NCBI RefSeq assembly: GCF_008831285.2
Contig: NC_045142.1
Location: 9,977,952-10,041,951 of the forward strand
Length of the DNA: 64,000 nt
Origin: Nymphaea colorata
Taxonomy: Eukaryota; Streptophyta; Magnoliopsida; Nymphaeales; Nymphaeaceae
Direction of reading: 5' to 3'
In this document: one piece after another, positions 1 to 64,000 of the stretch
Layout: each line of letters begins with the position of its first letter
Position numbering within the stretch: the first letter of the stretch is position 1
Translations under genes and position numbers: made by a program
Notes under the pieces: model-generated
Seen by the model: only the letters and a program-made list of their open reading frames with translations
Database searches by the model: none
What the model was told of the DNA's origin: nothing

Positions 1-1029
1 TAATTTGCATATCAACAAACTTCGTATCTACAAAGAAAAACAGGACGGATAGTTTATGATCAGGAATCCATGAGCTTATAAATTTTTGGGACCAATGCGT
101 TGAAGCCTTACAGCAGATCTAGTTCACATGAAAAAAAAAGGCAACTCAGTTCTTCTTCAAAATCCATGGAAGATGCAAAGTTTCATCTCTCTCTCTCTCT
201 CTCTTTTGACAGTAAGGGCATAACATAGCTGGTGGTTGAATTGGAGGAGGGAAATCCCTGCAAGTAGTTTAGACTCGGGAGAGTTTCTTACCATTAAATA
301 GCACATGAATCATTTAAACAACACTTCTAAAAGTACCAAAAAAAGAAAAATATAGAGACTTTGAATCTTTGTTGAAACCTATGAACTTAAAATCCAAGAA
401 TCTAAAATCCCAAAATCTCAGGTCACCTTGAATCTGAAATGCAAGATATGCAAGCACAACTTTAATCTATTCAATGTCCAACTTTGTAGACGGCTTCGAA
501 AGGGTCAGACTCAGACTATTTTCCAGCTTTATCAGATTAAGAGTCGCAGACACTTTTCCCAAGCTATCAAACGCCCCTATATCCCACCATTTGTCTCAAA
601 CACTAGCTTGTCTGCTTCCTCTATTGGTGGTTAAACTTTAATAGGTTAAAAAAAGGTTCTTGGTACTTCGGAAATGAAACTATTAAAATTAGAAAGCATT
701 AAAATATAATAAGTACATGTTAGGGGTAGAATATAAATACTGACACACATCTGCACGCATCATTGGCGACACATGATGAAAATCATACACCCATGTTACA
801 CACACTTAGAGATGTGATTTGGTCATGAGTGTGTGCTACTAGGGTTTTCTTTCTCTTTTTTTTTTCTTTTTTTGTCTCTTTCTTTATTTTTCTTATAATT
901 ATTTTTCTGTTTCTCATGCACAAATTTTTTATTCTAATATAGTTATTTTAATTATTTAAATTCCATTCTTAACACCTTTATAGTCCTAAATCCACAATTT
1001 GTAAAAAAGAAGAACGAAGCCCCCACCCC
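1..1029. other. AT-rich intergenic DNA, no gene seen
   Basis: No open frame here resembles a known protein, and the longest frames have no supporting splice or family signal. A short CT microsatellite lies near 188-204 and T-rich runs near 850-910. No terminal repeats or RNA gene features were recognised. Confidence 0.5.
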
Positions 1030-1196
1030 CTAGGAAAGCCTCCTAATAGACTAGAGTCCCTATGCATTCAGTTCCATGTCGCACTCTACCTCCATAAGGC
1101 ACAAGCGAATAATTCTCATAGAATCGAACTTACAATGTACTGTTAATGCGCCACTAATCTGTCTGTCTAGCTAAGCTATGCCTCTCGGGGTTAAAC
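1030..1196 (-). mobile_element. possible tRNA-derived SINE remnant
   Basis: Read on the minus strand, the segment starts near a GAGGCATAGCTTAGCTAG stretch that resembles a pol III A box. About 40 bases later comes AGTTCGATTCT, close to the B-box consensus GGTTCGANNCC. That spacing is typical of tRNA-derived SINE heads. I see no clear target-site duplication or tail, so this is a resemblance only. A comparable B-box-like sequence (cttcgatcccgg) lies near 2541 on the plus strand. Confidence 0.28.
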
Positions 1197-1319
1197 CTCT
1201 AGATCATATATCACTCTAACATTCTTAAAACAATGTTTTGCAAAATGGCTACCCCATCGTTTGGACCATCATGCACTAATCTCTTCTTTAATTGTTAATG
1301 TGTAGTAGTCTCCTCTTAG

Positions 1320-1565
1320 TGGGCCTAGGCATCAGGCCCGGCTGCAGCCCATGATTGCGGCCCAGGCCTGGCACAATAAAAACTATATTTTTACTTACAA
1401 TATAAAATAATATATAAACATAATTAATCATAATACATATATATCAACAAAAATAATATAAAAGACATTATCGAGCTGAATTGGGCCAACTTGAGCGGGC
1501 CCGACAACTTATTGGACTGTTATGGTGCTTAAGTCGGGCCTAAGTTGGGCCAGGTATTGGGTACC
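1320..1565. repeat. dispersed GGGCC/GGCCC-rich repeat
   Basis: The segment begins and ends with GC-rich blocks containing gggcct, gcccgg, cgggcc and ttgggcc motifs around an AT-rich core of taatata-like sequence. The same architecture (gcccgg...AT core...ggcctg) recurs near 28990-29250, 33480-33790 and 47225-47475, with fragments near 8316-8420, 26455-26600 and 40320-40430. This points to a dispersed repeat family. Termini and superfamily are not resolved. Confidence 0.45.
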
Positions 1566-2056
1566 TGTTAGTTACACAGCCTGAAGCATAGACTAACGTA
1601 TTAGACTAACAAGAGGAATTAACCTTCAACTAATAGCTTGTGTGAAAAGGAAACACTGTTGCAGACGCGTTTATGTAACTACAAAAGGAAAGGAACAATT
1701 AGTTTACACATGTTAAGTTCTGATCAAACAATACTCAGCACTCACCATTAAAATAATAAAAAACCAATTTAAAAATCTCAAACAAAGAGTCGCAGTTTTT
1801 CAATGGTATCCATCCTAGTAAAGAGAAACCGTGATTTTTTGTGCAGATTTTGAGCATTTTGATGAAATAGCCCTTACTTTATCCATAAAAGAATAATATT
1901 TATTTCTCTACAGCTTCGAGATTCAACATTTAAAACTTGTGGTTAAGGCCTTTTACATAAAGCCAACAATATGGACTTTTTGATGTAAATGCATTCTCTT
2001 TTTTATGCAAGTTAAATAAAATAAATTAATGATGCATCCTTTTCAGAATGACAAAA

Positions 2057-2087
<31 letters not shown>

Positions 2088-2691
2088 TACAAGAACAACG
2101 TGATCTTTGCATTGATTCCTAGATCGTTAGATATGAAGACCATATTGATATTGTTAGTTCCAAGAAAAATGCTTGACAGAAGAATATTGATTTCTATTAA
2201 TGAAAGCCAGCAGAAACACCTTTTGGCAATATGTGTAGATTTGTTTATCTTTTGTTAAATGTTACACTTGACAATTAGGACCCTTTTCTCCGCTAACAAA
2301 ATTTCAATGATTTTTTTAAATAGATTTGAAATATCTTCAAAATAGTTTTTATGCCTATCTACATGGCAAATATATAAATGATTTTCTCATAAGATTTCTT
2401 TCAATTAGAGCTACTTAGCTGAAAGAATAACCCAAAAGTATATGCACGTTAGTAAGCACTTTAAAAATATAATATAACCTCCCTCCCTCTCTCTCTCTCT
2501 TCGCGGGTTGGGAAGGAGGCAAATATTGGGTGTGTCTCCGCTTCGATCCCGGTAGGGATTAAGCATTGAGAGTTAGAGCCGAGAGGTTTTTCCTCTCGTT
2601 CTCGTGATAAGGTTTGTTGGTTGTGTGCGTGTACACACACAGTAGGATTTCTTCAGCCAACCAACGGACCATAAACATGTAAGCTGATGTG
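1566..2691. other. intergenic, microsatellites only
   Basis: No gene recognised. A (TA) run lies near 2062-2088 and a CT run near 2484-2500, followed by a short SINE-like stretch with a B-box-like motif near 2541. Confidence 0.4.
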
Positions 2692-3197
2692 TAGGGGTGA
2701 ACAACTTGTCGAGCTACTCAAGAGCTGAACTTGTTAAAGCTCGGCTCGTGAACGAATTGAGTCATTTGCTTAACGAGTCGAGCTCAAGTTCATGAGTCGA
2801 CTCATTCAAAACGAGTTGAGTTTGAGCTCAACACTTAATTGCAGAGTCGAGCTCGAGTTCAACGCATAACCATGAATATCAATTCTATTCAAATGAATTT
2901 GTCGAACCTTAATCGAGTCGAGCTCAAGCTGAACATTCTATTCAAACGAGCTTGTTGAGCCATAATCTAGTCGAGTTCAAGCTCAATGCGTAACGATGAA
3001 TATCAATTCTATTCAAACGAGTTTGTCGAGCCTTAATTGAGTCAAACTCGAGCTCAACACGTAACTGCCGAATCGAGCTCGAGCTGCTTCCGTCGAGCTA
3101 TTCTCGAGCTTGATTAGAGTTGAGCTCGAGGTTCCATTAATAGAGCTAAGCTTAAACTGACTGAACTCTGGCTCAACTCGGCTCGTGTTCACAACTA
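2692..3197. mobile_element. hAT-like MITE, perfect 8-bp TSD
   Basis: The element is about 506 bp. It opens with TAGGGGTGAACA and closes with TGTTCACAACTA, whose reverse complement TAGTTGTGAACA matches the opening. It is flanked by the perfect 8-bp direct repeat CTGATGTG (2684-2691 and 3198-3205), which is the target-duplication length of hAT transposons. The interior consists of internally repetitive gagtcgagctcgag-type sequence with no transposase frame, so it is non-autonomous. The same family lies at 4057-4520, and relatives without clear ends lie near 30320-30720 and 55345-55765. Confidence 0.8.
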
Positions 3198-3205
3198 CTG
3201 ATGTG

Positions 3206-3463
3206 CGAGGACGGAACATCTGGATGACTTGAAAATCATAAATTCTATTTCTTATCCTAAGGAAAGCAAAATGCTACATTGATCAAGTGTTGACACTATC
3301 TTTCTTGTAAAATTTATTTACAAATTTGTCATGCAAGTAAATATGAGGCACCTTTTAAACGTCCATGACAAATGTATAGATTGATGACATGAAAGAATTA
3401 ATTATATTATGTGCATAAAAAATGTTAATAGTGGAATCGTTTTATCAAAACTGCCATTGCTTC

Positions 3464-3499
<36 letters not shown>

Positions 3500-4048
3500 C
3501 ACACATCATAGGTCAAATACTAAAAGACTCCCCAAAGTTCAAACAGAAAGAGCTAGTTTTTGTGCATCCTATTCATGTGGATATGAACCCAAGATTTCTT
3601 GGGAGGAAGCATATATCAAATTTGGGTCTTAGTTTTAAATGTATAAACATGTTTTCTAAAGCATAAATGTTTTGCAGCGCTTACAAAAATACTGAATTTT
3701 TTGTTAGTGAAAAGTCCAAGATTTCTAGAAACAATTAGCTTGAATCAACGCATACTACATATGCTTAAAAATCTTTTCGCATGCGTTTATTTATGTCCTC
3801 AATCTAATCCCAATATGCTAATTCACTTATCACTATTTATTTTACTACAAAAAATGTATTCGTTCAATTTATTTTAATAAAAACTTATTTTTTTTCCAGT
3901 TTTTTTTTGGTGGGGGTGGGGGAGAAGGAGAGGAGTGTGGGGTGTTTGTGTTGGGGGAAGGAGGTACCCAAGAAGCAGAAGCTTTTCCAAAGCTCTACCT
4001 CCACGATTCAAGGTTTGCTTTGAGATTTAAGTACTACCATTTGCAACT
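3206..4048. other. intergenic with a GA microsatellite
   Basis: A (GA) run of about 30 bp lies near 3470-3498, inside an 85-codon frame that shows no family resemblance and whose repeated ER residues come from the microsatellite. Nothing else was recognised. Confidence 0.45.
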
Positions 4049-4056
4049 CAAGGGAG

Positions 4057-4520
4057 TAGGAGTGAACAACTTCTCAGGAACGAGTTTGAGCCGAGTCACT
4101 TGCTTAATGAGTCGAGCTCGAGTTCATGAGTCGACTCGAGTCTTAATCGAGTTTGTCGAGCCTTAATCAAGTCGATATATTCAAACGAGTTTACGAGTTT
4201 GTGGAGCCTTAATCGAGTCGAGCTCGAGTTTAACATGTAACAATGAATATCAAATCTATTCAAACGAGTTTGTTGAACCTTAGTCAAGTCGAGCTTGAGC
4301 TTAACATGTAACGATGAATATCAATTTTATTCAAACGAGATTGTCGAGCCTTAATTGAGTCGAGTGCGAGCTCAAACTCAACACGTAACTGCCGAACCGA
4401 GCTCGAGTTGCTTCTATCGAGCTATTCTCGAACTCAAGCTTAGTGGAGCTTGAGGTTTTATTAGTCGAGCCGAGTTCGAGCTGACTGAACTCAGGTTCAA
4501 CTCGGCTCGTGTACACCTTA
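4057..4520. mobile_element. hAT-like MITE, perfect 8-bp TSD (same family as 2692)
   Basis: A 464-bp element opens with TAGGAGTGAACA and closes with GTGTACACCTTA. It is bounded by the perfect 8-bp direct repeat CAAGGGAG (4049-4056 and 4521-4528). The interior is the same gagtcgagctcgag-type sequence as the 2692-3197 element. The two copies differ at many positions and have unrelated target sites, so they are separate insertions rather than a local duplication. Confidence 0.8.
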
Positions 4521-4528
4521 CAAGGGAG

Positions 4529-5110
4529 TAGCACACATGAAAATCGTACTGACAACACAGTGTTTACATGCCATCAACTTAACTAGCCATGCGCTGCAAA
4601 ACCATGGTTAGATGGTGTATTCTTACAGCCGCAGATATTTATGTGTACACTGAAAATGCATGTCTTCCCAATTAACAAGCTGAGATCCCTCAATTCATGC
4701 ATTTAGAACATGAAAACAAATACTTTTCCAATTCCTTGAAATTGATACGTTATACGGATTTCGTGATATCATGATACCTATAGCTAAGCAAGAATATATG
4801 ATCTACAACTAGTTTTCTACTAAAAAATGGCATTGAAGTTACATAAGATAATGGATTGGTGCTTACAGAAAGAACAATGGATGAGTTAGAATTATCCAAT
4901 AAAGTTGATAAAGACTAGTGCGTATGAGGATGCACTCAATAAAAAAGTACCGCTTCACCAAATAGCTATGTGCCACCACATTTAAAAAGAGTGCATATAT
5001 GAGCTGAAATCTTCAGGCTTTACTGATGCTCTGGCCTTTCACATAAGCAGGCCACCAAATAGCTTCTTCTCAAGCATTCATATGTGCCACCACATTTAAA
5101 AACAGTATAC

Positions 5111-5164
<54 letters not shown>

Positions 5165-5275
5165 AAGAGAGTCACCCACTTTGCTTATAGGGATCGTTCA
5201 ATACATTATGATAGATGATTAAGAGAAAAATCAAGTATTAGCTCAAACATTATTCTCTTTGTTTTTTTTCTTATG

Positions 5276-5362
<87 letters not shown>

Positions 5363-6039
5363 GTTGGGCTAAATAATCTTTAGAATTGATTCATAATAAC
5401 ACTTACAATAATGGTACCAACAAAAGCGAGCATACTGCATTGGCTTTCCGAAACAATAAAAGCAATTCCTGTTTTAGGAAAACTTTTCTTTGAAATTTAA
5501 GCAGCCAAATGGAAAATCACAAGTTTGAAATTTGAACTTGTTTGTTGTTCGTTTAAAACTGTCTCAAAGATTAAGATAGATCCATAAAAACCTATATATA
5601 AAATTCTATCAATCTAACATAAATTTTGGGGCAGAATGCCAAACGCCCTCCTTAAGACATATGAATGCCCCTATATGAAAATGGAATTTAAAATCCCTAG
5701 TTTTGTCAAATCTAAGATTTGGTTTGTTAGAACTTCCATTTATTTTTATTTCATGAATATGAAGTCGAAACCTCCCAACCTGTATCTATAAATTCTTAAA
5801 ATTAAAACAAAACGAATAGTTTAAACTCATAATCTAAAAATCTAAATTTAGACAAAGTCATCAATTTTATAAGGTGGGGTCCCATGATAAGCTAAAATCC
5901 AGTCCTTCCCCTAACTTTCAAATATTATTTACTTAAAATATTATATTTACCTGGTTTTATCCAATTATAGTACTTTTTAAATTAAAAATCCTTTTCTAGT
6001 CAGAAACCGTGGCAACTTGGTCATTTGAGAAAAAAAGAT
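4529..6039. other. intergenic with long AT microsatellites
   Basis: A (TA) run followed by (GA) occupies about 5118-5164, and an uninterrupted (AT) run of about 80 bp occupies 5278-5358. The remainder is AT-rich with no gene or terminal repeats recognised. Confidence 0.5.
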
Positions 6040-6330
6040 GGGGAGATTTTACGTATACGGCCGGGTGGGGATGCACAATCCCCGATTTTGGCTCTCAGAT
6101 TCCGAAAAAATCGCCACGGACTACGAGACGAGCGATGAGTTGGACGGCCGTACTCTTGAGGGGAGAGAGCACCAAATTCGAAGGGTCGCAGCGATTACTC
6201 GGTAAAGATCGGGGCAGTCAAAAGTACCGGCAGCTGGGCCACCAGATTTCTTTTTAGCAAAGTTTACATTTATACCCTCAAGAGAAAAAAGCAAACTTAG
6301 GTTGCAAGAACGACCCTGCGACAGGGTAAA
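6040..6330. other. GC-richer island without recognised gene
   Basis: This segment stands out from its AT-rich surroundings, with CGG, GCGAT and CCGGC motifs and overlapping frames on both strands (about 82 codons each). None of the translations shows a domain I recognise. It could be a decayed exon, a promoter fragment or part of a transposon. Confidence 0.3.
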
Positions 6331-9300
6331 GTTGACAATTTCCGTTATAGACCTGTCCTTCCCGTTCACAAGTTGCAGGTCTCCCTCACTTTTATACGAC
6401 TTTCAATTTGAATCAGTAACGTATCGGTTTACCTACCGATACGGTTTGTCAGTTCTTGCATGTATCAGTCTTACCGTGTTATTTTTTTTATTTTTTGAAT
6501 TTAAAATCTGATTTAAAGTAATAGTTCCATCGTGGCATTTAGTCCAATTACGAATTCAATTATTTGTTTTTACGTTTTCTATATTCTTTATTTATAGGAC
6601 TCAAGTTAGGTACGCATTTGCAAGGATCAAGGTAATTTTGGCGTTACAACATTTCACATGTGACGGTAAAACATATGAAATGTTATGAATTAATTGATAT
6701 ATTTAGAAGTGCTAAAGTGACATTGAGCTTTTCTCATTATCCACCAATTACACAATACGATTTGGAGGAAGTGTTTCTGAATTAAGATATATATTTAAAG
6801 TGTCGATGTGATCATGCTTCAAGTGCAGACTTAATTTCCTTCCAAATGCATTTTTCAAAAAAAAAAAAAATTATGAAGTTTGACATCATCCAACTTAAGA
6901 AATGTTTTAGGTAATTTGCGTTAAAATCAGATATGTATAATCACAACATTTTCTATCTCTTTTCTTTTCCTCTCTCTCTCAACCTTTTACATGAAAAAAA
7001 AACCAGTCTACAATTTGTATACATACCACAAGCGTGCTATGGGCTGCCCAATAGTTAAACAGGTCTCAATTTTTTTTTCACATTATTTTCTTTTGGCTCT
7101 CTAGATCTCCCTCTAATCGGTCTTCATCTAAGTGACATGGATACGGCAAAATTGCCATCGTACTCGTGTCGACAGGCCGACATATAGACATGGATACGAC
7201 AATACACGACACAACTTAAAAAGTATTATTTTTGAATTTTTTTGTATTAATTTTAAAGATTTACACATTATTTTTTCGTATTAATTATCCAAAATGAATT
7301 TTGCACATGTATTGCATTTTTTTCACTTTTTTTTATTAATTTTGCAGATTTTGTATAGAATTTTACACACAATATATTTAGTTACATATCTTTTGTTGTA
7401 TCCTCGTATCCTCAATTTATGAAATTATCGTGCCCAAACCCTTCCCTACACCAGTATCCATGTAACTTAGGTCTCCTTTCTCTGTCCCCAGTGAATGGTG
7501 CCTGAGCTCTCTTTCTCTTCCTTTTAAAAATTTATATGTAAATTTAAAAATTTTAGTTTAATATATATAAAATTTTTTAAAAATTTCTATTTTGGCTTTG
7601 TTAAAATTTTGAAACTATAGTTTAATCACTGCGACAAAAAATTCTTGGCTCTGCCTTTACTTTTGATATGGTTTATTTAGATATTTTTTATTGTTTATTT
7701 GGACCTGTGAAGGCATGAACCCTCAATGTGGATCTCAAATCCATGCTATGTAGATTTGAAGTCGTGGCCCCGGCCTTAGAACCGTGGACCTGAGATCCGT
7801 TTTGATCTAAGATTATCATGGACCTGATCTCAAGTCCGTGGTAATCAAACGCAACCTGAGAGTTCCTGCCAGTGAGGACAATGTGCAGGAGAAAATTGTC
7901 CATGTCCATGAAACCTCCACTTCATGCAATCGCTCGAGGAGCTAGATAACTTCAAAACATTGTTAAGATATGTTTCATTAGATAAGTCTTGTCTAGAGGT
8001 ACCATCAATAAGTAGGTCATCAAACAATCACATATTGATAATGCATCTTTACATGGTTTCACTTATGAAGAATTGTATTTTGGATCGTCCACTTGGACAA
8101 CTTGTTCATGAAGATCCAAATTTCCCAACTTATGCATGCAACTAAGAAGATTCTTGTCCGGCTTAAAGCAGGCAACAAGTACATGATTTTTCACTGAGCT
8201 CATACTTGCTCAATATGAGGTTTGTTGGGGCCAAGATGTATCGATACATCTCTTTTTGTGTTTCAAAGAGTTCTCGTTACATGGGTAACATGTCTACATG
8301 ATATCATCGTAAGTAGGTCTGCGCATCGGGCCGCTTATTTCTCTCCGGTAACTACCCGAGCTTGGACTGGGTTGGTCCGCTACACGGCGCGACTATTAAT
8401 GGGGTCGGGCCGAGCCAGATCATAAGAAATAATTCAAAGAAATACATGTGATCACTCAGATGAAAAATCAAGGAAAGGAGTTTGCATAAAGGATTTTGAA
8501 GCCCTTCATTCATGGATTGGAGGGTTGTCACAGTTAATTCTTAGGAAAGCCACTACTGATTTCTTTGAAATGTTTCACATTTCATTGTTTCTATAGTTCA
8601 TTTCAATCTGATTATACGCCTCTCTTTCTGTAGAATAGCTGCACGGTTGAGCACTTTCACGATCTTATGAACTAGTCTTCTCCTGTCATCTTTGCATTAG
8701 CATGTGTTCTAGATTCTAGCCATATCTAGAGGTTGCAACACCATTCAATACCTCAGCCTTCCCTGTTTGACACGTTTGTAAGACAACCAGAATAGGTAGG
8801 TGAAAATTTCAGTTTCTCCAACACATAATGGACACTTATAACCAGAGCACTTGATCAGCATCTCCACAACGAAAACAATTTTGATGGTTCTTATTTCTGC
8901 TCTTTCTGATGTCATTCCTGTTGCATACTGCCTAGAAGCTGTAACATTGAAATGACTAGTTGCCTTAGTGGCAGGTTTCTTCCTTTTATCCTTAGAACTA
9001 GGCAGTCTGTACAGCCTTTTCAGACTTTTATTTATTCCCTTGGATCCCTTGGTTATCGCTAGACTTGACCTGTCTTTCTCTGTAACAATTCATGCAGGTG
9101 CATTTTGATTCTATGCAAGGTGAGACGAGGTTACAGTCTTCCAGATTTCTGAAAGCCGACAGAGAGCAAAGGCAGCTCTCCCTGTGCGTGTGTGTGACAA
9201 AGAGCAGAGGAGGGAACAATGATTGAGGAAGACGTCACTCATTTCGGCTATGACCAATTATGAAGGAACTGCTTAACTCTACATGGTAACAACCCACGGT

Positions 9301-10841
9301 CATGGGACAACGATTGTGGAAAAATTGACTGTTCACTACTTGGCTTGCCATCTGGTTGGTGCAGAATGATCTAATTTTTCAAGAAAATAACTGGACCCTA
9401 TGTGACCATCTTTCGGTATTATGTTGATGTATCAACGCCTTGTGGCGAGAGATGTTCTGATTCCTAGCAGTCAGGGTGTCTTCAGATCTTCTGTTTATGG
9501 CCTTTCGTTTCTGTTTATGAGCTCTGGTTCTAGATGATAGTCACTGTATGGTTGAGCTCTGTTTTCTTGTTCTAACTTCCTGTTAGGAGTATGTTTTACT
9601 AATGTTGAAATGAGGAACCCTCTCTCTCTCTCTCTCCCTCTCTCCCTCTCAGTCTCTCTCTCTCTCACTGAGATGAGATACATGGAGACAAGATCGCACA
9701 AAAAGGAATACGCAAATAAAGATGTTCCGAAGACATTTGACGACAAGTTGATGCATAAGAAACAACATTTCCGCCTTGCCTGGTTATAACCTGATATACA
9801 TCAAACGAATGAATTCATATGGAAATAACGTTAGGGCAAATTCCGGAGCAAACAAAGATCTCCTGCTCTAGAGATTCTGCCAAATTAAATCGTACGCAGA
9901 ATAAGCTTAGAAAGACATAACTGTCTTAACTTAAAAGCAGGGAAATATCCAATTTTCTAACTTAAAAAATTTAAGTGTTCTCTTAACAGTTGGATTGGCA
10001 GCCAGCGGTTTGGTCCTGAGCAATTGGATTGTCGACATTTGCTGGGATGTGTGCATGTTCACCTGCAGAATGGCTTGTATTGATAAAAAAATACTGCTTT
10101 TATTGATCCAATTAACAATAAAAAACCATTTGGTTAGGATGCTTTCCTAGCATTTCAAAAAAGTATAAATGGCCCATGAAGGGTTATAGGCAAACTGGTA
10201 AGTAACTCCATCCTGCTAAAACCCGAGACTTCTTGGTTATAATAGTTGCAAACTAACCAAAAAAGGCAGCTATCTTATGCAGCTCTTTTCAGGATTTGAT
10301 GTACTCTTGACCGCAGCCGACAGTCTTTAGCATCCTACATTGTTGTACCCACATGCTTGTCCGCTCAAGCAGCAATGAAAACTGAGATTGGAGGTGTAAA
10401 TGCCATCTGTTTCTACCATATCTACTAGAATAGTAGAATGAAAATTAAAATTGTTAAAACCGACAGCACCAAATCTACCAGGTATTCTCATGATACATGA
10501 CAAGCCAAAGTGTAGTCCGGGATAAATGTGACACATTACGTGAAAGCATTGATCTGATGGAAGCAGTTCTAGGTAGAAAGAAGCTTCAAAGCAATGGATG
10601 TTGATGATGACACCAAAGGTTTAAGCAATTCTGTGCTAGTAGCAATATTGGCATATCCTTGTGGAGTGGGACTTCCAATATCCAAGGTGAAGGGCATATG
10701 CTGCTGCGAGAGAAAAATGAGTAGGCAGAGTATGCACCAAAACTTCCTTCTCAATATGCAAGGTCTCAGCTCAAGAAAAGCCTCAAGGAGAAGCAGTCTG
10801 TGAAAATGTAACTGCCCAAAATGTACAACTGAAAGTTGAGT
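6331..10841. other. intergenic, no supported gene
   Basis: AT-rich sequence with scattered T and A runs. A CT microsatellite with interruptions lies near 9620-9668, and a GGGCC-rich repeat fragment near 8316-8420. Short frames on both strands lack family resemblance. The last few hundred bases before 10841 lie just downstream of the p32-family stop codon and probably include its 3' UTR. Confidence 0.45.
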
Positions 10842-13800
10842 TCAAGATGTGCTGCGTTTGTTGATGAAGGTGCCAACAGTTTTAAACCAGCGCATTAGAC
10901 GCCGATGATCTTTGACATAGAGCCACGATTGGAGAAAAGAGAAGAGGCTCTCATTTACACCACGTTTCTCGATGTAGTTGTGAAACACATCACGTAAATT
11001 TTCATCTAAATCCCTGAAACGTGTAGCAATTTGATAGATGAGATTCAAAAGCAGTTGACAATTGACATCCCACAACAGGAAAAACACAATGGTTTAAACC
11101 AACGAGCAATTCAGTAAAAAAGAAAGGTTGAAATTTGCCTACTTTCCAAAATGGTAATAAAGTAATGTCACTGTTCGGTAAATGGTTAGCTAAGTGCCAT
11201 AATCCCTTTCAATGAGATATGTGGTACACCTAGAATAAAAAAAAAGCTTGGGCATCAAGAAGGTTATTACATCTGTAAAGACAAAAATAACAGTCCTGAT
11301 AGTATTGATACAAGAACCTGCTCGACCAAGTCACATTTGATTCTCCGTTTCCATGCCGGGAGCAGGAAGAGGATGGGTGCTTGATAAGTTGGGTAAGTCC
11401 TCAAAGAAGGCAATTTTTCAAGCAAATGCTAATGTAGGAATAAAAGAGAAGCCTACAACTACAAATTTTATTAAGAGAACAATCCTTTCACACACATAAT
11501 GGATATCAAGCATCACATATTATGGATACACCATATTCTAAAGGCTTAAAATAATTTAAATAAAACAACCAAAAGATAAACTCCACCAAAGTATAACAAC
11601 CAACCTCACTTGTCCAAACCGGAAGTTGGGCACAGGTTGTTTAAGACCCTAAAAAGAATAATTGAGACTAGTTGGTCTGTGTCGGTCCAAGTCAATTGAT
11701 TATACACAAATAAATTCATACACTTACAGAGATATTTGTATGAAAATATATACAGAAAAATATTTATCTGTGCAAAGAATGAGCCTATACATTTATAGCT
11801 CAAAGATTACTCAGACGACCAACAATTAAAATGACTAATTGACTAGTCTGACCAACAAGCTGCCAGTTTGAAACACAAGTCACTCAATAGCTCACTCAAC
11901 CGACTTGTCAGGCTAGTAGATATTTTGACAACCAACTATAAATTGCTTGATGTGAGACACGAGTTTCACTTAAAGTAACATAGATATATAAATGCACATT
12001 GATTTATTTGAAAATGCACAAGCAGATGGGTTCTACTCATTTGTAGCATCTCTACCTAGGGCTATAGGTAAGAAAAGTTAAACTTTGGCTTGTATTAAAA
12101 TTTACAAAAACTAGATCCAGGCTCAGAAATATGTCTGGTTAAAATACACAAGTTTGTTGAAAGCTATGCCAGTTTGTTTAGGAGTCTCTCCTCTCTCTAC
12201 TTAGGAGAAGCAGCCAGCCCAATAGGTAAGTTCTTTACCTTGAATGTATCTGACAGGTTCAAGCACCTGTCAATCCAATAAGCACACAGCCCAGCCCACC
12301 AAACTAATGTTCACAGGATTGGTAAAGCTTGGGCAGAAACTGGCATTTTTCTTTTTTAAAAAAATTATGGAGCCTATTTGGCCAAGGCCCAAGGCTACAC
12401 TTGGATGGCAGTTTTAAAACGTTAAGAGCTGAGCATGCAGCTACACAAGAATGGACCAATCTGTGTGTGTATGCATGCGTATTTACTCATTACCTAAAAT
12501 ATTAGAACATAAATATTATCTCAAGTTTCTCATCTTAAATAACAATTTTAATCACTAAAACAAATGTTTCATATAATAAAAATAAGTTGAAATTGTAACT
12601 ACATATAAAGGGAACATGGACTACTAGTCTCAAAGCATAATCAGGAGTCAAAGTCTATTTTAATTCATTAAACTGCATCATTTACAGTCAACATGATGTT
12701 ACAGCAGCTATTAATTGATTTAGGTCTCAATTACAGTCAACCTAACAGTCATTAAGTGATGAGGTTTCCCAGAAGCATTGTCACAGAAAACACGTTTTTT
12801 TTTTTTAAAAAAAGTGCATATAACATGCAAAAAATAAGTCAGTTGTATAAAACGGCAATTAGACATGCTTTTTTTTTTAAAAAAGACACCATAAAAAAAA
12901 ACGTGAAAAAAACACATATTACACGCGTTTTTTCATACTTTTTATTAATTTTTATTTTTTATAATTTCCAGGATTTATTAAATGTTTTAAATTTTTTAAA
13001 AATTTGAGATTTTTCCGAGATATTCAACTTTGCCATATTATACCCGAGAAATTCCTCGCCGTATAATATCTGCACACGATATATGTGACAATACCAAGAA
13101 GTTAATGAGAATGACAAATGGAGTTGCTAGGGTGGCTAAGCATATGGATAGATGTAAAGATGTTAACACTAGTTAGACTGTTAAAAGATGATCAGAATGA
13201 GAGCTTAGCTTGTTAGGGTGCTTAAAGCAGTGTTGTACGTATCGTACGATAGGGGGCCGTATCATACGAAACGTATCGGCGCGTTTCAAAAATGCGATAC
13301 GACACACCACCTGTATCATACAGTTACGATACAGGCACCGTATCGTATGATGCAGCTACGATACATTACGATACGGTTACAATACATTATTATACAAGTA
13401 CAATACGATAATTTTCCTGTTTTTTTATTATTTTTTGAGAATTTTTTTATATTTTTTCTGATTATTTTTTTTAAATACGATGCAGTTACAATACGTTACG
13501 ATATTTTACGATACAACATATCTTAAAGCCAGACTGATACAGCTTACGATACGCTTTTTACAGCATTGGCTTAAAGTATGAAAGTCCATAGATCCTTTGA
13601 TGTGTCTCCTATATCAAACAACTTTAAGTTAAAATAAAATTTTGGGATCTAATCAAGCTCTTTGACATCCCTAAACCTTAAAGATATATCATACATTTGC
13701 TTATCAGCGTGAGGATTCATTGATCATGAAATTGGTTCTTCACCTAAAGAGGACAATCCCATCAACCCATTCTATCTACCCATTTCCCAACTCTTCGATT

Positions 13801-15887
13801 TTATGTTTCCTCTTCCACCATCTTCATGTCTCCGTTTCTTTGAAGGCCCATCTACTGTTCCAATATGGAGCAGATTTGAATATGATTACTATATTGGTGA
13901 TGTACAGAGCAAGTGCCCAGCTGACCTCAGCTTCTCTGAGCTGACATCCAGGAAAGAAAATTGCACAAATAGCAAGATTGTTGGAAAGGACCACAGAACT
14001 GTCTTCTTGATTCACTGAAAAAGGTGGTGGAACAGAAAATGAGAAAAGAGTGCTATATGAGGTTAGACATGAATATTTGAGGTGCACGCCAAACTGTTCA
14101 GATTTGAGTAACATGCTTGATGTTTGCCTTGTCTTGTTTTTCATTACAATTACAAATGTAATATTTCTTTCGGATAAAAGATATTTGGTTATTTTCCTTG
14201 TTGAGCAGTTGATGGAAGTCATTACTGACATATCAGTTATCGAACAGATACACCACCAAAAGCTTTCAACAGGGGAGTTCTATGCACTACTGAATTGCAA
14301 TACATTTGGATAAGAAGAGTATTGGTGGTATAAAGAAGCTATCCCCAGTAGGGGTCCATACTCCATAGCTGTTTCACATTGATATAGCAGCAGACACAAC
14401 GATCTAACCATTTTTATGAAGTATAAAGCTTAAAGTATGAATGCATAGAGGAGCGTGGAACGGCAGTTAAAATGGAGTATTTCACATGAAATAGGCTTCA
14501 TATTTATGGAGCATAAGATTAAGGGTACAATGGTGTCTACAGTTTCCAAACATCAGAAGCCACATTTATATGTGGTAAATTTGAATACTTCTTAAAAGCT
14601 CATCTTTCATTTTGGGATTAACGGAACGTTCTCACCAGTAGCTTAAGCGGAGCTCCATACAAGCTGGTGTGGGCAGTTGCCCACGCCAGCAACGAAATTT
14701 TTATTTATTTTTACATAGATTTCTTACAATTATTTACTTACTTATATATGTTGTGCCCCTTCAAAAATAAAATTTCTATAAGAGTGCCCCATAGCCAAAA
14801 AATTCTCCCTCCGCCACTTCACACCATTTCACATTTTCCCATTTCGCCAAACTGAAATTATTACTACGAGCAATTCTTACGTGGAATACTATATAGCAGC
14901 AATTTATATTTTCGTTTTCCCTCCACATACTCTAATTTCCAAGCTGGCTATCGTCTTGTTGACACAAGAAAACCTCATTGATAGTTCAGATCTCAACAAC
15001 ATAAGAAACTAAACAAACAGAACATGGATGAAAGGAAACGTACTGGAAACTTGGTCCTTGATAACATGAAGGTATACAAACAGCCTGTGCAGTCGGCACC
15101 TTCTCCTTCTTCCTGATTGACACAGCCTGAATACCCATTGCATCCGGATAGAGGCTACAGAGAAAATGCAACACTTCGTCGTTCCCAGGTTTTTCGATAT
15201 CCACGTGCAAGAACAATTGGCTTATATCATCCCCACCGGCTTCCTCCTGTGCATCTTCAGGGACTAAGTTGGCCAAACGCATAACAGAGATACGAATCTC
15301 TTCCTGCTCATATGTCCTCCTTAAAACAGGCCCATCATTATCCAATGCACCTTTCACTATAGTGTATGGAGTAGGGGGGTTAATTTTCTGCAATTCAAAA
15401 AACCAAAGAGCCAAGATCAAAATTCCATTTCTTCCTTCCAGAGACAGACATGGTTTGCAGATTCAGCAACACCAACTAAAGATATCGTCCTAAAGAGCAG
15501 TTGGGCAGTCGAAATTCCTGATTTTTGGAACTCAAATACTAGCTAGTCATCACTAAGTAAATTAAATGCACAGCAAAAACCATAAAGCTGAAAGGAATCA
15601 CCCCCCAACAATAATAGAAACATATCAACCCATCAATGAATTCAGCAAACAGTTAGATGTTTGTACTAATTATTATAAATGGTAGCAAAGCGACGAAAAA
15701 ATAGGAAAGAAAATGTAAAGAAAACCCCTTTCTTCTGGCTTACCGGAGGAGGACTCATCTTGGACACTTCGAAGTAGTGGTCCTTGAGGGATCGCAGAAC
15801 GAGAGAATCCACGGCGGAGGAAGAGGCGGCGGTGGATAGTCCCCTCCTTGCTAACGCCCACTGACAGGCTACGATCCTCTTCAACAT
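10842..15887 (-). CDS. mitochondrial glycoprotein (p32/MAM33) family protein, 3 exons
   Basis: Exons on the minus strand are 15887-15744, 15387-15044 and 11013-10842, giving 660 nt and 219 residues. Junctions follow GT..AG with continuous phase: exon 1 ends CCG|gtaag, exon 2 starts after ttgcag and ends CA|gtacgt, and exon 3 starts G after tttcag. The start is the first ATG after a CT-rich leader. Residues 1-22 are basic and hydroxylated (MLKRIVACQWALARRGLSTA), like a mitochondrial targeting peptide. The body matches plant p32/MAM33-type proteins: LRSLKDHYFEVSKM (31-44), NPPTPYTIVKG from about 51, an acidic EDAQEEAGGDD stretch, FLHVDIEKPG, the LHFLCSLYPDAMGIQAVS block, and the C-terminal RGVNESLFSFLQSWLYVKDH...WFKTVGTFIN. 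Members of this family form acidic trimeric matrix proteins linked to mitochondrial gene expression and respiration. Those roles are family knowledge, not read from this sequence. The length is normal and no frame damage is seen. Confidence 0.93.
13228..13568. mobile_element. hAT-like MITE with perfect 8-bp TSD, in p32 intron
   Basis: A 341-bp element begins CAGTGTTGTA and ends TACAGCATTG (reverse complement CAATGCTGTA). It is bounded by the perfect direct repeat GCTTAAAG at 13220-13227 and 13569-13576. The 5'-CA terminus, short imperfect terminal inverted repeat and 8-bp target duplication are hAT characters. The interior is rich in CGATACG/CGTATCG-type palindromic motifs on both strands, so the single strand could fold extensively. 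No transposase is encoded. Confidence 0.85.
14642..14819 (-). mobile_element. hAT-like MITE (GCCCACACC family), reverse orientation
   Basis: Ends read roughly CTTAAGCGGAG and CTCCCTCCGCCACTT, an imperfect inverted repeat. Near one end lies the short palindrome GTGGGCAGTTGCCCAC. The same palindrome and end sequences appear at 17595-17791 and 49495-49663, defining a family of about 170-200 bp. No convincing target-site duplication was found for this copy. Confidence 0.55.
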
Positions 15888-17394
15888 CTCTCTCTCTCTC
15901 GCTCTGTGTCTCTGTGGGAAACGGTTTGGCCTTGGGCAATCGAGCGAGGGAGGGAAACCACATTCAGGGGCATTTCTGTCTGCTGTGGAAAAGCGAAGAC
16001 GGCCAATCGGGTCTATCAAACGGGCCTCGTGTCTACAGACTCGCGCCAGATACCGATTCGAATCCCAAGAAGTAAAAAGCGGTTCGCAAATCGAATGGAG
16101 AAACGGACCGTTTGGTGAATCGGCTGATTCGTCGACTCAACTGAATATGTTTCGAATTCTCAATGAATAATATAAAAACCCTTTTTGATATATAAAAATT
16201 AATAAAAAAAGAAAAACATTAAAGCGTTCAAACGATGATTAAAAAATGACATGTGAAACTACGAAAGAGAGGAGAAGTATTTCATTCAACAGAGAAAAAA
16301 CTCTCATTCAATTCAATCCCTTGACTGACACGGTATAAGGTGTGCTTTGGTGTCTTTAATGCCGGACTTCAACTTACATATATCGGTGACTATTGTTTTT
16401 AGTGATTATTTTTTTTAATATTATGAGTTAACACCCTAAGATTCAAAAAGGATAACTAACACCAATCCCCTCAAAAACGAACAGTTGGTTTCCATGAGAG
16501 TGGTTGTTATGTAGAGACCAGTAATGGCAATGTAGAAGAGTCTTCTAATAGGAAAGTGACTGGTGGATCGAAAAAATTCATGACTTAAGAGAACACACTG
16601 AGACGCAACTGGGTTTAGTGAGGAAGACTCGCATGGCTAGGCCCAACACCCAAGTCCATTTTCCATTTCTCGTGTGCATGTATCTATGCATGCTTAACGC
16701 ATTCTGACTTGATGAGTAGAAGGATCCCACGACCACAAACTATGACTGGGATTTCTCTCGTATACAACATAAGATCAAAATAATTAGTCACATCTTCGAG
16801 GGGTTGGTAGGAGGCTGATTGGCAGTTAGTCTTACTTTGAATTCTCATAGCGGCAACTCTCTATACTGTAAGAAAACCAAAAGAAATACCGATATACAAA
16901 TTGAAGCATAGCAGGTGCATCACCAAAAGACAAGGAAAGTTAGGAGGCGTCGGGAAATGAGATTAACCATTCACTTATATTGCTCATAAAAAAAAGAAAG
17001 TCATAAACAATGTAAGTTGTACATTTCATTTCTTGGGATTGCTGTGATTTGATTGTTTTTAAAATTCATTTAAAGAATTGGAAGAAAGATAAATGGGGAT
17101 TGGAAACAAGATCAGGTACTTTGAATTTCTTGAAATATGGACGAAATGAAAGTTCAACTCTTTTATTAAAAGAGTGTGCTTTGTGGAGCTTCTAACAGTC
17201 TGATCGATTTATTTATATTCCTTTGCTGTGCATGGAGAAGTAACAACACGTACATATGGAGGACATCATTCATCCCTAGACAATGTCCCACAGATTTACA
17301 TGGAAGCACAAGACTGAACAAAGCAATTTCATATCAAACAACACCCTTTTCACTTCAGAACTCGAAATCTGAGAAGAAATGAGGAAACTGGTGC
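15888..17394. other. intergenic between p32-family and PSY genes
   Basis: The first bases upstream of 15887 are a CT-rich stretch typical of plant 5' leaders. Frames between 15900 and 16170 on the plus strand overlap the p32 leader and promoter and show no family resemblance. No transposon ends were recognised. A candidate AATAAA polyadenylation signal for the PSY gene lies at 17162-17167 on the minus strand. Confidence 0.4.
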
Positions 17395-19667
17395 TTAGTT
17401 CTTCTTGGAGGCTGCCTTCTTGGGCGGGGTGGGCGTCTTTGGTGCAGGGTCGTGGCGAGCATTGGCCGATGGATCAGCATAGTCGTTGATGGTCACCACC
17501 CGTCGATCCACCTGTTCTTCCTCCATTGACCACCCTCCTGCAATGCACCTTTTGCAGTTATGTGCTCGACCCCGAGTATTGGGAGACTGAGTCCCACTCG
17601 CCAAGCCAAATTTTTTTCTTCAAGGGACACTAATTCACATATTTTTATACATGAAGACACACTTACATATATAACAAACAAAGTAAATATTAGAAGAACT
17701 GAATGTAAGAATGAAAGAAAATTGAAGGGCTGGTGTGTGGGCAACTGCCCACACCAGTCTATATGTTAATGTTACTGCTCCCGCCCGTCTGTTTAATTGA
17801 TTGATAGGTGGACAGAGCACCATAACTGCATTTTCTTTGAATATATGGTTTTGGATACCGATCAGTAGAATATTATTGGGTATTTAATATCAGGTACCAT
17901 TCAAACAAGGACACAGTCAAGTGGGGCCCGCATGAACCCTGGATCTACCTTAAAAACCTTTTTTTTTAAATAAAAAAAAATTACATGTAAATTTTTGAAA
18001 ATTGTATAAAATTTTTGAAAAATGATATTTCGATTGTGTAAAAATTTAGAAATTTTAATTTTGTTTCTCCGATGAAAAAATTTCAAATCCACCCCTACAT
18101 TTAAATAGAATAAAAGTGTTTGATGACCAGGAAGTCCATATGTTTGATGATCAGGAATCTTTATTCTAGATTCTTTTTAGTTTCGCATTTATTTGTTCGT
18201 GAAACTAAAAAGTCTGCCCATCTATAACAACCGTTGAGATTGTAACTGCTTATAACTTCAGGATGTTGATGTTAATTTCATTTTGGTTCCATCTCAAGAG
18301 AGTTTTTTTAGAAAACGAAAGAGTTGTCTCCAGATGAAAACCAGGATTTCACGAAACTGGGTTTTCTGTGTAGATAAACACGCAAAAAAGCATGATATTT
18401 GAAAGTCAAAATATCGTTTTGACCGTGAACCCAAACAGGGCCCTAATGTTTTAAAAAAACCCATATTTTTTAAAAAAAAAATTGCGAAGTCAAGGTATTA
18501 TCTTATCTGTTATGCTGATCAATCAACTGCCTTTGTGATTAGTGTCAACAGGCTGCCAGCTGCTTCTTCTTGCTTGATTGCCATATACAAATCTTTTTGC
18601 ATGAACGGGAGTTTCACAATCCACCATCCGAAAGAGGCTCGAAAGTTTCCCTATTATAGGTCTTCGACTGTACTTTTAGGACTTGGGTATCAAAATAGAT
18701 TGTGCCACTTATGTATAATCTAGGGATGTCAATATATTCGATTTGAATAAAATATATGACCCATCTAATCTAAAAAAATCGGATATAAAAAAAAGTTTAA
18801 TATCCGATTAAGAAATCGGATCAGATTCATATTTAATAAATGGCATCCGATCGAATTTGGATTCGGATATACATAAATTCGATTAGATTAGGATGTAGAT
18901 CCAGATCGGATTCATTTTTCGACAAGTATCTAATGCTGTTAAATTTTGAAAATTGGCAAAATCCAGTTCAAAATTTGGATTCGGATCCAGATATAAATAT
19001 AAAAATCAGATTTGGATCGGGTTCAGATTGTAAAATCGGATTTTGGATTCGGATTTGGATGTGACTTTTCTTTATTCGAATTCGAATCCAAATATGTGAA
19101 TATCTGAAAAAGCAGATATGATTAAAATATATCCGATCTGAATCCGATCGATTGACATCCCTCCCCATTCTAACCAACCATGCTATGTCCCTTGAGACAA
19201 CAATGCTTTAAACATATTTCAATTAGCAATTTTATGCAAATGTATGCTATTATACTACAAACTTATGCATGTGTTCAAAGAGTATAATGTGGTTTTTGTT
19301 ATCAAATTAGAGGCACACTTCGAGAAAGATCTTTTTGAGGATTTGATGCAGCAGCTTTTGACGTTCTCGATAACTAATTCGTGAAAAAAAGTTCATAAAT
19401 CATGTGGTTGAATCTTAATAAATGATCCCCAACAAGGCTTTGCGAGTTCATGAATTAATAAAGCTCTAGCGCAGCGATCTTAGCTTCAAGAAATGAGGAT
19501 ATATCTAGAGACCAACTACCCCGATGCCGTTTGCTCCTCTAATAAACTTAAAGAAAATAAGATTCAAGTAATGAAGTTTAAGGAGAACCTGAAGAGAAAG
19601 CTGGAAGAAGCATGGTCTGAAATAGGAGCAGAAGGACGAGTAGAGAGAGGAAATGCTTCTGTTCCAT
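17395..19667 (-). CDS. PSY-type tyrosine-sulfated peptide hormone precursor, 2 exons
   Basis: Exon 1 is 19667-19589 (79 nt) and exon 2 is 17537-17395 (143 nt), totalling 222 nt and 73 residues. Exon 1 ends TCTTCAG|gttctc and exon 2 starts after gcattgcag; phase 1 is continuous and completes a Gly codon. Residues 1-26 are a strong secretory signal (MEQKHFLSLLVLLLLFQTML then LPAFSS). The spacer is acidic and basic (EEEQVDRR), as in propeptides. Residues 45-57 read DYADPSANARHDP, identical at 10 of 13 positions to Arabidopsis PSY1 (DYGDPSANPKHDP). The Asp-Tyr pair is the tyrosylprotein sulfotransferase motif. The tail, residues 58-73, is APKTPTPPKKAASKKN, with prolines that could be hydroxylated. 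PSY1 has a precursor of similar size (about 75 residues). Known PSY peptides act outside the cell, promoting growth through leucine-rich-repeat receptor kinases. The mature ends here are inferred. Confidence 0.88.
17595..17791 (+). mobile_element. degenerate hAT-like MITE (GCCCACACC family)
   Basis: The left end CACTCGCCAAGCCAAATTT corresponds to CACTGGCGGAGCTAAATTT of the better-preserved copy at 49495. The palindrome GTGGGCAACTGCCCAC is present near 17739, and the right end is a degraded CTCCCGCCCGTCTG. Target-site duplication is not visible, consistent with age. Confidence 0.55.
18721..19163. repeat. GGGATGTCAA...TTGACATCCC inverted-end repeat
   Basis: The segment opens TAGGGATGTCAA and closes TTGACATCCCTC, an inverted repeat. 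The interior is made of degenerate GGATTCGGAT/ATCCGATC motifs in both orientations. Similar segments occur near 21985-22390, 39815-40130, 56370-56800 and 58337-58770, with a fragment at 23500-23720. They behave as a MITE-like family of about 320-445 bp. No convincing target duplication is visible here, so the superfamily is open. Confidence 0.6.
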
Positions 19668-19772
19668 GATGAAGATGGTGGTGAGGATGATGACGATGCC
19701 TGCAGCGGACCTCGATCACGGCCTACCAAGCTACTTTAGATTTCGACCTTCCATGGTTCATCATTATGCCTC

Positions 19773-19779
19773 ATTTATA
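19773..19779 (-). promoter_or_regulatory. candidate TATA box of the PSY gene
   Basis: On the minus strand the sequence CTCTATAAATGAGG contains TATAAAT about 106 bp upstream of the PSY start codon. This spacing would place transcription start near 19745 with a leader of about 75 bases. The motif is a good match; its use is inferred. Confidence 0.5.
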
Positions 19780-19836
19780 GAGTTTGGACACCAAGCCACA
19801 TATCACAAGGCTGTTCACAGATAAGCTGTCGTTGAC

Positions 19837-19837
<1 letters not shown>

Positions 19838-19869
<32 letters not shown>

Positions 19870-19886
19870 AACACACACACACACAT
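19838..19886. repeat. compound AT/AC microsatellite
   Basis: An (AT) run continues directly into a (CA)-type run with one interruption. It lies about 170 bp upstream of the PSY start codon, just beyond the candidate TATA box. Confidence 0.9.
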
Positions 19887-20655
19887 ATAAACTAGACCCC
19901 TTACTTTTATGTTAAAAAATATAGTAAATAAAATGTGAACATTCAAACGTGTTTATAAACAGTAATTCAATGAAAATCATGTTTTATTTCAAGTTACTTT
20001 TGTAACAAAGATTTTGATTTGTCTACTACCAAAATTTTGGATGCTATAAGAGCCGTTCATTATTTTTGCTGTTGAAAAAAAAACCATGATTAAAGTAAAA
20101 AAAATGACTACCTTAATACATGTTTCTCATCAAATCACTCTTAAAATCATATACGTAAGGTTGTCTGAAAAAACACTTTAATAATGATTTTTAGTAGGTT
20201 TGATTTTGTCTCTTACTTCAGTGGTCTGGTATTTACCAATATATATATATATATATATAACTTCACTTCTCTAGATCATGGCAGTCACTAAAGAATTAGG
20301 AGTGCGGCCGACAGCTATAATTTAAGGTTCCTATATAATGTACACTAAAACATGCCAAAATATGTCTAATCGTATAAATACATGTAAAATATATGTAACA
20401 TATACAAAAATGATAAGTTAAGACCATCAATATTTTTAGAGCTTTTTAAAATCTGACTTAATGATTGGTCTGCAGAAGTTTTTTTTGAGTGTTATGAACT
20501 TTAACATTTTGCATCGATCTATATGTATGGACTTATACAAAGCAGATTTAATTGCGATTGAAAGAGAAAATGTACTAGAGGGAGACATTATTGACCGGTT
20601 TGTCTTATATGGAGTTCTACATTTCTTATACCATACTGTTATCGAGGCGAATGTG

Positions 20656-20838
20656 ATAGGGTAGAGCTAGAAATTTTTTATGAAAAGGGCCGAATTAAAG
20701 TTTTAAAATTTTGATATCATTTTTCAAATTTTTTATATAAAACAAGTGAAATTTTCTAAAATTTACGTGTAATTTTTTTTTTTTTAATTTTGAGGTGAGG
20801 CTAGGGCCCATGCGGAAAAACCCCCTGGCTCCGCCCCT
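20656..20838 (+). mobile_element. hAT-like MITE (GGGCGGAGCC family), degenerate
   Basis: The right end CCTGGCTCCGCCCCT is intact and the left end GGGTAGAGCTAG is a decayed counterpart of GGGCGGAGCCAGG. The interior (gggccgaattaaagtt...ttttatataaaacaagtgaaattttctaaaatttac) matches the better-preserved copy at 50158-50345. Other family members or fragments lie near 17930-18110, 37204-37395, 47478-47612, 50635-50765 and 51580-51720. Confidence 0.65.
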
Positions 20839-21984
20839 AAGTAGAGCGAAATATTTGATTAAGTGAAATCTTACAGTGGAAAATATGGAATTATATGTGC
20901 AACAAGGTCAATACATCTGGTCTATGTAGGGTTTGATTAGAGGACTGGCAGGGTACTGTTTTGGATCTTTAATATTAGACCCGAGTCTTGATTAGTATAT
21001 GGAGTTATTCAGTGCCAGAACAACTAAACTTACATGTTTTTCTTTTACTTTATATTTTTAGTCAGACATGGATATGGCTCTTGTTACAAAAATCCATGTA
21101 AAAATTAGATCTAGATCGTAATAGAATCACAACCTGCCCAGGGATCCATATCCAAATTTAGCAAGACCTATCATCCTTTGGCACGTTGGGGACACATCGC
21201 GTGTATATACACCTGTTCCTTGAGGAGCTAGTTCGGATTATAGTCACAAAAAACTTTATCGTGTTTCAAATGGCGAGTTTTTTTTTTGGATATAATACAG
21301 TGAACTTGAAAAAAAAGAAAAAAATAAGGCAATTTTTTGTAAATTAAAAGGTTAAAAAAAAAATATAGTAACACAAACATAAAAAAATAAGTTGATTAAA
21401 AAACTTGAAAAAAATAGAAAAAATACGAAAAAATGTGTTTTAATGTTTCTTCCTAGTTTTAAATGGCTAATTTATTTATTGCATTTTTTTTCGTGTTTTT
21501 GCAAAAAAAAAAAAGCTACGTTTTTTTTTTTTACTATGGTCTGAATTAAATAAATGCCTTATCTTCAAACCCATGTAATAATTCAACTATGTCGATATAA
21601 AATTAGGCTTTTCCTATTTTTTGTTTTTTAATATTGAAGTTTATTCAAATCCAATTTCATATGAATTTAACTGATTCAAGTCATACGCTCGTGCCACCAT
21701 TATCCTAATTGGGCCAATCCCCTCTAAGTCTACGAGTTTGTGATCATCCACTTTTTGTGACATTCATGGTTCCCATGTCATCTATTTCAAAATGTTATTT
21801 GTCGATGATGTGTCGGTGGGACTATTTTACATGCAAATAATAAATTTTAAGTAGAGAAAAGCTAATTATGTTTGCAAAATATATGCTTCATCTTGCAAAT
21901 TTCTTCATACCCAGCTTTTGAATGGTGTAAGAAAATTAAAGCTTCAAAAACTGGTAGAAATATGGAACTACGTGCTTACCAAGG

Positions 21985-22390
21985 TATATCAACATATTTG
22001 ACTTGGATCAGGAATCGTTTCGAAAAATCAGATATATATAAAAAAATTCATATCTGACTAAGAAATCAGATTGGATTCATATTCAAGAAATGACTCGAAT
22101 TCGGAGATACACAAATATCCGATCAGATTCAGATACAAAATTATTTTTCAACAAATATCTATATCTAATGTTCTTACATTTCAAAATTGGGCAAATTCGG
22201 TTCAAAATTCTTAGTTGGATTCAAATATGAGTATAGAAATCAAATTTGGATTGTGAAATCAGATTTCAGATTTAGATTCGGATATGATTTTTTGTTAATT
22301 TGTATTTGAATTTACAAGTATATATATATAAAAAAAAAACAGATATGGTTATGGGTATATTTGATTTGAATATGATGCATTGACATCCCG
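21985..22390. repeat. GGGATGTCAA-family repeat, decayed left end
   Basis: The right end reads GCATTGACATCCC and the interior contains the ATCCGATCAGATTCAGAT-like motifs of the 18721 copy. The left end is degenerate (aaggtatatcaacatat). Confidence 0.5.
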
Positions 22391-23980
22391 AATTGCTTTC
22401 ATTATTCTTTTGGAATCATATGGTGTTTGAAATTGAATTCGATTTATAGGGCATAATTGTGTTTCAAGTTGTATTTGCCGGCTTATAGTTAAACAATCGA
22501 TGAATTTTTTCTATATAAAATGTCTTTAAATTGAAGTTGGAGACTTTTCTGGCCAGTTTGCTTATCAGTGCAGCTGATTTACCTTGCACAACCTTTCCCA
22601 ATGATAAAAAAAAATGTTTTCAATTTTAAAAATTAAACAAGAACTAAAAACTTAAGAATCGGAAAAAGAGAAAAAAATCAAAATAACACAAAATAACAAG
22701 ACCCAATAGCACTATGCTAATTTTCAGGGAAGTTAGAAGACGAAAGAGAGATTATCTTTTACTTTTGCCGTTTACTTCCAGTTAAGGTCTAAAACAAGTA
22801 TTAGGAAAACGTATTGTAAAATTCATTTTTAAATGTGCAGAAGAATTTCATGGGCTTTTTTTTTTTGGTAAGTGAAGCACTTGCCACACTTTTCTCGAAG
22901 CACTTTAAAAAAAAAAAATGCAGGTTGTAATTTTCTACATCATTTTTTCTGACAAAAGAAAGAAAAAAAACAAAAGGAGAACACGAGCTTGAACGAAATT
23001 TAGTTTAGGGTAAAAATTTGAGGATTCAATTTGAATTTTCAACTGATTTCGGTGATTCGCGAAAGAATTGCCCGACTTTTTTTATAAACCTTGAATCGGC
23101 TCTTGCCGATTTTAATCAGCATTCGTTCTCACAACAATCGGCAATTGCCCACACAGACCCACAAAAAACACTTAGTTTAATAATGACACAACTTTTCTCA
23201 TTTTCGTATTGATGTCCCTTAAAAATTTAAAAATTATTAATACCCTTTAAGCTACAAAATTTTAGCTCCTGGCTAGATTTTGATAAGCACTCTCATTGTA
23301 GACAAAAATTAAGTATTATAGCCACATGTAAGCATGCACCAGCCAGCCCCATAAACTTTCTTTATTTCCATGTTAATGCCTCAAATATTTGTTATGTGTA
23401 TTGGTGCCCCTTAAAGTGTGAAAATTTTTGAAGAAGTGTCTCTTGAGTCTTGACCCAAATACTAACTCCGCTGCGATCGAGTTTTGCGTAGCCAGATGTT
23501 CACATATTCGGATTCAAATACATACAACGCAAAATATCTGAATCTAATTGATATCTAAATCTGAATCCGAAGTTTGAACGGAAGTGTAAGAGCAATTAAT
23601 ATATAATATTTATTTAGAATTAAATGATTTGAATCTGATCGGAATTTACGGATATCGGAATCTGAATCTGATCCAATTTCTTAATCAGATACTAATTTCA
23701 TTTTCATATCCGATTTTTTTTTGGACTGGGTTAGTCATAGATCTTCCCCAACAAAATTTTCTTCTTTGCAACCGGTGCACATCATCCAAATTGTACTCGA
23801 ACCATGTCCTGGTAAGTACATCTATGCACGCCCAAGAATAACAATTGGCATGCCTTTGTGTTTGTTGCCCTTTTATGATTTTTTTTCATACTAGTGATTA
23901 GAGAATTACCAGATGCAAAAAATGAGAAATATTAGATTTTGCATGTAAAAAAATGCAATATGCTTTGAATAACTTTCATT

Positions 23981-23986
23981 TTTATT
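23981..23986 (-). promoter_or_regulatory. candidate polyadenylation signal, hydrolase copy 1
   Basis: AATAAA on the minus strand about 130 nt beyond the stop codon. The corresponding AATAAA is conserved at 35477-35482 beyond the paralogue's stop codon. Confidence 0.45.
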
Positions 23987-24117
23987 AATTGATTCGTTAC
24001 ACATCATGATCATGATTTGATCAAAAGAATTTAGTAAAATCAACGAAACGTTATATATATATATATATGCATGGAGCCGAGATGCTATCTTCTTCATAGA
24101 GAGATTCCATTGATTCA

Positions 24118-27100
24118 TCAAACATCTTTGAGAGTTGACAAAAATGTTCTAACAATATCAAGAAATTCTTCCGGTCGCTCTTCATGGGGCAAGTGACCAC
24201 ACTTCTTCATCACTTTCAAGTGTGAACCAGGCATGGCTAGAGATAGACGTTTAGCGTTCCATGCAGGAACAAGGCGGTCATGATCACCGGTAATAATCAA
24301 CACTGGTTTTCAATGAAAACAATGAATCAGTTTTTGAACTATCTTGAAGCATGAACTCATTCCTAAAAGAATAAGTGAACTAATTAAAAAAAAAAAAACT
24401 TTGAAAAATACTAAGAAAATCGACATGCATATTGTTACCTGGACATGCAATCTCAGAAAGCCTTCTCTTGCATGGTGCCATTTTCTTAGGCTTCGTACTG
24501 GTAAACAATGCTATGATATATTCCAAAACCGCCTTTTCCCAATCCTTGGCTCTTAATGGCTGCAAATAAAGAAATAATATCATCAAACTGTTGGTTAATC
24601 CAAAAGAAAATGTTCACTTATATTAGAAAATATTGTGATAGCGGTGTACCGGCACATTAATGTTAACAAATAAAAACAGTAAATCAATTAAATGTATACT
24701 ACTTCATATTATGTATTTTTAAAAATTAGTAACTAAATATAACACACCAAACTTCATCCTTTTCTTTTCGAGCTAATGTTATTAAGCATTAGCTCAGTAC
24801 ATTAACCACTGCTAGTCGAATTTAATGTCACTCATAACGTTGCACAAACAATTAGATATTAATCAAAGTTCTACATATATAATTACTCAAAGAATAATGA
24901 AATTAAGTAAAGGATCATATGTTTTAGGTAGATATACTCACTTTTAGATAACCATAAATATCATCCTCCGTGACTTTGCTTGCATCATACCAAGAACTCC
25001 TAATGGATGTTTCGCAAAATCTGTCAAATATGAACCTTAACTGCAACCACATTCAAGAAAAAGCCTTAGCAGTCAAACCCATCAAATATTTCATGCAAGA
25101 TAAAAAAGAAGGATCGATCCATTACAATTCTAAAGCATTGGGAAAAACTCATAGAAAGAGAAAGCATGTATTATTAAAAAAAAAATTGTTTAAAACATTA
25201 AAAACTGATCAGCCTAATAAAACATAAAAAAATATGTTTTCCTTTTTTAACGCCAAAAGCGAAAAGAACATGTTTTATTCACGTTTTTTACAATTTCTAG
25301 TCTCTTACCGTTACAAAATCTGGCCGTTTAAACCCCGAAAAAGATATTTGTGGCTACTTATAAAAAACTTTGAGCCGATCAGTGGCCTTCAATGGTCTGC
25401 TAAACTTTTAAACTCACCGTAAGAATGCCGAAGTAAGAACGCAGAATTTCTGAAAGGAGGTTCCTGCAGAAGCAGGAGAGCAAATACAGAATCCTTTTGA
25501 TCATCGAAGCTATGACTACTTGCGCTAGAAAACGCAGTGCACGTAGAAGTAAAAGAATGCCACGGAACATGTTCTCCCGATCGCTCCGGCCAATTTCTGC
25601 ATTTTCCGGCCTCCGATCTTCTCTTTCATGTAGATCTCTTTGATTGGAATTAGATGAGAACAGAGGTGCAATAAGCGCAGGACATACGAGGATCAGAGCT
25701 GCAACACGTTCAGGGGCTTCAAAGTATGCATCGACTGCTACAAGACTTCCAGCAGAATGCCTGCAAAAAACCAAAATCATACTTCTCAAACATCTGATGA
25801 TTGTGTTTGTAATTTATCTGAAGCAAAAATCGAATGAGTAATCATTAGTTACTCATAGAGTTGGCCTTAGTTATTGGTGGATAGATAATCATGGTTTAAG
25901 TCATTTGGATGTCAACTCTCTGCGCAAGGCAACGCATGCATATGATTTTGGAGCGCCAAACAAGTTGAATAATCAGATCACGAGCATTGAAGTCAGTACT
26001 CTGGTGGCAAAATGACGAAAATACCCCTAAGCTAAAAAAAGATACAAAATTAAAGAGATCCCCCTATAAGGGCAAAGTTGGAAAAGGTGGACGAATGGAA
26101 CAGTAAAAATTATTTTAATGAAAACATGAATATACTAAGCATAGCCGTTGATCATGTGAGAGACTTGATTACTAAATGGATCGGCCTGAGCTTCAACCTC
26201 AGTGTCCATGGAAAATGGATGCGAAGAAAGCGACTTTTGGGCAAGATACAAAGTCTTCCAATCTCAGAGTGGTTTCTTATGTAACAGTTTTGAGTGTAAT
26301 AGTCAAGTGGTGTGTTTCTTTTTTTCATATATATATATATATATTGGTGCATCATCCATGATTCTTTGAGAGACTCTTCATGCATGTATCACCAATGACA
26401 CCTTCGGTTTATGACATATTAAAATATAAAATATTAGAAGTTTCAAATATAGGTAAACATTGAACCGGGCACCTGACAAGTATAAAGCTGACAGTCGGGT
26501 TTAGCTCGATAACTAAGCGGGCTGAGCTTGGGTGCCAGTAAGGATTTTGGGTGAGCCCAAGCCCAAGCCCAAGTTTGTGGAGTCTCGGGCCAGCTCGATG
26601 CGAATTGATGTGTAGCGCCTTCAAAAGGGTAGCTAGATCATAGCCACAGAAAACATATATTATTAAAAAATATGTTTAAAATGTTAAAAATTGGTTAGCA
26701 AAATAAAATGAAAATAAAAATGTTCCTTTTAAGAAAAACATCCAAAACGAAAAAAACTGTCTACTCCATTATAGACAACTTTGTAGCCGTATAAAACCTG
26801 GCCGTTTAAAACCTGAATGCTACCTTTGCTACTAATCCGCTTTTGTGTTGGGCCAGGTCCGGCAAATGGTCCTTCGATTGGAAATGACAATTTTAAAGGA
26901 AAGATGATCTAAAAACTAAACTCACCCAACTAAAATTGCCTTGTCTGATCCCTTGAGCTTGTCCATGAAAGAAAGTGTAACAAGAGAAGAGAAGGCAGTC
27001 GAGTAAGGACTCAAATGCGTGGAAGCCGCCATTAAAGCAGAGCTCGGCTTAGGAGGGTAGTCCACCCTCGATGTCAACCCAAAAGCAGGTCTATCAAAAG

Positions 27101-28524
27101 CAAGAACACTGGACCCAACCAGATGGGCAAGTGGCTTCATCACTTTGCGCCACGAAAACACAGTTGCCCCGAAACCATGGAGAAGGATCATGGGCAGTCC
27201 TAGTCTGCAGCTTCTTGAAGAGGAACACTTAGATTCTTCCCATTGATCACCTTCTGCACTACTGATCTTATGGTGAATGCTGACTCCCATGAACTCGAAG
27301 AAACAGCTATCCGGATCCGCCAGCAGCAATGGGTCCAGCAGCTCATCCTGATCAATGCCGGCCACTGTTTTCTTCTTCTTCTTCTTCTTCTTCTGCTTGA
27401 TTTGCCTTCCGATGTCCAGCAACTGATTATCTGCAACCATGATGCGTAGCATAGTAATTACCTCTCCTTGAATATTCATGGAAAGTGTCTGAAAAAAATT
27501 TGATATTTCGTACCCCCGAAACATGATTTTAACAATCATGAGGAATTTTTGATGAAATTCACACAGTTCATTACAGGGGAGGAGATAGAAAATTCAGGTT
27601 AAGGGCGCTAGGTATAAAAATTTTAAAATTTTAAGAGGCATCAATATTGATGTAAATAAAAAAAATTGCTTAGAATATCAATATAAAAATGTGCACTATA
27701 AAGCTAAAATAAAGATGTGTTTGTTTCATCAGGACACCCCTACTAAGATTTTTCTTAATGCACACCTTTTTAATGCAGTCTGGAATATGAAATCCGAGGC
27801 TATTAGACATTACCAAGGGACCTATCTTTCTGCCTGAAGCAAGTTTTACCCTAGATAATTTATCTATATTTTGACTGTCCAATAGTTCCTTCAAAGGGTC
27901 GACAACTTAATTCACAATGGCAGAACGACTACCTACAGACAGACGTATAGATAAATTGCCTTCCACGTAAAAACCATTAGACTAACATCTGTAGTTGGCA
28001 GCTCAACGTAATCACCAGTGAGTAGTGACTAAGGGGAGTTTGATGAATGCGAAATATTTTTCTGGAGTATTTGCATGAAACAATTTATCTTCATCGTACA
28101 CCATAACAGCAAACACAGGAAAATAGTCATAACCAGAATTCTTTTTCTAGTCTAACAAAGAAAACGTATAGTTTTTTCGGGAAAAATTTTCACCCGCTGA
28201 TTTAGGACAATAAAAGTAACGAAAGTACGTAAGAACTTGTCAATCGCCAAGATATTAGGATGGACATGGAAAAGCTATCCCTTATTCCCTTCTTTGTTCT
28301 GCCATTACGGAAGCTGCGTGCGTGAACGTGAAAGCGGCCGACTAACCTGATATGATTTCGTCCCGTCCGTCGAGTCCCCGGTGAGCCGCGCCCCACTCCA
28401 GATGCACGGTTGGAGACTCTGCGTTTGGATGAGCACGTCGGAGAACGACGGTCCTCTCTTCGGAGATTCCGCCGTCGACCAAGCATGCCATTTCTCTGGT
28501 GCACCGAACGACGTGGGCAGCCAT
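24118..28524 (-). CDS. alpha/beta hydrolase fold protein, copy 1, 6 exons
   Basis: Exons are 28524-28347, 27430-26926, 25760-25418, 25040-24942, 24559-24439 and 24302-24118 (1431 nt, 476 residues). All junctions are GT..AG with consistent phase. Start MAAHVV is chosen because it is shared with the paralogue; the frame is also open upstream. Visible family features are the oxyanion-hole motif HGFGA (144-148), the block LAFDRPAFGLTSR, the nucleophile elbow GHSAGS (nucleophile Ser230; codon for Gly228 split by intron 2), the acid in TGDHDRLVPAW (Asp424) and His452 in CGHLPHEERPEEF. The triad is therefore complete. Eight lysines (73-80) are encoded by an AAG microsatellite. The C-terminal half resembles Arabidopsis alpha/beta-hydrolase proteins of the At1g80280/At1g52750 type. 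Substrate and location are unknown. Exon 1 (59 residues) has no recognised domain. It is the 3'-most of two tandem paralogues. Confidence 0.88.
25761..26925 (-). other. intron 2 of hydrolase copy 1
   Basis: A 1.17-kb intron between Val-Gly and His of the nucleophile elbow. It contains a short (AT) run near 26327-26344, a GGGCC-rich dispersed repeat fragment near 26455-26600, and a stretch with ggccgtttaaaacc motifs near 26640-26820 that recurs in other introns. Part of the intron (for example cctaagctaaaaaaagat...gggcaaagttggaaaaggt near 26030-26090) matches 38630-38700 in copy 2. Frames seen inside it are not coding. Confidence 0.7.
27431..28346 (-). other. intron 1 of hydrolase copy 1
   Basis: A 916-bp intron with a MITE-like stretch starting near 27576 (CAGGGGAGGAGATAGAAAATT). 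Its interior (ataaaaattttaaaatttt...atcaatat) matches the reverse complement of the 51361-51526 element. Sequence near 28100-28345 matches 45060-45332 at the 5' end of the paralogue's much longer intron 1. Confidence 0.7.
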
Positions 28525-29929
28525 TGATGACGGAGGGTTTTCCGGCCGGCAACACTGGGAAGTTGACGGAAGAGACCTAAAGTGTTTCAAGACAGAATGG
28601 GAATTTATTAACGTGATTGAGGAATGAGTAGTCAAAGTAAACAAAAAGTCAGCAAAATACAAATAAAGAAGAAAAAAAAGATTTGAAAATAAAAGAAATA
28701 GTGATAAGGAAAGAGAGGGAGTGAAAAGGTAGTTTGTGACGGAAGAATGCGAAATGCACCTCAGCCTTCCGTGTTGATCTCCGGATGAGGATTTATTGGC
28801 GTGGAACCTAAGAGAAAAGGTTGGGTGCTACAAGAAAGACATTGTTTCCGTCTTCATCGGTTTAGGAGCCACGTTTGAATTAGATATTCTATCTTGGATT
28901 GTTGGTTTGAATCCAAGAGAATTTCCATACGGTGTTTGCTTCCATGAAATTCTGCCTATATGTTAATGATAAGGAAGGTGCTAAAATCAGACCTGGGTGC
29001 CGGGCCAACCGTCCGGAACCCCATACTCGGCCCGGTTTGGGCCGTGTGTTAATTTCTATTTGATAACTTTTAAATAATATTTTTTATTATTAATATATAT
29101 ATATATTATTAAAAATATATTTTACATTTAAAAATTTTATTTTATGTTTTAAAAATATATTTTTTTATTATAAACAGGTCAGGTTTAGCCCAGGCTCAAA
29201 CTCGAGTTTCGGACATTAGGCCGGCCTGAACCTAGCCAGGACCGTCGGTCAAAATGTCATTGTCAAAATGACCAAAATACCTTTCAAAGAAAACCACGTG
29301 AAAGGACATATATGCATTTGGGTGTTTGACCCAAACACCTACCATGCTTGCTGTAATTCTCAAGTACTGTCTATCAAACTATAAAAGAGAAAGCATTTTG
29401 ATAATAGAATGAACCAACCTAAGACATGCACCTATTTACCAACCAATTTTTTTTTTAAAAAGGACATTTTGAGGTTTTTATTTTTCTCAATTTCCATTTT
29501 TTGGTCCTTATAAAAGGGTCTTTATATTGGGCATTTTGTATTTATTATACAAAAAGAAATTCTCAAGAGGGTGGTTCATATAACAAGTTTTGGTTTTATA
29601 TCGTTTCTTCGATTCTAACCTTACATAACATGAAAAAAATTGGCAAAGTTATAAGGAAGTTTCATAGCATCAACCCTTTCTACAACAAATGATAAGAAAC
29701 ATCAATACAAAAGTTGAAGCATATAAGAACACCACTCTGATACATCAAAAGTATCCCTAAACCTGAGGGTGGCTTCGGCCTTATTATTATGGAAATAGCT
29801 TTTCACTCACTCAAAAGAAAGAAAAAAGTTTAGGTCGTATAAAACATTTTTTTACAAATTTTAAGAGGAACTTATTTATATTCTTCAAAATTTGTCGTTT
29901 AGAAAAATCACAAAGACGACTTGGGTGAT

Positions 29930-29989
29930 ATGGGGTCAAAGTCACCAGCCACTTCTTGTCACGTGGTTGGTGACTTTGACTTCCCATAG
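29930..29989. mobile_element. miniature palindromic insertion (hairpin)
   Basis: GTCAAAGTCACCAGCCAC (29935-29952) is followed after a 10-base loop by GTGGTTGGTGACTTTGAC (29963-29980), an inverted repeat with one mismatch in 18. Outer bases TATGGG/CCCATA extend the stem. The duplicated copies of the host sequence near 32625 and 46115 read gttatggggtggaagcccataac and gttatggatttttgtagaagcccataac without this palindrome, so it looks like an insertion. A second copy lies at 32822-32871 at a different host position. Confidence 0.6.
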
Positions 29990-30319
29990 TGGAAGTGGAA
30001 GACCATAACAAAATAACCTGTTTCAAAAAAAAAAAATACTGTAAGTTTTGCATTTTTTAAAAATCCATGGGACTCTTAGTAAAAATGTTTTATTTAAATA
30101 TTTTGTCTAAGTAGTTTATATGTTATGCTTAAGAAGATGGGTGTGAAAGCCCGCCCTTTGCCCCCCTCCCATGCAACAGTTGATGAGAGGTGTACTAATT
30201 GTAATCTTTTAACTGAATAGGCACTAATATGTAAATATATGCACTTGTATATCAGTTTTTGGAAAGCAAAGGGTGTCATCTCTCCCTCTCTCTCCTTCTC
30301 TTTCACTGTAAAACTGCAC

Positions 30320-30720
30320 AACAAGTCGACCTAGCTCAACCTCTGCTCAAACTGGCTCATCTAAACTCAGTTTGTTTATAAATGAGTCGAGCTCGAATTC
30401 AAATGTATGCTTCCAATATTAAACGAGTCGAATTTGATTTGTAAGAACTCGACTCAACTCAACAATGTAATAACTACTAAATTATAAACAAGTTAATCAA
30501 GTTAAACTAGTTAACTAGTTAAAAAAAGCAAGACATGCTTAACATAAACAAGTCGAGTTCGAGCTCGACGTTCTATTGTCGAATCGAGCTAGAACTTGTT
30601 CCATCGAGCTCGACTTGAATTCGAGCGCAAGTCTTCTGAGTCGAGTCGAGCTCGATTTGGCCAAACTCAAGCTCGACCAGACGTGTGTCCAGCTCAACTC
30701 ATTTAAACTCATTTAAAAAA
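30320..30720. repeat. gagtcgagctcg-type repeat, unclear ends
   Basis: The segment has the same internal vocabulary as the MITEs at 2692 and 4057 (gagtcgagctcgaattc, cgagctcgacgtt). Terminal sequences are not clear and no target duplication was found. It lies in the 5' flank of hydrolase copy 1 and I do not see it at the corresponding place of copy 2, so it may have inserted after duplication. Confidence 0.5.
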
Positions 30721-31919
30721 ATTGGATTCAAATAAGAGGAAGACAGGTGTGCACATGTGTGAGCAATTATTCACATAGACCCACAAAAAATGCTTAATAA
30801 TTTATGTTGATACGTGAGGGTAATTTTTCTAATTTACATATTGATGCCCCTTAATAATTTAAAATTTTATTAGTAAACCCTTAGCTAGAAATTGTGACTT
30901 CGCCCCTGATTCAACGTTGGATCCAACATCTAAGGAGTTCTGACTTAACCGTATCCTATGTATTTGGATTGATTCAGATTAGAACTTGAATAATGAATCT
31001 ATTTTTAAAATTGCGTTTGAATCCAACTAAAAGAATTAACACCCAATATTTTACATATAGCTAGCTGAATTAGATTTTTATCCATATTCCAGTTAGATGC
31101 CGATCACATACTTAAATTTAACTATACATCTGTTATCACAAGTTCAAATCCAGTCAGTAACCGAGTTCAGATATCTTTGCCAGATTCAACTAAACGATCT
31201 CGGACTTAGATAAGAAACAAAAGGAAGGAGCCTGGCTTGACTAGCGAATTTTTTTAATAATACAACATTATTTATTTCTATATTGCTTATATTTTCATGT
31301 TTCCATCGAACGCCAACTTTGACAACACAGCATGGTCCTTTAATTTCAAACTGCATCATGATTTTCAATTTGACAGAGTCCGAATTCAGAATGAATTTCA
31401 ATAAATGCTACCCAAGTGAAAGAAAATGACATGCTTCCAAGAAAGAAAAGGAAGACAAAATTTGTTTATTGAATTGTCCATCAATAAGCCCCACCAAACG
31501 GACCCTGGGCATCCTATGCTCGGCTTAACTGAGTCTGCAACTCACAATGGAGCGTCGTACTTAAGTTGAAGGGTGCACCACCGATATACCTTACACTAAA
31601 ACAGCTCAAGACTTTAGAATAAGGAAAATTAAAAGGACTTCAACCTATTTTCTAAGTAGTGTGTTGTTAACCTCGTTAACTCGGTTCAAAGATTGCAGAT
31701 TGAATCGTTTTGTTTGTGTTTGTCCTGTCTGTTATGAATTTGAAGGCTTGCAGCATAGTTGACAAACCCAAGACTTGGACTTGGATCGGCGGATGATCGA
31801 GTTTGTAGGTTAACTTTGTTGACTCGGTGAATTGACTCATCAACTGAGTTGAGTTTTAAAATAACTTGAATCAGGCGAGCCAGAGCGGAGTCGGGCTGAG
31901 CCAGGCGCGAGTAAGAAGA

Positions 31920-33410
31920 GTGTCTTACTCCTAATAAGGAATAAATACCTTATAAAATGACTGCGTGGAAGGACAGATATACATATGGGTGTTAGTTCCA
32001 AACACCTACCATGCATTGATATAATTGTCAAGTTCAGAAAGCATTTTGATAATAGAATGAACCACCCTAGTACACGCACAATATGCGCCAACCAAAAAAA
32101 ATTTAAAGAAAAAAGACATGTTGAGGATTTTATTTTTCTCAATTTCCAATTTTTGGTCCTTATAAAAGGGTCTTTATATTGGGCATTTAGGTGATTTTGT
32201 ATCTATTATACAAAAAGAAATTCTCAAGAGGGTGGTTCATATAACAAGTTTTTGGTTTTATATCATTTCCTCAATTCTGCCTACTTTACATAACATTGAA
32301 AACATTGACAAAGTTAAAGAAAAGTTTGGTTTCAAACTCCGTAGCATTAACCCTTTGTACTGCAAATGGTAAGAGACACCAACATACAAATTGAAGCATA
32401 TAAGAGCATCACCCCGAAACATCAAAAGTATCCCTAAACCTTAAGGAGATAAGGGGAAGGAGGGTGGCTTCCGCCGCCTTCAGTCATACTATGGGAATAG
32501 TCTCCCGCTTACCCAAAAGCTAGAAAGAAGTTTAGGTGGTATAAATCCTCCTATTCAAATTTTAAGAGGAATTTATTTATATTCTTCAAAATTTGACTAT
32601 TAAAAAAAATCACGGCTTGGGTGTTATGGGGTGGAAGCCCATAACAAATAACCTGTTCCAAAAAATTACTGTAAGTAGTTTATATGTTAGCTGTTTGAAT
32701 ATTATGCTTAAGAAGATGTTTTATTGGACATGTCTATTACTAACTCTTCCCTTGTTTTGGAGCCTTGATCTTCCTGACTGTGATCCCTTTTTGTCTAAGT
32801 AGTTTACATGTTATGCTTGAGAAGTCAAAGTCACCAACCACCTGACAACATGTGGTTCGTGACTTTGACTTGAGTTAAGATCTTTTGTCTAAGTAGTTTA
32901 TATGTTCTGACTTAACCGTATCCTACGTATTTGGATTCAGATTAGAACTTGAATAATGAATCTATTTTCAAAATTGAATTTGAATCCAACTAAAAGAATT
33001 AATACCCAATATTTTACATACTAAATTGAATTAGATTTTTATCCATATCACAGTCAGATGCCGATCACATACTTAAATTTAACTATACATCTGTTATCAC
33101 AATTCCAAATCCAATCAGTAACGAGTTCATATATCTTTGCCAGATTCAACTAAACGATCTCAGATTCTGGTAAGAAACAAAAGGAAGGAGCCTTGCTTGA
33201 CTAACGAATTTTTTTAATAATATAACATTATTTATTTCTTTATTGCTTATATTTTTATGTTTCCATCGATCGCCAACTTTGGCAACACAGCATGGTCCTT
33301 CAATTTCAAACTGCATCATCAATTTCAATTTTGACGGACAGTCCGAATTCCAACAACTTTTCATAAATACTCCCCAACCCAAGTGATAGAAAAGGACATG
33401 CATCCATGTC
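31920..33410. repeat. third, partial copy of the hydrolase 5' flank
   Basis: About 31925-32480 matches 29240-29800, including aaacacctaccatgc, ttataaaagggtctttatattgggcat and aaattctcaagagggtggttcatataac. About 32890-33410 matches 30925-31440 and 46690-47050 (ttatcacaa...ccaaatccaatcagtaac...tatctttgccaga). No hydrolase exon accompanies this copy. Confidence 0.7.
32822..32871. mobile_element. second copy of the miniature palindrome
   Basis: Left arm AAGTCAAAGTCACCAACCAC (32822-32841) pairs with GTGGTTCGTGACTTTGACTT (32852-32871) with one mismatch in 20. The loop is CTGACAACAT. It is the same sequence family as the palindrome at 29935. The bases TTGAG occur on both sides, but because the arm edges resemble them a target duplication cannot be called with certainty. 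Confidence 0.55.
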
Positions 33411-35254
33411 AAAGAAAAGGCAGAGAAAATTTGTTTATTGAAATGTCGATGAATAAGTGGGCATCCGGTCGAGTACATGATAGGTTAGTACTCGGCTTAA
33501 CTCGAGTTCGAAACCTGAAAATGGGGTGTTGGGCAAGTTTGATAAATTGTCAAATCGGCCTAGGTTGGTTTGACACGACTCGATTCAACATGATAACTTA
33601 TGTTTAATATTATTTTTATTAATATGTATTATTTTATATTGATAATATATTTTAGATTTTAATCAAGCCAGACCCAGTTTTGGGTTTTGAGTAGTCAGGC
33701 CGGGCCAGCGTTGCAGTAATTGGCTATGGCTTGGCCCGAGTCCAACTCCTTATTAAATCAGACTAGACCAAGCCACCCGATGCACAGCCTGGTGGTGTAG
33801 GGGTGGCTTAGTCTACCTGTTGGGTTAGGGACCTACAAAAAGTAGGTCTTTGGTTTGATTTTTATTGGGTTTATATGTTTGTGTGGTTGAAAATGATAAT
33901 TAAGTTGAAGAGTGCACCGCTGCTATAATATATATATATATATATAATGAAAAGCCATCATACGTCTCTCTCTCTCTCTCTCTAAGTCATGTCTAAGTTG
34001 ATGGGCTTTACTTTTTTTTTTCGTCTTCTTTTCCTGAAAATTCACAAATAAACAATCTTTGACACTGTAATTGACAAGTACCAGTTTAAAATGATAACAT
34101 AAACGAAAGTTAAACATATTTAAGAAGAGCGTCTTACACCTAATAAGGAATAAATACCATATAAAAGGTCCTATATGATGCAAAATTTTTCTGTTTTATA
34201 CCCTTCTTTTTGGTAATTGTAGAGGCTAAAAATAGAAGGGTGATATATATTTATACATATCTGACTTAAGAAATATGTTGTATGAATTCGGAAGAAATTA
34301 ACTTTCATATCGGAGGTAAAAAAGTGCTTTAGATCCATTTTGTTATTCTCCATTCATAAAGTGTGCGTTTTTGCAATTAATTTAGATCAAATGTTGGGCA
34401 ATTATTTGGAAAATTCTTTTTTTTGGATTTTTTTTAATGTATTAAATGATCAGTTTGCAGTTCCCATTATAGAGTGGGAGGAGCTTAAGTGATCATAGCC
34501 TATCACGAATTGAGTGGGCAAGAGTCCCATGGGTTAAAATTACATCATAGTTCATAATATACAAGTGGATGTAAACATTGTATGGTCAGCAAACCATAAG
34601 TCCAGTGCAAAATTCATGTTCCACATGTTTATCACTTTGTAACTTAAGAACAACGCACCTCAAATTAGTTCATGCCTTTGCTCTTAATTACATGGGCACC
34701 CAAATGAGTTAAGGGCCCAAGGCTCAAGTACTCTTCAAAGCCAGATCTAATAAAGTTTTTTCTTACAAATTGACCCTTTAAGATGTTGAGCTTACTTGAA
34801 ATCTTAACACAAATTGCGGATTAATCAACTAAGAGTAAGATGTATTAGCCTTATCGACATGCTTCTTCACAGCTTATCGTTGATAATTATATTAAAAGAC
34901 CAATATGAAATATCATCTACAACTTTGGTAGAAGATATTTACCTCAAGGGTTGCAGCATAGCTGGTCGGACTGGTGAGCCGGTGAAAACCTGACCATCAG
35001 TTTGATTCCTGTGGATACTATTCCTCTGGACTGCAAGCGATGTTGGTAGGTGCTGCTCTCGAGTTGAACTGATTTACCTTTAAGTTCGCACATGTCTCAA
35101 AGCAACCCTGGACCCTAAGGGTAAGAGGGAGGAGGAATGGGCTTCAACCTCTTTGGGGTATCTTTCTGATAATTGGACCTAAAACACAATCCCACGTACA
35201 CAATTATTGAAATGTAGGACAATAAGACAGTTCAACTAAATGCTTATGAAAGAC
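33411..35254. other. intergenic between the hydrolase paralogues
   Basis: No gene recognised. A GGGCC-type repeat lies near 33480-33790, (TA) and (CT) microsatellites lie near 33928-33946 and 33965-33982, and the rest is AT-rich unique-looking DNA. Confidence 0.45.
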
Positions 35255-35476
35255 ATCCTCCCCAACCAAATTTTCTTCTTCCACGTTGTTGAAATTGTGC
35301 TTGATCCATGTCTTGGTAAGTGCATCTATGTATGCCTAAGAATAACAATTGGCATGTCTTTGTTTTACGTATGATTTTTCATACTATTGATTAGAGAATT
35401 ACTAGATGTAAAAATTGAGAAATATTAGTGTTTGCATGTAAAGAAATGTAATATACTTTGTGAGAATACTTTCATT

Positions 35477-35482
35477 TTTATT
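35477..35482 (-). promoter_or_regulatory. candidate polyadenylation signal, hydrolase copy 2
   Basis: AATAAA on the minus strand about 145 nt after the stop codon. Its counterpart sits at 23981-23986 in unit 1. Confidence 0.45.
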
Positions 35483-35625
35483 ATTTGCTTCATTGCAACT
35501 ATGAATACAAATGGTTACACATCAGGATCATGATTTGATCAAAAGAATTTAGTATAAATGGTGGACAATGTTTTCTTTTTCGTGGAGCCAATGCGAATCT
35601 TCCTTGTGCAACTCCAATGAATTCA

Positions 35626-38600
35626 TCAAACATCTTTGAGAGTTGACAAGAAAGTTCTAACAATGGCAAGAAATTCTTCCGGCCGCTCTTCATGGGGCAA
35701 GTGACCGCAGTTCTTCATCACTTTTAAGTGCGAACCAGGCATGGCTAGAGACAGACGTTTAGCGTTCCATGCAGGAACAAGGCGGTCATGATCTCCAGTA
35801 ATAATCAACACTGATTTTCAATGACAACAATGAATCAGGTTCTGAACTATCATGAAGCAGGAACTCATTCTTAAAAGAATAAGTGAATTGATTGAAAAAA
35901 AACTTTGAAAAATACAAAAAATTCGACATGCATATTGTTACCTGGACATGCAATCTCAGAAAGCCTTCTGTTGCATGATGCCATTTTCTTAGGCTTCGTA
36001 CTAGTAAACAATGCTATGATATATTCCAAGACTGCCTTTTCCCAATGCTTGGCTCTTAATGGCTGCAAATAAAGGAATAATATCATGAAAATATTAGTTA
36101 ATCAGAAAGATATTAATGAAAGTTCCATATATATAATTACTCATGGAACATGCAAATTAAGTAAAAGCGTCATGTCTTTTAGATATGCTTACCTTTAGAT
36201 AACCATTAAGATCATCTTCCGTGGCTTCGCCTGCATCATACCACGAACTCCTAATTAATGCTACGCCAAATCTGTCAAATATGAACCTTAACTGCCACCA
36301 CATTAAAAAAAAAACATAATTAATTAGAACTCAAACACTCATAAATTTCATACAAGATAAGAGCAAAGGGATCGATCCATTACAACTCTAAAGCATTGGA
36401 TAAGAAGCCATAGCCACTGAAAATGGGCATTATTAAAGAAAAAGTTTGAAAATGTTAAAAGGTGATCTGCTGAATAAAACGTGCAAAAAACATGTGTTGT
36501 TTTTAAACATTAAAAACGAAAAGAACCAGATTTTTTTTATCGTAGTTTTTGCATTTTACTTTTAAGATTTTGGCTACCTCGCTTTTTCTCACCGAAGACT
36601 AATTGCTTTAAATTTCCGTCAAATACAACTTTGCCCTTTCATACCCTTACAAAATCTCGCCGTTTAAGATCCAAAAAAAAAAAAAATGTGGCTACTTAGA
36701 AAAATTTTGAGCTTATCAGTGGCCTTCAATGGGCTGCTGAACTTTTAAACTCACCACAAGAATGCCGAAGTAAGAGCGCAGAATTTCTGAAAGAAGTTTC
36801 TTGCAGAAGAAGGGGAGCAGATACAGAATCATTTTGATCATCCAAACTATGACTACTTGCGCTCGAAAACGTAGTGCACGTAGAAAGAAAAGAATGCCAC
36901 GGAACATGTTCTCCCGATCGCTCCGGCCAATTTCTGCATTTTCCGGCTCCCGATCTTCTCTTCCATGTAGATCTCTTTGGTTGGAATTAGATGAGAACAG
37001 AGGTGCAATAAGCGCAGGACATACAAGGATGAGTGCTGCAACGCGTTCAGGTGCTTCAAAGTACGTATCCACCGCTACAAGACTTCCAGCTGAATGCCTG
37101 CAAAAAAAAAAAAAAAACCACAGCGGGTATAAAAACGGGTTCTTTAATGTATAAACAACATATGATTTACATATATGATAGAGTATACGCTCCCTATGTA
37201 TAAGGACAGACCCAAATTTTTTTTATGAGGGGCCCCAATTCAAGTTTCTAAAATTTGACCCAGTACTAAACATCTTTTTTTTCAAAATTTTTATATAGAA
37301 TAAGTGAAAATTTAAAAAATTTTACATATAAAGTTTTAATTTTTTTTTTTGAGTGGGGCCATGGCCCTTGCGGCCCTACCCCTGGCTACTGATATAATTC
37401 TTAGTCAAAGACACTTCTCTCTAGCGGTTGGGGAAAAGACACAATATCACTTCTTGAAAGGAAAAGAGCGATTGACATAGTGCTGATTTCATATAAGCAC
37501 GCCAGAGCTCCAGCTTTCAGCTTCTTCAAGAGCAAAGCGGGGGGTTATATACACCTTTCCGTGTATGCATTTTTCATGTGTCATTTTAATAGTAACAAAA
37601 AATATCCACCACTAATAAACAAAAAAAAAAACTGTTTATAGAGACAAAAAAAAATCACAAAAAAAAAACATCGTCTTTTTTCTGTCTCGCTCATAACATT
37701 ATCTCATACATCTGTCATTATCTCATACCTTTATTGTTATCTCATACACATTATTTCATACATCTGTCATTATCTCATATCATTGTCGTTATCTTTGACT
37801 TTTTGATATTATCTCCTACCCATCATGAACTCATACCACTTTGTCATTATCTCAAACACTATAAGTACGGAATAATGACAATGCTATGTCTATGATATAA
37901 TTACTAATGTATGAGATAACAACATGATAATGACATAAGTATGAGATAACAAGTATAAAACACTATGAGTTTATAATAATGATAGGAGACATGAGATAAC
38001 GGGTATGAGAGAACAACATGAGTATGATAATGACATGAGTACGAAACATGAGATAACAACATGAATATGAAGTAATGACAGAGGTATGGGATGACGACAT
38101 GATTATAAATTTTCGTTGTGCACATGTAATGTTTCAACGTTAAAATAATTATGCATATGGATAATAAGGTCTACATTGGGTGTATACTTGTTATGTACAC
38201 TGAAGGACATACAGAACACGATCCCCTTGAAGAGGTGGCCAATGGGTCCCGTTCCGTCGCTTCTTTGGTAGGTGCCAAAAACTTAAATGGCGATCCACCT
38301 TGTTAGCGCGAGAGATTACACCACAACAATAAATTAATAAAATATTGAAAGGATTGAAACTAATAAGAATGGTCCACAGTAAAAAAAGGGATCCTTTATT
38401 AGTAAGTCTGATGATCGCTGGTTCATAATGGAATAACTCGTGAAAAGTTGATTGTGTTTCTGATTTGTCTGAAGCAACAATTGAATGACTAATTATTAAT
38501 GAATCATAGGCTTGGCCTTAGTTATTGGTGGATATAATCATGGTTTAAGTCCCTTACATGTCAACCAAGCATTGCATATGACTTTGGAGCACCATACAGA

Positions 38601-41600
38601 TTGGTACTCTAATGTAAAATGACTAAACTACCCCCAAGCTTAAAAAAAGCTAAACAAAATATAGAGATCCCCTATGAGGACAAAGTTGGAAAAGGTGAAA
38701 AAAATGTTAAAACAACAGTAAAAGTTCTTTTCAAAAAATAATAAATACTCACTCAGCCTTCCTTTCCCCTTCTCCCAATTCGACCTTAAGTTTATAGTTT
38801 TTTTTAATGTGTAGCATGAACTTCAGATCCAAGTTATTGAGAATTTCTCAAAACATGTTTCTTTTTTTCTTTTTTTTATGCAGTCTCGGTTTTGTGATTA
38901 GAGGATATCAAACCCAAGAGAAGGAAAAATATTGAAAATGACAATTTTAAAGGAAAGATGATCTAAAAACTAAACTCACCCAACTAAAATTGCCTTGTCT
39001 GATCCCTTGAGCTTGTCCATGAAAGAAAGTGTAACAAGAGAAGAGAAGGCAGTCGAGTAAGGACTCAAATGAGTGGAGGCCGCCATTGAAGTAGAGCTCG
39101 GCTTAGGAGGGTAGTCCACCCTCGATGTCAACCCAAAGGCAGGTCTATCAAAAGCAAGAACAGTGGAACCAACCAAATTGGCGAGAGGCTTCGTCACTTT
39201 GCGCCATGAGAATACAGATGCCCCAAAACCATGGAGAAGAATCATGGGCAGTCCTAATACGCAACTTCTTGACGAGGAAAACTGAGATTCTTCCCTTTGA
39301 TCGCCTTCTGCAGAATCTGCACTGCTGATCTTATGGTGAACGCTGACTCCCATGAACTCGAAGAAACAGCTATCCGGCTCCGCCAGCAGCAATGGGTCCA
39401 GCAGCTCATCCTGATCAATGCCGGCCACTGTTTTCTTCTTCTTCTTCTTCTGCTTGATTGGCCTCTTGCTGTGCACCAAATCCTCTGTAAACATGATGCG
39501 TAGCATGTTAATGAATTACCTCTCACTCAATATTCGTGCAAGATGTCTGGAAAAAACTTGGTTCGTGTGATCAGGCGTCTCCCGAATACATGTTTTTAAC
39601 GATCAGAAGAAGAAATTCAAATAATTCATTATGTGTGTGTGTGTGTTTTTGTGTTGTTTGTGTAGCTTCCTTCGGAATGAATTCAAAGCAAGGGGCTGGT
39701 GGTGTGATACACTAAATAAAAATTTTTAGAAGTTTTTACAGGGGCTCATTTTTTTGAAAAATTTACATGGGCAAACTAAGGTTTTTAAGAAAAGGAAAGG
39801 TCTTGGCTTAGGAATGTCAATGGATTGGATTCGAACCGGATATATTTTTAATTATATCCGTTTTTTCGAATATTCACATCAATAATAAAAAGTCATATCC
39901 GAATCCGAATCTAAAATCATATTGTACAACATGAATATGATCCAAGTCCGACATTTATATTCATATTGAAAAATGTAATGGTTTGATATTTGTCTAATAA
40001 TGAATCTGATAGGATGCCATCTGTTAAATCTGAATCCGATCTGACTTTTTAATCGGATATTAACACATCCAATTTTTCCACATTGGTCCAGTTTGATATC
40101 CAATTCAAATCAAATTCGAATAGGAATAAAGAAAAGTCATTTATCAAAATGAGTAGCTAGCTTGGAGAAAATTTGCATTGCACTCACATATAAAAGAACT
40201 AAAATGGATCCATTAAAGTAAAAGGAGAGTCTTTGAATGGAGAAAAAGAGAATTATAAAAATATTCAAAGATTTAAATGTACATATTTTTTTTTAAATTT
40301 CTAAAAAATTTAAAAAATAAATTATCGGGCCCGAATAGACTTATCGGGCCCACAAGGGCCGGCCCGGGTTCCCTTTTCCCCTGACCCGGGCCGGATCGGG
40401 CCGAGGGGTACTCAGTGGCGACCAAGCCTTGGTTCCACTGTCAATGACATATGAAATACCCTATCTTTTTAAGGGGCATCTGATATACCTAGTATCAGAA
40501 TCAGGAAAATTAAGGGGCATCTGATATACCTATAATCAGAAAAGTTTAAGATTCAAAATGATTATTTTTGAATAAATTATAATTATTAAACAAACAAAGT
40601 ATTTTGTTTTCAGAATTAAGAAACTAAAACTTGAAATTTTGATTTCATTCAAGTTTGAGGAGGAATTATGATTGTCAAATTTTCATTTCATCAAAATTTC
40701 AAACTACAAAACACCTATGAATAACGAGATCTTTTGAAGACAATAAATGAAAAAAAAAAACCTACTTTTTCAAAAATACCTGAACCACCCTTTTGAACTG
40801 TTGGGGTGAAAGATGGGGCACCCTGTGCTCGTCCCCTACATCATGACCAAGTAAAAATACTAAAACAAAGTTGACCATAACAATGTGGTGCACACAAGAT
40901 ATGTAATGACCAAAATACCCCTTATAAAGTGAAAACGAAAGGTTTTGAAAAATATAAACAATACATGGAAAAAAGTAAAAAGACTGAATAGTACACTTTA
41001 TTTTCAAAAAATGTTTAAAACACACAAACCCTGGAGTGTAATAAAATGGTAATCCATGCACACAAGATATGTAATGACCAAAATACCTCTTGTAAGGTGA
41101 AAATGAAAGGTTTTGAAAAATACAAACAATACATGGAAAAAAGTAAAAAGACTGAATAGTACACTTTATTTTCAAAAATTGTTTAAAACACACAAACCCT
41201 GGATTGTAATAAACTGGTAATCCATGCACATAAGATATGTAATGACCAAAATACCCCTTGTAAAGTGAAAATGAAAGGTTTTGAAAAATACAAACAATAC
41301 ATGGAAAAAAGTAAAAAGACTGAATAGTACACTTTATTTTCAAAAAATGTTTAAAACACAGAAACCCTGGAGTGTAATAAAATGGTAATCCATGCACACA
41401 AGATATGTAATGACCAAAATACCTCTTATAAAGTAAAAACGAAAGGTTTTGAAAAATACAAACAATACATGGAAAAAAGTAAAAAGACTGAATAGTACAC
41501 TTTATTTTCAAAAAATGTTTAAAACACACAAACCCTGGAGTGTAATAAAATGGTAATCCATGCACACAAGATATGTAATGACCAAAATACCCCTTGTAAG

Positions 41601-44369
41601 GTGAAAATGAAAGGTTTTGAAAAATACAAACAATACATGGAAAAAAGTAAAAAGACTGAATAATACACTTCATTTTCAAAAATTGTTTAAAACACACAAA
41701 CCCTGGATTGTAATAAACTGGTAATCCATGCACACAAGATATGTAATGACCAAAATACCCCTTGTAAAGTGAAAATGAAAGGTTTTGAAAAATACAAACA
41801 ATACATGGAAAAAAGTAAAAAGACTGAATAGTACACTTTCTTTTCAAAAATTGTTTAAAACACACAAACCCTGGATTGTAATAAACTGGTAATACATGCA
41901 CACAAGATATGTAATGACCAAAATACCCCTTATAAAGTAAAAACGAAAGGTTTTGAAAAATACAAACAATACATGGAAAAAAGTAAAAAGACTGAATAGT
42001 ACACTTTATTTTCAAAAAATGTTTAAAACACACAAACCCTGGAGTGTAATAAAATGGTAATCCATGCACACAAGATATGTAATGACCAAAATACCCCTTG
42101 TAAGGTGAAAATGAAAGGTTTTGAAAAATACAAACAATACATGGAAAAAAGTAAAAAGACTGAATAATACACTTCATTTTCAAAAATTGTTTAAAACACA
42201 CAAACCCTGGATTGTAATAAACTGGTAATCCATGCACACAAGATATGTAATGACCAAAATACCCCTTGTAAAGTGAAAATGAAAGGTTTTGAAAAATACA
42301 AACAATACATGGAAAAAAGTAAAAAGACTGAATAGTACACTTTCTTTTCAAAAATTGTTTAAAACACACAAACCCTGGATTGTAATAAACTGGTAATACA
42401 TGCACACAAGATATGTAATGACCAAAATACCCCTAATAAAGTGAAAACGAAAGGTTTTGAAAAATACAAACAATACATGGAAAAAAAGTAAAAAGACTGA
42501 ATAGTACACTTTATTTTCAAAAAATGTTTAAAACACAGAAACCCTGGAGTGTAATAAAATGGTAATCCATGCACACAAGATATGTAATGACCAAAATACC
42601 CCTTATAAAGTGAAAATGAAAGGTTTTGAAAAATACAAACAATACATGAAAAAAAGTAAAAAGACTGAGTAGTACACTTTATTTTCAAAAAATGTTTAAA
42701 ACGCACAAACCCTGGAGTGTAATAAAATGGTAATCCATGCACACAAGATATGTAATGACTAAAATACCCCTTGTAAAGTGAAAATGAAAGGTTTTGAAAA
42801 ATACAAACAAAACATGGAAAAAAGTAAAAAAACTGAATAGTACACTTTATTTTCAAAAAATGTTTAAAACACACAAACCCTAGAGTGTAATAAACTGGTA
42901 ATCCATGCACACAAGATATGTAATGACCAAAATACCCCTTATAAAGTGAAAATGAAAGGTTTTGAAAAATACAAACAATACATGGAAAAAAGTAAAAAGA
43001 CTGAATAGTACACTTTATTTTCAAAAAATGTTTAAAACGCACAAACCCTGGAGTGTAATGAAATGGTAATCCATGCACACAAGATATGTAATGACTAAAA
43101 TACCCCTTGTTAGGTGAAAATGAAAGGTTTTAAAAAATACAAACAATACATAGAAAAAAGTAAAAAGACTGAATAGTACACTTTATTTTCAAAAAATGTT
43201 TAAAACACAGAAACCCTGGAGTGTAATAAACTGGTAATCCATGCACACAAGATATGTAATGACCAAAATACCCCTTATAAAGTGAAAATGAAAGGTTTTG
43301 AAAAATACAAACAATACATGGAAAAAAGTAAAAAGACTGAATGGTACACTTTATTTTCAAAAAATGTTTAAAACGCACAAACCCTGGAGTGTAATAAAAT
43401 GGTAATCCATGCACACAAGATATGTAATGACTAAAATACCCCTTGTTAGGTGAAAATGAAAGGTTTTAAAAAATACAAACAATACATGGAAAAAAGTAAA
43501 AAGACTGAATAGTACACTTTATTTTCAAAAAATGTTTAAAACACAGAAACCCTGGAGTGTAATAAAATGGTAATCCATGCACACAAGATATGTAATGACC
43601 AAAATACCCCTTATAAAGTGAAAACGAAAGGTTTTGAAAAATACAAACAATACATGGAAAAAAGTAAAAAGACTGTATTTTCAAAAAATGTTTAAAACAC
43701 ACAAACCCTGGAGTATAATAAAATGGTAATCCATGCACACAAGATATGTAATGACCAAAATACCCCTTGTAAGGTGAAAATAAAAGGTTTTGAAAAATAC
43801 AAACAATACATGGAAAAAAGTAAAAAGACTGAATAGTACACTTTATTTTCAAAAATTGTTTAAAACACACAAACCCTGGATTGTAATAAACTGGTAATCC
43901 ATGCACACAAGATATGTAATGACCAAAATACCCCTTGTAAAGTGAAAATGAAAGGTTTTGAAAAATACAAACAATACATGGAAAAAAGTAAAAGAATGAA
44001 TAGTACACTTTATTTTCAAAAAATGTTTAAAACACATAAACCCTGGAGTGTATATTTGTTGTGTGCACTCAATCTCAATCTAGATGGCCCAGGCCATTGG
44101 GCCGTAACCGGTGTTAAAAGCCACCTCGTTTTTTCCCTGTCTTATGGCCGAGCTTCCCAACACCTTCTGGGACACCCAACACCTACCTCACTCCCCTAAT
44201 AAATGCATGTTTTTGCTTGGATCTTTTGTTGCACTTTGTTGTTGAAAATTTGAAGATATAAGGCTTAAAATAAAATGGTAAATAAATTATTCTTGAAAAG
44301 CGTTTGCACAGAGTGTTTGATGAATGCAAAAATAATACATTTGTTTAAAAGGTATATTCCTAGGTGGCC

Positions 44370-44454
<85 letters not shown>

Positions 44455-45513
44455 AAAATTGTTAGCTAAGGAGTGTCTTTATTTCATATGGTGAGATCTG
44501 CAGTGGTCTTAGATCCCCATGGATTTATAGCCAGTTTTAATTTTACCGTTTTTTTTATTATTTGAATTTTAGATTACACTTTTAAGATGCTGCTGCACAC
44601 CTTTTTATGTAGCTTCAACTCTCAAATTCGAAGGTATAACATGTCTTGTTGTATTGAAGCAAGTTTTACCTGAGACAATTTATCTCTGTTTTAAATGTCA
44701 AATCTAGTTTTCGGACAACGGTCCAAATTTAATTTCAAAAATGGTTGAAAGCAGGAGAGAAAGTTATATGAGCCATTCAACACAGTAAAAGGAGGGAAGG
44801 AAATTTTGGTAATTCATTAAAAAAACGTCCTTCATAGTCTTTTTACTTTTTTTATTTCTAATTTTATATTTACAAAAAGTTTTTTTTTTCAATTGTTTTT
44901 CAATGTGTGTGAACTAAGAGAATTTTAGTGATTAATTATATTGGTGCACCAAAATTAATGCATAAGGCATATAGCCAATAACTAGTGCAGACATAAGTAA
45001 AGAAAAATCGCCTTCAAGTAAAAGCTTCACCTTGCGTGAAACACTTTACCTTCATTAAAGACCATAACAGCAGACACAGCAAAATAGTTATAACAGTAAT
45101 TCATTTTCTGGTTTAACAAAGAAAACGTGTAAGGTTTTTTCGGGTTGTTTTCCCGACGAAAATCTTTCGTCATTTTACTTGTAAATGTTTTTCACCCGCC
45201 GACTTTAGCAAGATAAAAAGTAACAAAAATAGGTGAAAACTTGTCCAGAGCATCAATATCGGGATGGACGTGGAATTTCTTCCCCGTTCTGCCATTACGG
45301 AAGCTGCGTGAACGTGAAAGCGGCCGACTAACCTGATGCAATTTCTTCCCGTCCGTCGAGTCTCCGGCGAGCCGCGCCCTTCTCCAGATTTACCGTCGAA
45401 GATTCGACGTTAGGATCATCATGTCGGAGAACGATGGTGCTCTCCTCCCCTGGGATTCCGCCGTCGACCAAGCATGCCATTCCTCTCGCGCTCTGAACGA
45501 CGTGGGCAGCCAT
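35626..45513 (-). CDS. alpha/beta hydrolase fold protein, copy 2, 6 exons
   Basis: Exons are 45513-45333, 39484-38980, 37097-36755, 36291-36193, 36062-35942 and 35810-35626 (1434 nt, 477 residues). Exons 2 to 6 have exactly the lengths of copy 1 (505, 343, 99, 121, 185 nt); exon 1 is one codon longer. All six splice sites keep phase and no stop or frameshift is seen, so both copies look functional. The triad is intact: Ser231 in GHSAGS, Asp425 in TGDHDRLVPAW, His453 in CGHLPHEERPEEF. Differences include six instead of eight lysines in the AAG microsatellite, an extra SADSAEGD segment, and a changed exon 4 (FGVALIRSSWYDAGEATEDDLNG versus FCETSIRSSWYDASKVTEDDIYG). Intron 1 is 5.85 kb, against 0.92 kb in copy 1. 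An in-frame extension upstream of MAAHVV is open but is serine-leucine rich from a GA/CT microsatellite, so it is probably leader. Confidence 0.88.
37204..37395 (+). mobile_element. GGGCGGAGCC-family MITE, damaged ends
   Basis: The interior follows the family: ggggccccaattcaagtttctaaaatttgac, then tttttatatagaataagtgaaaattt, and gtggggccatggcccttgcggccc near the end. The right end reads CCTACCCCTGGCTACTG, so the expected CCTGGCTCCGCCCC is disrupted. No counterpart was recognised in copy 1's intron 2. Confidence 0.55.
37680..38105. repeat. fold-back array of ATTATCTCATAC motifs
   Basis: From 37680 to about 37860 the plus strand repeats variants of CATTATCTCATAC. From about 37865 to 38105 the reverse complement GTATGAGATAATGAC repeats, so the two halves are inverted. 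Unit spacing is irregular (roughly 15-25 bp). The array could form a long imperfect hairpin. A 77-codon minus-strand frame inside is a by-product of the repeats. Confidence 0.65.
39815..40130. repeat. GGGATGTCAA-family repeat, one end
   Basis: It begins AGGAATGTCAATGGATTGGATTC, as at 58337, and continues with ATCCGAATCCGAATC motifs. The right terminus is not clear. Confidence 0.5.
40885..44052. repeat. 168-bp satellite array, 19 monomers, higher-order structure
   Basis: The anchor GCACACAAGATATG recurs at 40890, 41058, 41226, 41394, 41562, 41730, 41898, 42066, 42234, 42402, 42571, 42739, 42907, 43075, 43243, 43411, 43579, 43735 and 43903. Spacing is 168 bp except one of 169 (an extra A) and one of 156 (a 12-bp deletion). 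The last monomer stops near 44052. Monomers fall into types: a three-monomer block (504 bp) at 41394-41897 is almost identical to 41898-42401, and the same type order appears at 40890 and 43579. A two-monomer period is visible near 43110/43446. Because 168 is divisible by 3, the minus strand stays open for 547 codons as 56-residue repeats. I regard that as a by-product. Confidence 0.95.
44372..44452. repeat. TA microsatellite
   Basis: About 80 bp of (TA) with a few interruptions, in intron 1 of hydrolase copy 2. Confidence 0.95.
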
Positions 45514-46637
45514 GGATAACCAAGAGTTTTCCGGCGGCAACACTTTCGAACCGAGGAGAACCAAAGCTTGCAGGAGAGAGAGAGAGAGAGAGAGATGAAT
45601 CTCTTGATGAATCACAGAGAGAGAGAGTGAGAGAGAGAGGAATCTGCTGCTTGTAGCAGGGCAGGGCATGGGCACGTATAAATAAGCGACCTTTGCCGTG
45701 CGAAATGACGAAAATGACCTGCCCGTTTTCCTTGTTTTCGGAATTGAAATCCGGATAAGTATTTATTGCGTGAACCCCGTGAGAGAAGGCCGGGTCCTCC
45801 AATAAAAACCACTTTTCCCCGTCTCAAGGAACCCGTTTGAATTAGATATTACGGACCTTATGTCCTAGTCCAAGAGGAATTCCGCACCGTGTTTGCTACC
45901 ATGAAATTTCCCTGAATTTTCTATCCCAGAAGAAGTAGAAACAGTAAGTTCCGGCACAAAAATGCATTTCTTTGTGTTTGTTTGAGGAAAAACTGTGATT
46001 ACACGAAACAGAGCCGTTTAGGAGTCCTACCAACCTTTTCACAAATTTAAAGAAGAGTTTGTTTATCGTTTTCCAAGATTCCTATAAAATTCACAAGAAT
46101 GACTTTGGGTGTTATGGATTTTTGTAGAAGCCCATAACAAATAATCTGCTCCAAAAAATCAATGCGGATTCATTTTGACATTTTCATTACTAGTTTTATG
46201 TGTATTTTTTGGTGCTTTGATCTTTGGGTATATGTTCGCTCGTTTACTGAATACACAAATGGACAACCGCAAAGGAAAGGACAAAAGTTGAAATTTTTTA
46301 AGAGAGGGTCAAATTAACTAAAGTTTTTAAATTTTGATTATGATGAAATATCATTTTTTAAATTTTTATATAAAACAAATAAAATTTTTTAAAATTTAAA
46401 AGATTTGTTTGAACCATGCAACCCTACCTTTGGGCAAGGGTAGAGTAATAACTCTCCAAAGGTGTGAAACGCTACCGCCGCTCGCCAGTTGACAATAGAC
46501 ATGACAGCCGCCGCCCTTCAGTTGACAGTAGACTTGACGGTCGACAAGAAGTGCATTAATATGTAAAATTTTAATTGAATAAGTATTAATATGTAAGTAT
46601 GTGCTGAGTTTTTGAGAAGTTAAGGGTGCCATTCCAT

Positions 46638-46669
<32 letters not shown>

Positions 46670-47050
46670 ATTTGTGCCTGCACTAAAACAGATTAATACC
46701 CAATATTGACGTCCAACTAAATTAAATTTTTATCATATCCCCATTAGATATCTTTCACATACTGAAATTTCAGTATAAATCTGTTATCACAAAACCAAAC
46801 CCAATCAGTAACCGAATCCATATATCTTTGCCAGATCCAACTAAATGATGTCGGATTTATATAAGAAACAAAAGAGGAGGAGGTTGACTTGTCCAAGAAA
46901 TTTTTTAATAATATAAAAATATATATATATTTTAATTTTTCTGCTTCCATCTATCGCAGAGTTTTCACACATGGTGCTTTAATTTCAAACGCATCTTCAG
47001 TTTCAATTTGATCGAGAGTCCCAATTCCAATAAATGCTCCGTGTGGGGAA
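45514..47050. other. 5' flank of hydrolase copy 2
   Basis: It contains GA microsatellites (about 45573-45595 and 45617-45640) in the presumed leader and tataaata at about 45678 on the plus strand. The frames here are low-complexity Ser/Leu runs. Blocks near 45725-45860, 46050-46170, 46555-46635 and 46690-47050 repeat the 5' flank of copy 1. A (TA) run lies near 46640-46663. Confidence 0.5.
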
Positions 47051-49256
47051 GCTACCTTCTATGGATGTGTTCATGGCCAGACTTATGATTTAATGGGAAC
47101 ATATTTGAAGAACTTATATTAAAAAAAAAAACGATTTATAGTTTGATTTTTCTTGGCTTTGTATTTTTTTATGTTTTAATTGGTGGGACACATATTTAAG
47201 TTGAAAGGTACAATACTGTTCGATCGTTAGCATTGGCATCGGGCCTAGCCGCAGCCTCTAACTGCAACGGGGCCTCAACCGACAGCTTGGTTAAAATTAA
47301 AAAATATATATTTTAAATATAAATATAATTAGTCTTAATAAAAATATTATAATTATATATATAAATCAATACAAATAATCTAAAAAGTGTTTTATATAGG
47401 TGAATCGAATGGTTGACAACTTATAAGGTTGGCCCAGTGCCTGTATTTAGGGCCGAGTCGAGTCTGGTATCGACTACACGGGTAGAGCAAGAAATTTTTT
47501 ATGAAAGGGCCAAATTAAAGTTTTTAAATTTGATAAAATTTTCTAAAATTTAGATTTTTTTTTTTTTGGAAAAAGGGGCAGAACCCATGTGGACCCCCTT
47601 GGTTATGGCCCTGTCGGGGACGGACAAGCATTGCACGTGGAACACAGTGTGCTTTACTGTGTTTATGTTGACGGGTAAAAGTGTTCAAGGAGCGGGGCGT
47701 TTGGGACAAGCAAGTAGGAGTCATGATAAATATGAAACACTGTTGTTCCACACGCTTAAGAAAACGCCAAGGTGAACACAAAGAACCTGACAGAAACTAA
47801 GAACATGGTCAATATTGGCTCCTTTCTGACTAAGTTCCAAAATATGATGAGGATGCATGGGGAACACACGTTGACGAGTGGCAAAGGCACGTGTGGACTG
47901 GTAGGTAACGAGCAATTGTCCACGCTATCCCATTTAAATATATGTCAAACCCTTTATAATTTTTATTTATTTCATAATCACAAATAATGTGTGGGAGTTT
48001 TAAACAATGACGTTTTTTTTATATAATACCACACGCTTGAAAAAACGTAAAAAAATGAAAAAAATATCATAAATTTTTAAAAAATTTAAAAAAATTAAAG
48101 TAAATAAAAAATAAAATAAATGAGAAACTAATGACACATACATCCAAAGATAAATAGATTTATAATAAATAAAAAATAAAAAATAAAACTGTTTAACATT
48201 AAAAAAACTAAAAAAATACGAAAAAACTTAAAAAAATGTATTTTTGTAAGTTTTAAATAATCATTTAATTTATATAATTTTTTCACATTTTTTTGAGAAA
48301 ACACGTTTTCTTTATTATGATTTATTTCATGGTCACAAATAACATAACATATTAGAGTTTTAAACGACAATGTTTTTTTTTATGATACCATGAACTTAAA
48401 AAAAAATAAAACGAGAAAAATATGATAAATTTTTAAAACTAAAAAATAAAAAATAAAATAAATGAAAAATCAATAGCACAAACATAAAAGATACGTAGAT
48501 TTGTACTAAATAAAAAAACTATTTGACATTAAAAGAATTGAAAAAAAAAAAAAGGAAAAAGAACATGTTAAAAACGAGATTTTTTCATTTTTAATGTTTT
48601 TTTTTAAAGTAAAATTTTTTAAGTTTTGAACCGCTATTAAATTTATCGTGTAAAAAAAAAACCGCGTTTTATGGATCTTCTCTAAAACTGAAAATTTGAA
48701 GTATTGGTGCCGCTTAGCGAAAATTTTTCTCAGCTGTTGAGTTGACATTTCAAATCATTTTAACTAATGGACAAAAGCTGTGGTACCTCTGGGCGACACT
48801 TAATTGGCCCACGTATTGGCGTAGGCACACTTTGTATTCAATTTAATAGGCTAAGGCTACTATATACTTGAATTTGGATTTGGATCCGACTAACATAAGA
48901 TCTTACACTCATATCTAACTGCTCAGATCTGCGATTAGTTTGTAGTTATTGGGCTCCGATCCAAATTTGCTTAAGAAAATGCGTGCCAAATCTAAAACTG
49001 ATTAACACTCAGATCCGGATTTCTTTGCCAAGTCCAACTAAACATATTTGAGATTAGATCCACAACAAAAATAAATCAGATATATTTACATCCATAGCTA
49101 CACTTGCCATGCTAACGAGGCAATTCATCATTCCTACCATGGATACTAAATTGGCGCTGCCTGAGTGAGAGCCGAAGTCTTTCTCTTTCCCCCAAAAAGT
49201 GGGGTGAGTGGGGGTTGAGGGTGCGCTTTCCATGCGTTCTTATGTGCTATGGGCTC

Positions 49257-49302
<46 letters not shown>

Positions 49303-49494
49303 ATCATACAAATCATACATTAATAATCTATTTTAAGCCCCAAGTTTCAGTAAAAGTATCGCTGACGTGACATGTGGCATGAAGAGAAGCGTCCGCTAAA
49401 TCGTTTAAGTTGAATCAAATGCCCGAACGTCGCGTACTCTTCTCTTTAATTAATGGCAGTTGGCAGATTTGGTGTAACAGAGACCCATGCCAAT
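47051..49494. other. intergenic, AT-rich, repeat fragments
   Basis: A GGGCC-type repeat lies near 47225-47475, a GGGCGGAGCC-type MITE fragment at 47478-47612, and homopolymer-laden DNA near 48000-48670 with at least two diverged internal copies (the motif acaaataa...agttttaaac..a.gtttttttt recurs near 47980-48040 and 48330-48390). A (TA) run occupies 49260-49297. No gene recognised. Confidence 0.45.
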
Positions 49495-49663
49495 CACTGG
49501 CGGAGCTAAATTTTTTTTTTTAAGAGCACTGCTTTTTATACCTATGTACTTATATGTATAACAAAGTAAATAATATTAAGTAATTTTAATATAAAAATAA
49601 AAGAAAATTGAGAAGCTAGCGTGGGCAACTGCCCACACGAGCCTGTATGTGTCTCCGCCACTG
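49495..49663 (+). mobile_element. hAT-like MITE (GCCCACACC family), TSD 7/8
   Basis: A 169-bp element begins CACTGGCGGAGCTAAATTT and ends GTCTCCGCCACTG, an inverted repeat. It is flanked by ATGCCAAT (49487-49494) and ATACCAAT (49664-49671), an 8-bp target duplication with one mismatch. The palindrome GTGGGCAACTGCCCAC sits near the right end. This is the best-preserved copy of the family. Confidence 0.78.
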
Positions 49664-50157
49664 ATACCAATTCCTATGACATATAAGGCTCCGATTCAGA
49701 TTTCATTATATGGTTATGATCAAATATCAGAATCAAATTTGATTATAAAACGAATTCAAATACCATTACGAAGGAATTCAAATTTCTTATCAAATTCAAC
49801 TAAATTGGCAAAGCAACAAATCAACAATTAAGTGGAAGGAAACGCCTCAAGAGGAATCGTATAGTTGGTTGGTATGGATTTATAAGGAGGCAGGTTTTTG
49901 GTTCGGACTTCAGGCAAGGGAAACGGTGGGGTTTTCGGGCTTTTTTTTTTTTCAAACAATAAGTTGTTAACCTCTCGCTCACCCGAAATTAAGTAGAATG
50001 AGACTTAACAACAACTCTGACGACATATTTCTCTCATCTTAAATGAGAGAGTGGGCATAGTTAGGAAGACATCACTCCCTCGCAGTTGGGGAACTGCAAC
50101 TGTAACACCTTTAATATCTCTCCCTTCTCTCGAATGACAGACAGCAGAGAAACAAAC
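49664..50157. repeat. local duplicated block, copy 1
   Basis: Sequence around 49700-50130 matches about 53305-53790: gatcaaatatcagaat, ttataaaacga.ttcaaatacca, gtatag.tggttggta.ggattt, gttgtta.cctctcgctca. The frames within both copies are short and unlike any family I know. Confidence 0.65.
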
Positions 50158-50345
50158 CAGGGGCGGAGCCAGGAATTTTACATGAGAGAGATCGAATTAA
50201 AGTTTCTAAAGTTTGACACGGGCAGACACATCGTTTTTTAAAATTTTTATATAAGACAAATAAAATTTTCTAAAATTTACATGTAAATTGAAAAAAAATT
50301 GAGGTGGCCAGGGCCCATGCAGGCCCCCCTTTGCCTCCGCCCCTG
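50158..50345 (+). mobile_element. hAT MITE (GGGCGGAGCC family), TSD 7/8, best copy
   Basis: A 188-bp element opens CAGGGGCGGAGCCAGGAATT and closes TGCCTCCGCCCCTG, an inverted repeat. It is bounded by AAACAAAC (50150-50157) and AAACAGAC (50346-50353), an 8-bp duplication with one mismatch. CAGGGGCGGA ends with 8-bp duplications are typical of plant hAT non-autonomous elements. No coding capacity. Confidence 0.82.
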
Positions 50346-50353
50346 AAACAGAC

Positions 50354-51360
50354 CAACCTATGTAGCCTGAAGTAAGGGCGAAAATGGCCTGGATTTGAAT
50401 TGGATTCAGCCTTTAGTCAATTTGATTCAATAGCACTTAAATCCATTTCAGATTAGCATTGGAGCCTTGCTTTTAAGACTAGATTTGTATCCAAACAGCA
50501 CAAGACCTTATATTTACGTCTAAATATCACGTAAATATGAGATGAGACCCTTATATGATACTCCTAATCACATATTAGAATCAAATTTAATTATAAACTG
50601 AATCCAAATACAATTAAAAATAGAACCCGACAAGAGGTGGCGCAAAAAAAAAATTACATGTAAATTTTAGAAAATTTCACTTATCTTATATAAAAAATTC
50701 AAAAAATAGTATTTCGGCCCCTAATTCGGCCCATCTCATAAAAAATTTCTGGCTTCGCCCCTTATTTCGTCCACACCCAAAATGCACATATTGCCAAAAG
50801 CTAGGTCATATTCGAGATTGATGTTGGGACCCAGTTGGTAGGTCTCAACGCCAGAAGATGTGTCATCAAGCAAACTATGCACAAAGGAGAAGCAGCTAAC
50901 TACATTAATAAGGATGAATTAGTGAAGTTTCCTAATCAATGTTCTAAAACAAACTTCCTATCAACGTATGTCTCATGCTTATTATTTATGTAACAATCTA
51001 AAACAAAGTTTTTACATCACATCATAAATGAGATCAAGTGCAGAAAGTATGCACCAAAGTGGTGGGGTTATTTTTTGAATTTTTTTATAAATTAACTAAC
51101 ATTTTAAACTTTTTTCCAATTCTTTTTATTTTTTTAAGTTTTTTTTTTTAATTTTAGCAAGAATATTTTGGTGGCATTATATACACGTCATTTTTCATAC
51201 ACAAGCATGTGCACCTTTTGTTCATAATTTTTCATACACATGTATGTGCACGTAACCGGCTTCGCATCACAGACTGCTTTTAATATTTACAACTTCTTCA
51301 TAGGTTGACTGACCGATACACCAAACGGCTTCTCCATTTCTGATTTACATTGAACCTTTT
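50354..51360. other. intergenic, duplicated block and MITE fragment
   Basis: The segment 50380-50545 matches 53145-53300 (ggcctggatttgaat, gacctttagtcaatttgatt, actagatttgt.tccaa). A reverse-oriented GGGCGGAGCC-type fragment lies near 50635-50765. Nothing coding was recognised. Confidence 0.5.
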
Positions 51361-51526
51361 CAGGAGTGGAGGTAGGTGTAATATGGGCAATTACCCCACA
51401 AATATATATATATATATATATATTGATATTTTTTAAGCATTTTTTATTTAAATATTGATATTCTTTATAAAATTTAAAATTTTATATCTAGTGTCTTTTG
51501 ACTAGAGTTTTCTGGCTGCGCCCCTA
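51361..51526. mobile_element. probable hAT-like MITE
   Basis: It opens CAGGAGTGGAGGTAGG and closes TTTCTGGCTGCGCCCCTA, an imperfect inverted repeat. The interior includes a (TA) run and a ttataaaatttaaaatttt core shared in reverse with the stretch at about 27576 in intron 1 of hydrolase copy 1. Flanks aacctttt and gaacttct are only loosely similar, so the target duplication is uncertain. Confidence 0.5.
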
Positions 51527-52560
51527 GAACTTCTGCCTACCGCTTTTATTAAAAAAAAAGGTTCATGGCAGCCCAAGGGGAGGGCCGAGGGGGCCCCTGT
51601 CTCTCCGTTAAAAAATTTCTTTTTAAAAATTTGCATATAAATTTTAGAAAACTTCACTTGTCTTATATAAAAATTTTAAAAAATTATATTTTGGTATGAG
51701 GGGAGGCTGGTTTGGTAACATTGATTCATAACATTGACGTTTTCAACATCTTTAGTTTCGTAAGAAAAATAAAATTAATTTTATGGCGGTTAGATTTATC
51801 AAAATTGTTCTAGCTAAACAAAGAAGATGCCCACGCCAGAGTCGAAAATTCTCAGCTGAAAAACAAAAAAAAATTTAGAAGTGTTTGATACATGCACATA
51901 AAAACAAAATACCAGAAAAAATGTTAACATACCCATCAATCGCTCCCTAAATCTTTACCGTTTAAGGGGCATTTGATAGCATTGAATTTGAGATCGTCAA
52001 GATTTGAGAACCATGGATTTAAGATCTAACCTTCCCCTCTCATCATGAACCCGGTTATTTCCCAATGCAAAAAACTAAACTAAGAAACTTAACCGTTTAT
52101 CTTAGTTCTGACTTAAGATCCTTGGTCCGCTGAAGAATGGATCTTTTTACCGTATCAGCAAAACCATAACATGTCAGTTTCATATCAAATCCACAGACTT
52201 TAAATCTGAAACAATCAAACGCCCCTCAGAAAATAATTCAACAATCCAACAAACCCTTTGAGTCGCTATGAGTCCACTTGACTCCAGAATTTCATTTTCT
52301 TCCCTGCTCTTAGACAAACAAAGGATGCATGCATCGGGGATAGATCTCATCTACAACATTAATTCCTCCCTCGTTGAATGAACTGGTCAAACATGGCATG
52401 CTCTTTCTTTAATTAATGGCGGCCCGCAGATCTGGTGAAGCACACAAACATGCATGCAGATTGTTCAGAGTGGGCCTTTTAAAGAAGTAGTTAGAAAGCA
52501 GGTTGGGATTCATCAAGTCGGGAAGCTAAAGTTTGGTGTGAGATTGAATCGCATTGTTAC
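51527..52560. other. intergenic; possibly an LTR end at its right edge
   Basis: A GGGCGGAGCC-type fragment lies near 51580-51720. The segment ends ..cgcattgttaca immediately before the candidate primer-binding site, which would suit the 3' end of a long terminal repeat. I could not find the matching second repeat or the TG start. Confidence 0.35.
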
Positions 52561-52562
52561 AG

Positions 52563-52574
52563 TGGTATCAGAGC
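52563..52574 (+). mobile_element. candidate LTR-retrotransposon primer-binding site
   Basis: TGGTATCAGAGC is the canonical 12-base complement of the 3' end of plant initiator tRNA-Met used as primer-binding site by many LTR retrotransposons. It follows a sequence ending TGTTACA-G, as expected after a 5' LTR. No gag or pol frame follows, so this would be a truncated relic. Confidence 0.45.
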
Positions 52575-53830
52575 CTTTGCTCCTTTAACAAGATATTAAA
52601 TCAGCTTCAAATTCATTTAGATTTGAGTCCAACTAGCACGAGACCGTTTTACATGTAAATATTGGATCGGATCCTGGTTGGATCCCTTTCACATATCAGA
52701 TTCAGATTCAAATTTCGTTAGGAAATGAATTTGAATGTGATAATAGAAGTTGAATCCGAATCTTTTATCAAAAGTCAGTTCTTCCAAGTTGGGGAGCTGC
52801 AACGGTAGTCACATTAATTCTGGTGACGAAGAGAGACATGCCGACCTGGCTTGAACCATAGTTGGCAAAAGCATCGGGCTGACTCGGAAATTGCCAGAGT
52901 CAGCTCGGATCACCAAAAAATCCGGCCGCGAGTCAATGTTGAACTGACTTGCCACTGACTCAGCCCAACTTGGCTTTATTCGGCCCGCATGACTCTCCCT
53001 AACTCGCTCGATTCAGCTGTAGTGATTTACATTTATATGAATACTCAACTCAGTCAGCGAGTCAACTCACTGACCCGGTGACTTGGTCATCTGTCGATAC
53101 GCTTCCAAGTCACAGGTTTGCCAACTATGGCTTGAACGAGGGGCTCAAATGGCCTGGATTTGAATGGTATTCGACCTTTAGTCAATTTGATTGAATATGA
53201 TTTAAATTCATTTGAGATTTGGATGGGAACCTTACTTTCAAAACTAGATTTGTGTCCAACCAGCATACGACCTAATGTTTAGGTGTAAATAATAGGTAGA
53301 TCTTTATTTGATCCTGATCAAATATCAGAATGAGGTTTGATTATAAAACGAGTTCAAATACCATTGAAAAGGAATCCCAATTTCTTACCAAATTCAACTA
53401 ATTGGCACAACAGCAAATCAATAATTAAGTGTAATGAAACACTTCAAAGAGCATGGTATAGCTGGTTGGTAGGGATTTGTGATGACATGTCTTTAGTTCG
53501 ATTTTTGTGGAAACTGTCTCTGAGTCTTAAATTGTGGGATATAGTATCTAAATTTGAAGGGTATACTATTGTCATTGCTGATGCCGACACAACCTGGGAC
53601 TAGAGGCAGGGGAAATGTTGGGGCACCATTCAGTCTTTTTTTTTCAAAACAATGAGTTGTTATCCTCTCGCTCATCTGAAATCAAGTTAAATGAAACTTA
53701 ACGACTGTGACGACATTTTTTCGTCCACTTAAATGAAAGTAGGCATATTTGGAAAAGCGTCACTCCGTCGCAATTGGGGAGCTGCAACTCTAACGACGTT
53801 AATGTCGATCTGTTCTCTTAAATGGCAGCT
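52575..53830. repeat. local duplicated block, copy 2
   Basis: About 53145-53300 matches 50380-50545, and 53305-53790 matches 49700-50130; thus two neighbouring blocks are repeated but in swapped order relative to the first locus. A further short match (ctctttaattaatggc...gcagat.tgg) links 52405-52440 with 49440-49475. A segment near 52860-53130 is rich in GACTC/GAGTC motifs. Confidence 0.6.
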
Positions 53831-56369
53831 TGCAGTTTTTGTAATGAAACATGTATTTAGCTTTATTCCTGTGAGCGCTATGTTTTTGTGTCTTAAATTA
53901 TAGTGTCATGGTATCTAAAGTTGAGGGTTGTACTGCTGTAAAACGATTTGGTATCCTTTCGACCAATAATATTTTGTAAGTTTTTTAAAACCTAAAGTCT
54001 TAAGTTTCTTGCTTTGTAAAATCAATTCTTGACACTTGACGTTTATAATTTTTTTGTTCCTCAGAAATTAAAAGATTTACTTTCCGTGTTCAATTTATTA
54101 AAAAAGGGACCTCAAGGCATTGGAAAAGCAAGTTTCACCAGTGCTCTGAATTTTTGTGGACGTTGGGAAATCCAAACGATCTTTCTCTCTTTTCCTATTC
54201 AGAGCGAATCCAAGGCAATATCACATCACATCGGAGACTTCAATATTTATAACAAGTTATTTCATTCGTTCACTGATCGGTATACCTATTGGCTTACCCA
54301 TTTCCTATCTCCTGCCGCCTTCCAACTAGACAGCGGAATCTGGCACCAAAGGGTCAAATTATAATTTCAAAATTTTGAAGAAAGCAGAAATATAATTTTT
54401 CAAAATTTTTTATATATGTTAATTGATAATTAAAAAAAAAACCCATGTAATTTTTTTTTCTGAAATTTTGATTTGGGGTGACAGGAGGGCAGCATTGCTT
54501 GACATCTTATGTAGCAGTGTTGGTTGTAGAGCAGCACAAGCATTTAAGGACATTTTCTCTTCTTGAAGTCTTCCAATCTAAATAATTACTTCTTATAATG
54601 ACATTTTCTCTCATCTCTTGGGTGAGAACGAATCCAGCGCAGCGGAATGTTGTCTATTGATAACTGCTGTGTATTCTGCATGAAGAAGGCTGAAAGTATT
54701 AAACAACTTTTTGGAATGCAACCATGTCCGCAGAATATGGATGATATTCATTGCAAAGCAATTTAGCAAAAAAAGCTCCATCGGGCTCTTCAATCATTGA
54801 TTTACTTAAGCATTGGTATAGCCATAGTTTGAAAGAGTGATATGGGGAGTTTAGAAAGGTAGAAATGCTGCTATATCCATGGTAAGAGAACCATGACTCC
54901 TGCAGGATTGCTGCAACAGGTTTGGGAATCGTGTGTGATCAATATAAGCTTGAAATGTTGATTATTTTTATTTGTATATTAATGTATCTTTTAAAAGAAA
55001 AAATGAAGAATAGCAAAGTATGGCCAATGGTCGAAAAAATCACTAGCTATATGTTAACAACATTGAGCTACAATCTCCATAACATGAAACTACTCCAATT
55101 ACTTTATAAATTGACAAAACGTCAATAATTATGCTTTCATATCAGAACGATGACTTGAAACTCATAACTTAATATGCAACATTTCAAAAAAGTAATCATT
55201 TTCTCTTATTTCTAATGTCTAACATATTTGCAAATTCCTTAGAAAGTTAAATGGGCATTTGCATGTAAGTTGTTTCTTAAATGATGTCCATTCATGATTA
55301 TGCAATATCTTTTTCAAGACATAAAAGTAAGTAATCCTTGTAAGAGCAGTAGTAAGGCTTCATACAAGACAAGTCAAGCTCATGCTAGGCCAGTTCGAGT
55401 TCAAATTTAGTTGGAACTCAAGGTGAACTCCATAGAACAGGCTCGACCTCGACTTGACAATACAGTGTCAAGTTCGAGCTCGATTCGTTTAACTTGTTTA
55501 ACTCGTTTCTGTTAAACCTGTCTAGTTTCTTTTAACTTGTTAACTTATTTAACTTGTTTAGTTACTAATCACTTGACTATTCTCTCATTATATTTAGCCA
55601 AGTTGGGCTGAAACGAGTACAGTTATTACAACTCGAACTCGACTCATTAACGTTTTGAGCATACATTTGAACTCGAGCTCAACTTGTTTATAAACGAGTC
55701 GAGTTTTGATGAGCGAGTTTGAGTCGAGCTCAAGCTGACTCGATTTGCTGTGCAGCCCTGATAAGAAACCTCTCCAAGTCCTTTTAGAAATCAAGATCAC
55801 AAAAAAAAAAAGTAATAGTGAACTGGACAATATGAAAAACAGCATTGAAGCTGTACAATAAGCGCATGCGAGTTAAAAAAAAAATCTGAAAGCTACGGCT
55901 GCGATAAGATTTGTTTATTATCCATCACGGCGTGTCCATCATGGAACCAATGATATTAAAAGCAGCATATCAATAGGTATACAAATGGGTGATATCTAGT
56001 CATTTTCTCGGTTGTATCAAATCCTATTCCAATGCTCAATCCTTCACTGTTGCGGTTTGCTATGAGGATTTCGACCCATCCATTTCCAACCTCACACACA
56101 GCTACTCCAACATATCAAGCGCAGCTAGTTCTCAAGGAGGTTGGTGCAACGGTTGGGACTGAGTAAGTTTCTTTTTGAAATAGGGTTTTGAATTGATCAA
56201 GATTTCATTTGAATCCAATCGCATTGTATGTGGCAAAAAAGCTGGATTTAAATTGAATCCAAACTGTTTATCTCTTCTCTACATCGAACCCATCGCCGAT
56301 TCCACACCATGGCCTTCACCTTATATTTATTGTGCTAAAAATATCTCCAACTACGAATGAATAGGCATG
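53831..56369. other. intergenic, no supported gene
   Basis: A 111-codon frame at 54029-54364 has no resemblance to a family I know and no splice-supported extension. A gagtcgagctcg-type repeat occupies about 55345-55765, ending gctgtgcagccctga. The rest is AT-rich. Confidence 0.45.
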
Positions 56370-56800
56370 TCAACAGATTGGATTTGAATCAGATATACTC
56401 TCAATTGTATCTTTATTTTTTTTATATACATATACTCTAATTCAAATATGAATGAAGAAAAGTTTATATCAGAATTTGAAATATGATCTTACAGTCTGAA
56501 TTTGATTTTTACATTCATATCTGAATCCAAATTTTGTACTAAATTTGTCTATTTTCAAAATGTAAGAGCATTGGATATAGTGGGTACATAATATTTATTT
56601 AAAACTAAATTCGACCCGAATCTGAATCTAAATCCAATTAGATATTTATGTATATCTGAATACGTCTGAATCCGATTAGATATCAATTCTTAAATCCGAA
56701 TCCAATCAGATTCTCAAATCATATATTATTTTTTTTCATGTGCTATTGTTTTGGAATAATTTGATCAACATCAAATTCAATCAGATATATTGACATCCCT
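56370..56800. repeat. GGGATGTCAA-family repeat
   Basis: It opens AGGCATGTCAACAGATTGGATTTG and closes ATATATTGACATCCCTAG, with ATCCGAATCTGA-like motifs inside. Boundaries are within a few bases. Confidence 0.6.
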
Positions 56801-58336
56801 AGCAATAAACAAAATGTCATCATCATCGCTAAGTAGTTGAAATTTTATAGTAAAATAATTAAATCTTTCGTCTACCCTTGAGCTATACCTATGCAAAGTT
56901 AGACAGCCCCATGCTCACACACTTGTTCCTGGGCCATAATCTAGCGACTATATGTGAGATTTGGCCCCACAAATTTATGAGTTCAACAAGGACCAACAGA
57001 CATATCATGTGAAAGTTTCCATAAACGTGTGACGTGAAATCCAATGTTTGGAGTTCTTCCAAGCAAATTTAGACGTGGCATTTATGATGCACAAGTTGAT
57101 TTGACCATCTTTGAGTAAAGTTTTTATTTATGCAAAATTAATTTTTCTTCAAGTAACCAAATGTAGTCCACGAGCAACATGACTCATTGCCCATGCCCAT
57201 GAAAGAGCCGAACCTCGCACACAATCCGCTCTTGTCCCCACAAAGTACATGGTATGCTTTCGATGTTTTAGGGTATTACCCTGTGCTGCGCTTTAACCCA
57301 GTTTCTTTTGCAATACATGAGGTTGACGCTCTTTAACACTTGAAACCAAAACTGACAACTGCTTACCAACTCTCACACCAAGCCGTTGCACCAACCCCTT
57401 CAAATACAACCTTTGAAATGTCATGGAACCCTTTATTCACGTGGAGGTTTTAGGGATCCAAAGGTTGCCATATATCAAGTCATTAATCACTGAGAAAAAT
57501 ATTTGTGGTGTTATATTTAGTCAACATATCTTAAATATTGAGATTTGGACGTCACTAAATGTGTGATGCACTAACAGTACGACTTAGTCTTTACCGCTAT
57601 ATCATTTTCTTTTGCATGGGATTCGATATCGTCTATCCCATCTCTAATGGAGTTACCTGTGGGTAGATAAGATCCTTACTTTTCACTTGAATGTGACTCA
57701 ACCGTTGGTTAATGAGAAGTAACCATCAAATGAATATTGTGAGGACTATTGTGGGCGTCCGTCAAACCCAGATTTATCTGGCAATTATATTGAGGCTTGT
57801 CTGTTTGTAGGACTCTTCATATTGCATGCTTTTCTGATCAAATCATGATTTTCTTCCTAAGCTTCCTTCTTTTTCACATCTCATGTCAAAATTTGACACA
57901 CTTATTGTTAGGCAGAACGTCGATTTTACAATGAGAAAAATGTTCTTGGCTTTTAGAAAGCAAGTGTTTGGTGAAGTTCTGAAATTGTGATTATGCCAAT
58001 GACTTGGTTTAAGAAACTGCCTGTTAAATGCCAACTTTGACAAGGATGCGGTGTTGTATATGTTAGAAAAGAAGCTGCTATACATTCCCCAACAGTAATA
58101 TATACGAAGAACACTTTGGTCCTCAATTCTTTTGACCTAACACCAACTTGAAGGCTGGTGCATGATGCTTTTATTCTATATGAGGTTGTAGATATGTTAG
58201 TCATGTCTTTTTTAATAAAGACATGCATTGAATTAGTTATCTTTTATCCTTGTACCTATTTTTTCAAGTTAAAGACATTAAAAGTCAAAGGCTTACACGG
58301 TTTAAGATTAACTTGATAATGGAAAACATTTTCATT
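56801..58336. other. intergenic, no supported gene
   Basis: Frames near 57843-58228 on the minus strand are short and unlike known proteins. No repeats with clear ends were recognised. Confidence 0.4.
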
Positions 58337-58768
58337 CAGGGATGTCAACGGATTGGATTCGAAATAAATATACTCTTAATTGCATTTGCTGTTTCAAATG
58401 TTCACATATTCAGTCGGATTTGAATACGAATGAAGAAAAGTCAAACCCAAATCCGAATATAGAATTTGACTTTATAATCCGAATTCGATTTTCACATTCA
58501 TATCTATATCCAAATCCAAATTTTGAACCCAATCAGGCTGGTATATGAGCATTGAATACAAGAAATTTTTTAAAACAAAATTTGATCTGAATCCAAATTG
58601 ATATCCATGTCCATTCGAATCGGAATCCGAATCTGATCAAATGTCATTTTTCAAATGCAAATATGATTAATTCCTTAATTGGAATTATTTTTTTTTTCAT
58701 CTCCAATTTGTTTGGAATGGTTCGGTTGGATATCCTATCCAAATCAGATATATTGACATCCCTAGTTT
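58337..58768. repeat. GGGATGTCAA-family repeat, best inverted ends
   Basis: It opens CAGGGATGTCAACGGATTGG and closes ATATTGACATCCCTA. The ends form a 10-base inverted repeat and the interior is degenerate ATCCGAATC motifs. The flanking octamers ttttcatt and gtttgatt agree at 6 of 8 positions, which is suggestive but not conclusive of a hAT-type target duplication. Confidence 0.6.
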
Positions 58769-60189
58769 GATTAAGCTAACATAAGGTAAAGTAAGTTTAT
58801 AGTAAAAAAAAGTTGAAAAATTATATATAAACTTAGTTTTCACAAAAAATGTCATTTACCATGTTCCTTGATTGCAATTTTCAGACGGGATCAAAGCTAG
58901 AGAAATTGGTGTTTTGTTATTCAATTACTAATTCAAATCTGACTCCATAATTAGATCAGGTGTAGAAAATGAGTTCAAATTCTAGTTGAACAATTGGATC
59001 CTTTATGCAGTTTTGCAACTTAATATTAATATGGACCTAAACCAATCTGGCATCGATACAAATTAATCACATGTAAACATTGCATCTTATGCCTATAATC
59101 TGGGTTTTGTTTTGAAAAATTTAGATAAAAGTCCAAATCGAAACTCAAGTTGGTCAGATTTAGTAAGCAAGATCCTGTCCCAGTGGAAAGCCGTTACATC
59201 CCCAGCCACAACATTTTCCATGTACATAGATGCAAGCATGACTACAGCATTGTTGGGTGCTGCCGACGGATCCTATGCCGTCGGAAAAGCTTCCGTAGGC
59301 AAAAGCTTTCCCAACGGCTCGGGCCGTTGAGTTGTAGTGGTGGCCCTCGTATGGCTTGGACAGTCGAGTGATATCTATACCGATGATTAGTTCACCGCTA
59401 CAGCTTTTTGCAACCAAAAATAAAAAAAGGTTCTCCTATATGAACCTGATAGTTTGGCTATATTAAGTTGTCTATAGAAATATCATTGGCTATTCATTCG
59501 TCTGAGGACCTATTCAAACATTATAAAGGACAAACACAAGTTTAGATCACATATATACAATCAAGGCTAATGTCTGAAGCCATAGTAAATATATTTACCA
59601 TTTGATCATTGCCTTTATTCATATCAAAAAATTGGATCCAGTCTGAGTTACAAACCTGTAATCTGATCAATTAGAGCTTTAATCACATTTAACAACTCTA
59701 CTCACACTAAAACAGTCCATACGGATTGGCATATTCTTACGGTGCTTAGTGCTAAGCTTCTAAATTCTAACCAAGAGATACTAGAGAGGCCAAAGGTTAC
59801 GTTTGATGCCTTATTATGCTAAATGATCCTTTTGTTTGTGCTTTGGTATGGTAAAATGCATTGAGTTCATTTTCTTATCATTAAAAATTTAGGAATGTAA
59901 GCAAACCAGCAAAGAATGAGTCATCTCATACCGTGGTTCTTTGTAGCACAGCCAACCTATAGCTAAAACATTCTAGTTCCAAGCAGCAACAACAATCCCT
60001 GCAGCAACTATTCACAACTCAGATTGTATTCTAGCTCCATTGAGGGCTAAACACAGCAGAAGTGATGAAACAATAAATTTAATAGCTAGAAGAATGAGGA
60101 AAAGTTAATTTCGTAAAATCATATTTACAACATATAGTTCAACGTAGAACTAAATTTTAGTAGTCATACTGTACACGAAATCTAACATG
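58769..60189. other. intergenic; possible CACTA element end near 59339
   Basis: At 59250-59339 the sequence has CCGACGG/CCGTCGG motifs and ends TTGTAGTG. Its reverse complement begins CACTACAACTCAACGGC, resembling the ends and subterminal repeats of CACTA (En/Spm) elements. The other end was not found. Frames at 59112-59417 overlap this and are not considered genes. Confidence 0.35.
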
Positions 60190-61165
60190 TTTAGTTCCAA
60201 CTTTTTAACACAACGTGGACGAGTAAATGACTCCATGGCATTAAAAAGGTAAAGATAAAAAAAAGAAAGAAAACTGTGATGATACGACTGTTAAAGATGA
60301 GATTTACCTGATTGTGGATGAGGAAGGAGTAACAAGCAATTGTCAAAGCCTTCAGCAGAACATGAGTTGCTTTCAAGAACATTGATACATATGACAATAA
60401 AAAGATAAAGCATGATAAATATTAAATTAAGCAGAGAGCTTGATATGCATAACCAAATATAATAAGCTAAATAGAAGCCAATATGTTTGTAAAGTAGACG
60501 AAGTAGCCAAGCAAAAGATCATCTGCGTCCACATTCATAGTTAAGATCAGAAAATTTATCCAAAAAAATGTGGATCAAACTTACCCATTTAAGAGTGGAA
60601 ATGCTAGGATGCCATCTGCCGGTATAAGAGTACTCTTATTGTTGAAGATCAGTTCGTCCTCCTGACTCTATTTCTTCCTTATCAGAGGAGCAATGAAAGG
60701 ATGGGATTCATATATCTTCGCTACCCACAAATGAACGAAACCAAGCTGATGCAGAACAACAGAAGAGTTTAAAAAACAGAAAGGAGGATTTCAAACCTTT
60801 TGACAAAGTTGGTCATTCACACCTAATTCCATACCCTGCCACAATAACAGGAACAATAAGTGGAACTTGAAAAATGAAAATGAAGCAAAATTTATCACCA
60901 AATTGGTCCCCAGTAGAAAATTGAAAATGAAGTACAAAAAACGAATTCGCAAAGCAGATGACACTCGGCATACTCTGCCGCTAGGGAAGAACCATGTCAT
61001 TGTCAAAGAACACACATTAGATAAAGAAATGGGCGAAAGAAAGAGAGAGAGAATCGCTTGCTGAAGGGAGTAGAGTCGCTATTGCTGCCTTTGCACGTGA
61101 TGCCCTAACACACCCTAACTCAATCACAAACCTATGATCAATGCAGAAGAAGAGGGGATAAGGAG
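60190..61165 (-). other. possible small spliced transcript or decayed gene
   Basis: On the minus strand an exon-like stretch 60828-60790 (GGTATGGAATTAGGTGTG...CAAAAG) sits between a pyrimidine-rich acceptor (cctgttattgtggcag) and a GT. A candidate next exon starts at about 60749 after tctgcatcag and stays in phase to a TAG (about 60676). The joined product would be about 37 residues with no recognised family. A further donor-like CAG|gtaaat occurs near 60309. Evidence is weak and this may be noncoding. Confidence 0.2.
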
Positions 61166-61189
61166 GTGGCATTCGAGCTCACCTTTTTC

Positions 61190-61435
61190 CTTTCTAGACC
61201 CCAAAAACCATATCCCCAAGAACTCTACTCTGTTGCGCTGGGGAAGCCTTCTATTCCAAGGGAGAGACATTTTGCCTTTCTAGAACCAGAAAACGAGAGA
61301 CCCAAGAAGTCTTTGCTCTTCTACGCTTGGGAAACCCTCGATTCCAAGAGGGAGACTTCTTTTAATTCTAGAACCAGAAAACAAGAGGCCCAAGAACTCT
61401 CTGTTCTTGTGTGCTTGGGAAGCCCTTTGGGGTAG
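61190..61435. repeat. three imperfect tandem copies of an ~88-bp unit
   Basis: Three units share TTTCTAGAnCCnnAAAACnA, CCCAAGAA(C/G)TCT and GCTTGGGAA(G/A)CCnTC(T/G)ATTCCAAG blocks, starting near 61191, 61277 and 61366. An 89-codon plus-strand frame and a minus-strand frame span them, but their repeat-derived composition and lack of homology argue against coding. Confidence 0.7.
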
Positions 61436-61496
61436 TGCATGTGTCTGTTGAAGACACTTGAGTCCAATGTGTACTGGCAGTTCAATTTTGAGCGCA

Positions 61497-61662
61497 TATG
61501 AGAGAGAGAGAGAGAGAGATAGAGAGTAGTATTGAACACATTTCAGTGAAATGCAATCTAGCTGAATATTTCCCTCCATGTGAGAGAGAGAGACATAGAA
61601 AGAGAGACTAGTATGGAACACATTTCAGTGAAACGCATTCTAGCTGAATATTTCCCTCCAAA
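61497..61662. repeat. GA microsatellite and ~78-bp tandem duplication
   Basis: A (GA) run at about 61498-61520 is followed by two copies of GAACACATTTCAGTGAAA...CTAGCTGAATATTTCCCTCC (near 61533 and 61615), each associated with a gagaga tract. Confidence 0.75.
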
Positions 61663-62963
61663 GCCCATTTTTCACAAGACTAACTAGTTAGATATGATCC
61701 CTCACCATTAGAAGAAGGCCAAGTTCTAAATATTCAAAAGTATATTATGTCTTGCTAACTTCTTTTGTATTAGTTGTACAACAGATCACTTAATAAATGT
61801 GTTGTGTTCAAAAATTTATTTAGAAGTGTGATATCTAGCTTCTTGTAATGTCTTATAGAGTTTAGAAGTAATGAAAGAAATAATTAAATTTCTTTAATAA
61901 AGCAATTCTCTGTTTCCTTGAATTAGCCCTCTGCTTTTCTATGCTATCTTGAGTTTCCTTCAATGTATAAGAGCTTGGTTGGCTCCATGCCTATGCATGA
62001 AGCAGAAACTTTTCCAAATATAGCCTCAGCTTCAGCTAAGTGCTTTCATGAATTTGTGTGTGTGTGTATACTGATTTCCTATTCAATATGATTCAAACAT
62101 CTCATATTTTAATAAAAATCTTAGTAGCAAATGCATTTACTAATTATTTAGGCATGAAGCAGTTTTTGTTTATGAAGTCCAAACCAGACAGATAAAATTC
62201 ACATGTCGCAATTTGAGGTGGACTATTTGAAGGAGGCAAAGTTTGAAATATTAGAAGCCCTTGTTTTACACAAATGTGACAATAAGCTTAATAAATTCAT
62301 TGTATCTTTTTAATAATCAATTAGATGTGTAATAATTAGCTTCTTTGTAATGTTACATAAAGAGTTGAGTAGTGATAAAAGAAATGAGCCTTTTATGCTC
62401 AAGAATGGTTTGCCCTACATAATCCTTTGTTTTCTTTAATTAGCTCTATGATTTTCTTTGCTATCTTCAGTTTCCTTCACTGAGGATATTGTGGTGGCTA
62501 GACTCTATAGAGTGTGTGAAGTTTCACCTGTATCTTTTGCAACAACTTTTCTAAAGTCTCATGGTACCTGAGGGATAGAATAGTCAAACCCAAAATGGAG
62601 GTGTTGGCCAATGCTTTGGACAATTAGTTCTTTCAATCGTAAAAACACATTTAATTTTACAATTATTTATTGGAATTCTGAGTAAACTCATGAAACATTT
62701 TACTTTTACCGAGAGCAAGATTTTGCATAGGCCTACTTAGCAGTAATAATGGGTCTTCCATTTAGTATTGTATTGGGTCATAATTGAAAGCATTTTATAA
62801 TTTCAGAATGGTTCAAAGTTTCTACCTTGAATAGGATATGTCGTTGTCGATTGGGACATGTTGGTACAATGCCTACCTTCTTGCATCATGCATTTCTACA
62901 ATCACTAAGATTTGTTTTTGAATCACAAGATCCTTGTGGGTAATAAATTAGAGGATGTGCTCA
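61663..62963. other. intergenic, no gene recognised
   Basis: AT-rich sequence with a short GT run near 62058-62069. There is weak internal similarity between about 61680-62000 and 62210-62500 (motifs agaagnnnaag...taataaatgtgttg / tcttgtaatgtcttatagag / ttagccctctgcttttctatgctatcttgagtttcc), suggesting an old duplication. Confidence 0.45.
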
Positions 62964-63117
62964 TAGGGAACTATAGTTGAGAAACAACGATAACATTTTC
63001 ATTGGTATAAGTAGTTTACCATCATTAGCCACTACGTATCTAGGGAACTATAGTTGAGAAACAACGATAACATTTTCATTGGTATAAGTAGTTTACCATC
63101 ATTAGCCACTACGTATC
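62964..63117. repeat. perfect 77-bp tandem duplication
   Basis: The 77 bases 62964-63040 (starting TAGGGAACTATAGTTGAG, ending CACTACGTATC) are repeated exactly at 63041-63117. The identity implies a recent event or an assembly error. Confidence 0.95.
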
Positions 63118-64000
63118 TATGAGGATCGCTTCAGCTCACATGAGCTGCAATAAGATTTTTAAAATGAAATAGTTATTCTATGTATCATGTCTGAAAGCAT
63201 AAGGGAACTTGCAAGCCTAATTAATTTTCTTTTCCATAGCTATAGCAGGAGGAATCTTTTTGGACACATTGGTCAACTCGTAATCAAGCATGAATTTCAT
63301 GTTCTCTTCTAACTGTTGGGAGAGACAAGCAAACTTGTGCTTATATACTGAACCTAAGTATTTGGTCTTCTCTCTTAACATGTAGACTTGTTGGCCTTCA
63401 GAGCCATTACACTAGTTAGTGAACATGATCTACATTGATGCCTAGATTGAAAATGCTGGTGAAAATTTTCCCGACAAACTTTTTATTGACGCTTGAGCAA
63501 AACATCGGTAAAATTTTTATCAACGCTTGTCTCACCTTTGCAGACGTTTTCTACCTGTCGATAATATGTACTTTTTGTAGTATTACATTGATTCTTTTTC
63601 CTTTTCCTTCATTCTTGTCTTGATCAATATTATGTATTTTCACAACTTGAACATCCTTGTGAAAAACGCAAAACCATTGTTATACTTTTTGACTATTTTT
63701 CTCTTATATTGTTTATTCTATTTGATTTAATTCATTCCTAAACTCCATGATGTATTCTTGCTTCTTTTCATTTTGCCATCTCTATCACCTCTTTGGAAAT
63801 TATTGCAGCTATAGAAATTAGGATATAGAATGGTTAAAATAGTTGATAATGTGGGATGACAACGCATGCTTCTCTAACATTGGGTTTCCAACAAGTTGCA
63901 AGTAGTCATCTATTTGTGAATGTGACTACTATCTCATGAGGTTACTAACATAAAGTACATAGATGATTGAGGGTGGCTACTACATAAAATTTTCTAGGAA
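63118..64000. other. intergenic, no gene recognised
   Basis: A minus-strand open stretch near 63230-63350 could encode about 40 residues (YKHKFACLSQQLEENMKFML and following) but has no start, no splice support and no family I recognise. It could be a transposon-protein remnant. Confidence 0.35.

Follow-up and report, generated by a model that had tools for sequence, protein, structure and literature searches.

A small Nymphaea colorata gene very probably encoding a sulfated, secreted PSY-family growth peptide

Known PSY peptides and the core encoded in the window

PSY peptides are defined by the motif DYXXXX[AP]NXXHXP, of which D, Y, N, H, and P are all kept in 31 of the 32 sequences of a published alignment (PMC7913133). 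The identical motif is used in a study of wheat, which places it toward the C-terminus of precursors of 60–200 amino acids and gives 71–175 amino acids for the wheat PSY precursors (PMC11641228). The precursors of Arabidopsis PSY1 to PSY3 are listed with 71–75 amino acids (PMC11534595). PSY precursors are trimmed by subtilases, an acidic residue next to the tyrosine favours sulfation, and PSY1 carries two hydroxylated prolines, one of them arabinosylated; SBT6.1 sites (RXLX or RXXL) are reported there for PSY1–5 (PMC7913133). PSY peptides repress the growth-braking activity of PSYR receptor kinases (PMC10519359). Regarding gene structure, most wheat PSYs have three introns and some have two exons (PMC11641228), and the tobacco PSY genes have two or three introns (PMC12153210). 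Our literature queries for any of four core strings returned the PSY1 sequence only, and the match found for PSY gene structure concerned receptor kinases only. Among papers from 2021 on, we found none joining PSY/PSYR phylogeny, angiosperms, and Amborella. A review table contains Nymphaea colorata in the row immediately above IDA/IDL (PMC11756074).

We analyzed a stretch of 64,000 nucleotides from N. colorata (contig C5, 9,977,952–10,041,951), referred to as the window, the positions of which are used below. An initial annotation had proposed a PSY-type gene on the minus strand, and the encoded core DYADPSANARHDP (17446..17484, minus strand) bears this out: it satisfies the published motif and is the single match to DY....[AP]N..H.P in the six frames of the window (17484-17446). 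The expected number of chance matches per window is 0.005 according to 200 first-order random sequences and 0.0006 according to an analytical estimate. For the genome as a whole (408 Mb), chance alone should produce around four matches to the six-residue motif, and a looser PSY pattern matched three times against once for its backward control, with one of the three (L003) looking like chance. Both figures would suit an unrelated reading frame that resembles the PSY core by chance; the match in the window is, however, far tighter than the motif demands, with 11 of 13 positions shared with Arabidopsis PSY2, and a signal-peptide-like exon lies nearby in the right phase. We regard such a coincidence as highly improbable.

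The residue immediately before the core tyrosine is acidic. Upstream of the core the precursor reads VDRRVVTIN by eye, with RRVV where RXLX or RXXL would be expected, and no SBT6.1 site of either form was seen there. This counts against a functional PSY gene; the site is listed for PSY1–5 only and is thus not a defining feature of the family. In Pfam, the complete predicted product had no meaningful match (a single row with E 0.16 and 11.4 bits, the cut-off being 30), and a PDB sequence search gave one row with E 0.86, which we took as chance. Given so short a precursor, neither result is surprising.

The two-exon model and the predicted intron

The coding part of exon 2, stop codon included (17395..17537, minus strand, 143 nt), encodes GGWSMEEEQVDRRVVTIN with the PSY core and a Pro/Lys-rich tail; its translation from 17537 to 17395, GGWSMEEEQVDRRVVTINDYADPSANARHDPAPKTPTPPKKAASKKN, begins directly after ATTGCAG. 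The coding part of exon 1 (19589..19667, minus strand, 79 nt) comprises the signal-peptide-like MEQKHFLSLLVLLLLFQTMLLPAFSS and the first base of the next codon. Between them lies a predicted phase-1 intron of 2,051 nt (17538..19588, minus strand) with GT-AG ends, the donor being CAG|GTTCTC and the acceptor ATTGCAG|GAG. As the initial annotation had stated, 19667-19589 and 17537-17395 join in phase: in-silico splicing of the minus strand yielded a precursor of 73 amino acids, MEQKHFLSLLVLLLLFQTMLLPAFSSGGWSMEEEQVDRRVVTINDYADPSANARHDPAPKTPTPPKKAASKKN, in which the core occupies residues 45–57. This product lies within the 60–200 amino acids of the wheat study and has its motif in the C-terminal region. 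Left unspliced, exon 1 reaches a stop after 29 amino acids. The TATAAAT reported upstream was found as a TATA-like box at 19773..19779 (minus strand), beginning at 19779, 112 nt 5' of the ATG. Two AATAAA polyadenylation-like signals (17213-17208 and 17167-17162, minus strand) are located 182 and 228 nt beyond the stop codon. All three elements are consensus matches only.

The claim of a signal-peptide exon agrees with our scoring of the 73-residue product, which predicts the N-terminal secretion signal expected of a PSY, i.e., a hydrophobic stretch and a best cleavage score of 8.26 after residue 25 (AFS). Cleavage after residue 20 (7.65) or residue 22 (7.03) ranked next. These values come from a von Heijne-type matrix, not from SignalP, and depend on the predicted splice. 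Scanning both strands of the 64 kb for an ATG, a hydrophobic core, and an AG|GT donor in phase 1 returned three places, namely exon 1 and two others more than 36 kb distant.

The splice sites themselves are mediocre. Ranked with a rough matrix, 5.9% of all GTs in the window score at least as high as the donor, and 13.3% of all AGs score at least as high as the acceptor. The bases after the donor GT depart from the usual consensus and the acceptor is without a clear pyrimidine tract, both of which count against the two-exon gene. From codon 11 on, the open frame of exon 1 contains two GTs, and the chosen donor is the only one in phase 1 as well as the higher-scoring one. Of four phase-1 acceptors located in or after the open stretch, the best by a clear margin was the proposed one.

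These weak sites leave some room for a genuine PSY gene whose transcript differs from the model and contains an extra small exon in the 2-kb gap or another first exon, so that the precursor would not be exactly 73 amino acids long. Such a transcript would also be in line with the three exons modelled at a second locus (L001, described below), the middle one being 59 nt, and with the two or three introns of tobacco and most wheat PSY genes, compared to which the single intron modelled here is fewer and speaks against our preferred structure. The direct join, however, keeps the frame and produces a complete precursor whose length is typical, and the three other phase-1 acceptors examined (17564, 17534, and 17516) are clearly worse. 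We consider a different transcript unlikely and retain the 19589/17537 join as a predicted splice, and the two-exon model built on it as part of the best explanation.

The intron was also said to bear a transposon, and the gap between the exons indeed contains a MITE-like repeat element of about 442 bp (18721..19162) with terminal inverted repeats AGGGATGTCAAT, delimited by its inverted arms (18722-18757 and 19127-19162) and by its genomic copies. In a genome-wide DNA search with 18715-19175, 40 of 3,563 first-look candidates were scored, namely the window itself and 39 other places with 79–83% identity. The ends of these 39 scored copies are largely shared, with window position 19162 (query base 14) as the start of 26 and window position 18721 or 18720 (query base 455 or 456) as the end of 32. 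The intron element is a high-copy, MITE-like element, around which no clear target-site duplication was visible by eye. Across the whole window, its end motif GGGATGTCAAT is present in five copies on the minus strand and one on the plus strand; these counts include the element's own two ends, and at most four further copies are therefore present elsewhere in the window.

Mobile elements are common within plant introns, which speaks against reading the locus as the decayed relic of an old PSY gene that has lost its expression, e.g., via the intron element. The mediocre donor would fit such decay, but both frames are open, all five near-universal family residues are kept in the core, and the locus has TATA- and poly(A)-like signals. 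We judge a relic to be improbable. In a functional gene, the element would be a passenger; nothing connects it to gene function.

Other features of the window include a minus-strand frame at 14986-15462 that matches the Pfam family MAM33 (mitochondrial glycoprotein; E 2.2e-07). It shares the strand of the PSY gene and lies downstream of it. Two alpha/beta hydrolase frames (26922-27593 and 38976-39515, both minus strand) match the same profile region about 12 kb apart and are perhaps duplicates. A tandem array at 40889-44052 consists of 18.9 copies of a 168-bp unit (94% match), with long minus-strand open frames running through the repeat.

Same-genome searches and a second, PSY-like locus

We searched the genome of N. 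colorata (407.8 Mb in 783 contigs) for relatives. With the full 73 amino acids as query, both scored candidates were the gene's own two exons, and a 25-amino-acid query gave a single match, the gene itself. Arabidopsis PSY5 as query returned nothing, an empty answer that carries no weight. The looser pattern search mentioned above had the window gene as one of its three matches. L003 was attributed to chance, since it is without H-x-P.

The PSY-like candidate L001 (contig C2, 524-1578) encodes DYSDPGANVNPRNG, with a signal-peptide-like first exon and a proline-rich end. It encodes GRRELIATVEDYSDPGANVNPRNGAFMSPPPPPSH, and its modelled last exon contains DYSDPGAN; upstream, MMGRSSFRFSLLLLSLLALSAIQ terminates in phase 1 at AAG|GTCAGC. 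Three modelled exons of 70, 59, and 165 nt, the middle one chosen by eye, give one complete frame. L001 shares with the window gene the signal-peptide-like first exon ending in phase 1, an upstream RR, and DY-x-DP-x-AN, but differs in the absence of H-x-P, in its three modelled exons, and in its proline-rich end. Because H-x-P is absent, it is not a PSY by motif. L001 may be a relative; it possibly represents a separate sulfated-peptide family. It is conceivable, though unlikely, that N. colorata has only this gene left of the PSY1/PSY2-like type, accompanied by an L001-type relative with DY-x-DP-x-AN but without H-x-P, perhaps of a separate sulfated-peptide family; the searches behind this reading found this gene alone but are of limited reach. 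If true, this would provide a near single-gene system for testing PSY function without redundancy. L001, with its DYSDPGAN and its similar start, could matter more if proven to be a distinct peptide family.

Proposed function and comparison with Arabidopsis PSYs

In our assessment, the locus is most likely a functional flowering-plant gene for a PSY peptide hormone, in which two exons are spliced to give a secreted sulfated peptide acting via PSYR-type receptors, and in which the intron element is a passenger. The frames, the phase, the motif, and the signal-peptide-like start were read from the DNA itself. We favour this explanation because the core has the family motif, unique in the window, and shares 11 of 13 positions with Arabidopsis PSY2 and 10 of 13 with PSY1; because an acidic residue precedes the tyrosine, favouring sulfation; and because exon 1, one of three such places in the window, is signal-peptide-like, in compatible phase, and stops after 29 amino acids if unspliced. 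It is further favoured by the length of 73 amino acids, which falls within the 71–75 of Arabidopsis PSY1–3 and the 71–175 of wheat PSYs, by the model of L001 with a phase-1 signal-peptide exon and a later DYSDPGAN exon, and by the published PSY–PSYR mechanism (PMC10519359).

For the mode of action, we rely on analogy with the family. The first ~25 residues would target the precursor to the secretory pathway and then be cleaved off, and the tyrosine of DY would be sulfated by the Golgi tyrosylprotein sulfotransferase. Trimming of the precursor by subtilases would take place around DY and behind the core. Once mature, the peptide may then act extracellularly on PSYR-type leucine-rich-repeat receptor kinases, its binding repressing their growth-braking, stress-promoting signal. 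We consider it very probable that this small gene specifies a growth peptide of the PSY family that is sulfated and secreted.

We compared the core to the nine Arabidopsis PSY cores listed in Table 1 of PMC11534595. Identity over the 13 positions was highest for PSY2 (11), followed by PSY1 and PSY3 (10 each), PSY4 (9), PSY5 to PSY8 (7 each), and PSY9 (6); the agreement with PSY1 given in the initial annotation was correct on recount. PSY1 itself shares at most 10 of 13 positions with the other eight Arabidopsis PSYs. The annotation had further suggested that Ala at position 3, Ala-Arg at positions 9 and 10, and a lysine-rich tail may define a divergent branch. In that table, PSY4 has Ala at position 9, and PSY2, PSY3, PSY6, and PSY8 have Arg at position 10. 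Only Ala at position 3 is missing from all nine cores, although this site is variable and holds G, D, S, or P. The tail of PSY5 is listed as RRRPGGKG (PMC11534595), so a basic tail is not unusual either. With 11 of 13 positions shared with PSY2 in addition, a divergent branch is unsupported, and the core is, by its residues, a conservative one of the PSY1/PSY2 type.

The closest described system is Arabidopsis PSY2 (At3g47295), DYDDPSANTRHDPSVPT, with a precursor of 71 amino acids versus 73 here. At position 3, the Nymphaea core has A where PSY2 has D, and at position 9 it has A where PSY2 has T; the core is followed by the tail APKTPTPPKKAASKKN, whereas PSY2 has SVPT at its listed end. Arabidopsis PSY1 (At5g58650), DYGDPSANPKHDPGVPPS, with a precursor of 75 amino acids, shares ten core positions and the acidic-tyrosine context; here, the gene differs by A3, A9, and R10 and is without the GVPPS end. 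Overall, the gene looks like an ordinary member of the known PSY family. It adds a plausible PSY gene for an early-branching angiosperm, with a PSY1/PSY2-type core that is nearly unchanged, and is a confirmation rather than a surprise, since PSYs have already been reported throughout the higher plants, and the published alignment includes Amborella and a moss (PMC7913133).
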